Source: Rikenella microfusus (GTDB taxonomy: Bacteria > Bacteroidota > Bacteroidia > Bacteroidales > Tenuifilaceae). Taken from it: 55,691 nucleotides of DNA. The DNA lies in the NCBI GenBank assembly GCA_020722565.1, contig DYKO01000009.1:1-55691 (forward strand). Direction: 5' to 3'. The translations under genes were made by a program, and so were the position numbers. Shown here piece by piece: positions 1-55,691 of the stretch. Position 1 is the stretch's first letter. Each line of letters begins with the position of its first letter. Below the pieces are notes generated by a model. The model did not search any database, had not been told where the DNA came from, and saw nothing but the letters and a program-made list of their open reading frames with translations.

Positions 1-190
1 GTGTTATATGCCCCGAATTTACTCTAATTATTATTTACAAAAAGCCTAATTCAATCAATCAATTTATTATTTTACTATATTTAATGGAAAAAATGGGAAC
101 CCAATGCAAAACTTTTGGATTAAAATTTTGTTACGGTAGTGAATTTTGTAGTAAAAAAATTACCTTGCAAATTCAAATTTTTGCTACAGT
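1..190. other. 5' edge, no gene seen
   Basis: AT-rich DNA upstream of the first gene. No open frame of useful length and no RNA gene is visible. A sequence TACCTTGC at 161-168 resembles the Bacteroidota -7 element TAnnTTTG but has no well-spaced TTTG partner, so I do not call it a promoter. Confidence 0.5.
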
Positions 191-3100
191 ATGAAAAGTA
201 TAAAGTTATTACTTGCCTCATTCCATTTGCTTTTGGGTATTTTTTGTCAAAGTGGTGCATTTGCCCAATATTTTGGGCAGAATAAGCCCATATACAAGAA
301 CATAAAGTTCAATGTATATCAAACCCCCAATTTCGAGATATACTACTACCTGAAAAACGATAGCTTGCTAAACTGTATTTCGCTTTCAGCAGAAAAGTGG
401 TACGATAGGCATTATCAGGTATTCAGAGACTCAATTGTGAAGCGGAATCCCATAATCCTTTACAACGATCATGCCGATTTTCAGCAAACCACAGCAATAT
501 CAGGTACTGTTGGCATTGGAACAGGTGGTGTTACCGAAGCTTTAAAAAACAGGGTTGTTTTTCCCATAACCGAAACCTGGCAGCAAACCAATCATGTGCT
601 GGGACACGAATTGGTACACGCTTTTCAGTATAACTCTCTTATAAACGGTGATTCAACTTCGCTTAACTCAATACGAAATCTCCCGCTCTGGATGGTTGAG
701 GGAATGGCTGAATACCTCTCGTTGGGAACATACGATTACCAAACCGCCATGTGGATGCGTGATGCCGTTCTGAACGATGATTTCCCTACGCTAGAGGATA
801 TGACCTACTACCCCAACCGGTACTTTCCTTACCGTTGGGGACACGCCTTCTGGGCGTTTGTTGGACGAACCTTTAGCGATAGCCTTATAAATCCAATATT
901 TAAGGAAACCGCCAAGCGTGGCTACAACTTTGCCCTAATGCGATACTTAGGCCTTAACGAGCAAGCGTTTTCAACACTTTGGAAATCGGTTTATTACGAT
1001 TACTTCAAACGTACCATGCCCGATAGTATTGAGGATCCCAATGGTACCCGTATTCTGTTTGAGCGCAATGCGGGCGAAATAAACATATCCCCATCAATCA
1101 GCCCCGATGGCCGCTATGTTGCCTTTTACTCTGAAAAGGATCTGTTCTCCATCGATCTCTACCTTGCTCATGCAACCAGTGGTAAAATAATTCGTAGGTT
1201 ATCGAGCATTGTACATGATAATGAGATTGATGCCCTTAACTTTATTGAATCGGCTGGAACCTGGTCACCCGACAGCCGGATGTTTGCCTTTGTTGGTTAC
1301 AGTAAGGGCAAAAGCAAACTTATTATTGTTGATGTTTTTGACGATAGGCTAGTTAAGGAATACGTTATCCCAAATGTCGCCTCGTTCAACTACCCAACAT
1401 GGTCGCCCGATGGCAATAGTATTGTGGTATCGGGACTGGTTAACGGAAAAAACGACCTTTACCAGTTTGAACTTAGCACACAAAAAGTAACCCGGCTTAC
1501 CTTTGATGCATGGTCTAACATCCATCCATCGTGGTCAGCCGATGGAAGAAAAATTGTATTCTCAACAGACAAGCCCTCCGATAAATCAAGAGATAGCATT
1601 ACCGGATATAACTTGGCTGTACTCGATATGTCCACACTCCAGATATCGGTTTTTGATATCTTTCCCGGAGCCGATAATGTTAATCCAATGTTTTCGTCCG
1701 ATGGTCAAAGCATATTCTTTCTATCCAATAGCGATGGTTACAGAAATCTATTCCGATACGATCTCAAAACCAATGAGGTTTATCGACTTACTCGTATCCT
1801 AACAGGGATTTCAGGAATGACTCCCCTTGCCCCTGCAATGAGCGTTGCCCGCGAAAACGATGAGGTAATCTATTCGCATTTTTATAAAACTAAGTACTCC
1901 ATATATATAGCTGACTCCACCGATTTCAATCCCGTTAGGGTAAACCCCTATCAAATAGATTTTTCGGCATCTATTCTACCCCCGCTCAACCGTGTAACCG
2001 AAGGTATAGTAGATAAAAATTTGTCCGATAACAATTTACCTGAACGTCTTCTCGATTCATTTCAAAGGATTCCCTTCCGACCCAAATTCAAGCTCGATTA
2101 CATTTCCAATATTGGAATGGGAATAAGTACCACACCCTATGGCACCGGCATGGCCGGTGGTGTTGAGATGCTGTTCAGCGATATCACTGGGGTCAACATG
2201 TTTTACACCGGACTGTCGCTAAATGGTGAGATTTACGATTTTGGCGGACAGGTTGCCTACCTCCAGCAAAAAAAATACCTAACCTGGGGGGTAATTGCTT
2301 CGCACATACCCTACTCCTTTGGGCAGTACGGTTACGATACACTACATCGTTCAGTAAACGGTGAACCAGTTATAGTAGAAGATTTTCAAATTATTCAAAT
2401 TAGAATGTTTGAAACCTCTACCGGGCTTCTCACCTATGTTCCCCTAAGCCGAACCCAACGATTTGAGTTTAGCTCTTCGTTAGCACGCTACTATTACAGA
2501 GCTGATATTTACTCGAATTACTATATAGATGGTTACTACTGGGGTTCGGAACGTAAAAAGGGCGAAGTTCCGCCGGGGTTCTGGTTACAGCAATCAAATG
2601 TGGCCTATGTTTTCGATAATTCCGATTTTGGAATAGCATCGCCCATGCGTGGACAGCGCATGCGGTTTCAGGTATCGCGTACCCTTGGGGGCTACAACTA
2701 CTGGGGCGGATTAGCCGATTACCGAAAATACATTTTCCGTAAACCATTCAGCTTCGCATTCCGAACGCTTTATTACGGACGTTTTGGTTCAAGTATTGAG
2801 AATAATATTCTTTACCCGCTTTACATTGGTTACCCATGGTATGTAAGGGGATATGATAGCAATGCCTTTATAAAGTATGGTCAATTCGGGAACATTAACA
2901 TCGACCAGCTTACGGGAAATCATATTGCCGTTGCCAATTTTGAAATCCGAATACCCTTTACCGGACCCGAAAGGCTAACGTTAATTAAATCGGGATCCTT
3001 GTTTACCGAATTGGCATTTTTCACCGATGCCGGTATTGCCTGGACAAAGGATAATCCGCCCAGTTTAAAATGGAAGCCCGCATCATTAAACGACCGAACC

Positions 3101-3238
3101 CCATTTGTGAGTTCTGGTATCAGCCTTAGGATCAACCTTTTTGGAATGTTGATTCTGGAACCCTACTATGCTATTCCCTACCAACTCGGGGGCTTTCAGT
3201 CTGCAACATGGGGAATCAACTTCATTCCGGGTTGGTAG
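191..3238 (+). CDS. Outer-membrane protein: MA-like metalloprotease domain, TolB-type propeller, C-terminal barrel
   Basis: A 1015-residue exported protein with three parts. Residues 1-26 form a signal peptide ending SGAFAQ. Residues about 40-290 look like a peptidase MA-like (gluzincin) domain, with HELVH at 139-143 as the HExxH zinc site and WMVEGMAEY at 167-175, whose Glu residues could supply the third ligand. Residues about 300-600 contain repeated WSPDG/SPDG and SSDG motifs typical of TolB/PD40 beta-propeller blades. The last about 370 residues are rich in alternating aromatic strands and resemble an Omp85/BamA-like barrel (bacterial surface antigen family). Family knowledge places such a barrel in the outer membrane. 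The substrate is unknown. The stop codon directly abuts the stop of the convergent MATE gene. The domain reading is good; proteolytic activity is inferred. Confidence 0.8.
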   Translation: MKSIKLLLASFHLLLGIFCQSGAFAQYFGQNKPIYKNIKFNVYQTPNFEIYYYLKNDSLLNCISLSAEKWYDRHYQVFRDSIVKRNPIILYNDHADFQQTTAISGTVGIGTGGVTEALKNRVVFPITETWQQTNHVLGHELVHAFQYNSLINGDSTSLNSIRNLPLWMVEGMAEYLSLGTYDYQTAMWMRDAVLNDDFPTLEDMTYYPNRYFPYRWGHAFWAFVGRTFSDSLINPIFKETAKRGYNFALMRYLGLNEQAFSTLWKSVYYDYFKRTMPDSIEDPNGTRILFERNAGEINISPSISPDGRYVAFYSEKDLFSIDLYLAHATSGKIIRRLSSIVHDNEIDALNFIESAGTWSPDSRMFAFVGYSKGKSKLIIVDVFDDRLVKEYVIPNVASFNYPTWSPDGNSIVVSGLVNGKNDLYQFELSTQKVTRLTFDAWSNIHPSWSADGRKIVFSTDKPSDKSRDSITGYNLAVLDMSTLQISVFDIFPGADNVNPMFSSDGQSIFFLSNSDGYRNLFRYDLKTNEVYRLTRILTGISGMTPLAPAMSVARENDEVIYSHFYKTKYSIYIADSTDFNPVRVNPYQIDFSASILPPLNRVTEGIVDKNLSDNNLPERLLDSFQRIPFRPKFKLDYISNIGMGISTTPYGTGMAGGVEMLFSDITGVNMFYTGLSLNGEIYDFGGQVAYLQQKKYLTWGVIASHIPYSFGQYGYDTLHRSVNGEPVIVEDFQIIQIRMFETSTGLLTYVPLSRTQRFEFSSSLARYYYRADIYSNYYIDGYYWGSERKKGEVPPGFWLQQSNVAYVFDNSDFGIASPMRGQRMRFQVSRTLGGYNYWGGLADYRKYIFRKPFSFAFRTLYYGRFGSSIENNILYPLYIGYPWYVRGYDSNAFIKYGQFGNINIDQLTGNHIAVANFEIRIPFTGPERLTLIKSGSLFTELAFFTDAGIAWTKDNPPSLKWKPASLNDRTPFVSSGISLRINLFGMLILEPYYAIPYQLGGFQSATWGINFIPGW

Positions 3239-4570
3239 CTAAACAACTCTGTTACGCCATGTTTCCGATTTGAGGTAAAGCAATGAAAAAAATGTGACTA
3301 AAACACCATAAACTATTTCCGCTGTCCAAACCCAACTGAGCGGTTTCTGAATAATAATGGTCATAATGTACGCCCAACTTAGGTAAATGGTAAGGGTAAA
3401 AACCTCAATGGCAAACGAAACTCTTGTGCTTCCGGTTCCCGATACACCATTGAAACTGATGAAAGCAGCTGCCAAGGATAGTGAGGCAAATGCAACTATC
3501 CAGATAACAGGTTTTGCTAAGGCTATCAATTTAATATCGTTAGTATATATTTTAATTACCGAACCACTAAAAAGAAGTGTTATTATTGAGAGGCAGAATA
3601 CCAAAATTAAGGTGATACCCATTACCTTTTTCACTAGGAATAAAACTATATTGCTATTTCCCTTCCCAATTTGCTGGCTCACAAGCGTATTGGTGGCTGA
3701 GGCAAAACCCCATATCGGAATCATCAGAATTATGTATATGCTTCGGATGATGTTGGAAACTGCCAGTTCGGCCTCTCCCATCTTTTCAATAAACAAGAAA
3801 AATACGAACCACACAAATATTGATACGAAGAACTGCAGCATTAATGGCCACGAGATGTTTGCCAACCTGGCAAAAAGTTTCGGCGATATCCTACCAAATT
3901 GGAAAAGGTTATACTCCGAAATTTCCATCTGCTTTACATATGCTAGCAAGAAAATGCAACCAACAACCTCGGCTATAACTGAAGCAAGTGCGGCACCTGT
4001 TAACCCCATGGCCGGAAGACCTAACCTGCCAAAAATCAATCCGTAATCGAGTACCACGTTGCTTAGCACGGTAATGAACGATGTAAATGTTATTACCTTG
4101 GTCCTTGCAATACCAATCAGGAACGCATTAAAGGTGTAGGTTGTAAATGCAAATAGCAATCCTATTATACGAATTGAAAAGTATGAATTAGCTGCATTCT
4201 GGACAGGTTTTGACATTACAAAAAGATCAAAGAGTAACGGGTAAAACCAAACTAAAACCATTACTAAAACTAACGAAAGAAGAACCATGGCATAAAACAG
4301 GTGCTCAACCACCCTACCAACTGCATTGTGAGCACCTTCGCCAACACGTCGGGCAATAATTATCTGGCCACCCAGAGCCAACCCCCAACCCAGCATTAGA
4401 ACTACATTGTATAAAAGACCGCCAAGTACTGAGCCGCCTAAAGCTACTTCACCTATTCTTCCCAGAAATGCAGTATCGGTAATGTTTAGGATATTCTGAG
4501 CCACGCTACCCAGTATAATAGGATAGGCCACTGACCATATGGTTCGATACGATATATCTACTTTCATCAT
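3239..4570 (-). CDS. MATE family efflux transporter
   Basis: A 443-residue inner-membrane protein with about twelve hydrophobic segments in two pseudo-repeats, matching the length and pattern of MATE (multi antimicrobial extrusion) proteins. The first repeat has the family-like stretches ILNITDTAFLGRIGE and GWGLALGGQIIIARRVGEG, with VWFVFFLFIEKMGEAELA and IPIWGFASATNTLVSQQIG in the second. MATE proteins exchange Na+ or H+ for drugs or metabolites; the substrate cannot be read here. The frame is open up to 4615, but I choose the ATG at 4570 because the upstream residues are atypical and MKVDISYRTIW fits the family N-terminus. It stands alone between convergent neighbours. Confidence 0.85.
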   Translation of the reverse strand: MMKVDISYRTIWSVAYPIILGSVAQNILNITDTAFLGRIGEVALGGSVLGGLLYNVVLMLGWGLALGGQIIIARRVGEGAHNAVGRVVEHLFYAMVLLSLVLVMVLVWFYPLLFDLFVMSKPVQNAANSYFSIRIIGLLFAFTTYTFNAFLIGIARTKVITFTSFITVLSNVVLDYGLIFGRLGLPAMGLTGAALASVIAEVVGCIFLLAYVKQMEISEYNLFQFGRISPKLFARLANISWPLMLQFFVSIFVWFVFFLFIEKMGEAELAVSNIIRSIYIILMIPIWGFASATNTLVSQQIGKGNSNIVLFLVKKVMGITLILVFCLSIITLLFSGSVIKIYTNDIKLIALAKPVIWIVAFASLSLAAAFISFNGVSGTGSTRVSFAIEVFTLTIYLSWAYIMTIIIQKPLSWVWTAEIVYGVLVTFFSLLYLKSETWRNRVV

Positions 4571-4634
4571 TTTGCAACGATTGGTAAAAGAAAATATCCA
4601 TAAAGGCAAATACAAACCCGTTAGCTTAAAAGGG

Positions 4635-4667
4635 AAAAAGCCAAAACCCTACATCAATAGGGTTTTG
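4635..4667 (-). terminator. Intrinsic terminator after the S9 peptidase gene
   Basis: Perfect 9-bp inverted repeat, CAAAACCCT at 4642-4650 and AGGGTTTTG at 4659-4667, with an 8-nt loop. On the minus strand it is followed by a T-rich run at 4636-4640. It lies 46 bp past the stop of the peptidase gene. Confidence 0.65.
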
Positions 4668-4712
4668 AACAATCTGATATTTTTAACACAGCCTTTCTAA
4701 AAATCCGAATAG

Positions 4713-6845
4713 CTATAGATTGTCATTGAAATAGTTGATTATCTTATTAATAAGATGCACTCTATCCTTACCATAAACATTATGGTCGTGCTGGGGGTAC
4801 ATGAAGAAATCAACCTGAACACTATTCTTTACAAATTCATGAATTAAAGTAAGGCTATGTTGAGGCACAACGGTTTTATCCATATCGTCGTGTATAATGA
4901 GTAACTTCCCTTTTAAGTTTTTAACATAGTTCTTTAAATCGGCTTTGGAATAACCATCGGGGTTCTGCTGGGGTGTGTCCATATACCGCTCCCCATACAT
5001 CACCTCGTAAAACTTCCAGTCCGTTACGGGCCCTCCGGCGACACCAACCTTAAATTGCTCTGAGGCTCTGAGCATCATGGTAATGGTCATGAAGCCGCCA
5101 AAGCTCCAGCCATGAACACCTATACGGGTTGAATCAACAAATGGTAGTGTTTTCAGAAATTTTAACCCTAATAGTTGGTCTTCCAGCTCAGCGGCTCCCA
5201 ACTGGCGATGGATTACCTGTTCAAATTCTGCTCCACGGTTCGATGTACCTCTGTTATCCAATGTAAACATGATGTATCCCAGATTGGCCATGTAGCACTC
5301 CCATAAACGAGCCCCGCCCATCCAACTGTTTGTAACCAACTGTGAATGAGGCCCTCCGTACACATATACTACCACTGGATACCTTTTGGTTGAATCAAAC
5401 AATGTCGGCTTTATCAACCTGCCATAAAGTTCTGTGCCATCGGCTTTTTGAATGGTCATTAGTTGAGGCATGGGCACAGCATAACCATTGTAGGGATTTG
5501 GTGCATCAATTAGTTGATGAATAGATTTGCCAGAAATGGTAAACAAACCCACTCGATTAGGGACATTAATAGAACTGTAAAAATCGACAAAGTACTTATA
5601 ATCGGGGCTAATGGCAGGACGATGCGTTCCCTCACCCTGAGTTAACTTTTGCAATTTTCCGTCCTTAATATTTACTGAATATAAATGCCGATCAAGGGGG
5701 CTGTCCTTTGTAGCAGTAAAGTAAACCAGCCCATTTGATTCGTCAACCGCATGAACCTCGGTTATCTCCCAATTACCATTAGTAACCTGTTTAATCAATT
5801 TGCCATCAATTCCATATAGGTAAATATGATTCCAACCATCGCGACGGCTGAGCCATAAAAACTGTTCCCCTGATTTCATGAATTGTACAGGCATTAACGG
5901 CTCAACATATTTTTCATTTACCTCCTCAAAAAGAGTAGTTTCATAGGCACCATCGATTACCCGGTAGGTATTCATTTTCAGATGATTCTGCTCACGGTTT
6001 AAAATGGCAATCAGAATCGATTTTTCATCGGGTGTCCAAGCTAAATTGGTAAGGTACTGCTCACGGGGTTCCCCGGTCTGCATCTCGGTTGTATTGCCGG
6101 TTTGGGTATCGTAAATTCTGACTGTAACCTCATGGCTTTTCATTCCAGCCATTGGGTAACGAATAAATACAGCCTCTCCCACTCTTTTAGTAATATCAAC
6201 TAAAGGATACTGGGTAACCATGCTCTCATTCATATGGTAGTAGGCCAGGTAACGCCCCGAAGGCGACCAGAATGTGCCTTTGCTAATGCCAAATTCATTG
6301 CGGTGGACACTTTGCCCGTTTACAAATCCATCTACCGAATCGTTAGTAACAGCAATTTCATTACCATTAAGTTCCATCATAAACAAATTGCTACCCTTTA
6401 AGTATGAAACCCTTTTTGCATCAGGGCTCAACTCGGCGCCTTTGGCGTCATCGGGTATCACAAACTTTGCTTCTACCTTATGATTAACAACATCGAGAAT
6501 TGCAATGGTATTTCTTCGTTTAAGAAGTATTCTTGAAGAACTAAGCCAAATGGGAAACAATTGTTTTATGGGTGCGATGCCTGAATTTTTCAAAATGCTG
6601 TTAACCGCAGTTAAAGTGATAATGTTTTTTTGCTTTAAATCCTTTGTATTTACGGCAATCAAGGAATCGTTGACAATATAGGTATATTCCGAAGTGCCGG
6701 GTCGCCAGCTAAATCCGTTTAGGGTTTTAGGCCTGAACACAGTTGCCTGTTGCAAAACCGCCTGTTCGAGTGTTAGCTGCTTTTGAGCATACGAAATTGA
6801 TGTAATCATCAATAGCACTAAAAGCACTTTAAATTGTTTCATCAT
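4713..6845 (-). CDS. S9 family serine peptidase (prolyl tripeptidyl peptidase / DPP IV-like)
   Basis: A 710-residue exported peptidase. Residues 1-20 are a signal peptide (MMKQFKVLLVLLMITSISYA). Residues about 60-450 form the DPP IV N-terminal beta-propeller and about 470-710 the alpha/beta-hydrolase domain. The catalytic triad reads Ser581 (GWSFGG), Asp656 (IHDDMDKTV) and His688 (QHDHNVY). The propeller motif that binds the substrate amino terminus, usually YEEE in DPP IV, is HRNE here, and a Glu occurs at 614 (KFYEVMYGERY) where DPP IV has Asp. As I recall, this combination matches prolyl tripeptidyl peptidase of Porphyromonas, which removes tripeptides ending in Pro. It is monocistronic with a terminator behind it. 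The S9 call is firm; the tripeptidyl specificity is inferred. Confidence 0.85.
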   Translation of the reverse strand: MMKQFKVLLVLLMITSISYAQKQLTLEQAVLQQATVFRPKTLNGFSWRPGTSEYTYIVNDSLIAVNTKDLKQKNIITLTAVNSILKNSGIAPIKQLFPIWLSSSRILLKRRNTIAILDVVNHKVEAKFVIPDDAKGAELSPDAKRVSYLKGSNLFMMELNGNEIAVTNDSVDGFVNGQSVHRNEFGISKGTFWSPSGRYLAYYHMNESMVTQYPLVDITKRVGEAVFIRYPMAGMKSHEVTVRIYDTQTGNTTEMQTGEPREQYLTNLAWTPDEKSILIAILNREQNHLKMNTYRVIDGAYETTLFEEVNEKYVEPLMPVQFMKSGEQFLWLSRRDGWNHIYLYGIDGKLIKQVTNGNWEITEVHAVDESNGLVYFTATKDSPLDRHLYSVNIKDGKLQKLTQGEGTHRPAISPDYKYFVDFYSSINVPNRVGLFTISGKSIHQLIDAPNPYNGYAVPMPQLMTIQKADGTELYGRLIKPTLFDSTKRYPVVVYVYGGPHSQLVTNSWMGGARLWECYMANLGYIMFTLDNRGTSNRGAEFEQVIHRQLGAAELEDQLLGLKFLKTLPFVDSTRIGVHGWSFGGFMTITMMLRASEQFKVGVAGGPVTDWKFYEVMYGERYMDTPQQNPDGYSKADLKNYVKNLKGKLLIIHDDMDKTVVPQHSLTLIHEFVKNSVQVDFFMYPQHDHNVYGKDRVHLINKIINYFNDNL

Positions 6846-7017
6846 GTACTATTTTTAAAATAAATTACTTTGTTAGTTCTGCTAAAATAGTTGACTTTAT
6901 TAATTTAATAGATTCCTTTATTCATGAATCGTTTAATATATGCATCAATTTTGAACATTGTTTGATATTTCATTAATTTTTTATTACTTGCATTGAATTA
7001 GCAAATGCTCTTTAACA
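6846..7017. promoter_or_regulatory. Divergent promoter region between peptidase and lipoprotein operon
   Basis: A 172-bp AT-rich spacer between divergently transcribed genes. For the plus strand, TTTG at 6961-6964 lies 20 bp before TACTTG at 6985-6990, a one-base-short version of TAnnTTTG, placing a start site shortly before the ATG at 7018. For the minus strand no clean -7 element is visible. Confidence 0.35.
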
Positions 7018-7905
7018 ATGTACAAAAGGACACATAAACTAACTATCGCATTTGGAGCCATTCTATTACTGATGATATCTTGCAAAACATCAATAAAGCA
7101 GGATAACAAAAATGCACAATCGTCCGATACATTATCCACAATAATCAAGTTTGAAAATGCCATTTTCCCTATTCCCTCACCATGGCAGGTAACCAATCTA
7201 ATTAAAAAATTAGAGATACCCTATAAAGAGAACTTACTAAACAACCCAAACAATTACCAAAAATACACAACATCATTCCAGCAAGCGGTAAACCTCGGTA
7301 TATATGGAACCGATTTAAGCTATCTGGGTATTTACGATAAAACTCAGGAATCGATAGTATATCTGGGAACCATAAAGAAGATAAGTGAGCAACTTGGAGT
7401 AACAGAGTCGTTCGATAGCAAATTATTTGAACGAATTGAAAAAAATATCGACAATAAAGATTCCCTAATTCGGATCATTTCATCGGTTTACGCCCGCAGC
7501 GATCTTTATCTTAAAAAGAACGAACGCTACGATATTGGCGCATTAATTGTTGCCGGTTGCTGGGTTGAAAGTTTATACATAATGACACAAATTGCACAGG
7601 AATATAAAAACAGGGAAATAATAAACCGAATTGGTGAACAGAAACATCCCCTCGATAACCTCATTGAGCTCCTTACGCCATTTTACTATAAATCGGCAGA
7701 ATTTTCTGATCTTCTCGATAATCTTATAGATTTGGCCTACGAATTTGATGGTATCATTTACTCATACACATACAAGGAGCCTATAGTTGATGAGGCAAAC
7801 AAATTAATCATAGTTAATAGCCAGTCACGGGTGGTAATGTCGGAGTATCACATTAAGATTATCAGCAGCAAAATAGAGCAGATACGTAAATCGATGGTGG
7901 AATAA
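7018..7905 (+). CDS. Uncharacterised lipoprotein, first gene of ABC operon
   Basis: A 295-residue protein with a lipoprotein signal: positive start (MYKRTHK), hydrophobic core and lipobox LMISC, giving an acylated Cys near residue 22. The mature part is mostly alpha-helical in appearance (EKNIDNKDSLIRIISSVYA, LIELLTPFYYKSAEFSDLL) with no motif I recognise. It is 11 bp upstream of a small exported protein and part of a three-gene run ending in a large ABC transporter, so it is probably a periplasmic or outer-membrane accessory of that transporter. That role is inferred from context only. Confidence 0.75.
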   Translation: MYKRTHKLTIAFGAILLLMISCKTSIKQDNKNAQSSDTLSTIIKFENAIFPIPSPWQVTNLIKKLEIPYKENLLNNPNNYQKYTTSFQQAVNLGIYGTDLSYLGIYDKTQESIVYLGTIKKISEQLGVTESFDSKLFERIEKNIDNKDSLIRIISSVYARSDLYLKKNERYDIGALIVAGCWVESLYIMTQIAQEYKNREIINRIGEQKHPLDNLIELLTPFYYKSAEFSDLLDNLIDLAYEFDGIIYSYTYKEPIVDEANKLIIVNSQSRVVMSEYHIKIISSKIEQIRKSMVE

Positions 7906-7916
7906 ATCATTCAATT

Positions 7917-8327
7917 ATGTTCAGAATTGTAGCTACACTTATCCTATTAAACGCTAGTTGGTTTGCCAGCGCTCAAATTGAGCGGCTAAAACACAGCTGT
8001 GCTGTGAATTTTCCATCGAATTACATTAGTGATGGACAGGAATACTTTGCTGCACTGAAGCCCGATCAGAAAATAGAATTTCGAACTACCTTTTTTGCCG
8101 ATAATACCTATAGGATATCGGCCTGCACCAGTGCCAAAAAAGGGGAACTGGTTTTTTCCATTTATGATACCGAGAAGAACCTACTCTTCACAAATGAAAG
8201 TTTTAACTATAGCCCCTACTGGGATTTTAGATTTACTTCCACGGTTACATGTATTATCCAGATTGAAGTTAAGAATCAGCAATTTACACCCGGATACGCC
8301 ATGTTGCTAATAGGTTTTAAGCAATAA
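7917..8327 (+). CDS. Small exported protein of unknown function
   Basis: A 136-residue protein with a signal peptide (MFRIVATLILLNASWFASA, cleavage before QIE). The mature part of about 117 residues looks beta-rich, with alternating strands such as KIEFRTTFFADNTYRISACT and FRFTSTVTCIIQIEV. It has Cys residues at several positions that could form disulfides in the periplasm. No family is recognised. It sits 11 bp after the lipoprotein gene and 13 bp before the ABC transporter gene, so the three are almost certainly co-transcribed. Confidence 0.7.
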   Translation: MFRIVATLILLNASWFASAQIERLKHSCAVNFPSNYISDGQEYFAALKPDQKIEFRTTFFADNTYRISACTSAKKGELVFSIYDTEKNLLFTNESFNYSPYWDFRFTSTVTCIIQIEVKNQQFTPGYAMLLIGFKQ

Positions 8328-8340
8328 TAATTACATTCCA

Positions 8341-11300
8341 ATGAGCGAGTCGATTCTTAAAGCCCTGATGCAGCTCTTTGCCATTATCGCCCGACCCATA
8401 CCGGAGAACGATAAGGATGCAAACGATTACACTGAAAGGCGTAAAGTTGTGGAGGAGTTCCTTAGGAATCAACTCAATATTGATTTGGTTAAGGAGTATC
8501 TTAAAGTTTTTGACTATTTCTATAATCTATACCAAGAGAAGCAAAGCGAAAAGAGCAAAACCAAGAAAAGAACTTCGTCCAGTTCGGTTAGAGTTCTGAA
8601 AATTTGCTCCCAGATAAATGAAGAACTTCAACAACAGCAGAAAATTGTTGTACTCATTAGGTTACTGGAATTTGTAAAACCCGATGAAGGCGAGGTTACA
8701 GAGCAGGAAATGGCATTCATTACCACAGTAGCCGAAACCTTTTACGTACCCGAAAATGAATTTTTATTACTAAAAGATTTCGTTCTTTCCGATTTTGATA
8801 GCATCAAACCCAATGCTAACATTTTGCTTATTAATGGGACAGGAAATAATGATACATATAAGCAGAAGTATCTTTTTGTAGAAGGGTTGCACGATGACCT
8901 TAAAATACTCTTTATAGAATCGGCAAACATCTTCTTTTTACGATACAATGGAAAGCACGAGCTCTACCTTAATGGTCATTTAATCATCAAGGACAAAATT
9001 TTTGTACTCAACAACGGCTCATCGATTCGAAACTCCAAAATAAAACCGGTTTACTTTAGCGATATAGTTGGCCGTTTTGTTCAGGATAAAATAAAAGAAA
9101 AGATTTTTTTTGAGGTTCAGAATATTGAGTACCGCTTCAAGAACGGGAAATTTGGGCTTCACCCCATGTCGTTTGTTCATGAGAGCGGACATCTTGTGGG
9201 CATAATGGGGGCTTCTGGAGCTGGAAAGACTACCCTGCTAAACGTGCTCAACGGCAGCGAAAAACCCACAAAGGGAAGAATTTTAATAAATGGGATTGAT
9301 ATCAACATACAGAGTGAACTTGTTGAAGGCCAAATAGGTTTTGTTTCGCAGGACGATTTGCTCATTGAGGAGCTAACCGTTTACCAGAACCTCTACTATA
9401 ATGCCCGTTTGTGTTTTGACAACTACACCCCTGAACAGCTTGAGGCAGTTGTTAATCAAACGCTTCTCAACCTTGGGCTTTACGAAATAAAAGATATGCG
9501 AGTGGGTTCCCCACTGAATAAAAAAATAAGTGGCGGCCAACGCAAGCGGCTAAATATAGCCCTAGAGCTCATTAGAGAGCCTGCCATTCTATTTTTGGAT
9601 GAACCCACTTCAGGGTTAAGCTCCCGCGATTCAGAAAATATTCTTGACCTGCTCAAGGAGCTAACACTTAAAGGCAAGTTGGTATTTGTTGTCATCCATC
9701 AACCCTCATCTGAGATTTTTAAGATGTTCGATCGCCTCCTCATTTTGGATACGGGAGGATTTCTAATTTATAATGGCGACCCCATAGAATCAATTATCTA
9801 TTTTAAATCAAGGGTACAACAGGCAAATTGGAACGAAAGCGAATGCCCTACCTGCGGAAATGTTAATCCTGAACAAATATTCAACATTGTTGAATCGAAT
9901 GTACTAGACGAGTACGGTAATCCTACCCGTGCCCGAAAGATTAATCCTTTGGAATGGAACGAATACTTTAGACGTTTTTTTACTGAACAAACAAAAGCCA
10001 CATCGCAGGAACCCCTACCAAAAATCCATTTTAAAATACCAAACTGGATAAAACAGCTACGGATTTTTGTTAAGCGCGATTTGCTCAGCAAACTGGCAAA
10101 TACACAGTACATGGTTATCAACATTTTTGAAACACCCTTACTTGCCTTTTTGCTTGCCTACATTATTAAGTACTACAACGTTGACGTTTCGAACCGGATA
10201 GGATACACTTTGCTGGACAACAGCAATTTACCGGTTTACATTTTCATGGCGGTTATAGTGGGCATATTTGTTGGCCTAACCGTTAGCGCTGAAGAAATCA
10301 TTAAAGACAGAAAAATACTCAAACGCGAGGCTTTTCTTAACCTAAGTTGGTCAAGCTACCTTTTGTCTAAGGTTGCTATTCTTTTAGGCATATCGGCCAT
10401 ACAATCATTAATGTTTGTTGCTATTGGCAATACAATAATGGAAATAAGAGGCATGTATTTTGAGTACTGGCTGGTTCTCTTTAGCATATGGTTTACCTCA
10501 AACATGCTTGGACTGGTTATTTCTGATAGCTTTAAAACTGTGGTAACCATATATATTCTTATTCCTTTTTTGGTTATTCCCCAAATCATTCTGAGTGGAA
10601 TTATTGTTAAATACGAAAAGTTAAACCCAACCATTTCATCACCAAGTAGTATCCCCCTTTACGGAGAATTCATTGTTGCCCGATGGGGGTATGAGGCACT
10701 AGCAGTTTACCAGTTTAAGGAAAACCGTTACATGAAGCCGCTTTATAAATTTGATGCGGCAATGAGCCTATCGGATTACAAACGCAACTACTGGCTAAAA
10801 TCGCTGCAAAACAAGGTTGATTTTTGCATAAGAAACTACGGGAAAAAAGAAAAAGAGGACGAGTTTGCCAATGCACTCACCCTGCTTCGCAACGAATTGA
10901 TTAAGGAGATGACTACTCCCCGTGCATCGCATCTCATTTTCAGTAAGTACACTCAGCTATACCCATCAACAGTTGAACTAGCTACCCTTAAGGAACTAAA
11001 TGAATTTCTTGAATCGATTAGAAAATACTACGTTAAGCTTTACAATAAGGCGAGTGCCGAAAAGGATAGGTTTATTAATACCGTTCAGAGGAAATCCAAT
11101 AAGCAGGAATATTTTATTGAGCTGAAACGAAGGTATCACAACGAAAGCCTTAGCGAATTTGTTAGAAACTCTGGCGAGGTTGAGCGCATAATTGAGTACA
11201 ACAACCGACTAATTCAGAAAATTGACCCCATATACCAACTTCCTGAATCTATGCTCTTAAGGGCTCATTTTTACGCACCCGTAAAGCCAATTTTTGGTGT

Positions 11301-11439
11301 GTATGTTGGAACGCTTTGGGTAAATATTATAGTCATCTGGATTTTCAGCGCTCTTATGTATGTTATACTTTACTTCAGACTCTTAAAAAGCCTTTTAGAG
11401 TGGTTTGAAGGATTGGGAGGGGAAAAAGATAATTCATAA
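8341..11439 (+). CDS. ABCG-like half-transporter with N-terminal TerB-like and FHA-like domains
   Basis: A 1032-residue inner-membrane transporter. Residues about 1-150 are helical and resemble a TerB-like domain (INEELQQQQKIVVLIRLLEF). Residues about 160-250 look like a beta-rich FHA-like domain (NGKHELYLNG, NNGSSIRNSKIKPV). The nucleotide-binding domain spans about 255-490: Walker A GASGAGKT at 290-297, signature ISGGQ at 396-400, Walker B LFLDEP at 417-422 and switch His453. ECPTCGNVN at 501-509 holds a CxxC. Six likely membrane segments lie near 592-610, 631-650, 672-697, 708-727, 732-754 and 988-1012, with a charged extracytoplasmic loop of about 230 residues before the last. ABC order NBD-TMD is ABCG-like; it should dimerise. 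Export substrate unknown. A paralogue lies at 51862-54969. Confidence 0.85.
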   Translation: MSESILKALMQLFAIIARPIPENDKDANDYTERRKVVEEFLRNQLNIDLVKEYLKVFDYFYNLYQEKQSEKSKTKKRTSSSSVRVLKICSQINEELQQQQKIVVLIRLLEFVKPDEGEVTEQEMAFITTVAETFYVPENEFLLLKDFVLSDFDSIKPNANILLINGTGNNDTYKQKYLFVEGLHDDLKILFIESANIFFLRYNGKHELYLNGHLIIKDKIFVLNNGSSIRNSKIKPVYFSDIVGRFVQDKIKEKIFFEVQNIEYRFKNGKFGLHPMSFVHESGHLVGIMGASGAGKTTLLNVLNGSEKPTKGRILINGIDINIQSELVEGQIGFVSQDDLLIEELTVYQNLYYNARLCFDNYTPEQLEAVVNQTLLNLGLYEIKDMRVGSPLNKKISGGQRKRLNIALELIREPAILFLDEPTSGLSSRDSENILDLLKELTLKGKLVFVVIHQPSSEIFKMFDRLLILDTGGFLIYNGDPIESIIYFKSRVQQANWNESECPTCGNVNPEQIFNIVESNVLDEYGNPTRARKINPLEWNEYFRRFFTEQTKATSQEPLPKIHFKIPNWIKQLRIFVKRDLLSKLANTQYMVINIFETPLLAFLLAYIIKYYNVDVSNRIGYTLLDNSNLPVYIFMAVIVGIFVGLTVSAEEIIKDRKILKREAFLNLSWSSYLLSKVAILLGISAIQSLMFVAIGNTIMEIRGMYFEYWLVLFSIWFTSNMLGLVISDSFKTVVTIYILIPFLVIPQIILSGIIVKYEKLNPTISSPSSIPLYGEFIVARWGYEALAVYQFKENRYMKPLYKFDAAMSLSDYKRNYWLKSLQNKVDFCIRNYGKKEKEDEFANALTLLRNELIKEMTTPRASHLIFSKYTQLYPSTVELATLKELNEFLESIRKYYVKLYNKASAEKDRFINTVQRKSNKQEYFIELKRRYHNESLSEFVRNSGEVERIIEYNNRLIQKIDPIYQLPESMLLRAHFYAPVKPIFGVYVGTLWVNIIVIWIFSALMYVILYFRLLKSLLEWFEGLGGEKDNS

Positions 11440-11450
11440 TATAAAATAGG

Positions 11451-11487
11451 AAGAGGAGATAATTAAAATTAACCCCTCTTATTTTTG
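11451..11487 (+). terminator. Possible terminator after ABC operon
   Basis: Inverted repeat AAGAGG at 11451-11456 and CCTCTT at 11475-11480 followed by ATTTTTG. The loop is long (18 nt) and the stem short, so this is a weak call. It lies between convergent genes. Confidence 0.4.
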
Positions 11488-11503
11488 TATGTGTATAATT
11501 AAA

Positions 11504-11884
11504 CTAATCCACAATCTGGATCATCTTAAAGGGAACCTTAATTATAGATTCATAGTCCTCACCTGCTTCAAGCATATCCTCATCATCCTCCTCGTAGTAC
11601 CAGTTAATTACCACGTCCTTTTGATTCTTCTTAAGTGTTTCAAGTTTTTTGAAAACATCCAGTATGCACTTGGAAGAAGAAGTGTTAAAATACTCCAACT
11701 GAACATTTACCACCGTGTTAGACTGGGGGTTCTTAATATATTCATCGAGCCACTCAACTACAGGTCTATAAAACTCAATTGAGTTCTCTGGAATGGATCG
11801 TCCTTTAATATCAATAACTCCTGTACTCGGATTTAAAACAATAGTTGGAGTTTTAGGAGTTCCTTCAATATTTAGTAGTTCCAT
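11504..11884 (-). CDS. siaC: SiaC family regulatory phosphoprotein (DUF1987)
   Basis: A 126-residue cytosolic protein matching the SiaC/DUF1987 family in length and pattern: GVIDIKGRSIPENSIEFYRP near 22-41, the middle LEYFNTSSSK at 63-72 and VVINWYYEEDDEDMLEAGED near the end. Thr68 falls in the YFNTSS motif; in Pseudomonas aeruginosa SiaC the residue phosphorylated by SiaB is also Thr68. In that species dephosphorylated SiaC activates the diguanylate cyclase SiaD. The gene lies 15 bp behind a SiaB-like kinase gene. No SiaD or SiaA homologue is in the window, so the output partner here is unknown. Confidence 0.85.
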   Translation of the reverse strand: MELLNIEGTPKTPTIVLNPSTGVIDIKGRSIPENSIEFYRPVVEWLDEYIKNPQSNTVVNVQLEYFNTSSSKCILDVFKKLETLKKNQKDVVINWYYEEDDEDMLEAGEDYESIIKVPFKMIQIVD

Positions 11885-11899
11885 AGTATAATATTTTAA

Positions 11900-12469
11900 T
11901 TATTCACTCACCAATACATTCAAATAAAAAAAACTATAATCGTCGTTGAATGGCGTAAAACTATATTTAAGTTTGTTTCCAGTTTTTCGGGCTATATCAA
12001 TCAATCCTAAACCTCCTCCACCTTTTTCAGAAAAGGTCTGATTATTCAAAACAAATTTATAAAATTCTTTTAATTCATCCTTTGATAAAGAATTAATCTT
12101 ATCAATTTTTTCTTTAAGAATTGAAATTTTTGATGATTTAACCATGTTGCCCGTAGCAATGTAAAAACCCTCGCTGGTTTTAGATAGAACAAAAGTACCA
12201 TTCCCTTGATTATCATTGCTTCCGGGAACAATATCTACATGGTGGTAAAGATTTTGAAGACATTCAACCAATACATTGTAAAGTTTCTTTCGGACCTGGT
12301 TATCAACATGCTCATCGGAGAGTTTAGCCTCAATTAAACCCAGAGTGTCGGCAATAATTGTAGCGTTTATCTCACCTTTATATGCCACAATAATATTACC
12401 TTTATGCATTTTAGCATAGCATTCAGAAAGGAATTCACTCATTGGCTTTTTGGAACTATTATCGGACAA
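11900..12469 (-). CDS. siaB: SiaB family protein kinase
   Basis: A 189-residue cytosolic protein with a GHKL-type ATPase pattern: the N box in LVECLQNLYHHVD (residues about 67-79) and a glycine-rich G box GGGGLGLIDIARKTG (about 149-163). This is the layout of SiaB/DUF6272 kinases, which phosphorylate SiaC on a Thr. The downstream gene is a SiaC homologue 15 bp away, so kinase and substrate form a two-gene unit. A clear promoter lies immediately upstream and a terminator separates the pair from the housekeeping block. Confidence 0.8.
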   Translation of the reverse strand: MSDNSSKKPMSEFLSECYAKMHKGNIIVAYKGEINATIIADTLGLIEAKLSDEHVDNQVRKKLYNVLVECLQNLYHHVDIVPGSNDNQGNGTFVLSKTSEGFYIATGNMVKSSKISILKEKIDKINSLSKDELKEFYKFVLNNQTFSEKGGGGLGLIDIARKTGNKLKYSFTPFNDDYSFFYLNVLVSE

Positions 12470-12493
12470 AAGCTAATTGTATTTACTTATAAA

Positions 12494-12523
12494 CAAATAT
12501 AATAAAATTTTGAATAAAAGCAA
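12494..12523 (-). promoter_or_regulatory. Bacteroidota-type promoter for siaBC
   Basis: On the minus strand TTG (plus CAA at 12521-12523) is followed after 19 bp by TATATTTG (plus CAAATATA at 12494-12501), a full match to TAnnTTTG at the usual spacing. The expected start site is about 18 bp before the siaB ATG at 12469. Confidence 0.6.
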
Positions 12524-12553
12524 CAAATATTTAGTCAATACTTTGCAGTATAT

Positions 12554-12576
12554 AAAAAACCGTTTATAAAAAACGG
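12554..12576 (-). terminator. Intrinsic terminator after THUMP methyltransferase gene
   Basis: Stem AAACGG at 12571-12576 with CCGTTT at 12560-12565, 5-nt loop, followed on the minus strand by six T (12554-12559). It starts directly after the stop codon at 12577-12579. Confidence 0.65.
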
Positions 12577-13731
12577 CTAGTTAAATTTAGCTTTTAAACT
12601 TCCCTTATACATTGAGAACCGCTGGTACTTGCACTCAAGTGCTCCATTAAAAAGGGTAATTCGCTTTGAAGACCGAAGAGCGAAATTTTTCATGGCCTCC
12701 ATATTTGATGTTACTAACCAAACGTCGTAATTATTGTATTTCTGTTTAAATGCGTCGGAAAGTTGCTTGTAAAAGTTTTCAATTTGTTCCTTACGAAGCC
12801 TTTCCCCGGAGGGCGGATTGGTAATAACCACACCCCTATCCACCCTGGGTGGGTTGTTATCGAAGATTGATGCTACTGCGAGGTCAATTTTTTTCTGTAA
12901 TCCCGATTGCTTAACATTCTCAATTGCCGATGCAATGGCCTGTTTTGATATATCGCGTCCCAGAATCAGGTATTCAAAGTTTCGTTCGTGGCTATCGTCG
13001 TTATAAATGGACTGAAGAAGTGACTGGTCAAAATCGAGCCAGTTTTCAAAGCCAAAGTGCTGACGAAAAATTCCTGGGGCAATGCCGTATGCAATCAGGG
13101 CTGCCTCTATAAGAATGGTTCCGGAACCGCACATAGGGTCCAGAAACACCGAATCGCCATTCCATCCGGATAATTTAATCATTCCGGCCGCAAGAACTTC
13201 GTTGATGGGAGCATTATCCTGAACTACCCTATAACCCCTGCGATGAAGTGATTCGCCAGAGGAATCGAGCAGAATTGTACACGTGTCATCATTAATATGT
13301 ACGTGGAATTGTATATGGGGCTTTTTGGGGTCAACAAAGGGGCGCCTTCCGACCCTTTCGCGAAATTGATCAGCTATGGCATCCTTAAACTTCAGGGCAA
13401 TGTATCGCGAATGAGGGAAATGCTCTGAATTTACCACGCTATCAACAGCAAACTTATGCGATAAATCCATAATTGAGGACCAATCGAACTTTCGAGCATT
13501 TCCATAGAACTCTTCAATAGTTCTAGCCTTGAAAGTATAAATGGGTTTAAGGATTCTAAGTGCTGTACGTAGCCAAAAATTTGATTTATAGAGTGTTTCC
13601 TGAGTTCCAAAGTAAGAAACAGATCTGCAACCAATTTCAATACTTTCAGCACCAATTTCCTTAAGTTCATCGGCAAGAACCCCCTCTAATCCCTCTAGGG
13701 TTTTGGCCACCATTTGAAATGTCTGACTCAT
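12577..13731 (-). CDS. THUMP domain class I RNA methyltransferase (RlmL N-terminal type)
   Basis: A 384-residue SAM-dependent methyltransferase. Residues about 50-165 form the THUMP RNA-binding domain; the Rossmann methyltransferase follows, with motif I DPMCGSGT at 198-205 and the catalytic ITNPPSGERL near 308-317. This NPPSGERL form is typical of the RlmL/YpsC family, which makes N2-methylguanine in 23S rRNA (G2445 in E. coli). It lacks the RlmK-like C-terminal domain found in the E. coli fusion, as is usual outside gammaproteobacteria. It begins 14 bp after the helicase gene and is the last gene of the run. Another start at 13713 is possible. Confidence 0.85.
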   Translation of the reverse strand: MSQTFQMVAKTLEGLEGVLADELKEIGAESIEIGCRSVSYFGTQETLYKSNFWLRTALRILKPIYTFKARTIEEFYGNARKFDWSSIMDLSHKFAVDSVVNSEHFPHSRYIALKFKDAIADQFRERVGRRPFVDPKKPHIQFHVHINDDTCTILLDSSGESLHRRGYRVVQDNAPINEVLAAGMIKLSGWNGDSVFLDPMCGSGTILIEAALIAYGIAPGIFRQHFGFENWLDFDQSLLQSIYNDDSHERNFEYLILGRDISKQAIASAIENVKQSGLQKKIDLAVASIFDNNPPRVDRGVVITNPPSGERLRKEQIENFYKQLSDAFKQKYNNYDVWLVTSNMEAMKNFALRSSKRITLFNGALECKYQRFSMYKGSLKAKFN

Positions 13732-13745
13732 GCTACTATGCGTAA

Positions 13746-15323
13746 TTACTTTTTAGGTTTTGCTTTGGTAATAAGAGGTTTTCCATCGGAAGTACGGTTA
13801 CTAAAAATTTTCAAAATTTTCTCTGCATCGGTAAAAGGAACGGTAATAAAGGAGAAATCGTCCCTAACCATTATGTCATCTATCTTATTATCCGGTATTT
13901 TAACCTCTTTACGGATGAACTCCGAAATTTTTTTGGGTGTCATTCCGTCCTTTTTGCCAAGTCCAATAAACAAACGAGTAGTTCCTTTGGTATCGACCCT
14001 AAATGATCGGATTTCGGGATAGCGAGAAACATCGAGTTGGGTTTTAAAAGCCAGCCTAAGAAGGGCAGCAAGAGCCACTTCGGGGCTATTAATTTCAATC
14101 AAATCCTCAGCCATTCCAAGATATTCGCTATAGCTACCCTGACGAATAATATCGTGCAGCTCTTCTTTAATTTTTTCACGCTTAACAGCCACAATGTCTT
14201 CGGCTGCGGGAAGTAGCTCCTTACGGATGTTAACCTTGGTTGCTTTTTGGAAGTAGTTAAGCTTACGGTACTCTTCGGGCGATACAAAGGTTATTGCGGT
14301 ACCCTGTTTCCCTGCTCTTCCGGTTCTACCTATACGATGAATATAGGACTCGGGGTCCTGAGGAAGGCTGTAATTAATAACGTGTGTCAAATCAGCAATA
14401 TCAATACCGCGTGCTGCAACATCGGTAGCTATTAAAATATTGATGAGTTTCTTTCGAAATTTTGTCAGGGTTTTCTCGCGTTGAGCCTGCGAAATCTCTC
14501 CATGTAGCCCCTCGGCGGCATACCCCCTCTCAATGAGCTTTGAAGTTAAAACATCCACATCGTTGCGGGTACGGCAGAAAACTAAACCATAAAATTCTGG
14601 TTCGATATCAATTATTCGGGTAAGAGCATCAAATTTATCGGGTTCCCTAACTTCAAAGTAAATTTGATCAGTTAATCCAGTGGTAAGTTTGGCCTTATCA
14701 ACATCAATTTTTTTGGGGCTTTTCATATAGTTTTGGGCCAGCTTCACAATGCGCTCGGGCATGGTGGCTGAAAACAGCAAAACTCTTTTTTCCTGTGGGG
14801 TATGGGCCATTATGGCCTCGATATCCTCAATGAAGCCCATGTTGAGCATTTCATCGGCTTCGTCAAGAACAAACATTTGAAGGTTGCTGAAATCCAGATC
14901 CCCCCTATTAATTAGATCGAGAATACGTCCGGGTGTTCCAACCACAACATCAACCCCTTTTTTGATGCGTCGCTGCTGCTCCGAAATGGACTGACCACCA
15001 TACACAGCAACTATGATTATCCGTTTTTGCGCAAGCGAAATCATCTCATCGCACACTTGCAGGGCTAATTCACGGGTTGGCACCAGTACTAAGGCTTTAA
15101 TACCTTTGGACTGGCCTTCTAACATTTCAATTATGGGTAGGCCAAATGCAGCTGTTTTACCAGTTCCGGTTTGGGCTTGTGCTATTACATCACAGGTTTC
15201 GCTGAGCAAAACCGGGATAGTTATTTTCTGAATGGGCGTAGGTTGCTCAAAACCCTTTTGCTTGATAGCATCTAAGGCTTTATCCGATAAACCCAACTGC
15301 CTGAATTCGTTCATTGTCTCCAT
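13746..15323 (-). CDS. DEAD-box RNA helicase with DbpA-type RNA-binding domain
   Basis: An ATP-dependent RNA helicase of about 525 residues. Counting from the upstream ATG at 15353, the motifs are the Q motif with FEQPTPIQ, Walker A AQTGTGKT at 60-67, VLDEADEML (motif II), SAT (motif III), and motif VI HRIGRTGR. The C-terminal part (TTRLFIGLGKKDGM onward) is a DbpA-like RRM domain, as in DeaD/CsdA, which act in ribosome assembly and cold-adapted RNA unwinding. I choose the ATG at 15323 (METMNEFRQLGLS) because the ten residues before it do not fit the family; 15314 is another choice. It lies between the S41 protease and the rRNA methyltransferase genes, consistent with a ribosome-related unit. 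Confidence 0.88.
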   Translation of the reverse strand: METMNEFRQLGLSDKALDAIKQKGFEQPTPIQKITIPVLLSETCDVIAQAQTGTGKTAAFGLPIIEMLEGQSKGIKALVLVPTRELALQVCDEMISLAQKRIIIVAVYGGQSISEQQRRIKKGVDVVVGTPGRILDLINRGDLDFSNLQMFVLDEADEMLNMGFIEDIEAIMAHTPQEKRVLLFSATMPERIVKLAQNYMKSPKKIDVDKAKLTTGLTDQIYFEVREPDKFDALTRIIDIEPEFYGLVFCRTRNDVDVLTSKLIERGYAAEGLHGEISQAQREKTLTKFRKKLINILIATDVAARGIDIADLTHVINYSLPQDPESYIHRIGRTGRAGKQGTAITFVSPEEYRKLNYFQKATKVNIRKELLPAAEDIVAVKREKIKEELHDIIRQGSYSEYLGMAEDLIEINSPEVALAALLRLAFKTQLDVSRYPEIRSFRVDTKGTTRLFIGLGKKDGMTPKKISEFIRKEVKIPDNKIDDIMVRDDFSFITVPFTDAEKILKIFSNRTSDGKPLITKAKPKK

Positions 15324-15399
15324 GATAATAGTTAAATAGTGTTTTTTATCCAAAATGGATGTTAAACAAATTTATGAAATTTGAAAAAGCAGAAAAAAA

Positions 15400-16992
15400 T
15401 TACTGTACTAAATGCTTATAGTTGTTCCAATTATTTAAAATTTGAAGGCTCTTCAAATACGATTCATTTCGATTATTAGTAACCTCATAGTAGTAGCCCG
15501 GGCCAAAAAGCGATTGAGCAAAAAGACCTTTTAGTTGAGTTTTTAGATCTTCCAAGGATTTTTGTATAGCAGCGCTATCCCGTGGTATTTGTTTAGATTC
15601 GGCGAGGGCAAAAAGTTCTTCCAAAATGCTTTCAGAAACCTGAAAATTTTTATTATACTTTTCAAACATGGGGTACTTCTTTTTAAGCACCTCCCTGTTT
15701 GCATCAACCCATGTAATGGCAAATTGATTGATTAATCCAGAGCGCACCAACTTGCCGTAGTACTCTGAATAAAATGAAGTATCCAGAGGTACAAATATAT
15801 CGGGCATAATTCCACCACCTCCGTAAACAATCTTATGTTTTACAAGGGTTGTATATTTAAGTGAGTCGGGGAAATGTATGCTGTCGGCATTAAAAAGTTC
15901 TCCAGCGTAAAACCGCTTATCAATATCAGAATAGTACTCCTTTGCCATACCTTGATTATATGGTCTCTGAATGGCTCTACCAGTAGGAGTGAAATACTTG
16001 GCAACAGTAAGGCGAATCATGGAGCCATCGGGTAGGGGCAACTGATTCTGAACTAAACCCTTTCCAAAGGTTCTTCTCCCTACAATTATTCCCCTATCCC
16101 AGTCTTGAATGGCACCCGCAAGGATTTCGCTGGCTGAGGCAGAGCCCTCGTCGGTAATGATAACCAACCTGCCACTAAATACTTTTTTACCACGGAAATG
16201 AGAAAAGTAATCGGTACGGGGGCTGTTACGGCCTTCGGTATATACAATTAATTTTCCCGGATCAAAGAAGTAGCTGGCCAATTCATAGGCAGAGTTTAGC
16301 AACCCACCACCATTGTTTCTTAGGTCGATAATAAGATCCTTCATTTTTTGCTTTTCCAGCTTCTCCATTGCCTCTATAAACTCTTGCTCGGTAGTGGCAG
16401 CAAAACGGTTAATTTTGATGTAGCCTACACCGGGCTGAGCCATGTAGGCGGCATCAATGCTATAAATGGGAATCTTATCGCGGATAATAGTAAAATCCAG
16501 CAGCTGATCGGTACCTCGACGCAATATGGTTAAATTTACTCGAGTTCCCTTGGGGCCACGAAGCAATTTATGTACATCTGGTATTTTCAAGCCAATATTG
16601 GTTATGGGTTTCCCATCTATGGCCACAATACGGTCTCCGGCCATTATACCAACCTTTTCTGATGGCCCTCCGGAAATAGGGTTCACAACCATAAGGGTAT
16701 CGTTAAGGATGTTAAACTCAACGCCAATTCCATCGAAGTTTCCCTCCAAGGGTTCGTTCATGGCCTGCACATCCTCCTTGGAAATGTAAATGGAATGCGG
16801 ATCCAACTGGCTTAGGATATCAACTATGGCTTCGTTAACCAACCTATTAACGTTGATAGTATCAACATAATTGCCAGATAAATACTGAATAAAGCGCACA
16901 AACTTATATGCACTAAAACTGGAATTGCTTTGTGCGGCAACTGATAAGGAAAACGAAATTACAAGCCCTACTGCAATTAATATTTTTTTCAT
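15400..16992 (-). CDS. S41 family C-terminal processing peptidase
   Basis: A 530-residue exported serine protease. The signal peptide is MKKILIAVGLVISFSLSVAA, starting at the ATG at 16992. A PDZ domain lies at about 85-165 (EGNFDGIGVEF, GDRIVAIDGKPI). The peptidase domain contains GSASASE with catalytic Ser288 and TFGKGLVQ with Lys313 (numbered from the ATG at 16998). The 25-residue spacing equals that of the Ser/Lys dyad in CtpA. Members trim C-termini of periplasmic or lipoproteins. It starts 24 bp after guaA, so it is probably co-transcribed. Confidence 0.9.
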   Translation of the reverse strand: MKKILIAVGLVISFSLSVAAQSNSSFSAYKFVRFIQYLSGNYVDTINVNRLVNEAIVDILSQLDPHSIYISKEDVQAMNEPLEGNFDGIGVEFNILNDTLMVVNPISGGPSEKVGIMAGDRIVAIDGKPITNIGLKIPDVHKLLRGPKGTRVNLTILRRGTDQLLDFTIIRDKIPIYSIDAAYMAQPGVGYIKINRFAATTEQEFIEAMEKLEKQKMKDLIIDLRNNGGGLLNSAYELASYFFDPGKLIVYTEGRNSPRTDYFSHFRGKKVFSGRLVIITDEGSASASEILAGAIQDWDRGIIVGRRTFGKGLVQNQLPLPDGSMIRLTVAKYFTPTGRAIQRPYNQGMAKEYYSDIDKRFYAGELFNADSIHFPDSLKYTTLVKHKIVYGGGGIMPDIFVPLDTSFYSEYYGKLVRSGLINQFAITWVDANREVLKKKYPMFEKYNKNFQVSESILEELFALAESKQIPRDSAAIQKSLEDLKTQLKGLFAQSLFGPGYYYEVTNNRNESYLKSLQILNNWNNYKHLVQ

Positions 16993-17022
16993 ACACATAT
17001 AATAATGAAGTACAAGGAAAAA

Positions 17023-18552
17023 CTATTCCCATTCGATGGTGGCTGGGGGTTTTGAACTGATATCGTAAACCACCCTATTTATTCCCTTAACACGGTTTAT
17101 AATTTCATTCGATATTCGGGCAAGGAAATCGTATGGGAAATGGTACCAATCGGCTGTCATGCCATCGGTAGATGTTACAGCTCTAAGGGCAACTACGTAC
17201 TCATATGTGCGTTCATCGCCCATAACGCCAACCGATTGAACTGGCAGCAAAATAGCACCCGCTTGCCAGATTTTATCGTACAGCCCAGCCTCGCGTAATC
17301 CCTGGATATAAATGTGATCGGCTTCCTGTAAAAGGGCAACCCGGTCAGGTGAAACCTCTCCCAAAACCCTGATACCCAGACCAGGACCAGGGAAAGGATG
17401 ACGGTTGAGAATGGACAAGGGTAAACCCAACTCACGCCCCACGCGTCGTACTTCATCCTTGAATAAGAGCCGAAGTGGCTCTACCACCTTAAAGTTCATT
17501 TTTTCGGGCAATCCGCCCACATTGTGATGCGATTTAATGGTAGCTGAAGGTCCATTAACCGAAACCGATTCAATAACATCGGGATAAATGGTTCCCTGTC
17601 CCAACCATTTAACATCGGAAATTTTATGAGCTTCCTCGTCAAAAACTTCAATGAATAACCGACCGATAATTTTGCGCTTCTGCTCAGGATCGGTTATCCC
17701 CTTTAGCTGTTGATAAAACCTCTGGCTGGCGTCAACTCCAACAACATTTAAACCTAAGCTTTGAAACGATTCCAACACTTGAGAGAACTCATTCTTGCGT
17801 AAAAGTCCATTATCAACAAAAATGCATGAAAGATTTTTACCAATAGCCCTGTGTAAAAGCATTGCTGCTACCGAAGAGTCAACTCCACCCGATAACCCTA
17901 ACACAACACGGTCGTTACCCAGCATGGACCTTAAAGTCAATACAGTATCATCAACAAACGATGCGGGAGTCCAACTTTGATCACATCCACATATATCAAC
18001 TACAAAATTTTTTAGAATTTTTGATCCCTCAACGCTATGGTAAACCTCGGGGTGAAACTGAATTCCATAGGTTTGTTCACCCAAGATCTGAAAAGCACCA
18101 ACCTTTACATCAACGGTGCTAGCAGTAATTTTGAAATTATCTGGTACTCGAGCGATAGTATCGCCATGCGACATCCAAACCTGCGATTTTTGAGCTATTT
18201 CCTTAAAAAGAGGACAGCTATAATCAACCACTTCAAGCGTAGCTCTTCCATACTCACGAATGGCAGAGGGTAAAACCTCACCACCAAGTGTTTGCGATAG
18301 CAACTGGGCTCCATAGCATATGCCCAATATAGGGAATTTTCCCTTTATTTCATACAGGTTGAGCATGGGAGCATTGTAGTCCCTTACGGAGTAAGGACTA
18401 CCCGAAAGGATAACCCCTTTTACCGTACTATCAAGTTTTGGTATTCGATTAAATGGATGAATTTCGCAGTAAACATTCAATTCCCTTATTCTACGAGCGA
18501 TAAGCTGAGTGTACTGGGAACCAAAATCGAGAATTATAACTTTTTGGTGCAT
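17023..18552 (-). CDS. guaA: GMP synthase (glutamine-hydrolysing)
   Basis: A 509-residue enzyme converting XMP, glutamine and ATP to GMP in purine synthesis. The class I amidotransferase domain has Cys79 (GICYGAQLL), His167 and Glu169 (IQFHPEVYH). The ATP pyrophosphatase P-loop is SGGVDSS at 221-227. The C-terminal dimerisation domain ends in the family-typical KPPATIEWE. Length and order match bacterial GuaA fully, with all catalytic residues present. It starts 98 bp after rnz and 24 bp before the S41 protease gene. Confidence 0.95.
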
Positions 18553-18650
18553 GCAACTAATAATACTTTGATTTGCAAAGGTAGCAAAATAGTGTTAAAT
18601 GCATGTGTAAATGCATCAGGCTTTTAATATTTAGTACAAAATAACTTAGA

Positions 18651-19583
18651 TTACTGACAGAATAACTTTTTTCCCACCTCAAATGTTTGTCCATCTTCAA
18701 CCAGATAGGTTTCAGGGAAAACCGCCTTTGCTTCGGTCAGAAAGTTATTTTCATTCCTATAACGCGATGAGAAATGGCCAATTAGTAACTTCCCGACACC
18801 AGCACTTGTAGCCACTGTAGCTGCCTGCAAGGCTGTAGAGTGTCCTGTTTTTCGGGCTAATTCCAATTCAGAATGAAGAAAAGTTGACTCATGGTAGAGT
18901 AAATCAACTCCCTTTACTAAGCCAACAAGGCGCTCACTGTAAAGGGTATCGGAACAGTAAGCATAGGAACGAGGCACATTGGCCACAAAGGTCAGCTCTC
19001 TGTTGGGAATTACTTTACCATCGGTAGTTATAAAATCTTCGCCATTCTTAATCCTCTCGATGTCGGCAAGCGAAAGATTGTACATTTCAATGGCCTCTTT
19101 ACGGATATTGGGCAGCTGAGGAGTTTCAGAAAAAAGATACCCTACAGCTGGCACCCTATGGCGAAGCGGTAGGGTTGTGACCCTAATGTGTTTATCGGAA
19201 TGCACCTGCTCAACCCTATTGGGGTCAAGAGCGTGATAAACAATCCTAAAGTTCAACTTATCGGTAAAAAAATCGATATTGCGAAATAAAAGTTCTTCAA
19301 ACTCAGCTAAGCCGAAAATATGCAAATCTGTTTTGCGCCCCAATAGGTTAAAGGTGGAAATCAGTCCAAAAATGCCCAGCACATGATCGCCATGGTTATG
19401 TGTTATGAAAATGTGATTAATGCGATTCATGGGCACATTAAAACGTCGAAGTTGAATCTGTGTACCCTCACCACAGTCGATTAAAAAAATCCGCTCATGC
19501 ACATTAAGCGCATGAGCGGATGGAAAACGTTTAGATGTAGGCAAAGCAGAACTGCTACCGAGTATGGTAACTGAAAACCTCAC
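18651..19583 (-). CDS. rnz: Ribonuclease Z
   Basis: A 310-residue metallo-beta-lactamase-fold endonuclease that matures tRNA 3' ends. The zinc motif THNHGDH carries His62, His64, Asp66 and His67. SDTLYSERL and the C-terminal LIGHFSSRY supply the other usual ligands. The length is typical of the bacterial short form. The start is GTG at 19583-19581, sharing one base with the TAG stop of the STAS gene, so translation is probably coupled. Confidence 0.93.
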   Translation of the reverse strand: MRFSVTILGSSSALPTSKRFPSAHALNVHERIFLIDCGEGTQIQLRRFNVPMNRINHIFITHNHGDHVLGIFGLISTFNLLGRKTDLHIFGLAEFEELLFRNIDFFTDKLNFRIVYHALDPNRVEQVHSDKHIRVTTLPLRHRVPAVGYLFSETPQLPNIRKEAIEMYNLSLADIERIKNGEDFITTDGKVIPNRELTFVANVPRSYAYCSDTLYSERLVGLVKGVDLLYHESTFLHSELELARKTGHSTALQAATVATSAGVGKLLIGHFSSRYRNENNFLTEAKAVFPETYLVEDGQTFEVGKKLFCQ

Positions 19584-19942
19584 TACTTGCTATTGGTTTC
19601 TGCTTTTTCAATAATCTGTGCAGCCTCTTCCTTAGAATAAGCAATATTAAGCACTGTATCAAGTTGCGAGATAGTAATTAACCGTTCAACGGCATCGGTA
19701 AGGCCGGTAAGCACAAATGTTCCACCGGCATTCTTACAAAGCCTGTTGGCAACAAGTATAGCACTTAACCCTGAAGAATCACAATACCTGCAGCTGCTGA
19801 GGTCGAGTACAATATTACGTTCACCATTACCTGAGATTAAAACCAGTTCCGATTTTAAACTCGGTGCAATATTGGTATCAAGTTTTTCTTCTAACACATC
19901 AATTTCGGTGAACTTCTCGAACTTCTGAATTTTAAATTCCAT
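19583..19942 (-). CDS. STAS domain protein (anti-sigma factor antagonist-like)
   Basis: A 119-residue cytosolic STAS domain protein. The hallmark is LDLSSCRYCDSSGLSAIL, where Ser56/Ser57 in the DSSGL motif align with the serine phosphorylated in SpoIIAA-type antagonists. Such proteins bind anti-sigma kinases or other partners depending on phosphorylation. No anti-sigma kinase or sigma factor gene is nearby; the only GHKL kinase in the window is the SiaB-like one at 11900-12469. The gene lies 40 bp after rpsA and overlaps rnz by one base. Confidence 0.85.
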   Translation of the reverse strand: MEFKIQKFEKFTEIDVLEEKLDTNIAPSLKSELVLISGNGERNIVLDLSSCRYCDSSGLSAILVANRLCKNAGGTFVLTGLTDAVERLITISQLDTVLNIAYSKEEAAQIIEKAETNSK

Positions 19943-19982
19943 TGCTTACAGGATTAAATGGTTAACATATAAAGCAACTTGA

Positions 19983-21824
19983 CTATTCTTCGCTCTGGGC
20001 ATCAGGTTTTTTCTTGCTTGCCTCGAGTTCCGATTTCAAAGCTTGCAGCTCAGAAATATCCCCTAAGGTAGTCTTTTCTATGTTAGAATTCAACTTTTTA
20101 ACAGCTTTTTGTGTGGAAGATCCCTTAGATTTTTTCTCAGCCTTTTCTTCTGATTTTTTCTCTTCCTCAAAAGTACGGCTATGCGAAACAATTATGCGTT
20201 TAGCTGCTTTATTGAATTCCAATACCTTAAAGGGAAGCTTTTCATCGACCTTTGCAGTTGAGCCATCCTCCTTTATAAGGTGCTTGGGGGTGGCAAAACC
20301 TTCAACACCGTAAGGAAGAGCAATTACTGCACCCTTGTCGAACACTTCGAGAATGGTTCCTTCGTGAACGGAATCGAGGGTGAATATGGTTTCGAATACA
20401 TCCCAAGGATTTTCTTCGAGCTGCTTATGACCAAGGCTTAAACGACGGTTTTCCTTGTCGATTTCAAGAACAACTACCTCAATTTCGTCACCAATATTGG
20501 TAAATTCTGCGGGATGCTTAATTTTCTTTGTCCAGCTGAGATCAGAAATATGTATAAGACCATCAACACCTTCCTCTATTTCAACGAAAATACCAAAGGT
20601 AGTGAAGTTACGAACCTTAGCTTTGTGCTTTGAACCTACGGGATACCTTTCATCGATATTGGCCCAAGGATCGGGTTTAAGCTGCTTGATACCAAGCGAC
20701 ATTTTGCGTTCCTCGCGATCGAGAGTTAGAATTATAGCTTCCACCTCGTCACCAACTTTTAAAAATTCCTGAGCGCTGCGAAGGTGCTGGCTCCACGACA
20801 TTTCAGAAACGTGAATAAGCCCCTCAACTCCGGTAGCAATCTCAATAAAGGCTCCGTAATCGGCAATCACAACCACCTTACCCTTAACCTTATCGCCTAC
20901 CTTTAGGTTGGGATCGAGCGAATCCCATGGATGTGGAGTAAGCTGCTTCAATCCAAGTGCAATACGCTTCTTGGCGTCATCAAAATCAAGGATAACCACA
21001 TTGATTTTTTGATCGAGCTGAACCACTTCCTCAGGGTGGTTAACACGGCCCCACGACAGGTCAGTAATGTGAATTAATCCATCTACACCGCCCAAATCGA
21101 TAAATACACCGTAGCTGGTAATATTTTTAACGGTTCCTTCGAGAACCTGACCTTTTTCGAGTTTGGCAATAATTTCTTTCTTTTGCTGTTCGAGTTCTTC
21201 TTCAATAAGAGCTTTGTGCGATACCACAACGTTCTTGTACTCATGGTTAATTTTAACCACCTTGAACTCCATAACCTTGCCAACGAATACGTCGTAATCG
21301 CGAATGGGCTTAACATCAATTTGCGATCCGGGGAGGAATGCTTCAATACCAAATACATCTACAATCATACCCCCCTTTGTACGGCACTTGATGTAACCCT
21401 TAATAATTTCATCCTTATTGAAGGCCTCGTTAACACGTTCCCACGAACGAAGAGCGCGAGCCTTCTTGTGTGAGAGCACAAGTTGCCCCTTCTTATCCTC
21501 GGAACTTTCGACGTAAACCTCAACCTTATCGCCAACCTTCAAATCGGGGTTATAACGAAATTCATTGATGCTTACAACGCCTTCAGATTTGTAGCCAATG
21601 TTGATAAAAACCTCACGCTTGGTAATGGCTACTACAGTTCCCTCAACCACTTCGTTCTCAGCAACGGTGGAAAGCGTTTGATCGTAAAGGTTTTCTAATT
21701 CTTTACGCTGACTGGCATTATACATATCCTCTTCAGCATAAGAATTCCAATCAAAGTCGGGAATCCCGGCTTTGGAATCTTTTAACTCTGCGGCCTCTTT
21801 GGCCATTTCTTCACTCATAGTCAT
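19983..21824 (-). CDS. rpsA: 30S ribosomal protein S1
   Basis: A 613-residue protein with six S1 RNA-binding repeats, beginning near EGTVVAITKREVFI, GYIKCRTKGGMIVD, EGTVKNITSYGVFI, GKVVVIADYGAFIEI, AKVRNFTTFGIFVEI and EGTILEVFDKGAVIA. The middle repeats end with GLIHITDLSW-type strands. N- and C-terminal tails are charged (KSEEKAEKKSKGSS). S1 helps mRNA bind the 30S subunit. The start could be the ATG at 21824 or 21818. It heads the minus-strand block running toward the THUMP methyltransferase. Confidence 0.93.
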   Translation of the reverse strand: MTMSEEMAKEAAELKDSKAGIPDFDWNSYAEEDMYNASQRKELENLYDQTLSTVAENEVVEGTVVAITKREVFINIGYKSEGVVSINEFRYNPDLKVGDKVEVYVESSEDKKGQLVLSHKKARALRSWERVNEAFNKDEIIKGYIKCRTKGGMIVDVFGIEAFLPGSQIDVKPIRDYDVFVGKVMEFKVVKINHEYKNVVVSHKALIEEELEQQKKEIIAKLEKGQVLEGTVKNITSYGVFIDLGGVDGLIHITDLSWGRVNHPEEVVQLDQKINVVILDFDDAKKRIALGLKQLTPHPWDSLDPNLKVGDKVKGKVVVIADYGAFIEIATGVEGLIHVSEMSWSQHLRSAQEFLKVGDEVEAIILTLDREERKMSLGIKQLKPDPWANIDERYPVGSKHKAKVRNFTTFGIFVEIEEGVDGLIHISDLSWTKKIKHPAEFTNIGDEIEVVVLEIDKENRRLSLGHKQLEENPWDVFETIFTLDSVHEGTILEVFDKGAVIALPYGVEGFATPKHLIKEDGSTAKVDEKLPFKVLEFNKAAKRIIVSHSRTFEEEKKSEEKAEKKSKGSSTQKAVKKLNSNIEKTTLGDISELQALKSELEASKKKPDAQSEE

Positions 21825-21878
21825 TAACTTTCTAATTGTTAATTAGTTAGACATTATTTGTAGATATAAATCAATTTG

Positions 21879-21886
21879 CAAAAATA
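21879..21886 (-). promoter_or_regulatory. Probable -7 element for rpsA
   Basis: Minus-strand TATTTTTG (plus CAAAAATA) matches TAnnTTTG and lies about 55 bp before the rpsA start. No TTTG at the usual 19-21 bp spacing is seen, so this is a half-site call. Confidence 0.4.
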
Positions 21887-21981
21887 CACAACTTTCTCAA
21901 ATTTAATAAAAAATATTTACTAAATAATTAGAACAGTTAAGTTTATTTGTTAAGCCATGCTAGTAATTTTACGAAAATACT

Positions 21982-21989
21982 TATCTTTG
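21982..21989 (+). promoter_or_regulatory. Probable -7 element for nucleotide-sugar operon
   Basis: TATCTTTG is a full match to TAnnTTTG, 20 bp before the ATG at 22010. The upstream TTTG at 21946-21949 is too far (32 bp) to be a normal partner. Confidence 0.4.
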
Positions 21990-22009
21990 GAATAGGATAA
22001 AGTATTGCC

Positions 22010-22966
22010 ATGCGTAAACGTATTTTGGTTACTGGAGGTGCAGGATTTATTGGCTCTCACCTATGTGAACGTCTTCTTGAACTCGGCCATGAGGTAATTT
22101 GCCTTGATAACTACTTTACTGGTAATAAGCAAAACATAGTGCATTTAATGGCGAATCCATACTTTGAGGTGGTTCGACACGATGTAATTGTTCCCTATTA
22201 TGCAGAGGTAGATGAAATTTACAACTTAGCCTGTCCGGCATCACCCATTTATTACCAGAGAAATCCAATTAAAACGATAAAGACCTCAGTTATGGGAGCC
22301 ATAAATATGCTGGGATTGGCCAAAAGGGTAAAAGCTAAAATTTTACAGGCTTCCACCAGTGAGGTTTATGGCGATCCGGAAATCCATCCGCAACCCGAAG
22401 CCTACTGGGGAAATGTTAACCCCATAGGTCCACGTGCCTGTTACGATGAGGGTAAGCGCTGCGCTGAGACTCTCTTTGTTAACTACCATTACCAAAACGG
22501 TGTAAAAATAAAGATTGCACGAATATTCAACACCTATGGGCCACGCATGAGCCTAAACGATGGCCGGGTAATATCGAACTTTATTACTCAGGCACTTAAT
22601 GGTCAAAATATCACAATATACGGCGATGGGAGCCAGTCGCGCAGCTTTATGTATATCGATGATCTTGTAGAGGCCTTAATCCTGCTTATGGAAACTGATG
22701 ACGGTGTTAACGGACCGGTTAATATTGGAAATCCTACCGAGTACAAAATAGCTGACCTGGCAAAATTAATTACTAAACTAACCAACAGCAAATCAGCCCT
22801 TACCTTTTTACCACTTCCGCAAGACGATCCCAAGCAGCGCAAACCCGATCTTAGCATAGCAGGAAAAATAATCCCCAACTGGCACCCCAAAATTGAATTT
22901 GAACAAGGGCTAACCCTAACAATTGATTACTTTTTGAAGCTGCAAAACCAAGATAAACGCAATTAA
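22010..22966 (+). CDS. UDP-glucuronate decarboxylase (UDP-xylose synthase)-like NAD epimerase
   Basis: A 318-residue short-chain dehydrogenase of the extended class. The NAD site is GGAGFIG at 9-15, followed by [15 protein letters not shown]. The catalytic segment [16 protein letters not shown] with CYDEGKR (YxxxK) is characteristic of UDP-glucuronate decarboxylase, which turns UDP-glucuronate into UDP-xylose. The dTDP-glucose dehydratase RfbB would carry TDEVYG and a different Tyr region, so I do not call this rfbB although rfbA, rfbC and rfbD follow. The gap to rfbA is 21 bp. Confidence 0.88.
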
Positions 22967-22987
22967 TAAATCAAATTATTCAACAAT

Positions 22988-23863
22988 ATGAAAGGAATTA
23001 TTTTGGCCGGGGGAGCCGGCACACGATTGTACCCCATAACTAAAAGTATATCGAAGCAAATAATCCCGATATATGATAAGCCCATGATATACTACCCCCT
23101 TTCGGTTATCCTACTGGCGCAAATACGAGATGTATTGATTATTTCCACACCTAAGGATATTCACTTATACCAAGATCTTTTAGGCGATGGTTCGCATTTG
23201 GGCATTAGAATTGAATACGCCATCCAACCCTCCCCCGATGGGTTGGCTCAAGCCTTCATTATTGGTGAAAAGTTTATAGGTAACGATAGTGCTTGCTTAG
23301 TCCTTGGCGATAATATTTTTTACGGTGGCAACCTTAGTGAAATGGTACAGGAAAGCGCCAGATTAACCGATGGTGCCATAGTCTTTGGCTACTACGTTAA
23401 AGATCCCCAACGATACGGAGTGGCTGAGTTCGATGAAACCGGTAAGGTAATCAGTATTGAGGAGAAACCCCAACAGCCCAAATCGAACTATGCCGTTACC
23501 GGATTGTACTTTTACAGTAACGATGTGGTTGAAAAGGCAAAATCGCTAAAGCCATCGAAGCGTGGCGAGTTGGAAATTACCGATTTAAACCGTCTATACC
23601 TTAATGAGGGTAGGCTTAACCTTAAAATAATGGGCAGAGGATTGGCCTGGCTCGATACCGGAACACACGAAAGCCTGCTTCAGGCTTCAAACTTTATTCA
23701 AACCATTGAGGACCGTCAGGGACTAAAGGTCGCCTGCCTGGAGGAAATTGCCTACCGTAATGGGTTCATTACCAAAGAGCAATTGTTAAAACTTGCTGAT
23801 GGCCTTGCCAACAACCAGTATGGACAATATCTTTACCGCATTGCCAACGAAAAAAATTTCTAA
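22988..23863 (+). CDS. rfbA: Glucose-1-phosphate thymidylyltransferase
   Basis: A 291-residue nucleotidyltransferase joining dTTP and glucose-1-phosphate to dTDP-glucose, the first step to dTDP-rhamnose. Signature [15 protein letters not shown] at residues 6-20, then [25 protein letters not shown] and [19 protein letters not shown]. Length and motifs match RmlA completely. The rfbC start is 4 bp after the stop. Confidence 0.95.
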
Positions 23864-23866
23864 AGC

Positions 23867-24433
23867 ATGATCATTGAGCAAACACCAATACCTGGGCTGC
23901 TTATCTTAAAACCAAAGGTTTATAACGACAACCGGGGATACTTCATGGAATCCTATAATTACAAGGTTCTTGAAGAACAAGGTATTATTATTAAATTTTT
24001 GCAGGATAACGAGTCGTATTCAGTAAAAGGAGTAATAAGAGGGCTTCACTTCCAGCTTTCACCCTATGCTCAAACCAAATTGGTGAGGGTTATAAAAGGA
24101 ACTATTATTGATGTTGCTGTTGATATCAGGCAAAATTCCCCTACCTATGGCAAGTACTTAGGCATTGAGCTATCGGATGAAAACAAATATCAACTTTTAA
24201 TACCAAATGGGTTCGCCCATGGTTTCTCAGTTTTAAGCGACATTGCTATTGTTAACTATAAGTGCGACCAGTACTACCGCCCCGAAGCCGACAGGGGTAT
24301 CAGGTATAACGATCCAGCACTAGCTATTGATTGGAAAATAGATCCCAATAAAGCTATTGTTTCGGCAAAAGACAACATTTTGCCACTTTTAAACGAGGCT
24401 GAAAATAATTTCGTATTTGGAACAACCTATTAA
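23867..24433 (+). CDS. rfbC: dTDP-4-dehydrorhamnose 3,5-epimerase
   Basis: A 188-residue cupin-fold epimerase, third step to dTDP-rhamnose. NRGYFMESYN is the typical N-terminal motif; catalytic His61 is in IRGLHFQ, followed by YAQTKLVRVIKGTIIDVAVD. IPNGFAHGFSVLSD and YKCDQYYRPEADRGIRYND complete the family pattern. It lies 4 bp after rfbA and 3 bp before rfbD. Confidence 0.95.
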   Translation: MIIEQTPIPGLLILKPKVYNDNRGYFMESYNYKVLEEQGIIIKFLQDNESYSVKGVIRGLHFQLSPYAQTKLVRVIKGTIIDVAVDIRQNSPTYGKYLGIELSDENKYQLLIPNGFAHGFSVLSDIAIVNYKCDQYYRPEADRGIRYNDPALAIDWKIDPNKAIVSAKDNILPLLNEAENNFVFGTTY

Positions 24434-24435
24434 TA

Positions 24436-25293
24436 ATGAAAGTACTCATAACAGGTGCAAACGGACAACTTGGTAGTGCAATTATCAACGAGGTTATAAA
24501 TTTTACTGGTTTTGAGTTAATTAAGACCGATTTCAACGATTTGGACATAACCAACTCTCTATTGGTAGCAAACGCACTGCAAAATCTTAAACCCGATTTT
24601 GTTGTCAACTGTGCAGCCTACACCACAGTTGATAAGGCTGAGGAAGAGGCTGACAAGGCATTATTAATTAATGCCGAAGCCGTTGACATTCTTGCCAAAC
24701 AATGCAGGAATTTGGGAATTGGGTTAATTCACATTTCAACCGATTATGTATTTGATGGAACCGGCAACACCCCCTATACCGAAAGCGACAAAGTGAACCC
24801 ATTATCCGTTTACGGTAAATCAAAGCTAAAAGGCGAAGAACTTGCCCTTTCCGCTGGTAACACAATGATTATCAGAACATCATGGCTCTACTCTGCCTAT
24901 GGCAGTAATTTCATGAAAACCATCATTAAGCATGCTAAAACTAAACCTGAGCTAAGAGTGGTTTTCGACCAAACCGGAACGCCTACGCTGGCCAACGATC
25001 TGGCTATAACCATACTCACCATTCTATCTAGTCCTAAAAAATATTTTAAGCCAGAGGTCTTTCACTTCTCAAACCATGGGGTATGCAGCTGGTACGATTT
25101 TGCCTACGAAATTGTCAATCTTTCAGGGCTAACCACACGAGTAACCCCAATCACCACGGCCGAATATCCAACCAGGGCCATACGTCCACAGTACAGTGTA
25201 CTTAGTAAGCAAAAAATTTGTAACTTGCTTAATATAGATATTCCATACTGGCGCAATAGTCTTGCTCAATGCATTAAAAACATTAAGGACTAA
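24436..25293 (+). CDS. rfbD: dTDP-4-dehydrorhamnose reductase
   Basis: A 285-residue reductase, last step to dTDP-L-rhamnose. NAD(P) site ITGANGQLGSA at the N-terminus, NCAAYTTVDKAEEEAD, STDYVFDGTG, and the catalytic Tyr/Lys in YGKSK. IRTSWLYSAYGSNFMKT is also typical. The gene order A-C-D is compact and there is no rfbB in the window. Confidence 0.95.
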   Translation: MKVLITGANGQLGSAIINEVINFTGFELIKTDFNDLDITNSLLVANALQNLKPDFVVNCAAYTTVDKAEEEADKALLINAEAVDILAKQCRNLGIGLIHISTDYVFDGTGNTPYTESDKVNPLSVYGKSKLKGEELALSAGNTMIIRTSWLYSAYGSNFMKTIIKHAKTKPELRVVFDQTGTPTLANDLAITILTILSSPKKYFKPEVFHFSNHGVCSWYDFAYEIVNLSGLTTRVTPITTAEYPTRAIRPQYSVLSKQKICNLLNIDIPYWRNSLAQCIKNIKD

Positions 25294-25318
25294 GTTGACA
25301 CTTTTAAAAAACAAGATT

Positions 25319-27052
25319 ATGGATAATACGGAAGTACTGGAACGGGCCCAAAAATGGCAACATCCACCCTTCGATGAGGAGACCCGAAAATTGGTAACCC
25401 AACTTATTGAGAACGACCCTAAGGAACTCATCGAATCGTTTTGTTGCGATTTGGAATTTGGCACCGGTGGGTTGCGTGGAATTATGGGTGTTGGCACCAA
25501 CCGCATGAATACCTATACCGTAGGTATGGCTACACAAGGATTATGTAATTACCTCAAGAAAAATTTTCCCAATCTCCCCGAGATTCGTGCTGCAATTGCC
25601 TACGATTCCAGGAATAACAGTACCCGTTTTGCCGAAGTAGCAGCACAGGTTCTTAGTGCCAATGGAATTAAAGTGTACCTGTTTAATAAGCTTCGTCCCA
25701 CACCCGAACTCAGCTTTGCCATTCGAACGCTACACTGCCAGTGCGGTTTGGTTATCACTGCATCGCACAATCCCAAGGAATACAATGGTTACAAGGTGTA
25801 TTGGGAAGATGGCGGGCAAATTGTTCCCCCACACGATAAGGCCATAATCAATGAGGTAAAGGCAATTACCGATATCGGAATGGTAAATTTCAAAGGCAAT
25901 GAAAAGTTCATCACCTTAATAGGAAATGAAATCGATGAGATTTATCTCAATACGCTGGCCTCAATGTCGCTATCGCCAGAATTTATTAAAAAATTCTCCG
26001 ATATCCCCATTGTTTATACTCCTATACATGGAACCGGTGTTAACCTGGTACCCAATGCCCTTGCAAAATTTGGTTTTCGTAATGTTATCACAGTTGAGGA
26101 GCAATGCATTGCTGATGGAAACTTTCCTACCGTAACCTCGCCCAATCCTGAGGAGCGAAGTGCCATGAAAATGGCATTAGATAAAGCCAGGGCAACAAAT
26201 GCAGAGCTGGTTCTTGCCACTGACCCCGATTCCGATAGGGTTGGAGTTGGAATCCGCATTCCAAAAGGCGAGTATGTGCTGCTCAATGGTAATCAGGCTG
26301 CCTCAGTACTCATTTACTATATTCTTCGTAAATGGCATGAGCACAACCAAATCACCGGAAACGAGTTTGTGGTAAAAACCATTGTTACCACCGATTTGAT
26401 TGCGGCCATTGCCCATGGATTTGGAGTTGACTGCTATGAAGTGCTTACCGGATTCAAATACATTGCCGAAAAGATTCGAGAACTTGAAGGTGTTAAAACT
26501 TTTATTGCCGGTGGAGAAGAAAGCTATGGATATCTTTACGGAGATTTTGTCCGCGATAAGGATGCCGTTATCAGCTGTGCCATGTTTGCCGAAGTTGCAG
26601 CGTGGGCCAAAAGTCAGGACAGAACCATTTACGATATATTAAGAGAAATATACCAAACCTATGGTTTATATAAAGAGCATCTTGTTTCGCTCACTCGAAA
26701 GGGCATTGATGGACTTGCAGAAATTAAATCGATGATGGAAGCCTTCCGGAGTAATCCCCCAAAAACCATTGGCGGTTCAAAAGTGGGAGCTATACTCGAT
26801 TACCAAAATCAAACGGCTATCGATACTCATACGGGAAAAGAAAAACAGTTACATCTACCTAAATCTGATGTTCTACAATTCATAACCGCCGATGGAACTA
26901 AGGTATCAGTTCGCCCATCGGGGACTGAGCCCAAAATTAAATTTTACGTTGGCGTTCGCGATAGCTTGAATAAGGGTGAAGACATTGATACAGCCATTTT
27001 GCGGCTTGACCAAAAAATCGAAAGCATTATCAACGAATTAAATATCAAGTAA
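25319..27052 (+). CDS. Phosphohexomutase (phosphoglucomutase/phosphomannomutase family)
   Basis: A 577-residue enzyme moving phosphate between C1 and C6 of hexoses, presumably providing glucose-1-phosphate or mannose-1-phosphate for the preceding sugar genes. Phosphoserine Ser149 lies in [15 protein letters not shown], the Mg-binding loop is [10 protein letters not shown], the sugar-binding GGEESYGY and the phosphate-binding [35 protein letters not shown] is typical of the long PGM2-like subgroup. The start is the ATG at 25319 ([11 protein letters not shown]); the frame is open further upstream but would overlap rfbD. The gap to rfbD is 25 bp. Confidence 0.92.
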
Positions 27053-27056
27053 CCCT

Positions 27057-27473
27057 ATGAAGTCGTATCGCAAGGAGCTTTGGTTCGAAACCCGCAGCCG
27101 ACGTGAACTAATAAATATTACCAGAGATGTTGAGGCCTGTTTGACCGAAAGTGGAATAAAAGAAGGACTTTGCCTGGTAAATGCCATGCATATTACGGCC
27201 AGCGTTTTTATAAATGATGATGAGAGCGGGCTACATCAAGATTTTGAGGTATGGCTAGAGAAACTTGCACCAGAGAAGCCCTACTCACAGTACCGACATA
27301 ATGGTTACGAGGACAACGCCGATGCCCACCTTAAGCGAACCATCATGGGACGCGAGGTAGTTGTTGCAGTTACCGACAGTCGCCTCGACTTTGGTCCTTG
27401 GGAACAAATATTTTACGGGGAATTCGATGGAATGCGGCGCAAAAGGGTTTTGGTCAAGATAATTGGAGAGTAG
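27057..27473 (+). CDS. YjbQ family protein (UPF0047, secondary thiamine-phosphate synthase type)
   Basis: A 138-residue protein of the YjbQ/UPF0047 family. Motifs are [33 protein letters not shown] and [16 protein letters not shown], with His/Asp residues expected to line the trimer active site. E. coli YjbQ has weak thiamine phosphate synthase activity; the real role is unsettled. It starts 4 bp after the phosphohexomutase stop. A second, divergent copy is at 35768-36175. Confidence 0.85.
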
Positions 27474-27477
27474 AATA

Positions 27478-27506
27478 AACAGGGCTGTGGATTTAACAGC
27501 CCTGTT
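27478..27506. terminator. Bidirectional terminator between convergent genes
   Basis: Perfect 11-bp inverted repeat, AACAGGGCTGT at 27478-27488 and ACAGCCCTGTT at 27496-27506, 7-nt loop. On the minus strand the stem is followed by TTTATTCT, so it best serves the M24 peptidase gene ending at 27510, but it lies only 4 bp after the plus-strand stop as well. Confidence 0.7.
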
Positions 27507-27509
27507 ATG

Positions 27510-29291
27510 TTATATGGGTTTAGTTTTTCCCTTAAGCCATTCAGCTATATCGGAAGAAAGATGCGGTGATAGCTGTTTGTAAACGTAATCATGGTAGCCG
27601 TTCAACCATGCAATCTCATTGCTCGATAGCATTGTTTTGTCAATAGGTTTTGTATCAATTGGGCAAAGGGTCAAGCTTTCGAAGCGCAAAAAAGAGCCAA
27701 AATCGTTTACCTCATCTTCTACACAAACTATTAAATTTTCAATTCGTATTCCATACTTAGATGGCCGATATAAACCGGGTTCATTAGACATAACCATTCC
27801 GGGATCAATGGGCATATGGTTTTCGGGACGGATTTGCTGGGGGCCTTCATGAACGTTTAGAAAATATCCCACGCCGTGACCAGTTCCGTGCCCATAGTTT
27901 AATCCATTAGCCCAAAGTCCCATCCGGGCATAGGTATCGAGCTGTGAGCCTCTTGTGTCTTTTGGGAAGCGAGCCATGGAAAGCCTAATCATACCCAGTA
28001 AAACAAGGGTGTAGTCGTTTTTCTCATCCTGTGATGGATTACCCAAATGAACGGTTCGTGTAATGTCGGTTGTACCGTTTAGGTACTGCCCACCGGAATC
28101 AACCAGCAAAAAACCCTCCGGCTTTATAGTATAACTTGTTTCCTGTGTTGCAGAGTAGTGAACAATTGCGCCATGATCGGCATATCCAACTATTGCACCG
28201 AAGCTTTCCGAAATAAAATGTTGCCGCCGGCTCCGAACATCAAGTAACTTTTGTGCAACACTGAGTTCATTAAGTTTCCCTTGATGAACCTCTGATTCGA
28301 GCCAATGAAGAAACTCAACCATGGCTATACCGTCCTGCACCATCGCATCCTTTATGGCTTCAATCTCTGATGGTTGCTTACGCGCCTTAATATGCGACAC
28401 AATACTGGGTGCCTCAACCCGTGACACCCTTTTGGGTATTGAATCATAAACCCTAAAGTTTACTTTTGCCGGATCAAATAAAACCTTATCTCCCTTGGCT
28501 AACTTTTTTAGTGAATCAAAAACTTTACGATAGGGTTTTACAGCAACACCTTCATTTTCGAGATGGAACATCACCTCGTCGGTTAGTTTTTCCTTATCAA
28601 CAAATAAAATGGCATTACCGTCAGCAACAATGGCATAGGCAAGAAAGACTGGGTTATAGGGAATATCGCTACCCCGAAGGTTAAACGTCCAGCAAATTTC
28701 ATCAAGTGCACCTAATAAGTAAGCCGTAGCATGGTGAAACAAAAGTCCCTTACGGATACGTCCCAACTTCTCCTGAACCGAAATTCGAGCAAAATCAATT
28801 GTATGTAGAAATAATTTTGGCTGCGGCAAGGCAGGCCTATCAATCCAGATTTTATCAATCAAATCGATATTAAAATTAACTTTGAAGCCTCTGTCCTTTA
28901 TGTTCTCAGAAAGTTGACGAACGGCACTAACCGAAATCAACAAGCCGTTGCAGGCAACAGTGCCGCCCATATTAAGATTAAGCGATAGCCATGAAGGGAT
29001 ATCGGGGGTTTGGGGCAATCCCATCCTACACAGTTCAATCCCAGTTCCATTGAGTTGCTGCTCGGCCTGGATAAAGTAACGAGAATCGGTCCAAAGTGCT
29101 GCAGCATTGTTAGTTACAACCAATGTTCCGGCCGACCCCGTAAAACCCGAAAGCCATTCGCGCTCCTTCCAGTAATCTGGAATATATTCGCTTAAATGTG
29201 GATCGCTATGGTAAACAATATAGGCATCAACTTTTTTCTTTTGCATCTGCTTACGCAGTGCTTTTAAATTTTCTGTAACAGGATTGCTCAT
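27510..29291 (-). CDS. Aminopeptidase P (Xaa-Pro aminopeptidase), M24B family
   Basis: A 593-residue cytosolic metallopeptidase of the long three-domain form that removes an N-terminal residue before proline. Two creatinase-like N-terminal domains are followed by the pita-bread domain with metal ligands in VDSGGQYLNGTTDITRT (two Asp), GHGTGHGVG (His), SNEPGLY (Glu) and IENLIVC (Glu). All five ligands are present. No signal peptide is seen. With the S9 and M28 enzymes it gives the window several proline- and aminopeptidase activities. A terminator follows at once. Confidence 0.92.
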   Translation of the reverse strand: MSNPVTENLKALRKQMQKKKVDAYIVYHSDPHLSEYIPDYWKEREWLSGFTGSAGTLVVTNNAAALWTDSRYFIQAEQQLNGTGIELCRMGLPQTPDIPSWLSLNLNMGGTVACNGLLISVSAVRQLSENIKDRGFKVNFNIDLIDKIWIDRPALPQPKLFLHTIDFARISVQEKLGRIRKGLLFHHATAYLLGALDEICWTFNLRGSDIPYNPVFLAYAIVADGNAILFVDKEKLTDEVMFHLENEGVAVKPYRKVFDSLKKLAKGDKVLFDPAKVNFRVYDSIPKRVSRVEAPSIVSHIKARKQPSEIEAIKDAMVQDGIAMVEFLHWLESEVHQGKLNELSVAQKLLDVRSRRQHFISESFGAIVGYADHGAIVHYSATQETSYTIKPEGFLLVDSGGQYLNGTTDITRTVHLGNPSQDEKNDYTLVLLGMIRLSMARFPKDTRGSQLDTYARMGLWANGLNYGHGTGHGVGYFLNVHEGPQQIRPENHMPIDPGMVMSNEPGLYRPSKYGIRIENLIVCVEDEVNDFGSFLRFESLTLCPIDTKPIDKTMLSSNEIAWLNGYHDYVYKQLSPHLSSDIAEWLKGKTKPI

Positions 29292-29338
29292 TTTTCAAGG
29301 TATTAAAAAACTATCGAAGATAATAAATATTGCCAAAA

Positions 29339-32140
29339 CTATTTCAAAAACACTTCCAGAACATGAAATAGTACATCCATTTCAATAGGTTTTGTAATAT
29401 AGGCATTACATCCGGCAGCTTGGGCTTTAAGCCTCTCCTGGGGGGAAGAAAAAGCGGTTTGGGCAACAATCGGAATTGAACTATTTATTTGCTTTACCTC
29501 CATTGTAGCTGCATATCCGTCCATAACGGGCATACGTATATCCATGAGTATCATATCAATACCCTGATTAAGGGTATTAACCAGCTCAACTGCCTCACGG
29601 CCATTCCTAGCCCAAAGAGTTGAAGCTCCCCATGAGGCAATAAGCTCATTCAAAAAAATGTAGTTTACTTCTTCGTCTTCAGCAATAAGAATAACCCTAT
29701 TTTTAAAGTCGGCTCCATAGGTGGTAGGTATAGATTGCACCTCTGTATCGGATTGAACTACAGGCTCGGAAAGCAAATTCATTTGAATATTTACCTGCAG
29801 CTTTTCCTTTCCCTCAAAGCTTGCCTGCCCTCCTAATAGTCCAATAATCTTATTGGCTAGCTGAATGCTCAAATGCGCGGTATAGGGAACCCGTTCCTGC
29901 AAAAGGTTTTTCAACTCATCTAATAAAACTGCTCTGATGCTAGAATTAACGGTAGATTCGCCCTCCTTGATAAAAAGTTGAACTTTATCATTATGAATTG
30001 AATAACCAATATCAACCGTACCTGTTTGAACAAAACGGGCGATTAGAACGGTGTAGAGCTGCAGGGCTTGTGACAATCGACCTGAATCGGTGTAAAGCTC
30101 CAAAAAGTCGGTATTATCAGGAATAATTAGTGAAAATGATATCGACGGTTCATCAAGTAATTTATTTTGCTTAAGCGCATCCACAAAATCTCTGAAAAAC
30201 TCATTAATACGTACCTTAGATTGAATAATTGTAAACGAATGGTTTTCGATTCGCAGGAAATCCTGAACACCATTCATTATATCAACAAGCTGTTGACCCT
30301 GCGAATTAATGAGTTTTATAAATTCCTTTCGCTGAACCTCATCAATCTCGGGTAAATCAAAAAGGCTACTGAAGCCCAAAATAGAGTTTAGGGGGGTACG
30401 AACCTTATGATTGATATATGCGATTAAGTCGTTTTTACCATCCAGCAGCGATTTTAGGGAATCAATTTTTACTGCAAGTTCTTCAATACCACTTGCAAAA
30501 TCGATTACTACCGCTGCCAGTTCAGCAATATCGGTAAGAAAATCGGTACTTAAGGATTCGTAATCAGCAGTTTGTAAAACAATTATGCCTCCAAATAAGT
30601 TGCCATCCTTTACAATTCCTGTCAAATAGGCTTTGCTTATTTTAAAAGTTTTCTCAATGAGATGATTTGCAGCTGCAGAAAATATTCCATCCAGTATTTC
30701 ATTAAAGGGTTTATCTATTAGTACCACCTGCCCGGTGAGCATTACATCCAATTTGGTTTCATCAATAAACAATCTTCGGCCTACGGGATTCCATCCTAAC
30801 TCGTTGATAAAAGCCTCCCACTCCTTGGCTTTAACACCAAAAACTGATTCAATAGTTATAAAACCATCGGTACCGTTGTACGAAAAAACAACACTAATTG
30901 ATTTAGGATAAAGCTCCTCTAATTTTTCACCAATTATTAGATATATTTCCTCGGGTAAGGTATTGCGAGAAAGACGACTAAAAAACGATTTTGTAGCCTG
31001 AATTCTTCGGAATAGGTTTTTATTTTGCTCCTTTATTTCAAAAACAGGTGTTACACCCCTGGCTGCAATAATCCTCGATGAAGGATTTTCAGCATCGTCA
31101 TCGAACTTAGTCCACACAATTTTACGCATGGTTAAATCAGGTAGCACAACCGATATTTCCAAAGTTTTTTTTAGGGTATCATTAAGCCATTCTGAAAACT
31201 GGGCAAATGTTTGGTCGGTGAAATAACTCCTAATTTTTTGCACCTCAGCTACCCGAAACTGAAAAAATTTTTCAGCAAAACCATTAGCATTTATAATGGT
31301 TCCGTTGTTATCAATTTCAATAATTGCAAAATTGTGCTTGTTTAACAGTTTCAAAAACCTATCAAATAAGGATTTGACCTGGAGCTCATTTGCGCCACCT
31401 ATCCGAAATACACCTCCCTGCAAAATTAATGAACCGGGAACCTTTAAAGCACAAAAGCGATAACTTAAATTTTTATGCAAAAAATCAAAGATGAAATCAA
31501 CCTGCTTATCGTTTTTAACAAAATTGTTCCAGAGGGCAGTAAATTCTGTGTATTGATAAGGGCCTAATACATCTTTGTAATCATCAAGATGCCAAAAGGT
31601 ATTGTCTCCGCCCTGCTTACTAAAAAAAATATCGGTGGGCGTGTACCATGAAAAAATGCCATTGTTGGGGTTGAATCGGAATGAGGCAAATTGCTGATGG
31701 TAAGGTTTCTTATTAAAATCATTTGCCTTCGAAAACTTGTTGGTATCAATATTTTTAAACTGGCCTATAATGAGCATTTCGGGTACCTCAGAATTATTCT
31801 GGAAGCTGGCCGCAGCTATTCTGGTCCAGCGCCAATCGTCATTAACCCTTAACCTTACCTCAATTTCCTGATGAACCGCCACTCTTTTTTTTAATCGCTT
31901 TAACGCTTTTTTTATTTTTAGGGTATCGCTTGGATGAACATATTTCAAAAAAGTTTCCAACTCAAGGTAATCGACTTCGGTTTTCAACCCCATGTGTGAT
32001 ATAAAATTGCGCCCCAGATGTATTTGGTTACTTTTACCTTCAATATACCAAAAACCAACCCTGTAGTATCGACGAACATCCTTTAAGAAATGCGCAACAT
32101 CAAAATTTTTGCCCAAATAAATTTGATTGATAAAAGGCAT
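29339..32140 (-). CDS. Hybrid sensor kinase-like protein with degenerate ATP-binding domain
   Basis: A 933-residue protein without clear membrane segments. Residues about 20-130 form a PAS domain (FLKYVHPSDT, WRWTRIAA). About 135-380 appears to hold two more PAS-like units (FAIIEIDNNGTIINANGFAE). About 390-545 looks GAF-like. The HisKA dimerisation helix has His578 in YINHKVRTPLNSILGF. The following region aligns with a HATPase domain, but the N-box Asn, the DxGxG of G1 and the GxGLG of G2 are all replaced (RFVQTG, IKEGEST, HLSIQLANK). The receiver domain (about 815-933) is intact: Glu821/Asp822, Asp867 in LMDIRMPVMDGY, Thr895 and Lys917. It may act as a phosphate relay or scaffold. It is co-directional with the M24 gene 47 bp downstream. 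Confidence 0.85.
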   Translation of the reverse strand: MPFINQIYLGKNFDVAHFLKDVRRYYRVGFWYIEGKSNQIHLGRNFISHMGLKTEVDYLELETFLKYVHPSDTLKIKKALKRLKKRVAVHQEIEVRLRVNDDWRWTRIAAASFQNNSEVPEMLIIGQFKNIDTNKFSKANDFNKKPYHQQFASFRFNPNNGIFSWYTPTDIFFSKQGGDNTFWHLDDYKDVLGPYQYTEFTALWNNFVKNDKQVDFIFDFLHKNLSYRFCALKVPGSLILQGGVFRIGGANELQVKSLFDRFLKLLNKHNFAIIEIDNNGTIINANGFAEKFFQFRVAEVQKIRSYFTDQTFAQFSEWLNDTLKKTLEISVVLPDLTMRKIVWTKFDDDAENPSSRIIAARGVTPVFEIKEQNKNLFRRIQATKSFFSRLSRNTLPEEIYLIIGEKLEELYPKSISVVFSYNGTDGFITIESVFGVKAKEWEAFINELGWNPVGRRLFIDETKLDVMLTGQVVLIDKPFNEILDGIFSAAANHLIEKTFKISKAYLTGIVKDGNLFGGIIVLQTADYESLSTDFLTDIAELAAVVIDFASGIEELAVKIDSLKSLLDGKNDLIAYINHKVRTPLNSILGFSSLFDLPEIDEVQRKEFIKLINSQGQQLVDIMNGVQDFLRIENHSFTIIQSKVRINEFFRDFVDALKQNKLLDEPSISFSLIIPDNTDFLELYTDSGRLSQALQLYTVLIARFVQTGTVDIGYSIHNDKVQLFIKEGESTVNSSIRAVLLDELKNLLQERVPYTAHLSIQLANKIIGLLGGQASFEGKEKLQVNIQMNLLSEPVVQSDTEVQSIPTTYGADFKNRVILIAEDEEVNYIFLNELIASWGASTLWARNGREAVELVNTLNQGIDMILMDIRMPVMDGYAATMEVKQINSSIPIVAQTAFSSPQERLKAQAAGCNAYITKPIEMDVLFHVLEVFLK

Positions 32141-32462
32141 CTGAATATTTTTTATAATTTTTATTCAATAAATTTAAAACGTTTTCGGGAACTATCCAAA
32201 TTGATAAAAAGCCACTTAAAACTTCACTGCTAAAAGATCATCATTTCTATAAGAATTATTATTGGTCCCATGTAAGGGGGACGGGCAAAAAAAATCACAA
32301 TTCTATTTTTTTTATTTGCTTATTTGAATGTAATTATTGTTATAATATTGGCATACAAAAAGATAATCTGTTAAAAACTTTTTGAAAAATGTTAAGTATT
32401 TCCGAGTTAATAACTTTAATAGAGGTAATAAATTGATTTTCTTTGCAAAAAAATAACTTGCT
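32141..32462. other. Intergenic region, divergent
   Basis: 322 bp of AT-rich DNA between the sensor kinase and a small plus-strand gene. It holds no open frame of note. TTTCTTTG at 32437-32444 resembles a -7 element for the small gene but lacks the A at position 2. I see no RNA gene or repeat. Confidence 0.45.
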
Positions 32463-32666
32463 ATGAATAGCAGACGTAAAGGTTTTAATACTGAAAAACT
32501 AAAAAGGATTCATAGAAAAGAGATACTCTTCAACTCATGTGAGTTAGAGGCCATTAATCATTACTGCCGAAGGTACAGGGTGAGGAATAAGTCAAAATTT
32601 TTGCGCGAAGCTATCATCTCAAAGGTGCTAAACCGATTTGATCAGGACTATCCGCGCCTATTTTAG
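32463..32666 (+). CDS. Small basic protein, possibly ribbon-helix-helix DNA-binding
   Basis: A 67-residue, strongly basic protein. Its first third is rich in Lys/Arg (MNSRRKGFNTEKLKRIHRK); then a possible strand (EILFNSCE) is followed by two predicted helices, ELEAINHYCRRYR and SKFLREAIISKVL. A strand followed by two helices with the KFLREAI pattern is what ribbon-helix-helix (CopG/MobC-like) regulators look like. It has no antitoxin-toxin partner next to it. The TonB receptor ends 27 bp away, convergent. Both coding status and fold are moderately sure. Confidence 0.55.
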   Translation: MNSRRKGFNTEKLKRIHRKEILFNSCELEAINHYCRRYRVRNKSKFLREAIISKVLNRFDQDYPRLF

Positions 32667-32693
32667 ATATCAATTTAACCTTCCTAATAATTG

Positions 32694-35159
32694 CTAAAAT
32701 GTAAGTTGGATCCTAACATTTACCCTTCGGGTAGTTAGGTAGTTTGGTACTGCAAAGTGATATGATTCCCCATCCTGATTACCAACGGTTTGAACCCATA
32801 AATACGAAACTGTATTATTGAAATTGAAAAGGTTGAAAATTTCGAGGCTAAGTGAGAGGCTATTAATACCAAATTTTTCAGTTGAGGAAACCAGATTATC
32901 AATAAAATATTTGCTAAAACCCACATCAATTCGGCGGTAAGCCGGCATTCTGAATATAGAGCCCACCCGTGCGGGGTCGTTGGCAGTCATGGGCAACCCA
33001 CTACCATAAACACCCGAGAGGTTAACCCTGAAGTTTTTATCGCCGGGTAGATAGTCCTGAAGGAATAATGCTATATTAAATGTTTGGTCCGTTGGTCGGT
33101 AATAGTACCCGGGATATATGATTTCTCCCTTACTATTAACATAGTAATCGTAAAGATTATCCTCTTTGGTTCGCATTACCGAGATACTCAACCACGATTC
33201 GGCACCTGGAACCAGCTCTCCATTTACCTTTAAATCAACGCCACGGGCAAAGCCCTTGGCAAGATTCTGTCCGGAGTACCGAATCCTGACATTGTCGATG
33301 CTGTAGGGTATTAAGCGCGACATCCACTTGTTGTATAGTTCCAAGCTCAGACGAAATGGACGATCCCATGCCATAAAAAAATATTCAGTTCCTCCAACCA
33401 AATGAAACGATATCTGTGAACGGATATTGCCGTTTAGAATGCCATTTGTTAACCTCAGCTCTCGGTAAAAAGGTGGTTGATAGTAATATCCCGCCGATAT
33501 ATGGTATTCAAGCATCCTTACATCAGTATTCTTAAAGTTAATGGAAAGCCTGGGACTAACCAGCAACTCATTATTGTAGTTCCACCTGCTGGCCCTTATG
33601 CCTGCATTAGTTGTAAGTTCCCAGTTACTTATGGAAAAGGTGTGCTCAGCCTGAGCAAATCCCGATGACCTAAAAGATTGGATATTACCACGGGCTTGTA
33701 AGGAATTTGAGAGACCAACCTGCACTCCATTATAGGGAATAGCAAAACCCGAAGAATCAACAGCCCCCCACTCCGATAATTCATCGTCAATTAATTCCCT
33801 TTGAACCTGGGCTCCCCATTTAAGACGGTTTTTAAAGTGCCTGTAATCGCCTATGAATTCAGCACTTTGGATATACAGATTAACATTGTTTCGAGCATGA
33901 TCAAGAAATCCCCCTATTCCCACATTTATCAGGCTATCGCCATAGGTTCTGGACCCCATTGAGTTGTCGAGTTCATTAAGAAAATACTGCCCAAGTAAAT
34001 CGTAGGTTTCACGCTCCCGAGAGTAGTAAGCCGAGGTGATAAGTTTTAGCAAAAAGGACGAAGAAATCCTATAGGTTGCCGATATGGCACCTAACGATGA
34101 AAGATAGGCATCCCTTTCCTGTCCATCGTAGTAAACCTTTAGCTGTAGGGTATTATTAAAAACACCAAATCGGGTTTCGCGCACGGTGGGCTTAAATTGA
34201 TACTGATTAAGGGCGATATTTCCCAAAAAGCCAAGGCTAATCCTATTCCCTAAACTTACATTTATAAGCCCTTGCCAATCGAAAAACGAAGGGTAGTAAT
34301 CGCCTTTGGTTTCAAGGGTATTCAACATATACTTTGATGTTTTGTATCGAAACCCCATTATGTAATTACTTGCCTTATCGGGCAAAACACCCTCAACAGT
34401 AGCCGATGAGCCCAGTAAACCAGCACCCACGCGCACGCCAAATACCTTAGGTTCGCGATACCTAACGTTTAGAACCGACGACATTTTATCGCCAAACTCA
34501 GCGCTAAATCCTCCCGATGAGAACTCAATCGATCCAACCATATCGGGATTAATAAAGCTAAGCCCCTCCTGCTGCGCCGACCTAATTAAAAAGGGACGAA
34601 ATACCTCAACATCGTTTACGTAAACCAGATTTTCGTCGAAATTGCCGCCCCTTACATTATACTGTGAGCTCAACTCGTTTGATGAGGAAACTCCTGGTAA
34701 CAACTTCATTATTGCCTCAAATCCACCTAGAGTATTTGGGATGCTTTTCAGCCCATCAATGCCAATTCGTTCAATATTTCCAATTCTTCGCTGACTGGGC
34801 TTAACTATGACACCTTCAATAATTTCCTCTGATGGATAAAGCACAAGGCTTACACCCTCAACACTCCTCCCCCTCAAATTTTGAAGTTTAACTTCAATGG
34901 GCTTATAACCTACACACGACACCCTAATGGTTACGGAATCGCGCTCTGAGAGGTGCAACATAAACCTACCATCATCGTCGGTAGAAACGCCAACCACACC
35001 ACCAACAACATAAACACTTGCCGAAGGCACACCAACACCAGCAGAATCCAGAACAATCCCTTTAATTGTAATCCTTTGCTCCTGCCCTAACATTAGAGTA
35101 GGATTGATTAAAATTATTACTAGCAACAATACGAATATATATGCCGGTTTCTTTAGCAT
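32694..35159 (-). CDS. TonB-dependent receptor with carboxypeptidase-like N-terminal domain
   Basis: An 821-residue outer-membrane receptor. The start is the ATG at 35159 (MLKKPAYIFVLLLVIIL), giving a signal peptide that ends LMLGQ. The carboxypeptidase-like regulatory domain follows (IKGIVLDSAGVGVPSASVYV ... CVGYKPIEV), then the plug domain (GGFEAIMKLLPGVSSS, YNVRGGNFDENLVYVNDVEV) and a barrel ending in an aromatic-rich last strand (RVNVRIQLTF). The substrate is unknown; no SusD or DUF4249 partner is adjacent. The further upstream starts are unlikely because they lie in or at the -7 promoter element. Confidence 0.88.
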   Translation of the reverse strand: MLKKPAYIFVLLLVIILINPTLMLGQEQRITIKGIVLDSAGVGVPSASVYVVGGVVGVSTDDDGRFMLHLSERDSVTIRVSCVGYKPIEVKLQNLRGRSVEGVSLVLYPSEEIIEGVIVKPSQRRIGNIERIGIDGLKSIPNTLGGFEAIMKLLPGVSSSNELSSQYNVRGGNFDENLVYVNDVEVFRPFLIRSAQQEGLSFINPDMVGSIEFSSGGFSAEFGDKMSSVLNVRYREPKVFGVRVGAGLLGSSATVEGVLPDKASNYIMGFRYKTSKYMLNTLETKGDYYPSFFDWQGLINVSLGNRISLGFLGNIALNQYQFKPTVRETRFGVFNNTLQLKVYYDGQERDAYLSSLGAISATYRISSSFLLKLITSAYYSRERETYDLLGQYFLNELDNSMGSRTYGDSLINVGIGGFLDHARNNVNLYIQSAEFIGDYRHFKNRLKWGAQVQRELIDDELSEWGAVDSSGFAIPYNGVQVGLSNSLQARGNIQSFRSSGFAQAEHTFSISNWELTTNAGIRASRWNYNNELLVSPRLSINFKNTDVRMLEYHISAGYYYQPPFYRELRLTNGILNGNIRSQISFHLVGGTEYFFMAWDRPFRLSLELYNKWMSRLIPYSIDNVRIRYSGQNLAKGFARGVDLKVNGELVPGAESWLSISVMRTKEDNLYDYYVNSKGEIIYPGYYYRPTDQTFNIALFLQDYLPGDKNFRVNLSGVYGSGLPMTANDPARVGSIFRMPAYRRIDVGFSKYFIDNLVSSTEKFGINSLSLSLEIFNLFNFNNTVSYLWVQTVGNQDGESYHFAVPNYLTTRRVNVRIQLTF

Positions 35160-35180
35160 CAACCTAAAAATAATTACCAT

Positions 35181-35188
35181 CAAAAGTA
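35181..35188 (-). promoter_or_regulatory. -7 element deciding the TonB receptor start
   Basis: Minus-strand TACTTTTG (plus CAAAAGTA) matches TAnnTTTG. Its last three bases are the TTG at 35183, and the next ATG (35180) directly abuts it, so transcription should begin after both and translation should use the ATG at 35159. No clear TTTG upstream. Confidence 0.5.
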
Positions 35189-35340
35189 GTAAACCTATTT
35201 TACCTGTTAAGCATAAACTGAAAAAGATTACCTTTATTGTGCAACTGGTATTACCTATAATTAGGTTTATGAATGGAAACGAACAAGTAGCTATGTCAAA
35301 ATAGCAAATGCTTCATGACTAATTAACCAATCAATAAGTT

Positions 35341-35766
35341 ATGCTAAAAATATTAGTAATTTCCGATAACAACGCTTGTCGCTCAGCAATGGCTGAGGGC
35401 TGGCTGAGCTACTACGGGCGGAGTGCAGCCCAGGTGGTTAGCGCTGGCATAAAACCAACCAACCTAGACCTACGTGCCGCACAAAGCATGATGGATGCCG
35501 TAATCGATATCACCCACCATAAACCAAAGAAACTTGATAACCTTCTGTCAGAGAGGTTCGATATAGTAATAATACTCGACAATAAACTTTCCTACCTTAA
35601 GGAAAAGTTTAGCAAATCTTCACGATTTTTTATCTACCATTTCAGTCCCCCTGTAATTGATGGCAACGACGATAATGCTACCCGTTTAGCATACGACAGT
35701 TTAAGAGACGAAATTGAAAACTGGGCATTTGATTTCGTACACGAAAACATTAAAAAATTGATGTAG
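35341..35766 (+). CDS. ArsC/LMW protein-tyrosine phosphatase-like protein lacking the catalytic Cys
   Basis: A 141-residue cytosolic protein of the low-molecular-weight phosphatase / ArsC fold. The family loop CxGNxCRSxxAEG reads ISDNNACRSAMAEG here: Arg14, Ser15 and AEGW are kept, but the nucleophile position six before Arg14 is Ser8 instead of Cys and the loop Gly is Asn. The only Cys is Cys13, so the extra Cys pair of thioredoxin-linked arsenate reductases is absent too. The C-terminal pattern YDSLRDEIENW still fits ArsC. It is therefore probably a binding protein or pseudo-phosphatase. It is followed 2 bp later by a YjbQ family gene. Confidence 0.8.
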   Translation: MLKILVISDNNACRSAMAEGWLSYYGRSAAQVVSAGIKPTNLDLRAAQSMMDAVIDITHHKPKKLDNLLSERFDIVIILDNKLSYLKEKFSKSSRFFIYHFSPPVIDGNDDNATRLAYDSLRDEIENWAFDFVHENIKKLM

Positions 35767-35767
35767 T

Positions 35768-36175
35768 ATGATTAATCAGGTTGAAATCACATTACCGCAG
35801 TACCGGCGGGGCTTTCATTTAATAACAAATGAATTGGTGAACCGACTTCCCAAACTGCCTGAAGCAGGATTGCTGAACCTATTCATTAAACATACCTCAG
35901 CAGCCCTGAGCATAAACGAAAATGCCGACCCTACGGTAAGGAACGATTTACTATCGTTCTTTGACCGCCACGTTCCAATGGAACCCTACTTCAAACACGA
36001 CCTTGAGGGTGATGACGATATGCCTGCACATATAAAAACATCAGTTATTGGCATATCGGTCAACATTCCCATTACTCAGGGCAGATTAAATTTAGGTACG
36101 TGGCAGGGAATATACCTTTGCGAATTTAGAAATAACGGTGGGCAACGAAAAATAGTTGCTACAATTATAGGTTAG
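35768..36175 (+). CDS. YjbQ family protein (UPF0047), second copy
   Basis: A 135-residue member of the same family as 27057-27473 but clearly divergent. Motifs are FIKHTSAALSINENADP, DDDMPAHIKTSVIG and LNLGTWQGIYLCEFRN, close to the classical YjbQ consensus, with the conserved HTSA and the GTWQ segment. This copy looks nearer to E. coli YjbQ than the first. It is in an evident two-gene unit with the ArsC-like gene (2-bp spacing). Confidence 0.88.
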   Translation: MINQVEITLPQYRRGFHLITNELVNRLPKLPEAGLLNLFIKHTSAALSINENADPTVRNDLLSFFDRHVPMEPYFKHDLEGDDDMPAHIKTSVIGISVNIPITQGRLNLGTWQGIYLCEFRNNGGQRKIVATIIG

Positions 36176-36451
36176 GATTCCTTGCTTACAATATTTAATT
36201 AAATCGAACATAAATCTCAACTTTATAAATTATTTATTTCTATTTTTGTAAAACCAAACGACAAAATAGGCCATATCGCTTTCAAATTGCAATTCTATGA
36301 ATGTTCAGTTTATTTACTTTTTGCATAATGTTGCCTTAAATGTGGGATATCTTAAACGTTATGTCGGACTCTAAGCAACAAAATTCTATTGCTACATTTC
36401 ATTTATTTATTTGATTTTAAAAATTTTAAATAATTAACAAAACTTTAAAAT
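36176..36451 (+). promoter_or_regulatory. Leader/promoter region of iorAB
   Basis: 276 bp without a gene before iorA. TATTTTTG at 36241-36248 is a full TAnnTTTG match and would give a leader of about 200 nt. A weaker TACTTTTTG with one extra T lies near 36315. I see no recognisable riboswitch core. Confidence 0.35.
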
Positions 36452-38065
36452 ATGAGCAATAAACTCCTACTAATGGGCGATGAAGCCATAGCTCAAGGCG
36501 CAATAGATGGTGGCTTGTCGGGTATATATGCCTACCCGGGTACCCCATCAACAGAGATAATGGAATACGTTCAGAACACAAAACAGACAGCAGAGCTTAA
36601 CATACACCGTAAATGGTCGGCAAACGAAAAAACAGCCATGGAGGCAGCCTTAGGTATGTCATACGCTGGCAAACGCGCCATGGTTTGCTTTAAACATGTT
36701 GGATTAAATGTGGCAGCCGATGCATTTATAAATGCATCGATAACCGGCGTTAACGGAGGATTGATAGTTGTTTCAGCCGATGACCCATCAATGCATTCAT
36801 CGCAAAATGAACAGGATTCGCGATTTTATGCCAAATTTGCCATGGTTCCCATTTTAGAACCATCAAACCAGCAGGAGGCTTACGATATGGCCTACTTTGG
36901 TTTTGAACTATCGGAAAGGCTTAACGTTCCTGTTTTGCTACGCATTACTACACGTATGGCCCACTCACGTGCCGGCGTTCAGCGTCGCGAGGGGAAACCC
37001 CAAAACTCGCTCAGGTTACCCAGCGATCCCCGTCAATTTGTGCTGCTGCCCTCAATTGCACGAAAGAACTACAGAAAACTTTTGATGGGACAAGCTGCCA
37101 TGGAGATCGAATCGGAAAAATCGAGTTTTAATGAGCTAATCTCTGGGAACAATAAAAGTTTAGGAATTATCACCACCGGTATAGCATACAACTATCTGGT
37201 TGAGAACTATCCCGACCAAAAGAGCCCCTACCCCGTTTTAAAAATTTGTCAATACCCCATTCCACGCAAGCAGGTTGAGGAACTCTATAATTCCTGTAAC
37301 AAAGTTTTAGTACTTGAGGAGGGCTACCCCATTGTTGAAGAGCAACTTAAGGGTTATTTAAATACAGGAAAACCCGTTCATGGCCGCCTCGATGGAACGG
37401 TACCACGCGATGGTGAACTCAACCCCAACATCGTGGCAAAAGTTTTAGGGATGGATGTTGCAGAGGGGCAACCTATTCCCGATGTGGTAAAAAACAGACC
37501 CCCTTCATTATGCCAGGGCTGCGGACACCGTGATGTTTACGAAGACCTAAACGAAGCCATGAAAGTGTATGGCACCGGCAGAGTATTTTCCGATATTGGT
37601 TGCTATACCCTTGGTGCCCTTCCCCCGTTCAATGCCATCAACTCATGCGTTGATATGGGTGCCTCCATCACCATGGCCAAGGGAGCTGCCGATGCGGGAC
37701 TTGTTCCGGCAGTTGCTGTAATTGGCGACTCAACCTTCACGCATAGCGGTATGACCGGCCTTCTGGATGCTATTAACGAAAACTCTCCAATCACTGTAAT
37801 TATATCCGATAACTCAACTACTGGTATGACAGGCGGGCAGCAATCGTCAGCAACTGGTAAAATTGTTGACATCTGCAGGGGAATTGGTGTTGACCCCAAC
37901 CATATTCGTGTGGTTACCCCACTTAAGAAAAACCATGAGGAGAATGTCCGCATCCTTAAAGAGGAACTTGCCTACCAAGGTGTTTCGGTTATTATACCCC
38001 AACGCGAGTGCATCCAAACCTTTGCACGCAGAAAAAAATCTGAAAAGAAGGAATCCAACGATTAA
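36452..38065 (+). CDS. iorA: Indolepyruvate ferredoxin oxidoreductase, alpha subunit, without ferredoxin domain
   Basis: A 537-residue thiamine-diphosphate 2-oxoacid oxidoreductase subunit. IorAB oxidatively decarboxylates aryl pyruvates from aromatic amino acids to aryl-acetyl-CoA. The N-terminal domain has GAIDGGLSGIYAYPGTPSTE and SADDPSMHSSQNEQDSR; the TPP domain has CQGCGHRDVYEDL, YTLGALPPFNAINSCVDMGA and VIGDSTFTHSGMTGLLDA. Archaeal IorA ends in a two-cluster ferredoxin domain; here the protein stops at QRECIQTFARRKKSEKK with no CxxCxxC series. Electron transfer must then use another protein. iorB follows 22 bp downstream. Confidence 0.9.
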   Translation: MSNKLLLMGDEAIAQGAIDGGLSGIYAYPGTPSTEIMEYVQNTKQTAELNIHRKWSANEKTAMEAALGMSYAGKRAMVCFKHVGLNVAADAFINASITGVNGGLIVVSADDPSMHSSQNEQDSRFYAKFAMVPILEPSNQQEAYDMAYFGFELSERLNVPVLLRITTRMAHSRAGVQRREGKPQNSLRLPSDPRQFVLLPSIARKNYRKLLMGQAAMEIESEKSSFNELISGNNKSLGIITTGIAYNYLVENYPDQKSPYPVLKICQYPIPRKQVEELYNSCNKVLVLEEGYPIVEEQLKGYLNTGKPVHGRLDGTVPRDGELNPNIVAKVLGMDVAEGQPIPDVVKNRPPSLCQGCGHRDVYEDLNEAMKVYGTGRVFSDIGCYTLGALPPFNAINSCVDMGASITMAKGAADAGLVPAVAVIGDSTFTHSGMTGLLDAINENSPITVIISDNSTTGMTGGQQSSATGKIVDICRGIGVDPNHIRVVTPLKKNHEENVRILKEELAYQGVSVIIPQRECIQTFARRKKSEKKESND

Positions 38066-38087
38066 TCCATAAATTAAGATCTCTATC

Positions 38088-38669
38088 ATGAAAAACGATA
38101 TAATACTTGCAGGTGTAGGCGGACAGGGCATCCTGTCGATTGCAGCAGCCATAGGATTGGCTGCTGTAAACAGCAACCTTTATATTAAGCAATCCGAAGT
38201 TCACGGCATGAGCCAGCGGGGTGGCGATGTGCAATCGCATCTTCGCATTTCCGATAAACCCATAGCCTCTGACCTTATTCCCGAAGGAAAGGCCGATATG
38301 ATTATTTCGGTTGAGCCAATGGAAGGGCTACGCTATCTGCCCTTCCTCTCCAATTCGGGTTGGCTGGTTACCAACATCACCCCTTATATGAACATTCCCG
38401 ATTACCCCGACATAAACGAGATTTTAGCAAAAGTAAAATCTTTAAAACACCATATAGCCATTGATGCCGATAGCATTGCTAAAGAGGCAGGTTCCTCGCG
38501 TGCTTCAAACATTGTAATGCTGGGCGCAGCATCCCTTTTCCTCGATATTCCTTTCGAGCGAATTGAAGAGGGTATCCGTCAGCTATTCGGCAAAAAAGGC
38601 GATGAAGTAGTTCAAATGAACCTTAAAGCCCTTAGGCTTGGCCGCGAGTTCAGTGAAAAGAATCGTTAA
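38088..38669 (+). CDS. iorB: Indolepyruvate oxidoreductase, beta subunit
   Basis: A 193-residue partner of IorA, of the pyruvate ferredoxin oxidoreductase gamma-domain family. Motifs are ILAGVGGQGILSIAAAIGLAA, KQSEVHGMSQRGGDVQSHLR and IPEGKADMIISVEPMEGLR, all classical for IorB. Length is normal. It ends the two-gene operon and is followed by a strong terminator. Confidence 0.93.
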   Translation: MKNDIILAGVGGQGILSIAAAIGLAAVNSNLYIKQSEVHGMSQRGGDVQSHLRISDKPIASDLIPEGKADMIISVEPMEGLRYLPFLSNSGWLVTNITPYMNIPDYPDINEILAKVKSLKHHIAIDADSIAKEAGSSRASNIVMLGAASLFLDIPFERIEEGIRQLFGKKGDEVVQMNLKALRLGREFSEKNR

Positions 38670-38693
38670 CGTGACACAATATTAGCATTATTT

Positions 38694-38717
38694 AGCCGCC
38701 ATTTAGGCGGCTTTTTT
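38694..38717 (+). terminator. Intrinsic terminator after iorB
   Basis: Stem AGCCGCC at 38694-38700 with GGCGGCT at 38706-38712, 5-nt loop ATTTA, followed by a run of T to 38717. Strong rho-independent form. Confidence 0.8.
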
Positions 38718-38900
38718 GCATCAATAATACTTAGCCCCTTTTTTGGGGTAATCCCAAATAAGGCAATCAATTCCTATTTTTTTTAATATGCGATTTAAAG
38801 TTAATTACGAAGCAATCAATTAGACAAGAGTCTACTCCCCAACTGACAAGAATCAATTTAAATGTTTACCATCACCCCAAACCGGATCAATTCCCCTAAT

Positions 38901-40622
38901 TCAAGATTTTTGTTTAATATAACGGGTTGCAAAGTAATTCAAAATTAATCCCTGTATTTCAAGTGCAGCATCAAAAGGCTTAAAATTTTTAATATCGATA
39001 ACATAGGCATTTTCTAAACCCAAACGTTCAGCCACAAGCATAATATTTTCACGTCTAACGCTTATTATTAATGGATTTGATGTTACTTTAAGGTGATGCT
39101 CAATTAATCGCGACCAAACCTCACCAAAAAGCTCCATGCGTCCCACCTCGTCAATTACAAGAACATCCTCCGGTTCAAGTTTCAAAAACTTTTCCGTTAA
39201 TGAATCAATAACGTTTTGATCAAACTCAAACGACCGGTGAGGCAAGCCACATGCGCCTATCCTTTTACATAGCATTTTTTCCATTCCATCGGGAATGAGT
39301 TTTAATTTATAACCCTGTCGGAGCGGCGGTTCTCCAACCCCTTTAGCCAAAAAACCACATAACTTTAGATTATTAATAAGCATATTTGCAACCACTTCTT
39401 CAGTAAACGAGGTTTTACCTTCACCCAAGCCACCGGTAATAATAATAACTGGCCTTGGCCCATGCCATTTACTGCTACCAAGCATATCATGAATTACGTT
39501 CTTTACCCCCGCATTTAATGCTTTACCATTACTATTTAAAACATCCAGGTATATTGGTAGCGCATTAAACGCCATATTTACAGCAAGGTATAAACGGTTA
39601 AAAACGCCAGAGCTGAAAAAAAATTTGATTTCGGGTCTCGATAGTTCAATTCCAATTGCTGATAGCGAAACAATCACCAGCAGCGCCCTTGAAAAAATGT
39701 AAAATCCCTGCCCAATCACATTGTGTATAGGTGATGTAATAAAGGGTAATACAAATGAGAAAATCAACAGAGGCAGCATCACTTTAGGTTTTTGCATCAT
39801 TCGCCTTGGCTTTTCGTAAATGATAAGGCAAACAAATACATAAGCCAAAGCCATTGCTATTGATACCGTTTTAGGAACTTCAGCAGCAATGGATAAATAT
39901 ATTATGAGTAGAGCCAGATGCAATAGCGGATAAACAAATTTTATTGCCGAGTACGCACCGGCTTTATTTTCAAAAATAATAAAATCGATATTCGGCAAGT
40001 TGAAGTTTCTGGCTCTTAACCCAAACCCAATATAAACTGCAAGTAAGCCCAACAGAAAATATATTGCCAAAATTAGTACAACCAGAATGCTTCCATAAGA
40101 AATATTATTCGATTGAGGCAGAAATTTTAAAATATCAGAAAAAAATTGCCATATACTTTCACCATACATTATGTAAAGCCTGACAGCTTTAAATAACGGT
40201 ATTGAAACTAAAGCCAGCCCACCTCCTACTGCCAAACCTAAAAGATTTGCTCCTAAAATTAGGACCCCGATTTCAATAAGCGCTCCTTCCAGCGTTATTC
40301 CAATCATGGGCTGAAATACCACTACACTTGGCGAAATCGATTTTATTATAGCACAAATCAGTGCGGCCCGCAAGAAAAAACCGCGCTGAATAGCCACTCC
40401 CCCCAAAGAGCTTAAAGTTAACACACCCAAAAATGACAAAACCGTTCCAGCCAGCAGGGGCAGCATTAAATTATGCAGAGCTGAACCGAATGATAGTTCT
40501 AATGCACCCCATATACTTCCGGCAACAATAGCCCTTTGCCATAAAGGGCTGATAGTATTATTTCGCCAAATCCTGTTCACCCAATTTTTCCCTTGGATAC
40601 TTTGCCACAATAATGTAATCAA
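38901..40622 (-). CDS. Membrane protein fused to a THEP1-type NTPase; possible ECF-like transporter
   Basis: A 573-residue protein. Residues about 20-370 are hydrophobic with many membrane segments. The C-terminal about 180 residues are a P-loop NTPase of the THEP1 (nucleoside-triphosphatase) family: Walker A GGLGEGKTS at 397-405 and Walker B-like VLVIDEVGRMELFG near 487-500. The membrane part has two zones: a first with EGALIEIGVLILGANLLGLA, recalling ECF S-components, and a second with FYIFSRALLVIVSLSAIGIE and ALPIYLDVLNSNGKAL, recalling EcfT. This would be a one-chain energising transporter, which is inference. The ATG at 40622 overlaps the upstream gene by 65 bp; a GTG at 40580 is an alternative start. 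Confidence 0.7.
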   Translation of the reverse strand: MITLLWQSIQGKNWVNRIWRNNTISPLWQRAIVAGSIWGALELSFGSALHNLMLPLLAGTVLSFLGVLTLSSLGGVAIQRGFFLRAALICAIIKSISPSVVVFQPMIGITLEGALIEIGVLILGANLLGLAVGGGLALVSIPLFKAVRLYIMYGESIWQFFSDILKFLPQSNNISYGSILVVLILAIYFLLGLLAVYIGFGLRARNFNLPNIDFIIFENKAGAYSAIKFVYPLLHLALLIIYLSIAAEVPKTVSIAMALAYVFVCLIIYEKPRRMMQKPKVMLPLLIFSFVLPFITSPIHNVIGQGFYIFSRALLVIVSLSAIGIELSRPEIKFFFSSGVFNRLYLAVNMAFNALPIYLDVLNSNGKALNAGVKNVIHDMLGSSKWHGPRPVIIITGGLGEGKTSFTEEVVANMLINNLKLCGFLAKGVGEPPLRQGYKLKLIPDGMEKMLCKRIGACGLPHRSFEFDQNVIDSLTEKFLKLEPEDVLVIDEVGRMELFGEVWSRLIEHHLKVTSNPLIISVRRENIMLVAERLGLENAYVIDIKNFKPFDAALEIQGLILNYFATRYIKQKS

Positions 40623-40911
40623 TAGCCAAAATTAGCAAAAGCACAAACTCTACATTCTGAAACCCTATAAAATTTAATACAACCATTCCCAATAAAATAC
40701 CTAATGTGTATCGACGTATGCTATCGACATAGAGCAAGTTTTTGTAATTCCTTAAATAGAAATTAACCCGATGTAAGACTATTGGTAAAAACGAAAGGTA
40801 AAACAACCATACCCCAACCTTATAGGAAATCAATCTTGCAATACCAGAAACAATTAATAAAGCTACTGTAAAAAGTATAAGTTTGCGCTCTGAAATTTTC
40901 TTAGAAGTCAT
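40558..40911 (-). CDS. Small integral membrane protein
   Basis: A 117-residue protein starting at the ATG at 40911 (MTSKKISERKL); the frame is open up to 41016 but that part is unconvincing and would overlap the divergent peptidase start. Four hydrophobic stretches are visible, in two hairpins: KLILFTVALLIVSGIA, VWLFYLSFLPIVLH, YTLGILLGMVVLNFIGF and VEFVLLLILAIDYIIV. No family recognised. It overlaps the start of the membrane/NTPase fusion, so the two are translationally linked and may form one complex. Confidence 0.65.
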   Translation of the reverse strand: MTSKKISERKLILFTVALLIVSGIARLISYKVGVWLFYLSFLPIVLHRVNFYLRNYKNLLYVDSIRRYTLGILLGMVVLNFIGFQNVEFVLLLILAIDYIIVAKYPREKLGEQDLAK

Positions 40912-41014
40912 TACAAAAAAATTTGGTATTAAAATTGACAGCAATATTAAAAAATTATGTTGATGAATTAAGCTATCTTTAGTTTGTATTGTTAAACATA
41001 GAAATTTAACTATC

Positions 41015-42733
41015 ATGAAACGAATTTTAATTCCTTTATTATTACTATTTATTTCTGCAACATTAGAGGCGCAAGTTAACCGAAACCCCGAGATTACTTC
41101 CTATGAACTTTACAATCATGTTAGTTTTTTAGCCTCCGATAGCCTAAAGGGACGGGAACCCGGAACTGTACAGGATAAAATTGCGGCAAAATACATTCGC
41201 GACGAATTCAGAACCTACGGACTTACCCTTTTAGGGAACAAGGGTTACCAATTTTTCAGTTTTAAGCATTTTAACGAAAAGTACAAGGAACAAACCCACT
41301 TGGCCATAAATGGCCAATATTTACACTTGGGCACTGATTTCTCTGCACCCACAGCAAATGGTTCCGATTCACTCTGTGCCGATGCCGTTTTTGTGGGACT
41401 TGGTCGCTCTGCAAAGGATTACAAAGGTGTAAGGGTTCGAAAAAAGTGGGCAGTTATTTACTACCCCCTTTCAGGTTACAAATACGAGTATTACAACAAA
41501 TCCATAAGTAATCTTGCACTTGAGCAAGGCGCTGCTGGAATTATTTTGGTAAGCTATGATTCCTTAAACCATTACCTTGATGTGGATCTCCAAAAACTTC
41601 CTAATATTCCTATTTTCATACTATCGCCACAGGCATCTGAGCTACTGCTCGGAACAGCAGGTATCTCTCCAGAGAATGTTGATGCTTTGAAAAAAGAAAA
41701 AAGTTTGGGCATTGTGAAAAACTTAAACATAAGAGTATGCGGAAAGGTAGCCCAACTGTACAATAATGTGCATACCCAAAACGTTGTGGCCATGCTCAAA
41801 GGCTCCGATCCTAAACTGGCAAATGAATATATAGTTATTGGTGCCCATTACGACCATTTAGGGATGGGAACCAGCGGTGGAAGCCGTACCGATAGCATTG
41901 CTGTTCATAACGGTGCCGACGATAACGCCTCTGGCGTTGTGGCTATACTCGAGATGGCCCATAAATTAAATTCGCAGCGCAAAAATATCAAACGAAGCAT
42001 TGTTTTTGTAGCCTTTGGTGCCGAGGAAAAAGGGCTAATTGGCTCTCAATGGTTTGTTGATTCAGCCATTGTTCCCATTGAGAACATTAAGGCCATGATC
42101 AATATTGATATGATTGGTAGGCTTAGGGAAAACGAACTCGAAGTGCATGGCACCAAAACTTCGCTTGAAGCCGATTCCATTCTCAATGCGCTCAATGCCG
42201 ATAGCACATTCAGGTTATCACTAATACCCGAAGGCATGGGTCCATCAGATCACGCCTCGTTCTACTCAAAAAACATACCCGTTTTTTTCATTCACACCGG
42301 CCTTCATGAGGATTATCACACCCCAAAAGATGATGTTGAGTTTCTAAACATTGATGGCATGCAAAAGGTTACCCATTTCACCTACCGACTTGCCTACGAG
42401 CTTAGCACAATGCCAGCCCCACTTACCTTTACCAAATCGAGCACCCGTTCGCTGAATTCCATGCGTTCCCCAAAAATCAAGGTAAAACTGGGCATCATGC
42501 CCGATGTTAGTGGTGCCAATGGTAACGGAATTAAGGTTATCGGCGTAACTGAGGGAAAGCCAGCCAATTTGGCCGGTATTAAAAGCGGCGATATCATTTT
42601 ATCCATTAATGGAATGGCTGTGAAAAACATCTACGATTATACCGATGCACTATCGACCTTAGACCCCGGTGCAACTGCCATTGTTGTTTTACAAAGAGAT
42701 GGACAACAAATTGAAGTTAAAGTTGAACTCTAA
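41015..42733 (+). CDS. M28 family metallopeptidase with PA and PDZ domains
   Basis: A 572-residue exported peptidase. Signal peptide MKRILIPLLLLFISATLEA. A PA insert lies at about 110-230. The M28 zinc site reads IGAHYDHLG (His), HNGADDNASG (Asp), AFGAEEKGLIG (Glu-Glu), NIDMIGR (Asp) and HEDYHTPKDD (His), so all expected residues of the two-zinc aminopeptidase are present. A C-terminal PDZ domain (NLAGIKSGDIILSINGMAV) ends the protein. It probably degrades peptides in the periplasm. The next gene is 15 bp downstream. Confidence 0.9.
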   Translation: MKRILIPLLLLFISATLEAQVNRNPEITSYELYNHVSFLASDSLKGREPGTVQDKIAAKYIRDEFRTYGLTLLGNKGYQFFSFKHFNEKYKEQTHLAINGQYLHLGTDFSAPTANGSDSLCADAVFVGLGRSAKDYKGVRVRKKWAVIYYPLSGYKYEYYNKSISNLALEQGAAGIILVSYDSLNHYLDVDLQKLPNIPIFILSPQASELLLGTAGISPENVDALKKEKSLGIVKNLNIRVCGKVAQLYNNVHTQNVVAMLKGSDPKLANEYIVIGAHYDHLGMGTSGGSRTDSIAVHNGADDNASGVVAILEMAHKLNSQRKNIKRSIVFVAFGAEEKGLIGSQWFVDSAIVPIENIKAMINIDMIGRLRENELEVHGTKTSLEADSILNALNADSTFRLSLIPEGMGPSDHASFYSKNIPVFFIHTGLHEDYHTPKDDVEFLNIDGMQKVTHFTYRLAYELSTMPAPLTFTKSSTRSLNSMRSPKIKVKLGIMPDVSGANGNGIKVIGVTEGKPANLAGIKSGDIILSINGMAVKNIYDYTDALSTLDPGATAIVVLQRDGQQIEVKVEL

Positions 42734-42748
42734 TTCAATCATAAAAAA

Positions 42749-43579
42749 ATGAAAAGAGTTTTAGTATTTGGTTTAGCACTCATTATCACGCTATTGGCAG
42801 CTATTTACCAAAAACTAACAGGACCTACATACCCCATAAAATTCACCTATAGCGTATCGGAACAGACCTATAAAGCTAAACTCATCCGAAGCGGAGGCAG
42901 CCATTCCGATACTCAAATTATTTTAGAACTCCCCATTTCAGCGCTTGCCAACCTTTACTATAAAAAGTATAGGGTGAATGAAGAATATACTCAGGTAACA
43001 TTTATGCCAATAAATGCCAATCAGCAAGCTGCCTACTTGCCCAAAATGCCTTCAGCAGCAAAACTGGAATACTATATTGAGATAACCGATGGCCCAGAAA
43101 CCATTGCCTATTTTAGGGATAATCCCGTTGTAATACGCTACAAAAACCCCGTTCCGGCATGGGCACTAGTTCCACATATCATCATAATGTTTCTGACCAT
43201 GCTTTTTTCAAACCTTACAGGCTTGCAAGCAATTTTTAGAATGCACTCATATAAAACCAATGGAATGATCACCCTTGCGCTACTTTTCCTTGGTGGGATG
43301 ATACTTGGCCCCATCGTTCAAAAATTTGCCTTTGGTGAGTTCTGGACAGGTTTTCCCTTTGGTTATGACCTAACCGACAACAAAACACTTATTGCCTTTG
43401 TTGCCTGGATTGTTGCCGTTTGGTTAAACCATAAGGAAACGCGGCCAGCCATAAGTATTTTTGCTGCACTAGTAACAATTGTTGTTTTCAGTATTCCCCA
43501 TAGTTTATTGGGGTCCGAGCTGAATTACGAAACGGGGAAGGTGGTTACCGGATTCATTAAAACCCTAATGATGTTCTAA
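42749..43579 (+). CDS. Uncharacterised membrane protein
   Basis: A 276-residue protein with one N-terminal membrane anchor (VLVFGLALIITLLAAIY), a beta-rich periplasmic domain of about 110 residues (YPIKFTYSVSEQTYKAKLI ... KLEYYIEITDGPETIAYF) and four C-terminal membrane segments (AWALVPHIIIMFLTMLF, MITLALLFLGGMILGPIV, LIAFVAWIVAVWL, AISIFAALVTIVVFSI). I do not recognise the family. It lies 15 bp after the M28 gene and before a strong terminator, so the two make an operon. Confidence 0.65.
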   Translation: MKRVLVFGLALIITLLAAIYQKLTGPTYPIKFTYSVSEQTYKAKLIRSGGSHSDTQIILELPISALANLYYKKYRVNEEYTQVTFMPINANQQAAYLPKMPSAAKLEYYIEITDGPETIAYFRDNPVVIRYKNPVPAWALVPHIIIMFLTMLFSNLTGLQAIFRMHSYKTNGMITLALLFLGGMILGPIVQKFAFGEFWTGFPFGYDLTDNKTLIAFVAWIVAVWLNHKETRPAISIFAALVTIVVFSIPHSLLGSELNYETGKVVTGFIKTLMMF

Positions 43580-43580
43580 T

Positions 43581-43610
43581 AAAAAAGGCCGTATTTAACG
43601 GCCTTTTTTT
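43581..43610. terminator. Strong bidirectional terminator
   Basis: Perfect 12-bp stem of AAAAAAGGCCGT (43581-43592) and ACGGCCTTTTTT (43598-43609) with a 5-nt loop, bounded by A and T runs, just after the stop of the membrane protein gene. It can work on both strands. Confidence 0.8.
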
Positions 43611-43889
43611 AATAATCATTTTAAAAAACTATGCCTTTGATTACATGGCGTATGCAGTAGGCAAGGTGTTTTTTCCTCATCCTGCTTTTTAGGTGCTACC
43701 AACCAACTAACTCTGCTGTTGTAGAATTAGAGCACTATTTTTTATCAATTTTATCGTCCTTCCTGCTGTGCTCCATCATAGTATCTGCCATGCTATTTGC
43801 CCTACTGGCATAAAACGTTACGCTAATCTTTATGTTTTCTGTTTTGGTGCGTGAAAAAAATTACAATAAACCAAAAATAGAGTTGGAAA
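43611..43889. other. Intergenic region with a short open frame
   Basis: 279 bp between convergent genes. On the minus strand a frame without stops runs 43735-43863; its last part, from an ATG at 43791, reads MADTMMEHSRKDDKIDKK and then stops. It has no start in a good place and no promoter, so I do not call a gene. Nothing else is visible. Confidence 0.35.
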
Positions 43890-45917
43890 TTAAATATCGA
43901 ACCTATATTGTAAACCTGCACCAATCCAACGCTTGGGTTGCTGTACGTTAGCTATATCAACATATTCTTGATTTAGCATATTGGTAGCATCAATAAAAAT
44001 ATTTATTTTTCTGAAGCTGTAACCCAAACGCATATCAACCAACCAAAATTTTGAGTATTTTGTTGGTATAGAAGTATTGGCATCGATATACTTTAGGTAT
44101 TCCCCATTCCGATCCTGATAACGGGCAATCCAGTTAAAAAATAACGAACCTGCTGAATGATACCCACTAATTGCAAGGCTATGCTTTAAATTGTCGAGAA
44201 CATAGTATGAATCCATTTCCGTTCTTACCTTATCCGATTCGGTATAGGAATAATTAAGCGTCAGCTTATGAGTATAAATATTAAAGTTGCTTAAATCAAT
44301 CTGGACAAAAAAGTTGGCTCCACGCGTGTTCAATTTGGTGTAGTTAATGGTAGTCCACACGGTTTCAGTGGGTTGCTTAACCCAATCAATAATATCAGTT
44401 CCCTGCCTGTAAAATAGCGCCAGTTCTGCTTTCAGATTAGCAATTTGCGACTTAATTCCGCCCTCGTAGGTTGTAGCAAATTCAGCCCTAAGATTTGGAT
44501 TGCCAACATTTGATGCTCCCTGGTAGTATAAATCGGTATAGGTGGGTAGCCGGAACGATCTGTTGACCGATGCAAAGGGTTTTAGGAAACTTAAATACCC
44601 ATAGGACAAATCGATACCCCAAGTATAAATATTACCATAATGATTTGTGATATTAGCCTGACCACCAGTAGAAAAAGCAAAATTGGATAAGTAAAATACC
44701 TGGGTGGCATACAATGCTAACGAGTTTCTGGAACCGCCCATTTTGTAATAGGCATTTTCGCCCCAAACCTTTACGGAATCTACTAACGATGTACCCAATT
44801 TGTTGCTCAGAATCTCTTCTCTTCTCAGCTCTACACCAGCATCAGTCTTTCCCCATCTGTATAAACGAGCTGCAGAAAATTTAGCCCCATAAATGTCGGT
44901 GGTGTGGTAATTATGGTTGCTATACCAAGCCGGGGGGTTGCTCCTGAAAAGTTCAAACCTGTCGAAATGCTTGCGATAGTAAACACTCGCATTTAAATCG
45001 AATAGACCCTTGCTCCACTGGTATCCAAGTGAAGATAAAAATACACGAGTTGCCTCAAATTGGTTGGGGTATTTTGGCGTATAAAAGCTGTTGGCACCAA
45101 ACGACTTATCCTGAAATCCGGCAAAAAAGTTTACCTCATCGGCCTTAATCTTATAGGTTGAATGGATAAAAAAATTGGTTGTTTTGAAATCGGTATTGTC
45201 GATATATCCATTGCTTTTTTCGTATGATCCAGATGCAAAAATTCTTATTTTATCGTTGCCAAAATTCTGCGAGGCGTTTAGCTTCATCAATCCGTACTCA
45301 GAACCAAACACCGAAAGCAAGCCCCTATTGCGTTCATTTGGTTTTGTGATTATATTGATGGCCCCTGCAAATGCCCCTGCACCGAATTCACGGGCTCCAG
45401 GGCCCTGAAGTATCTCAATTCTTTCAATTGCATCAAGATTTATAGGAATGTTAAGGTTATGATGGCCAGTTTGCGGATCAGTGATATTCACTCCGTTCAG
45501 CATGATCAGAACCTGGTCAAAGGTTCCGCCCCGTAAATTGATATCGGCCTGCACCCCATGAGCACCACGTTGCCTAATGTCAATTGCCGTTAACTGCTCC
45601 AGCAGTTCGCCTAAAGGCGCTGTACTACGTTGCCCCAAATCATCACGGCTTAAAACAGTTACTACTCTTGTGAGTTCCGAGTAGGTTGACGCCTTTTTAC
45701 TGGCATTTACCACAACCTCTTCAACATCAACATTTTTTGTAATGGCAACGCTGTCGGTTTGTGCAAATGTTGCCATTGGTAAAGCCAATAAACAGTAGGA
45801 TAACGGTAAAACACCTATGGTTACCACTCCCTTAAAGCTGTTAAATACAGCATACCCCTTACGGGTCCAGTTGGTAAAGCGCGTTACTTTACCTTGATAA
45901 AAGGAAAGCATCATCAT
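43890..45917 (-). CDS. TonB-dependent receptor, BtuB-like
   Basis: A 675-residue outer-membrane receptor without the carboxypeptidase-like domain. The N-terminus is long (about 52 residues to ATFAQ) and has an extended form: TNWTRKGYAVFNSFKGVV then a hydrophobic core, recalling ESPR-like extended signal peptides. The plug carries SRDDLGQRSTAPLGELLEQL, INLRGGTFDQVLIMLNGVNI and IEILQGPGAREFGAGAFAGA, the arrangement of siderophore/cobalamin receptors. The barrel ends GAGLQYRFDI. Cobalamin is a guess from similarity to BtuB; no B12 riboswitch is seen upstream. A second ATG and a third follow the first, so the exact start may be 45917-45911. Confidence 0.85.
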   Translation of the reverse strand: MMMLSFYQGKVTRFTNWTRKGYAVFNSFKGVVTIGVLPLSYCLLALPMATFAQTDSVAITKNVDVEEVVVNASKKASTYSELTRVVTVLSRDDLGQRSTAPLGELLEQLTAIDIRQRGAHGVQADINLRGGTFDQVLIMLNGVNITDPQTGHHNLNIPINLDAIERIEILQGPGAREFGAGAFAGAINIITKPNERNRGLLSVFGSEYGLMKLNASQNFGNDKIRIFASGSYEKSNGYIDNTDFKTTNFFIHSTYKIKADEVNFFAGFQDKSFGANSFYTPKYPNQFEATRVFLSSLGYQWSKGLFDLNASVYYRKHFDRFELFRSNPPAWYSNHNYHTTDIYGAKFSAARLYRWGKTDAGVELRREEILSNKLGTSLVDSVKVWGENAYYKMGGSRNSLALYATQVFYLSNFAFSTGGQANITNHYGNIYTWGIDLSYGYLSFLKPFASVNRSFRLPTYTDLYYQGASNVGNPNLRAEFATTYEGGIKSQIANLKAELALFYRQGTDIIDWVKQPTETVWTTINYTKLNTRGANFFVQIDLSNFNIYTHKLTLNYSYTESDKVRTEMDSYYVLDNLKHSLAISGYHSAGSLFFNWIARYQDRNGEYLKYIDANTSIPTKYSKFWLVDMRLGYSFRKINIFIDATNMLNQEYVDIANVQQPKRWIGAGLQYRFDI

Positions 45918-45969
45918 AGAATTACATTTTAGTTTAACAATTATTAAATGAATTGGTTAAAAAGCGGTA

Positions 45970-45977
45970 CAAAAGTA
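45970..45977 (-). promoter_or_regulatory. Probable -7 element for BtuB-like receptor
   Basis: Minus-strand TACTTTTG (plus CAAAAGTA) is a full TAnnTTTG match about 53 bp before the receptor start. No good TTTG partner at 19-21 bp. Confidence 0.45.
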
Positions 45978-46747
45978 AACTAAATAGATCCTGTAAAATA
46001 GATAGCCAATATGTTTTATAGCAATTGGTTTTTGGGAAGATGAGAGTATATGATTTAGTATGTCAGAGGCAGGAACTTCTTTATTCCTTTATTATTTATA
46101 AATACATTTACTCTTTTAGCCTTATCTAATAGATTTTATTTAATGATCAGATAGATTGATTATAGATAATGATTCCAAACTAAAAGAGACTTATAAAGTT
46201 TTTATGGCAAATATCCATTTTTTTACCCCATTGGTTTAATAAAATAATGATATTCAGATACATTAAATAATAGGTTCATCCTGTTTCATCGACCATTTTT
46301 CTGATGCTACGATAGCCTTTCTCCCATTTTCATTTAATTCTTGACATGCCGTTCATCCCTTTAAAGTGGTATGGGTTCAGTCTTCGCCAAAAACGCTTTC
46401 TGTAGATGGTTGCCCACCTCACGTTTTCCGTAGTTAAGCATATAACATTCAAGGTGGATTATATATTATTATTAAATTACTATTCCATGATAAAGTGCTG
46501 ATGGCGCTTTTCTGTAACAGGAACCACCACATAGCAACCTTTGCTTGTGTATTCCACCGTTATACTAAGTCTTACCAGAAAACTTACTAATGCCCTTGAA
46601 ACTTATTGCTCTGTAAAATCTATAAAGCTACTTTTTTCAACTAATAAAACTTGAGCTATTTCCTGCAAAACTAAACGAAAAAAAACTACTAATTTTCCAG
46701 ATACAATTTTTTGAAACGTTATCATTCACAGGATTGACATCTATTAA

Positions 46748-46780
46748 TTTGAGTAAGCTGAATAAAATTTATTAATTTTG
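46748..46780 (+). promoter_or_regulatory. Bacteroidota-type promoter for YhcH-family gene
   Basis: TTTG at 46748-46751 and TAATTTTG at 46773-46780 with a 21-bp spacer, a full match to both boxes. The ATG at 46808 is 27 bp after the -7 box. Confidence 0.6.
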
Positions 46781-46807
46781 TAGTAAACAAACGATACCAA
46801 TACACCC

Positions 46808-47260
46808 ATGATTCTTGCACCCTTAAACGAATTCGGAACCTACCTCAGGATGCACCCCCTGTTTGAAAAGGTTGAACAAGCACTTATCACATTGGATTTT
46901 AGCAAACCAGGCGAAAAAATATACATTGATGAGGATAACCTGATAGCCATTCCATCGTTCAACAAAGCCCGTTCTGAAAGCGAGGCATTTCTTGAATCGC
47001 ATGATAGGTACATTGACATTCAGATATGCCTGCAAGGCGAGGAAACCATAGGTTGGCGCGACCGGAATAGCTGTAGGGCCTTTAAGCAACCCTATAGCTA
47101 TGAAAATGATATCACTTTTTACAATGATGGGCCAACAACATACATTAACCTGAAAGCAAACGAATTTGCAATTTTTTATCCCAACGACTGTCATGCTCCA
47201 TTAATTGGTCACGGTCTTATTAAAAAGGTTGTTTTTAAGGTCAAAATTGAATCAGTTTAG
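46808..47260 (+). CDS. YhcH/YjgK/YiaL family protein (DUF386)
   Basis: A 150-residue cytosolic cupin-like protein. HDRYIDIQICLQGEETIGW, NDITFYNDGPTTYINL and FAIFYPNDCHAPLI are the family motifs, with His and Glu residues likely to bind a metal. Some relatives (EbgC, NanQ) act on sugar anomers. Sugar context is absent here, so the substrate is open. A clear promoter precedes it. The next gene is 43 bp downstream. Confidence 0.88.
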   Translation: MILAPLNEFGTYLRMHPLFEKVEQALITLDFSKPGEKIYIDEDNLIAIPSFNKARSESEAFLESHDRYIDIQICLQGEETIGWRDRNSCRAFKQPYSYENDITFYNDGPTTYINLKANEFAIFYPNDCHAPLIGHGLIKKVVFKVKIESV

Positions 47261-47303
47261 CATAATTTTTGACTTTTTTTTACAAAATGAACAATTATCA
47301 AAA

Positions 47304-48605
47304 ATGAAAACATTATTCAAATATGTATTGTTATTAGGTACGGTTCTTTTACTGCCCGCTTGTGCAACCATTCTTAACACCACCAAGCAAAGGGTTGAAC
47401 TGACCTCCAACCCCATAGGTGCAGAGGTATTTATCAATGGAAAAAGCACCAATAAAACAACACCTTGCACCGTTTGGGTAAACCGAAAAGTAAAAAAAGG
47501 TCCTGAGAATCAAAGGAATCAGTATATTTATGAGTTCCGAAAAGAAGGATTTGTCCCCTACACCTACACCGATAAAGCCGAGGTAAGTAGTAAAATCTAC
47601 CTCAATCTCTTTCTTAGTGTTGCAGCCATTCCTGCATTTGGTATAGATTTTATTTCGGGGGGAGCCTACTACTACGATAACGATATTCTGGCAACTCTAC
47701 ACAAGGAAAATACCGGATATGTGGTAATTCGCGATACAGTTGTGAAACAGATTTACGTCACTTCACCTGAAGCTAAGGACTACATATTTGAAAAACTTTC
47801 GGATGTAGATGTTGATATACCAACCAATAATCTTGAGTACCCCTTTAGGTTTGCACTCATTATAGGCAATGAGGATTACAGTAGTAAACAGGTTGACCTA
47901 GACAAGGAAATTAATGTTGATTTTGCTCGAAACGATGCCAGTGCTTTCAAGGAATATGCCATTAAAATATTGGGCATCCCCGAAAGTAACATTACCTTTT
48001 TGCTTGATGCCACAACAGGGCAGATGAACCAGGCCATAACCAAAATGAACCTATTAATTAAGAATGCCAAGGGAAAAGCCGAAGTATTTGTTTACTATGC
48101 TGGTCATGGCCTACCCGATGAGGTTACCCGTGAGCCTTATTTAATCCCTGTTGATATCAGCGGGAAAAACGCGAAAGAGGGCATTAAACTCGAAAACCTT
48201 TACACTAAATTAACAGAGTACCCATCAAAAAGGGTTATTGTTTTACTTGATGCCTGTTTCTCGGGCGGGGCACGCAACAAGGAACTGGTTGCTGCACGTG
48301 GTGTTAAGGTTCGTTCTACCAAAACTGTTCTACAGGGCAATATTGCCACACTAGCTGCAGCCTCGGGCGAGCAAACTGCTCTTCCATTTAAGGATAAGCA
48401 TCATGGGTTCTTCACATATTACCTTCTTAAAAAGTTAAAAGAAACAAAAGGAAAAATCACCTTTAGGGAACTTGCTACTTACATGGATGAAATTATCCCC
48501 TTGAAGTCAGTTCTACTTAACAATAAGGAACAAATCCCTGACTTACGTATTGGTATAAATGCCACAAATGATATAGAGAACTGGGTATTAACCCAAGAAA
48601 ACTAA
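47304..48605 (+). CDS. Caspase-fold (peptidase C14) lipoprotein with PEGA-like domain
   Basis: A 433-residue lipoprotein; the ATG at 47304 is chosen because it gives a signal peptide with lipobox LLPAC and acylated Cys20. Residues about 30-110 look like a PEGA surface-layer type domain (VELTSNPIGAEVFINGKS, YEFRKEGFVPYTYTDKA). A caspase domain starts near 182 (FALIIGNEDYS) with His268 (YYAGHG) and Cys318 (LLDACFSGG), so the catalytic dyad is present. Such proteins are predicted Arg/Lys or Asp proteases of the metacaspase type. A periplasmic or surface location follows from the lipobox. The TonB receptor gene follows after 57 bp. Confidence 0.85.
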   Translation: MKTLFKYVLLLGTVLLLPACATILNTTKQRVELTSNPIGAEVFINGKSTNKTTPCTVWVNRKVKKGPENQRNQYIYEFRKEGFVPYTYTDKAEVSSKIYLNLFLSVAAIPAFGIDFISGGAYYYDNDILATLHKENTGYVVIRDTVVKQIYVTSPEAKDYIFEKLSDVDVDIPTNNLEYPFRFALIIGNEDYSSKQVDLDKEINVDFARNDASAFKEYAIKILGIPESNITFLLDATTGQMNQAITKMNLLIKNAKGKAEVFVYYAGHGLPDEVTREPYLIPVDISGKNAKEGIKLENLYTKLTEYPSKRVIVLLDACFSGGARNKELVAARGVKVRSTKTVLQGNIATLAAASGEQTALPFKDKHHGFFTYYLLKKLKETKGKITFRELATYMDEIIPLKSVLLNNKEQIPDLRIGINATNDIENWVLTQEN

Positions 48606-48662
48606 ATTGGCATTTGTTTTGTTTAGTTAGGTAAAAAATACTAGCTGTTTTATTTTTTACAT

Positions 48663-50990
48663 ATGAAAGCAAAACTATTGAATTTTGCTCTATTACTACT
48701 TATTAGCCATGGCCTTTGGGGTCAAGGTAAATATAGCGTTAGCGGCTATGTAAAGGATTCCAAAACCGGAGAGGTACTCATTGGAGCAACCGTAATAGTA
48801 AAAAATTCAACTTCTGGCACCGTAGCCAATAGTTACGGATACTTCTCCCTCTCGCTGCCAAAGGGAGAACATAACATTTCCTTTATGTATCTCGGTTACG
48901 AACCCATTGAAAAAAAGGTAAAGGTTGAAAAGGATACCCGATTAGATGTTGAGATGAATCCCAACATCCAGGAAATACAGGCGGTTGTAGTTAGCAGGGA
49001 AGGTGGCAATAGTAACGTTCAGCGAGCCGAAATGAGCCTTATTAAGTTAGAAATGAAAAACATACGACAAATTCCGGCTCTTATGGGTGAGGTTGATGTT
49101 ATCAAAGCAATACAACTTTTGCCAGGTGTTCAAAGCACCACCGAAGGTGGCTCAGGGTTTAGCGTTCGAGGTGGTACCTCAGACCAAAACCTAATTTTAC
49201 TGGATGAAGCTACGGTTTACAATGCATCGCACCTAATGGGTTTTTTCTCAGTATTTAACAATGATGCGATTAAAGACATAAAGTTATATAAGAGTGATAT
49301 GCCTGCCTCATTTGGCGGACGCCTGTCATCGGTACTCGATATAAGAATGAAAGATGGAAATAGCAAACAATTTGCTGCCACCGGAGGAATTGGAAGCATA
49401 TCAAGCAGAATTACCCTCGAGGGCCCAGTCCTAAAAGATAAAAGTTCATTCATGCTTTCCGGGCGAAGAACCTATGTGGATGTTTTTTTCCCGCTTTTTA
49501 ATAACGAAGATCTCAAAGGGAGCTCTCTTTACTTTTACGATCTAAACGCAAAACTCAATGCAACGCTTAATCCAAATAACCGATTATTTGTTTCGGGTTA
49601 CTTTGGCCGCGACATGTTTGGCCGTGATATTAATGGCTTTGGATTTGGAAACAGGACTCTCACCACTCGCTGGAACCATATTTTCAGGCACAACCTATTC
49701 ATGAACACTACGCTGATTAGCAGCAACTACAATTACTTTCTTGAGTCGAATACCAACGATGCCAATGCCATACGGTGGGAATCGAACATGAATGAAATCA
49801 ACCTAAAGGTTGATTTCAACTACGCCTTAGGCCCCAGGTACCAGCTGCGATTTGGTGCATCAAGTGCACTCCTGACTTTCATGCCTGGCCTTATAAAGGG
49901 CACCAGCTCTAAATCATTTATTCAACGGTGGGAAATACCTAAGCAGTACGCTTTGGAACACGGAGCCTACCTATTGAACGAGTTGGACTTTGGTAAGCTC
50001 TCTGTTAAAGCAGGTTTACGATTATCAGTTTTTCAAAATCTGGGGAAGGGTGTTAGCATAGTGCTATCGGACGAGTACAGGGTAATTGATAAGATAAACC
50101 ATTCGAACGGAGAAATATACAACACCTATATAAATCCGGAACCTCGGTTAGGCATGGTTTACAGGTTAAGCGACAGCAGTTCGATTAAGGCAAGCTATTC
50201 GCACACAACACAGTACGTCCAACAGGCATCCAACTCTCAGGGAGGAAACCCCCTTGATGTTTGGTTTCCCGCATCACCAAATATTAAACCTCAACAAGCT
50301 GACCAATGGGCTATTGGATACTTCCGAAATTTCTTGAACAACCAGATTGAAGCTTCAGCCGAGTTTTACTACAAATCAGTAAGAAACTTTGTGGACTTCA
50401 AAGACTTTGCCAATATTCTTCTAAACGATGAATTAGAAGCAGAAATAAGGCAGGGCAGCGCCTACTCATACGGAATGGAACTGTTTACCCGTATAGGAAC
50501 CGGCAAATGGGATGGCTGGGTGAGTTACACCTACGGCCGTACTTTCCGTAAAACATCAGGTGTAAATATGGGACACACCTACAGCGCAACCTACGATAAG
50601 CCTCATAACGTTACCATAGTACTAAGCTATAGGGTCAATAGCAGAGTTACCCTATCGGCCAACTGGCTCTACTCTACCGGTCAAGCCTATACCCAACCCA
50701 CTGGCAGATATGAAATTGATAGCCAAACCCTACCCATTTACTCCGAACGAAACGCAAAGCGCTACCCCGATTACCACAGACTGGATGTTGCAGTAAACAT
50801 CAAAACAAAAAATAGCCTAAACCAACGCTGGCAAAGCGAATGGAACATTTCTATATATAATTTATACAATAGGCATAATGCATGGGCCATAAATTTTGCT
50901 CAGGATAAGGATAACTCCAATACTACTTATGCCGAAAAAACCTACCTATTCCCAATTATTCCATCGGTTACCTATAACTTTAAGTTTTAG
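48663..50990 (+). CDS. TonB-dependent receptor with carboxypeptidase-like domain, DUF4249 partner
   Basis: A 775-residue outer-membrane receptor. Signal peptide ends at LWGQ (about residue 21). The carboxypeptidase-like domain (about 24-105) has VSGYVKDSKTGEVLIGATV and GYFSLSLPKGEHNISFMY. The plug region follows with GEVDVIKAIQLLPGVQST, GFSVRGGTSDQNLILLDEA and FGGRLSSVLDIRMKDG. The barrel ends IPSVTYNFKF. The DUF4249 lipoprotein gene starts 2 bp after the stop, the usual pairing for this receptor subgroup in Bacteroidota. The substrate is unknown. Confidence 0.9.
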   Translation: MKAKLLNFALLLLISHGLWGQGKYSVSGYVKDSKTGEVLIGATVIVKNSTSGTVANSYGYFSLSLPKGEHNISFMYLGYEPIEKKVKVEKDTRLDVEMNPNIQEIQAVVVSREGGNSNVQRAEMSLIKLEMKNIRQIPALMGEVDVIKAIQLLPGVQSTTEGGSGFSVRGGTSDQNLILLDEATVYNASHLMGFFSVFNNDAIKDIKLYKSDMPASFGGRLSSVLDIRMKDGNSKQFAATGGIGSISSRITLEGPVLKDKSSFMLSGRRTYVDVFFPLFNNEDLKGSSLYFYDLNAKLNATLNPNNRLFVSGYFGRDMFGRDINGFGFGNRTLTTRWNHIFRHNLFMNTTLISSNYNYFLESNTNDANAIRWESNMNEINLKVDFNYALGPRYQLRFGASSALLTFMPGLIKGTSSKSFIQRWEIPKQYALEHGAYLLNELDFGKLSVKAGLRLSVFQNLGKGVSIVLSDEYRVIDKINHSNGEIYNTYINPEPRLGMVYRLSDSSSIKASYSHTTQYVQQASNSQGGNPLDVWFPASPNIKPQQADQWAIGYFRNFLNNQIEASAEFYYKSVRNFVDFKDFANILLNDELEAEIRQGSAYSYGMELFTRIGTGKWDGWVSYTYGRTFRKTSGVNMGHTYSATYDKPHNVTIVLSYRVNSRVTLSANWLYSTGQAYTQPTGRYEIDSQTLPIYSERNAKRYPDYHRLDVAVNIKTKNSLNQRWQSEWNISIYNLYNRHNAWAINFAQDKDNSNTTYAEKTYLFPIIPSVTYNFKF

Positions 50991-50992
50991 CT

Positions 50993-51865
50993 ATGAATAG
51001 AATATTATTTGTTATAGCTTTGGGTACAGCTATTGCTCATGCCTGCACCGAGCGCATGGAAATTCCACTGGATGAATCGGATACCAAACTCATTGTTTAT
51101 GGCTCCATAACAACCGATACCATGAGCCATTGCATTAAGTTATCCAAATCTATTCCCTTTTACAGCAACACCCATCCACAAACGGTTTCCAATGCAACAG
51201 TTTACATTTCGGATGGAGAAAGAACTTTTCCATTAACCCAAGCACCCGATAAACCCGGTTATTACTTTACCGAAAGTAGTGTTTTCGGCATATCGGGAGT
51301 AACCTACCGGTTGCATATCGATAACGTTAATATTGGGGGTATAACCTCTTTTGATGCACAAGCCCAAATGCCGGCACTGCTTGATAATTATCAAACCAAA
51401 TATCTTGATTCAATTAATGTGCAATACAATGATTACTGGGATGGGTGGGTGGTTAACGGCTTTGCCAAGGAACCCGAGAACATGCGTAACTACTACATGT
51501 TTAAGATAAAAATTAATGATACCTACTATACCGACAGCCTCGACAATATTGTATTGGTTGACGATAAATTTTTTAATGGGAACTACACTACCGGTGCTGC
51601 ATTCTATTTTATTCCAGAAAAAGATACTCTTAAGGTTGGCGATAGGGTTACCCTTGAGCTATGCGCCATTCCCGAAGATTACTACCATTACCTTTCTGAA
51701 GCATCTACAGCATCGCAACCACAATTCCCCCTATTTAGTCCGCCTCCGGCCAACCCCCGAACCAATATAAATAATGGTGCTTTGGGTTACTTTGCTGCAT
51801 ATGCTATAATTAGAGCATCCTATGTAATGAGGGAAGAAGATTTTAACAATGTCCCCAAACCCTAA
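50993..51865 (+). CDS. DUF4249 lipoprotein
   Basis: A 290-residue lipoprotein with lipobox AIAHAC (Cys18). The beginning of the mature part, KLIVYGSITTDTMSHCIKLS, and the segment NATVYISDGERTFPLTQ are characteristic of DUF4249, a family almost always encoded right after a TonB-dependent receptor. It is probably the surface or periplasmic partner of the receptor before it. Its stop overlaps the stop region of the convergent ABC gene by 4 bp, leaving no room for a separate terminator. Confidence 0.88.
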   Translation: MNRILFVIALGTAIAHACTERMEIPLDESDTKLIVYGSITTDTMSHCIKLSKSIPFYSNTHPQTVSNATVYISDGERTFPLTQAPDKPGYYFTESSVFGISGVTYRLHIDNVNIGGITSFDAQAQMPALLDNYQTKYLDSINVQYNDYWDGWVVNGFAKEPENMRNYYMFKIKINDTYYTDSLDNIVLVDDKFFNGNYTTGAAFYFIPEKDTLKVGDRVTLELCAIPEDYYHYLSEASTASQPQFPLFSPPPANPRTNINNGALGYFAAYAIIRASYVMREEDFNNVPKP

Positions 51866-54800
51866 GTGGGCAGGTAACGGGCAATACGGGCGGTAAGCTT
51901 GCGAAAACGGAAACGTTCTACAAATCGATTTACAATGCGGAACATATCGCTCCAAAGTGTAACGTAAAAAATAGCAGCCATAAGCCAAACTGCCATTAGA
52001 TTAAACCAAAAGGTAGGGATAAATGCGTTCCCTATAATTTTGTAATATGAGTATAAATGTGCACGACCGTTTCGTGCCGTAGGATTGGCATAAATGGGTT
52101 CAAAGCGCCGAATTAACTTCCCTTCACCCTCCGTTATCTTTATAAATTCGTTTCGATTAGTTACCAATGCTTCTAATGCATTGTTATGATGAAGACGTTT
52201 TAGATCATAAAGTTTGATTTTTAGCGAAATATTGGGTTCCAGTTCTCTTACCAACTTATCGCGCTGTTCTACTGCCAATTGGTACTTAGCATTGAAATGC
52301 GATTTAAGTGAGTCGAGTTTCTCAAGAATGATATTAATGTAAAAAGGGTTAGTTAAATTCAAATTCAACCAAGAGGTATCGGGGTAACGAAAGCCCTTTA
52401 ATGGGTAGTTTTTTTGCAGCTGTAGTATCTCATTTTGTACAATTTTTAGGCGTTGAATGGTTCTTGGGGTCGGCTTTCCTATGGACAACTCGGCAGCGGT
52501 TTCGTTTAGCAGCGAATTTAGTTTGGGAATCAGGAATGTTGAATTGTAGCTATTGTTGCTAATCTCTCGATTTACAAAGAAAAAATGACGATTATACTTG
52601 TTAGCACTAAATTGGTGAACGCACAGCGCCTCATAGGGCCATCGGCTTAGCATAATATCGCCAATAACCGGAACGTATTCAGGATGTGTAAGGCTTTTAT
52701 GAAGCTTGTTGTAGCTGATAACCACACCGCTAAACATTAGCTGTGGCACCAAAATTAAGGGTATCATTACGTAAATGGCTACAACCGAATTAAGTGCAGC
52801 AGAAAGATTTAAACCTATAAGACTGGCGCAAAAAGATGTAGAAAAGAGCATTATCCAGTAGTGCCAAAACATGCCCTGAATCTCGAGTATTTGGGTTGAA
52901 ATAAGGACAAAAGCAAGCGATTGGAATGCTGAAAAGATAGAAAGTACAACCAACTTGGAATTAATGTAGCTAAAGTAGCTAAGGTTAAGGAATTTTTCGC
53001 GAAAAAGCACCCTGCGTTCGCTAATAATCTCCTCGGCACTGATTGTTAATCCCAGAAAAATCATGGCCACCACGCTCATGAAGATAAAACTCGGGATGTT
53101 ATCATTCTCACTGAAAATATAAGCATTGGGGTTGGTCAAAGTTCCGTGAATGTATTTCGAAAAAAAACTTATAATAAGAGCCAGTACAGGTGATGCCAGA
53201 ATACTAATGTTCATAAACTGTGAGTTGGCAATTTTGCTCTTAAGATTACGCCTAAAGTAGATCCACATTTGTCTGCGCCGTGAGGGTATTTTGAACTTAT
53301 TCGGAGGCAAAGGTGACTGGCAAAAGGGTTCATCAACATGTATCCGGCTTTGAATATTTTGAATGTATAAATCATACCATTCGCGAGCCGAGCGTTTACG
53401 CTTACGGGTTAACCTGCCGTACTCATTTACCACGCGAGCCTCTACAATGCGAAGTATAATATCGGTATTAACGTTACCACAAGTAATACATTCGCTTTCC
53501 TCAGGTTTGAGGAAGTTAGCCATACGTTTAAAATAAACAATGGCATCCATGGGATTACCCTGATAAATGGGGCGGCCTCCATGATCCAAAACTATTATCT
53601 TATCAAATATTTTAAAGATATCCGATGACGGCTGGTGAATATTGGTAATCACCAATTTACCCTTAAAAGTTTGCTTACGGAGCAGCAACATGATGCGTTC
53701 GGCATCGAATGATGAGAGGCCAGAGGTAGGCTCATCGACAAATAGCACCGAGGGTTCACGCATCAGCTCCATCGCTATATTTAAACGTTTGCGCTGGCCC
53801 CCGCTAATAAACTTGTTAAGGGGATTCCCCACCTTTAAATCGCGCGCTTCCGTTAAGTCAAAATCCACAAGGGTTTTATCCACAAGTTCTACAATTTCCT
53901 TTTTTCCAAATTGGCTAAAGCAGAATAAAGCATTGTAGTATAGATTTTGAAATACAGTAAGTTCCTCCACCAACAAATCGTCCTGGGGTACATATCCAAT
54001 AACACCCTCAAGTTCAGATTTATTTTGATGAACATCATATCCATTAATATAAACCCTTCCATCTGCAGGCTTTAAGTTACCATTCAGCAGGTTTATCAGG
54101 GTTGATTTCCCCACCCCGCTACCACCCAGAATGGCAACCAACTGACCCGAATGCGCAGAGAATGAAAACGGGTAAATGCCGTTTCGGCTACCCTTATGCT
54201 TATATTGAATATTTTGGGCAATTAATGAAACAAAGGGTTTTGAAGGATCCTGGATGAACAATGAAACCACCTTGCTATAATATATTGGCGACAAACGGGG
54301 TCCACGGATCACTGCACCTGGGCCAAATAAATAGGTTCTACCGGGTTTAATCACCCGACTATTTATAAATAATTCATTCTCACCAAAATACTTTATAAGT
54401 AAAGTGTTGGTACTGGCAATCCTAAGCACATAAATTTGACCCTGCAACCTTTCGTTTTGAAGATACTTGAGCTCAGGTATGGGATTATCGCGGTTGGATG
54501 CAATAAGTAAAACCTGTTGGTTCCATGGAATTTGGCTAAACGATTCGCTGAGAATAAAATCGCGGCCATTGGTAAATTCAAACTCGCTGATATTAAAAAG
54601 TAATGCTACTTTTCTTGTGAACTCCAGCCTATCGGGAGTCGTGAGCTTACTATCGGCTAAAAATTCCAGAAGCTGCAGCACCAGCCAGATTTTTTGATGC
54701 TGTTCAAACTCATTATTGATGGCATCAACAATACCATGAACAATATCCGAATCGGAAAAACGCTCGATGCTGACCTCTGTGAGCTCCCTACGATAGCTTA

Positions 54801-54969
54801 TACCAAAATTAGTGAACCTATCCACAAATACTTTCGACTGCTCATCGCTAAAATCATGGTGCAGATAGTCCTCCAATACTTCAATAGCAAAGCCACTATC
54901 GGCTTTGCTATCGATATTTACCAAAATGGCAAAAAGTTTAATTAAAGCATCGAGGAGCGCCTCGCTCAT
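51862..54969 (-). CDS. ABCG-like half-transporter with N-terminal TerB-like and FHA-like domains, second copy
   Basis: A 1035-residue paralogue of 8341-11439 with the same order of parts: helical TerB-like N-terminus (INNEFEQHQKIWLVLQLLEF), FHA-like region (FGENELFINSRVIKPGRTY), nucleotide-binding domain with Walker A GGSGVGKS, signature ISGGQRKRLNIAMEL and Walker B VLFVDEPTSG, the ECITCGNVN motif, and a membrane domain with a long charged loop before the last segment. All ATPase motifs are intact. It is 86 bp downstream of a TolC-like gene on the same strand, suggesting export across both membranes. A possible own promoter lies upstream. Confidence 0.85.
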   Translation of the reverse strand: MSEALLDALIKLFAILVNIDSKADSGFAIEVLEDYLHHDFSDEQSKVFVDRFTNFGISYRRELTEVSIERFSDSDIVHGIVDAINNEFEQHQKIWLVLQLLEFLADSKLTTPDRLEFTRKVALLFNISEFEFTNGRDFILSESFSQIPWNQQVLLIASNRDNPIPELKYLQNERLQGQIYVLRIASTNTLLIKYFGENELFINSRVIKPGRTYLFGPGAVIRGPRLSPIYYSKVVSLFIQDPSKPFVSLIAQNIQYKHKGSRNGIYPFSFSAHSGQLVAILGGSGVGKSTLINLLNGNLKPADGRVYINGYDVHQNKSELEGVIGYVPQDDLLVEELTVFQNLYYNALFCFSQFGKKEIVELVDKTLVDFDLTEARDLKVGNPLNKFISGGQRKRLNIAMELMREPSVLFVDEPTSGLSSFDAERIMLLLRKQTFKGKLVITNIHQPSSDIFKIFDKIIVLDHGGRPIYQGNPMDAIVYFKRMANFLKPEESECITCGNVNTDIILRIVEARVVNEYGRLTRKRKRSAREWYDLYIQNIQSRIHVDEPFCQSPLPPNKFKIPSRRRQMWIYFRRNLKSKIANSQFMNISILASPVLALIISFFSKYIHGTLTNPNAYIFSENDNIPSFIFMSVVAMIFLGLTISAEEIISERRVLFREKFLNLSYFSYINSKLVVLSIFSAFQSLAFVLISTQILEIQGMFWHYWIMLFSTSFCASLIGLNLSAALNSVVAIYVMIPLILVPQLMFSGVVISYNKLHKSLTHPEYVPVIGDIMLSRWPYEALCVHQFSANKYNRHFFFVNREISNNSYNSTFLIPKLNSLLNETAAELSIGKPTPRTIQRLKIVQNEILQLQKNYPLKGFRYPDTSWLNLNLTNPFYINIILEKLDSLKSHFNAKYQLAVEQRDKLVRELEPNISLKIKLYDLKRLHHNNALEALVTNRNEFIKITEGEGKLIRRFEPIYANPTARNGRAHLYSYYKIIGNAFIPTFWFNLMAVWLMAAIFYVTLWSDMFRIVNRFVERFRFRKLTARIARYLPT

Positions 54970-54988
54970 GGTTTTGGGTTTGTTAGAG

Positions 54989-54996
54989 CAAATATA
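54989..54996 (-). promoter_or_regulatory. Probable -7 element for second ABC gene
   Basis: Minus-strand TATATTTG (plus CAAATATA) matches TAnnTTTG, 19 bp before the ATG at 54969. A TTG lies 25 bp further up (plus CAA at 55022-55024), longer than usual spacing. Confidence 0.4.
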
Positions 54997-55055
54997 ATGG
55001 TTTTGAGTTAGGTTGTATATACAAGTTTAATCAATACCTTTAAAACAATTAGCCA

Positions 55056-55691
55056 CTAATAGTCAAACCAGTTCAGCTGCAGGTAAGTTTTAAGGTAATT
55101 ATGCTGAATATTGAGCAAACGCTCACGAATAGAGTAGAAACTGGCCAACTCTGTGTAGTAATCCACAACAGAAATCTCTCCCTTTTCCAGAGCCAGGTTC
55201 AGCTTATCCAGTATATCGTGCTGCTCAATGGTATTGCTAAATTGCTCCGATAATTTATAAAGTTTTTGCAGCATTTCGAATAGCGCATAGGAATTCAATT
55301 TAAACCTTAAATAGTAATCTACTGCGTTTGCCATTGCATAAAGTGTTAGAACTTTGGCATGTTTAATTGTATTGCGCTTTCCCCAGAGCGGGATAGAGAT
55401 TTCGGCAACTACACCCTGAAAATGCTCCCCTACAAGTTTTTCGCTTGCGTAACCAGCATTAAAAGATGGGAAATTTTCAAAACGGGTGAGCTTAACCTGA
55501 AGCTGACTCTGCTCAACATTGCTATTCAACAGACCTATTTCAGGGTTTCGGTTAACTGCATTGGAATACCACTCATCAAAAGTTGACGTAAGGGTGGGCA
55601 AAACGATAATGCTATCAGAAATATTTACTTCTTTCCCACCATTTAGGGAAAAAAGTTCCTGAGCTAAATTATCACGTTCGGCCATAACCTC
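55056..55691 (-). CDS. TolC-like outer-membrane efflux protein, C-terminal part (cut by window edge)
   Basis: The open frame runs off the 3' edge, so only the last about 211 residues are present of an expected 400 or more. The sequence is helical with the TolC/OEP pattern: NPEIGLLNSNVEQSQLQVKL, FPSFNAGYASEK, a strand pair at VVAEISIPLWGKRNTIKHAK and the long helices ending LEKGEISVVDYYTELASFY. Such proteins form the outer-membrane channel of export systems. The true start is outside the window; the internal ATG at 55685 is not it. Confidence 0.75.
   Translation of the reverse strand, partial: EVMAERDNLAQELFSLNGGKEVNISDSIIVLPTLTSTFDEWYSNAVNRNPEIGLLNSNVEQSQLQVKLTRFENFPSFNAGYASEKLVGEHFQGVVAEISIPLWGKRNTIKHAKVLTLYAMANAVDYYLRFKLNSYALFEMLQKLYKLSEQFSNTIEQHDILDKLNLALEKGEISVVDYYTELASFYSIRERLLNIQHNYLKTYLQLNWFDY

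What the first reader, a model, noticed from the sequence alone, without database searches (positions are those of the whole stretch)
38901..40911. Membrane domain fused to THEP1-type NTPase, possibly a one-chain ECF-like transporter
The NTPase part has good Walker A and DEVGRME motifs of the THEP1 family, which is usually a small soluble protein of unknown role. Here it is joined to about 370 membrane residues whose two halves recall an ECF S-component and EcfT. A small four-helix membrane protein overlaps the start. If right, THEP1 would be a transport-energising ATPase.
Basis: inference. Interest (0 to 1): 0.7.

Follow-up and report, generated by a model that had tools for sequence, protein, structure and literature searches.

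The report
Candidate bacterial molybdenum-cofactor uptake protein
This gene encodes a membrane protein joined to an ATP-binding enzyme, and the way its relatives are spread among bacteria suggests that they take up ready-made molybdenum cofactor, a nutrient for which no bacterial importer is established.

Summary
ORF 38901-40580(-) encodes about 373 membrane residues joined to a THEP1-type NTPase, and a small membrane ORF (40911-40558) overlaps its start. It is a conserved family (matches in 35 of 60 related genomes; 230 relatives). The membrane part has no convincing Pfam or solved-structure relative; only weak profile similarity to ECF parts was found, so 'ECF-like' is possible but unproven.

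The stronger result is the probable substrate. Relatives often sit beside ModE-like regulators, a TonB receptor subfamily, DUF364, MobA and molybdoenzymes. Of 178 genomes of the order, 98 have no MoaC match. Twenty of these 98 still carry a PF01568 molybdoenzyme, and all 20 carry this system or its split form: 17 by profile search, 3 recognised by reading loci afterwards. In the 77 MoaC-less genomes without the system none was found. Two of the 20 have full nitrate reductase operons with no MoaA, MoaC or MoeA match.

Best reading: an uptake system for molybdenum cofactor or molybdopterin, a possible answer to the published 'orphan molybdoprotein' puzzle. This is inference from genomes; transport, substrate and the NTPase's role are untested. 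The window's own genome makes Moco and has WtpABC, so there it would be salvage.

The parts
38901..40580 (-). Membrane-THEP1 fusion protein, 559 aa (inferred GTG start 40580, stop 38901-38903; the mechanical ORF starts at TTG 40622)
40005..40580 (-). First membrane half (residues 1-192), 'S-like': most conserved part, with invariant W14, W24, E28, S33, N37, R71, K80, S83, S85, P91, M92 and near-invariant H36; a relative occurs alone (~210 aa) beside NarG in two MoaC-less genomes
39462..39968 (-). Second membrane half (residues 205-373), 'T-like': invariant R298, near-invariant A299; weak profile similarity to CbiQ/EcfT
38904..39461 (-). THEP1-type NTPase domain (residues 374-559)
39411..39434 (-). 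Walker A, GGLGEGKT (residues 383-390)
39132..39155 (-). Walker B, IDEVGRME (residues 476-483)
40558..40911 (-). Small membrane protein, 117 aa, overlapping the large gene by 23 nt; aligned with 7 relatives of the genus and a related genus; no Pfam match at E 0.001

Best explanation
The protein is the inner-membrane part of an uptake system for molybdenum cofactor (Moco) or its pterin, molybdopterin. In relatives with the full set, a TonB-dependent receptor would carry the compound across the outer membrane. The first membrane half would bind it, the second half would couple binding to movement, and the THEP1 domain would use ATP or GTP either to drive import or to process and retain the cofactor before MobA makes the guanine-dinucleotide form. 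DUF364 would act on the pterin or its metal, and a ModE-like regulator would control the set. Shown here: domain make-up, conservation, gene neighbourhood, and the one-way association with molybdoenzymes in genomes where moaC (and moaA) were not detected. Inferred: that it transports, the direction, the exact molecule, and the role of THEP1. In the window's own genome, which makes Moco, it would be salvage.
For: Phyletic pattern, 178 genomes of the order at >=90% completeness: membrane protein in 57, MoaC 80, MoaA 80, MoeA 82, PF00384 at E 1e-10 in 105. Of the 57, 55 have PF00384; 18 lack MoaC; of these 18 none has MoaA, 3 have MoeA, all 18 have PF00384. Chance misses look rare: of 80 MoaC genomes 1 lacks MoaA and 2 lack MoeA. 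Among the 98 MoaC-less genomes 11 more have PF00384: 8 have no PF01568 (read as complex I subunit only, genes not opened); G045 and G139 have a stand-alone S-like protein, MobA and THEP1 with a NarGHJI operon; G065 has THEP1, MobA and a membrane gene cut by the contig end. So 20 of 20 MoaC-less genomes with PF01568 have the system, in 16 families; of the 77 without it 8 tested negative for PF01568 and 69 have no PF00384 (Fisher 6e-20; counting only the 17 found by profile, 4e-15; relatedness not corrected). NarG in G045 and G139 is full length (TIGR01580, 1857 and 1898 against 1084). Same-genus pairs with and without MoaC: G143/G033, G118/G202, G088/G179, G145/G036 (G145 is not a carrier). Neighbours in the 80 loci: DUF364 directly upstream on the same strand in 28 of 77, the TonB subfamily in 8 of 77, ModE-like within 5 genes in 11 of 80, any of DUF364, TonB subfamily, ModE-like, MobA or XDH within 5 genes in 43 of 80. 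ModE-TonB-DUF364-fusion in L054, L066, L075. TonB-DUF364-fusion-MoeA-MogA/MoaB-like in a genome without MoaA/MoaC (L122). MobA directly upstream in 7 of 8 non-fused loci read. The receptor by G045's NarG is of the same subfamily as the fusion-linked ones (506 bits; next TonB receptor 159). DUF364's structure paper predicted flavin/pterin-like ligands (PMC2954201 passages).
Against: No biochemical evidence. The ECF relation is weak. 37 of 80 loci have none of the five linked clusters within five genes, and the window's own neighbours are ferredoxin-oxidoreductase and M28-peptidase genes. The receptor in L122 is not of the linked subfamily. G038 has the system and no MoaC but no PF01568. In 40 genomes reached through loci 19 lack MoaC, and 6 of those 19 (4 Elusimicrobia) have no PF01568. 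Two of the 57, G072 and G123, have no PF00384. 41 of 80 MoaC genomes lack the system. Many genomes are MAGs, so gene absence is uncertain. MoaE, XDH and AOR families were not surveyed across genomes. G045, G065 and G139 were assigned to the system after seeing their loci.
Confidence: 0.6

Rival explanations
1. It is a molybdate or tungstate (or metal-chelate) importer, a replacement for ModABC.
For: ModE-like regulators, DUF364 and molybdoenzymes nearby. ModA over its cut-off in 3 of 57 carriers against 27 of 121 others.
Against: 21 genomes with the system or its split form lack MoaC, and none of the 21 has MoaA, so molybdate alone would be useless to their molybdoenzymes by the known pathway. 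The window's own genome has WtpABC beside a ModE-like gene, and G203 has a similar binding-protein ABC set near its moa genes (by eye, with a Pfam hit for the binding protein). WtpA falls below the ModA cut-off, so the ModA contrast is not interpretable.
Confidence: 0.18
2. It is not a transporter but a membrane-bound maturation or storage factor: the membrane part anchors THEP1/MobA near the membrane for cofactor loading of molybdoenzymes.
For: MobA lies directly upstream of the membrane gene in 7 of 8 non-fused loci read; THEP1-MobA fusions exist.
Against: It does not explain why a PF01568 molybdoenzyme without moaC was found only with this system, nor the TonB receptor beside it.
Confidence: 0.12
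3. A variant of the best explanation: THEP1 is a cofactor-processing enzyme (for example a kinase that restores a phosphate lost outside the cell, trapping the imported pterin), and the membrane part is a passive carrier.
For: THEP1 occurs apart from the membrane part and fused to MobA; the NTPase has the highest mean column entropy and the first membrane half the lowest.
Against: The THEP1 structure paper says kinase activity could not be confirmed and argues against kinases on P-loop class grounds (PMC1079890 passages). In 40 of 57 carriers the NTPase is on the same chain.
Confidence: 0.3
4. The MoaC-less genomes make the pterin by an unknown route, or their molybdoenzymes work without Mo; the association reflects shared ecology and descent.
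For: These are the biological explanations offered by the published survey of orphan molybdoproteins, beside pseudogenes and incomplete assemblies (PMC6147048 passages).
Against: The pattern is found in 16 families and four same-genus pairs. Nitrate reductase operons with all four subunit genes argue against cofactor-free relics.
Confidence: 0.15

Closest known systems
ECF transporters (EcfS + EcfT + EcfA/EcfA')
   Same: Modular order of a conserved small membrane half, a second membrane half and a P-loop NTPase; micronutrient-type distribution in genomes that lack the biosynthesis; weak profile similarity to CbiQ and, less, CbiM.
   Different: The NTPase is THEP1 (RecA-like), not an ABC ATPase; one chain; no ECF protein among the listed Foldseek matches.
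THEP1 / NTPase_1 (PF03266; A. aeolicus 1ye8, human 2i3b)
   Same: Sequence, Walker motifs and predicted fold.
   Different: The solved ones are single-domain proteins of unknown role (PMC1079890 passages); here the domain is fused to a membrane protein or to MobA and linked to molybdenum cofactor genes.
BtuB-type TonB uptake of large cofactors (recalled, no call)
   Same: A TonB receptor in the gene row of some relatives, with a scarce bulky cofactor as the predicted cargo.
   Different: The inner-membrane partner here is the fusion; a periplasmic binding protein or BtuCD-type permease was not looked for systematically.
ModABC / WtpABC / TupABC
   Same: Linked to ModE-like genes and to molybdenum use.
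   Different: No ABC permease or binding-protein domain in this protein; the own genome has WtpABC as well.
DUF364/DUF4213 heavy-metal chelation family (3L5O)
   Same: Same family in the gene directly upstream in 28 of 77 loci (cluster count; members tested); its paper predicted flavin/pterin ligands.
   Different: Not next to the fusion in the window.

Membership tests
THEP1 / PF03266 NTPase_1 | Match above the curated cut-off, Walker A and DE-type Walker B, RecA-like fold | tested here: met
   60.5 bits against 23.9; key motif residues invariant; Foldseek 2i3b 8.6e-5, 1ye8 1.1e-4
ECF transporter | ABC-type ATPase (EcfA) | tested here: not met
   The NTPase is THEP1; ABC_tran is not among the five Pfam families listed up to E 10
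ECF transporter | EcfT/CbiQ-type transmembrane component (PF02361) | tested here: inconclusive
   Not among the Pfam families listed for 78 members; hhalign E 9e-4, 24%, above shuffled and reversed controls; no CbiQ elsewhere in the own genome
ECF transporter | S-component fold | tested here: inconclusive
   Against CbiM 2.5% (score 23.3; shuffles at most 17.6); Foldseek gave nothing usable; vitamin-type S families not compared
ECF transporter | ATP-driven uptake of a micronutrient | not testable with these tools
   Needs transport assays
Cofactor salvage transporter (by comparative genomics) | Present wherever the cofactor is used but its synthesis is missing | tested here: met
   20 of 20 MoaC-less genomes with a PF01568 enzyme among 178 (17 by profile, 3 by reading loci)
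Cofactor salvage transporter (by comparative genomics) | Absent where the cofactor is not used | tested here: met
   2 of 57 carriers lack PF00384 and both have MoaC, while 71 of 121 non-carriers lack it; G038 is doubtful, with PF00384 but neither PF01568 nor MoaC
Molybdate ABC transporter | Binding protein, ABC permease and ATPase | tested here: not met
   No such domains listed for the protein; a separate WtpABC exists in the genome

The most novel reading that the evidence does not exclude
A bacterial uptake system for ready-made molybdenum cofactor, built from a membrane family of unassigned fold and a THEP1 NTPase, makes Moco a vitamin-like, exchangeable nutrient in Bacteroidota and some other phyla, explains orphan molybdoproteins, and gives THEP1 (with its human homologue) a first cellular setting.
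Probability: 0.5. Interest if true: 0.92.

Novelty: categorically new. Interest (0 to 1): 0.8.

Why it matters
[quoted passage not shown] A published survey lists 305 bacteria with molybdoenzymes but no complete Moco pathway and suggests, beside pseudogenes and incomplete assemblies, unknown biosynthesis or Mo-independent enzymes (PMC6147048 passages). A Moco importer would be another, directly testable explanation. It would mean that anaerobic respiration with nitrate or sulfur compounds in many Bacteroidota can depend on neighbours for the cofactor. It would also place THEP1, whose structure was published in 2005 without a known role (PMC1079890 passages), in a pathway.

Tried and rejected
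Molybdate replacement: my first reading after the neighbourhood survey. ModA is rarer in carriers (3 of 57 against 27 of 121), but WtpA falls below that model's cut-off and the own genome has WtpABC, so I dropped it as evidence.

ECF identity by Pfam, PDB sequence and Foldseek: no support. The only PDB profile hit was a calcium channel (E 0.0041), taken as chance. Single members hit unrelated Pfam families weakly (best 0.00051, TgpA_N), also taken as chance. Riboswitches: none at gathering score in 20 + 10 loci (one tRNA only).

Rows dropped: I counted 57 genomes as carriers by reading the place table. Weak NTPase-only hits (generic P-loops) and stand-alone NTPases were not counted. Cluster labels rest on tested representatives. 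Cluster 8 (molybdopterin oxidoreductase-like) was not family-tested; leaving it out does not change the wide count of 48 of 80. YeeE- and moa-cluster names in L120, L121 and L128 are by eye, apart from the MoaA, MoaC and MoeA hits. L035 was left out of alignments A2 and A3, and L069 and L094 also of A3, as near-duplicates: A2 has 80 rows with the window, A3 has 78. For MoaC in other lineages 40 of the 80 loci were given. Those 40 are not independent of the 178: six share contig coordinates with genomes there (G212/G152, G217/G084, G223/G184, G226/G178, G233/G114, G241/G036).

Papers: PMC6147048, PMC2954201, PMC1079890, PMC9793310, PMC4511579 and PMC12282271 were seen as passages (with parts of abstracts); others as search listings. 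That no bacterial Moco importer is in print rests on searches of an open-licence library. PMC4511579 names a 'molybdopterin import cluster' and PMC12282271 suggests some T11SS proteins in molybdopterin uptake, each in one passage without tests shown there.

Full report
What is there. The reverse strand of the window carries a 559-residue protein (38901-40580, start inferred) whose last third is a THEP1-type NTPase (PF03266, 2.3e-16) and whose first 373 residues are membrane helices (models with mean pLDDT 85.8). A 117-residue membrane protein (40911-40558) overlaps its start by 23 nt and is conserved in the genus and a related genus. The family is widespread: matches in 35 of 60 related genomes, and a scan of one genome per species gave 230 relatives, of which the best 80 were kept, mostly Bacteroidota with some Elusimicrobia.

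Anatomy. In 80 aligned sequences the first membrane half is the most conserved part: 40 of 192 positions are at least 90% identical, against 12 of 169 in the second half and 14 of 186 in the NTPase. It holds conserved polar residues (E28, S33, H36, N37, R71, K80, S83, S85), as a binding module would. A relative of the first half also exists alone: two proteins of 208 and 213 aa (L131, L132) match its profile with 81% probability, E 1.2e-5, score 41 against at most 19.5 for 30 column shuffles. The NTPase exists alone or fused to MobA. So the chain is modular; in 40 of 57 carriers it is one piece.

Is it ECF? No ECF family is among the Pfam families listed for 78 members, the membrane profile found no sensible PDB relative and the 50 Foldseek matches shown, of 196, are long-helix matches at 19-31 A rmsd. 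Profile comparison gave weak signals: second half against 18 CbiQ proteins score 30.0, E 9e-4, 24% (reversed 12.7; against other membrane families at most 16.9); first half against CbiM 23.3, 2.5% (reversed 14.8, shuffles at most 17.6); whole membrane part against CbiM 28.5, 5%, spanning both halves, so the split of the signal is not clean. The NTPase is not an ABC ATPase. It may work like an ECF transporter; it is not shown to be one.

Neighbourhood. In 80 loci with up to 10 kb on each side, a DUF364/DUF4213-type gene lies directly upstream on the same strand in 28 of the 77 loci that have an upstream gene, and a TonB receptor of one subfamily in 8 of 77. A ModE-like gene lies within five genes in 11 of 80. 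Any of DUF364, that receptor, ModE-like, MobA or XDH lies within five genes in 43 of 80; 48 if NifX-like and 4Fe-4S genes are added. Identities come from representatives; the ModE-like and MobA hits are best matches below NCBIfam's curated cut-offs. L054, L066 and L075 have ModE-like, TonB receptor, DUF364 and fusion in a row. Of eight non-fused loci read, seven have MobA directly upstream (L123, L125, L126, L129, L133, L142, L143; not L144); other non-fused loci were not read. The genes beside the fusion in the window are a ferredoxin-oxidoreductase pair and an M28 peptidase, not molybdenum genes.

Distribution. 178 genomes of the order, at least 90% complete, were searched: membrane protein in 57, MoaC in 80, MoaA in 80, MoeA in 82, PF00384 (E 1e-10) in 105. 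55 of 57 carriers have PF00384. 18 carriers lack MoaC; none of these has MoaA, three have MoeA, and all 18 have PF00384. As a yardstick for chance misses, of 80 MoaC genomes one lacks MoaA and two lack MoeA. Among the 98 MoaC-less genomes, 11 non-carriers have PF00384. For eight of these PF01568 is absent, so I read them as complex I subunit only (their genes were not opened). The other three explain themselves: G045 and G139 carry the stand-alone S-like protein, MobA and THEP1 with a NarGHJI operon, and G065 carries THEP1, MobA and a membrane gene cut by the contig end. Thus 20 of 20 MoaC-less genomes with PF01568, in 16 families, have the system or its split form. Of the 77 without it, 8 were tested and lack PF01568 and 69 have no PF00384 (Fisher 6e-20). 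Counting only what the profile search found, it is 17 of 20 (4e-15). These tests ignore relatedness, but four same-genus pairs differ in MoaC. NarG in G045 and G139 scores 1857 and 1898 against a cut-off of 1084, and beta, delta and gamma subunit genes follow, in genomes of 99% completeness with no MoaA, MoaC or MoeA match.

Other lineages. Of 40 genomes reached through loci, 19 lack MoaC and 13 of these 19 have PF01568. At least two of the 13 (G223, G241) are genomes already counted above. Four of the six without are Elusimicrobia. This is weaker support, since completeness is not told and other molybdoenzyme or tungsten families were not searched.

Reading. A genome that keeps a molybdoenzyme but has lost the pterin pathway must get the cofactor from outside. 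The membrane protein is the one thing I found common to such genomes here. Among relatives it sits with MobA, MoeA, ModE-like genes and molybdoenzymes, and in some with a TonB receptor, as expected for a cargo too large for porins (general knowledge). MoeA is absent in 15 of 18, which favours metal-loaded cofactor over bare molybdopterin. In G046, where MoeA and a MogA/MoaB-like gene follow the fusion, bare molybdopterin would do. DUF364's structure paper had independently proposed flavin- or pterin-like ligands and a rare-metal transport context (PMC2954201 passages). The receptor next to the S-like/NarG operon of G045 belongs to the same subfamily as those next to the fusions (506 bits; the next TonB receptors score 159, that of L122, and 140, one in the window).

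What is not settled. Transport itself, its direction and the molecule are inferred. THEP1 may drive transport or handle the cofactor; its occurrence fused to MobA speaks for handling, its usual fusion to the membrane part for driving. The window's genome has MoaA, MoaC and MoeA, WtpABC beside a ModE-like gene (L119), and no CbiQ, so for this copy salvage is a transfer from relatives 24-38% identical outside the genus.

Novelty. None of five searches listed a described bacterial Moco importer; two passing phrases are noted. The orphan molybdoprotein problem is in print, and the passages I saw do not offer this answer (PMC6147048).

Noticed in passing
   Followed up: partly
L127:6907-8088 and L128:5814-6977: THEP1 fused to MobA in one chain; in L128 it is followed by a remnant of the membrane gene whose N-terminal ~75 residues run into a YeeE-like tail (by eye).
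   Followed up: partly
window 43890-45917 (-): TonB receptor 3 kb from the fusion scores 140 bits with the profile of the fusion-linked receptor subfamily; same strand, but two opposite-strand genes lie between.
   Followed up: no
L119 (own genome, G000:C2): WtpABC-type molybdate/tungstate ABC set directly downstream of a ModE-like gene on a 5-kb contig.
   Followed up: yes
L122:2593-9196: TonB receptor, DUF364, fusion, MoeA and a MogA/MoaB-like gene in a row in a genome with MoeA but no MoaA or MoaC match.
   Followed up: yes
L142:5436-10150: MobA, the membrane protein and a one-chain xanthine-dehydrogenase-like molybdenum hydroxylase in a row in a MoaC-less genome.
   Followed up: partly
window 40558-40911 (-): Small membrane protein family (ISERKLILFTVGLL...) with no Pfam match, seen overlapping the fusion only in this genus and a related genus among the loci read.
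   Followed up: partly
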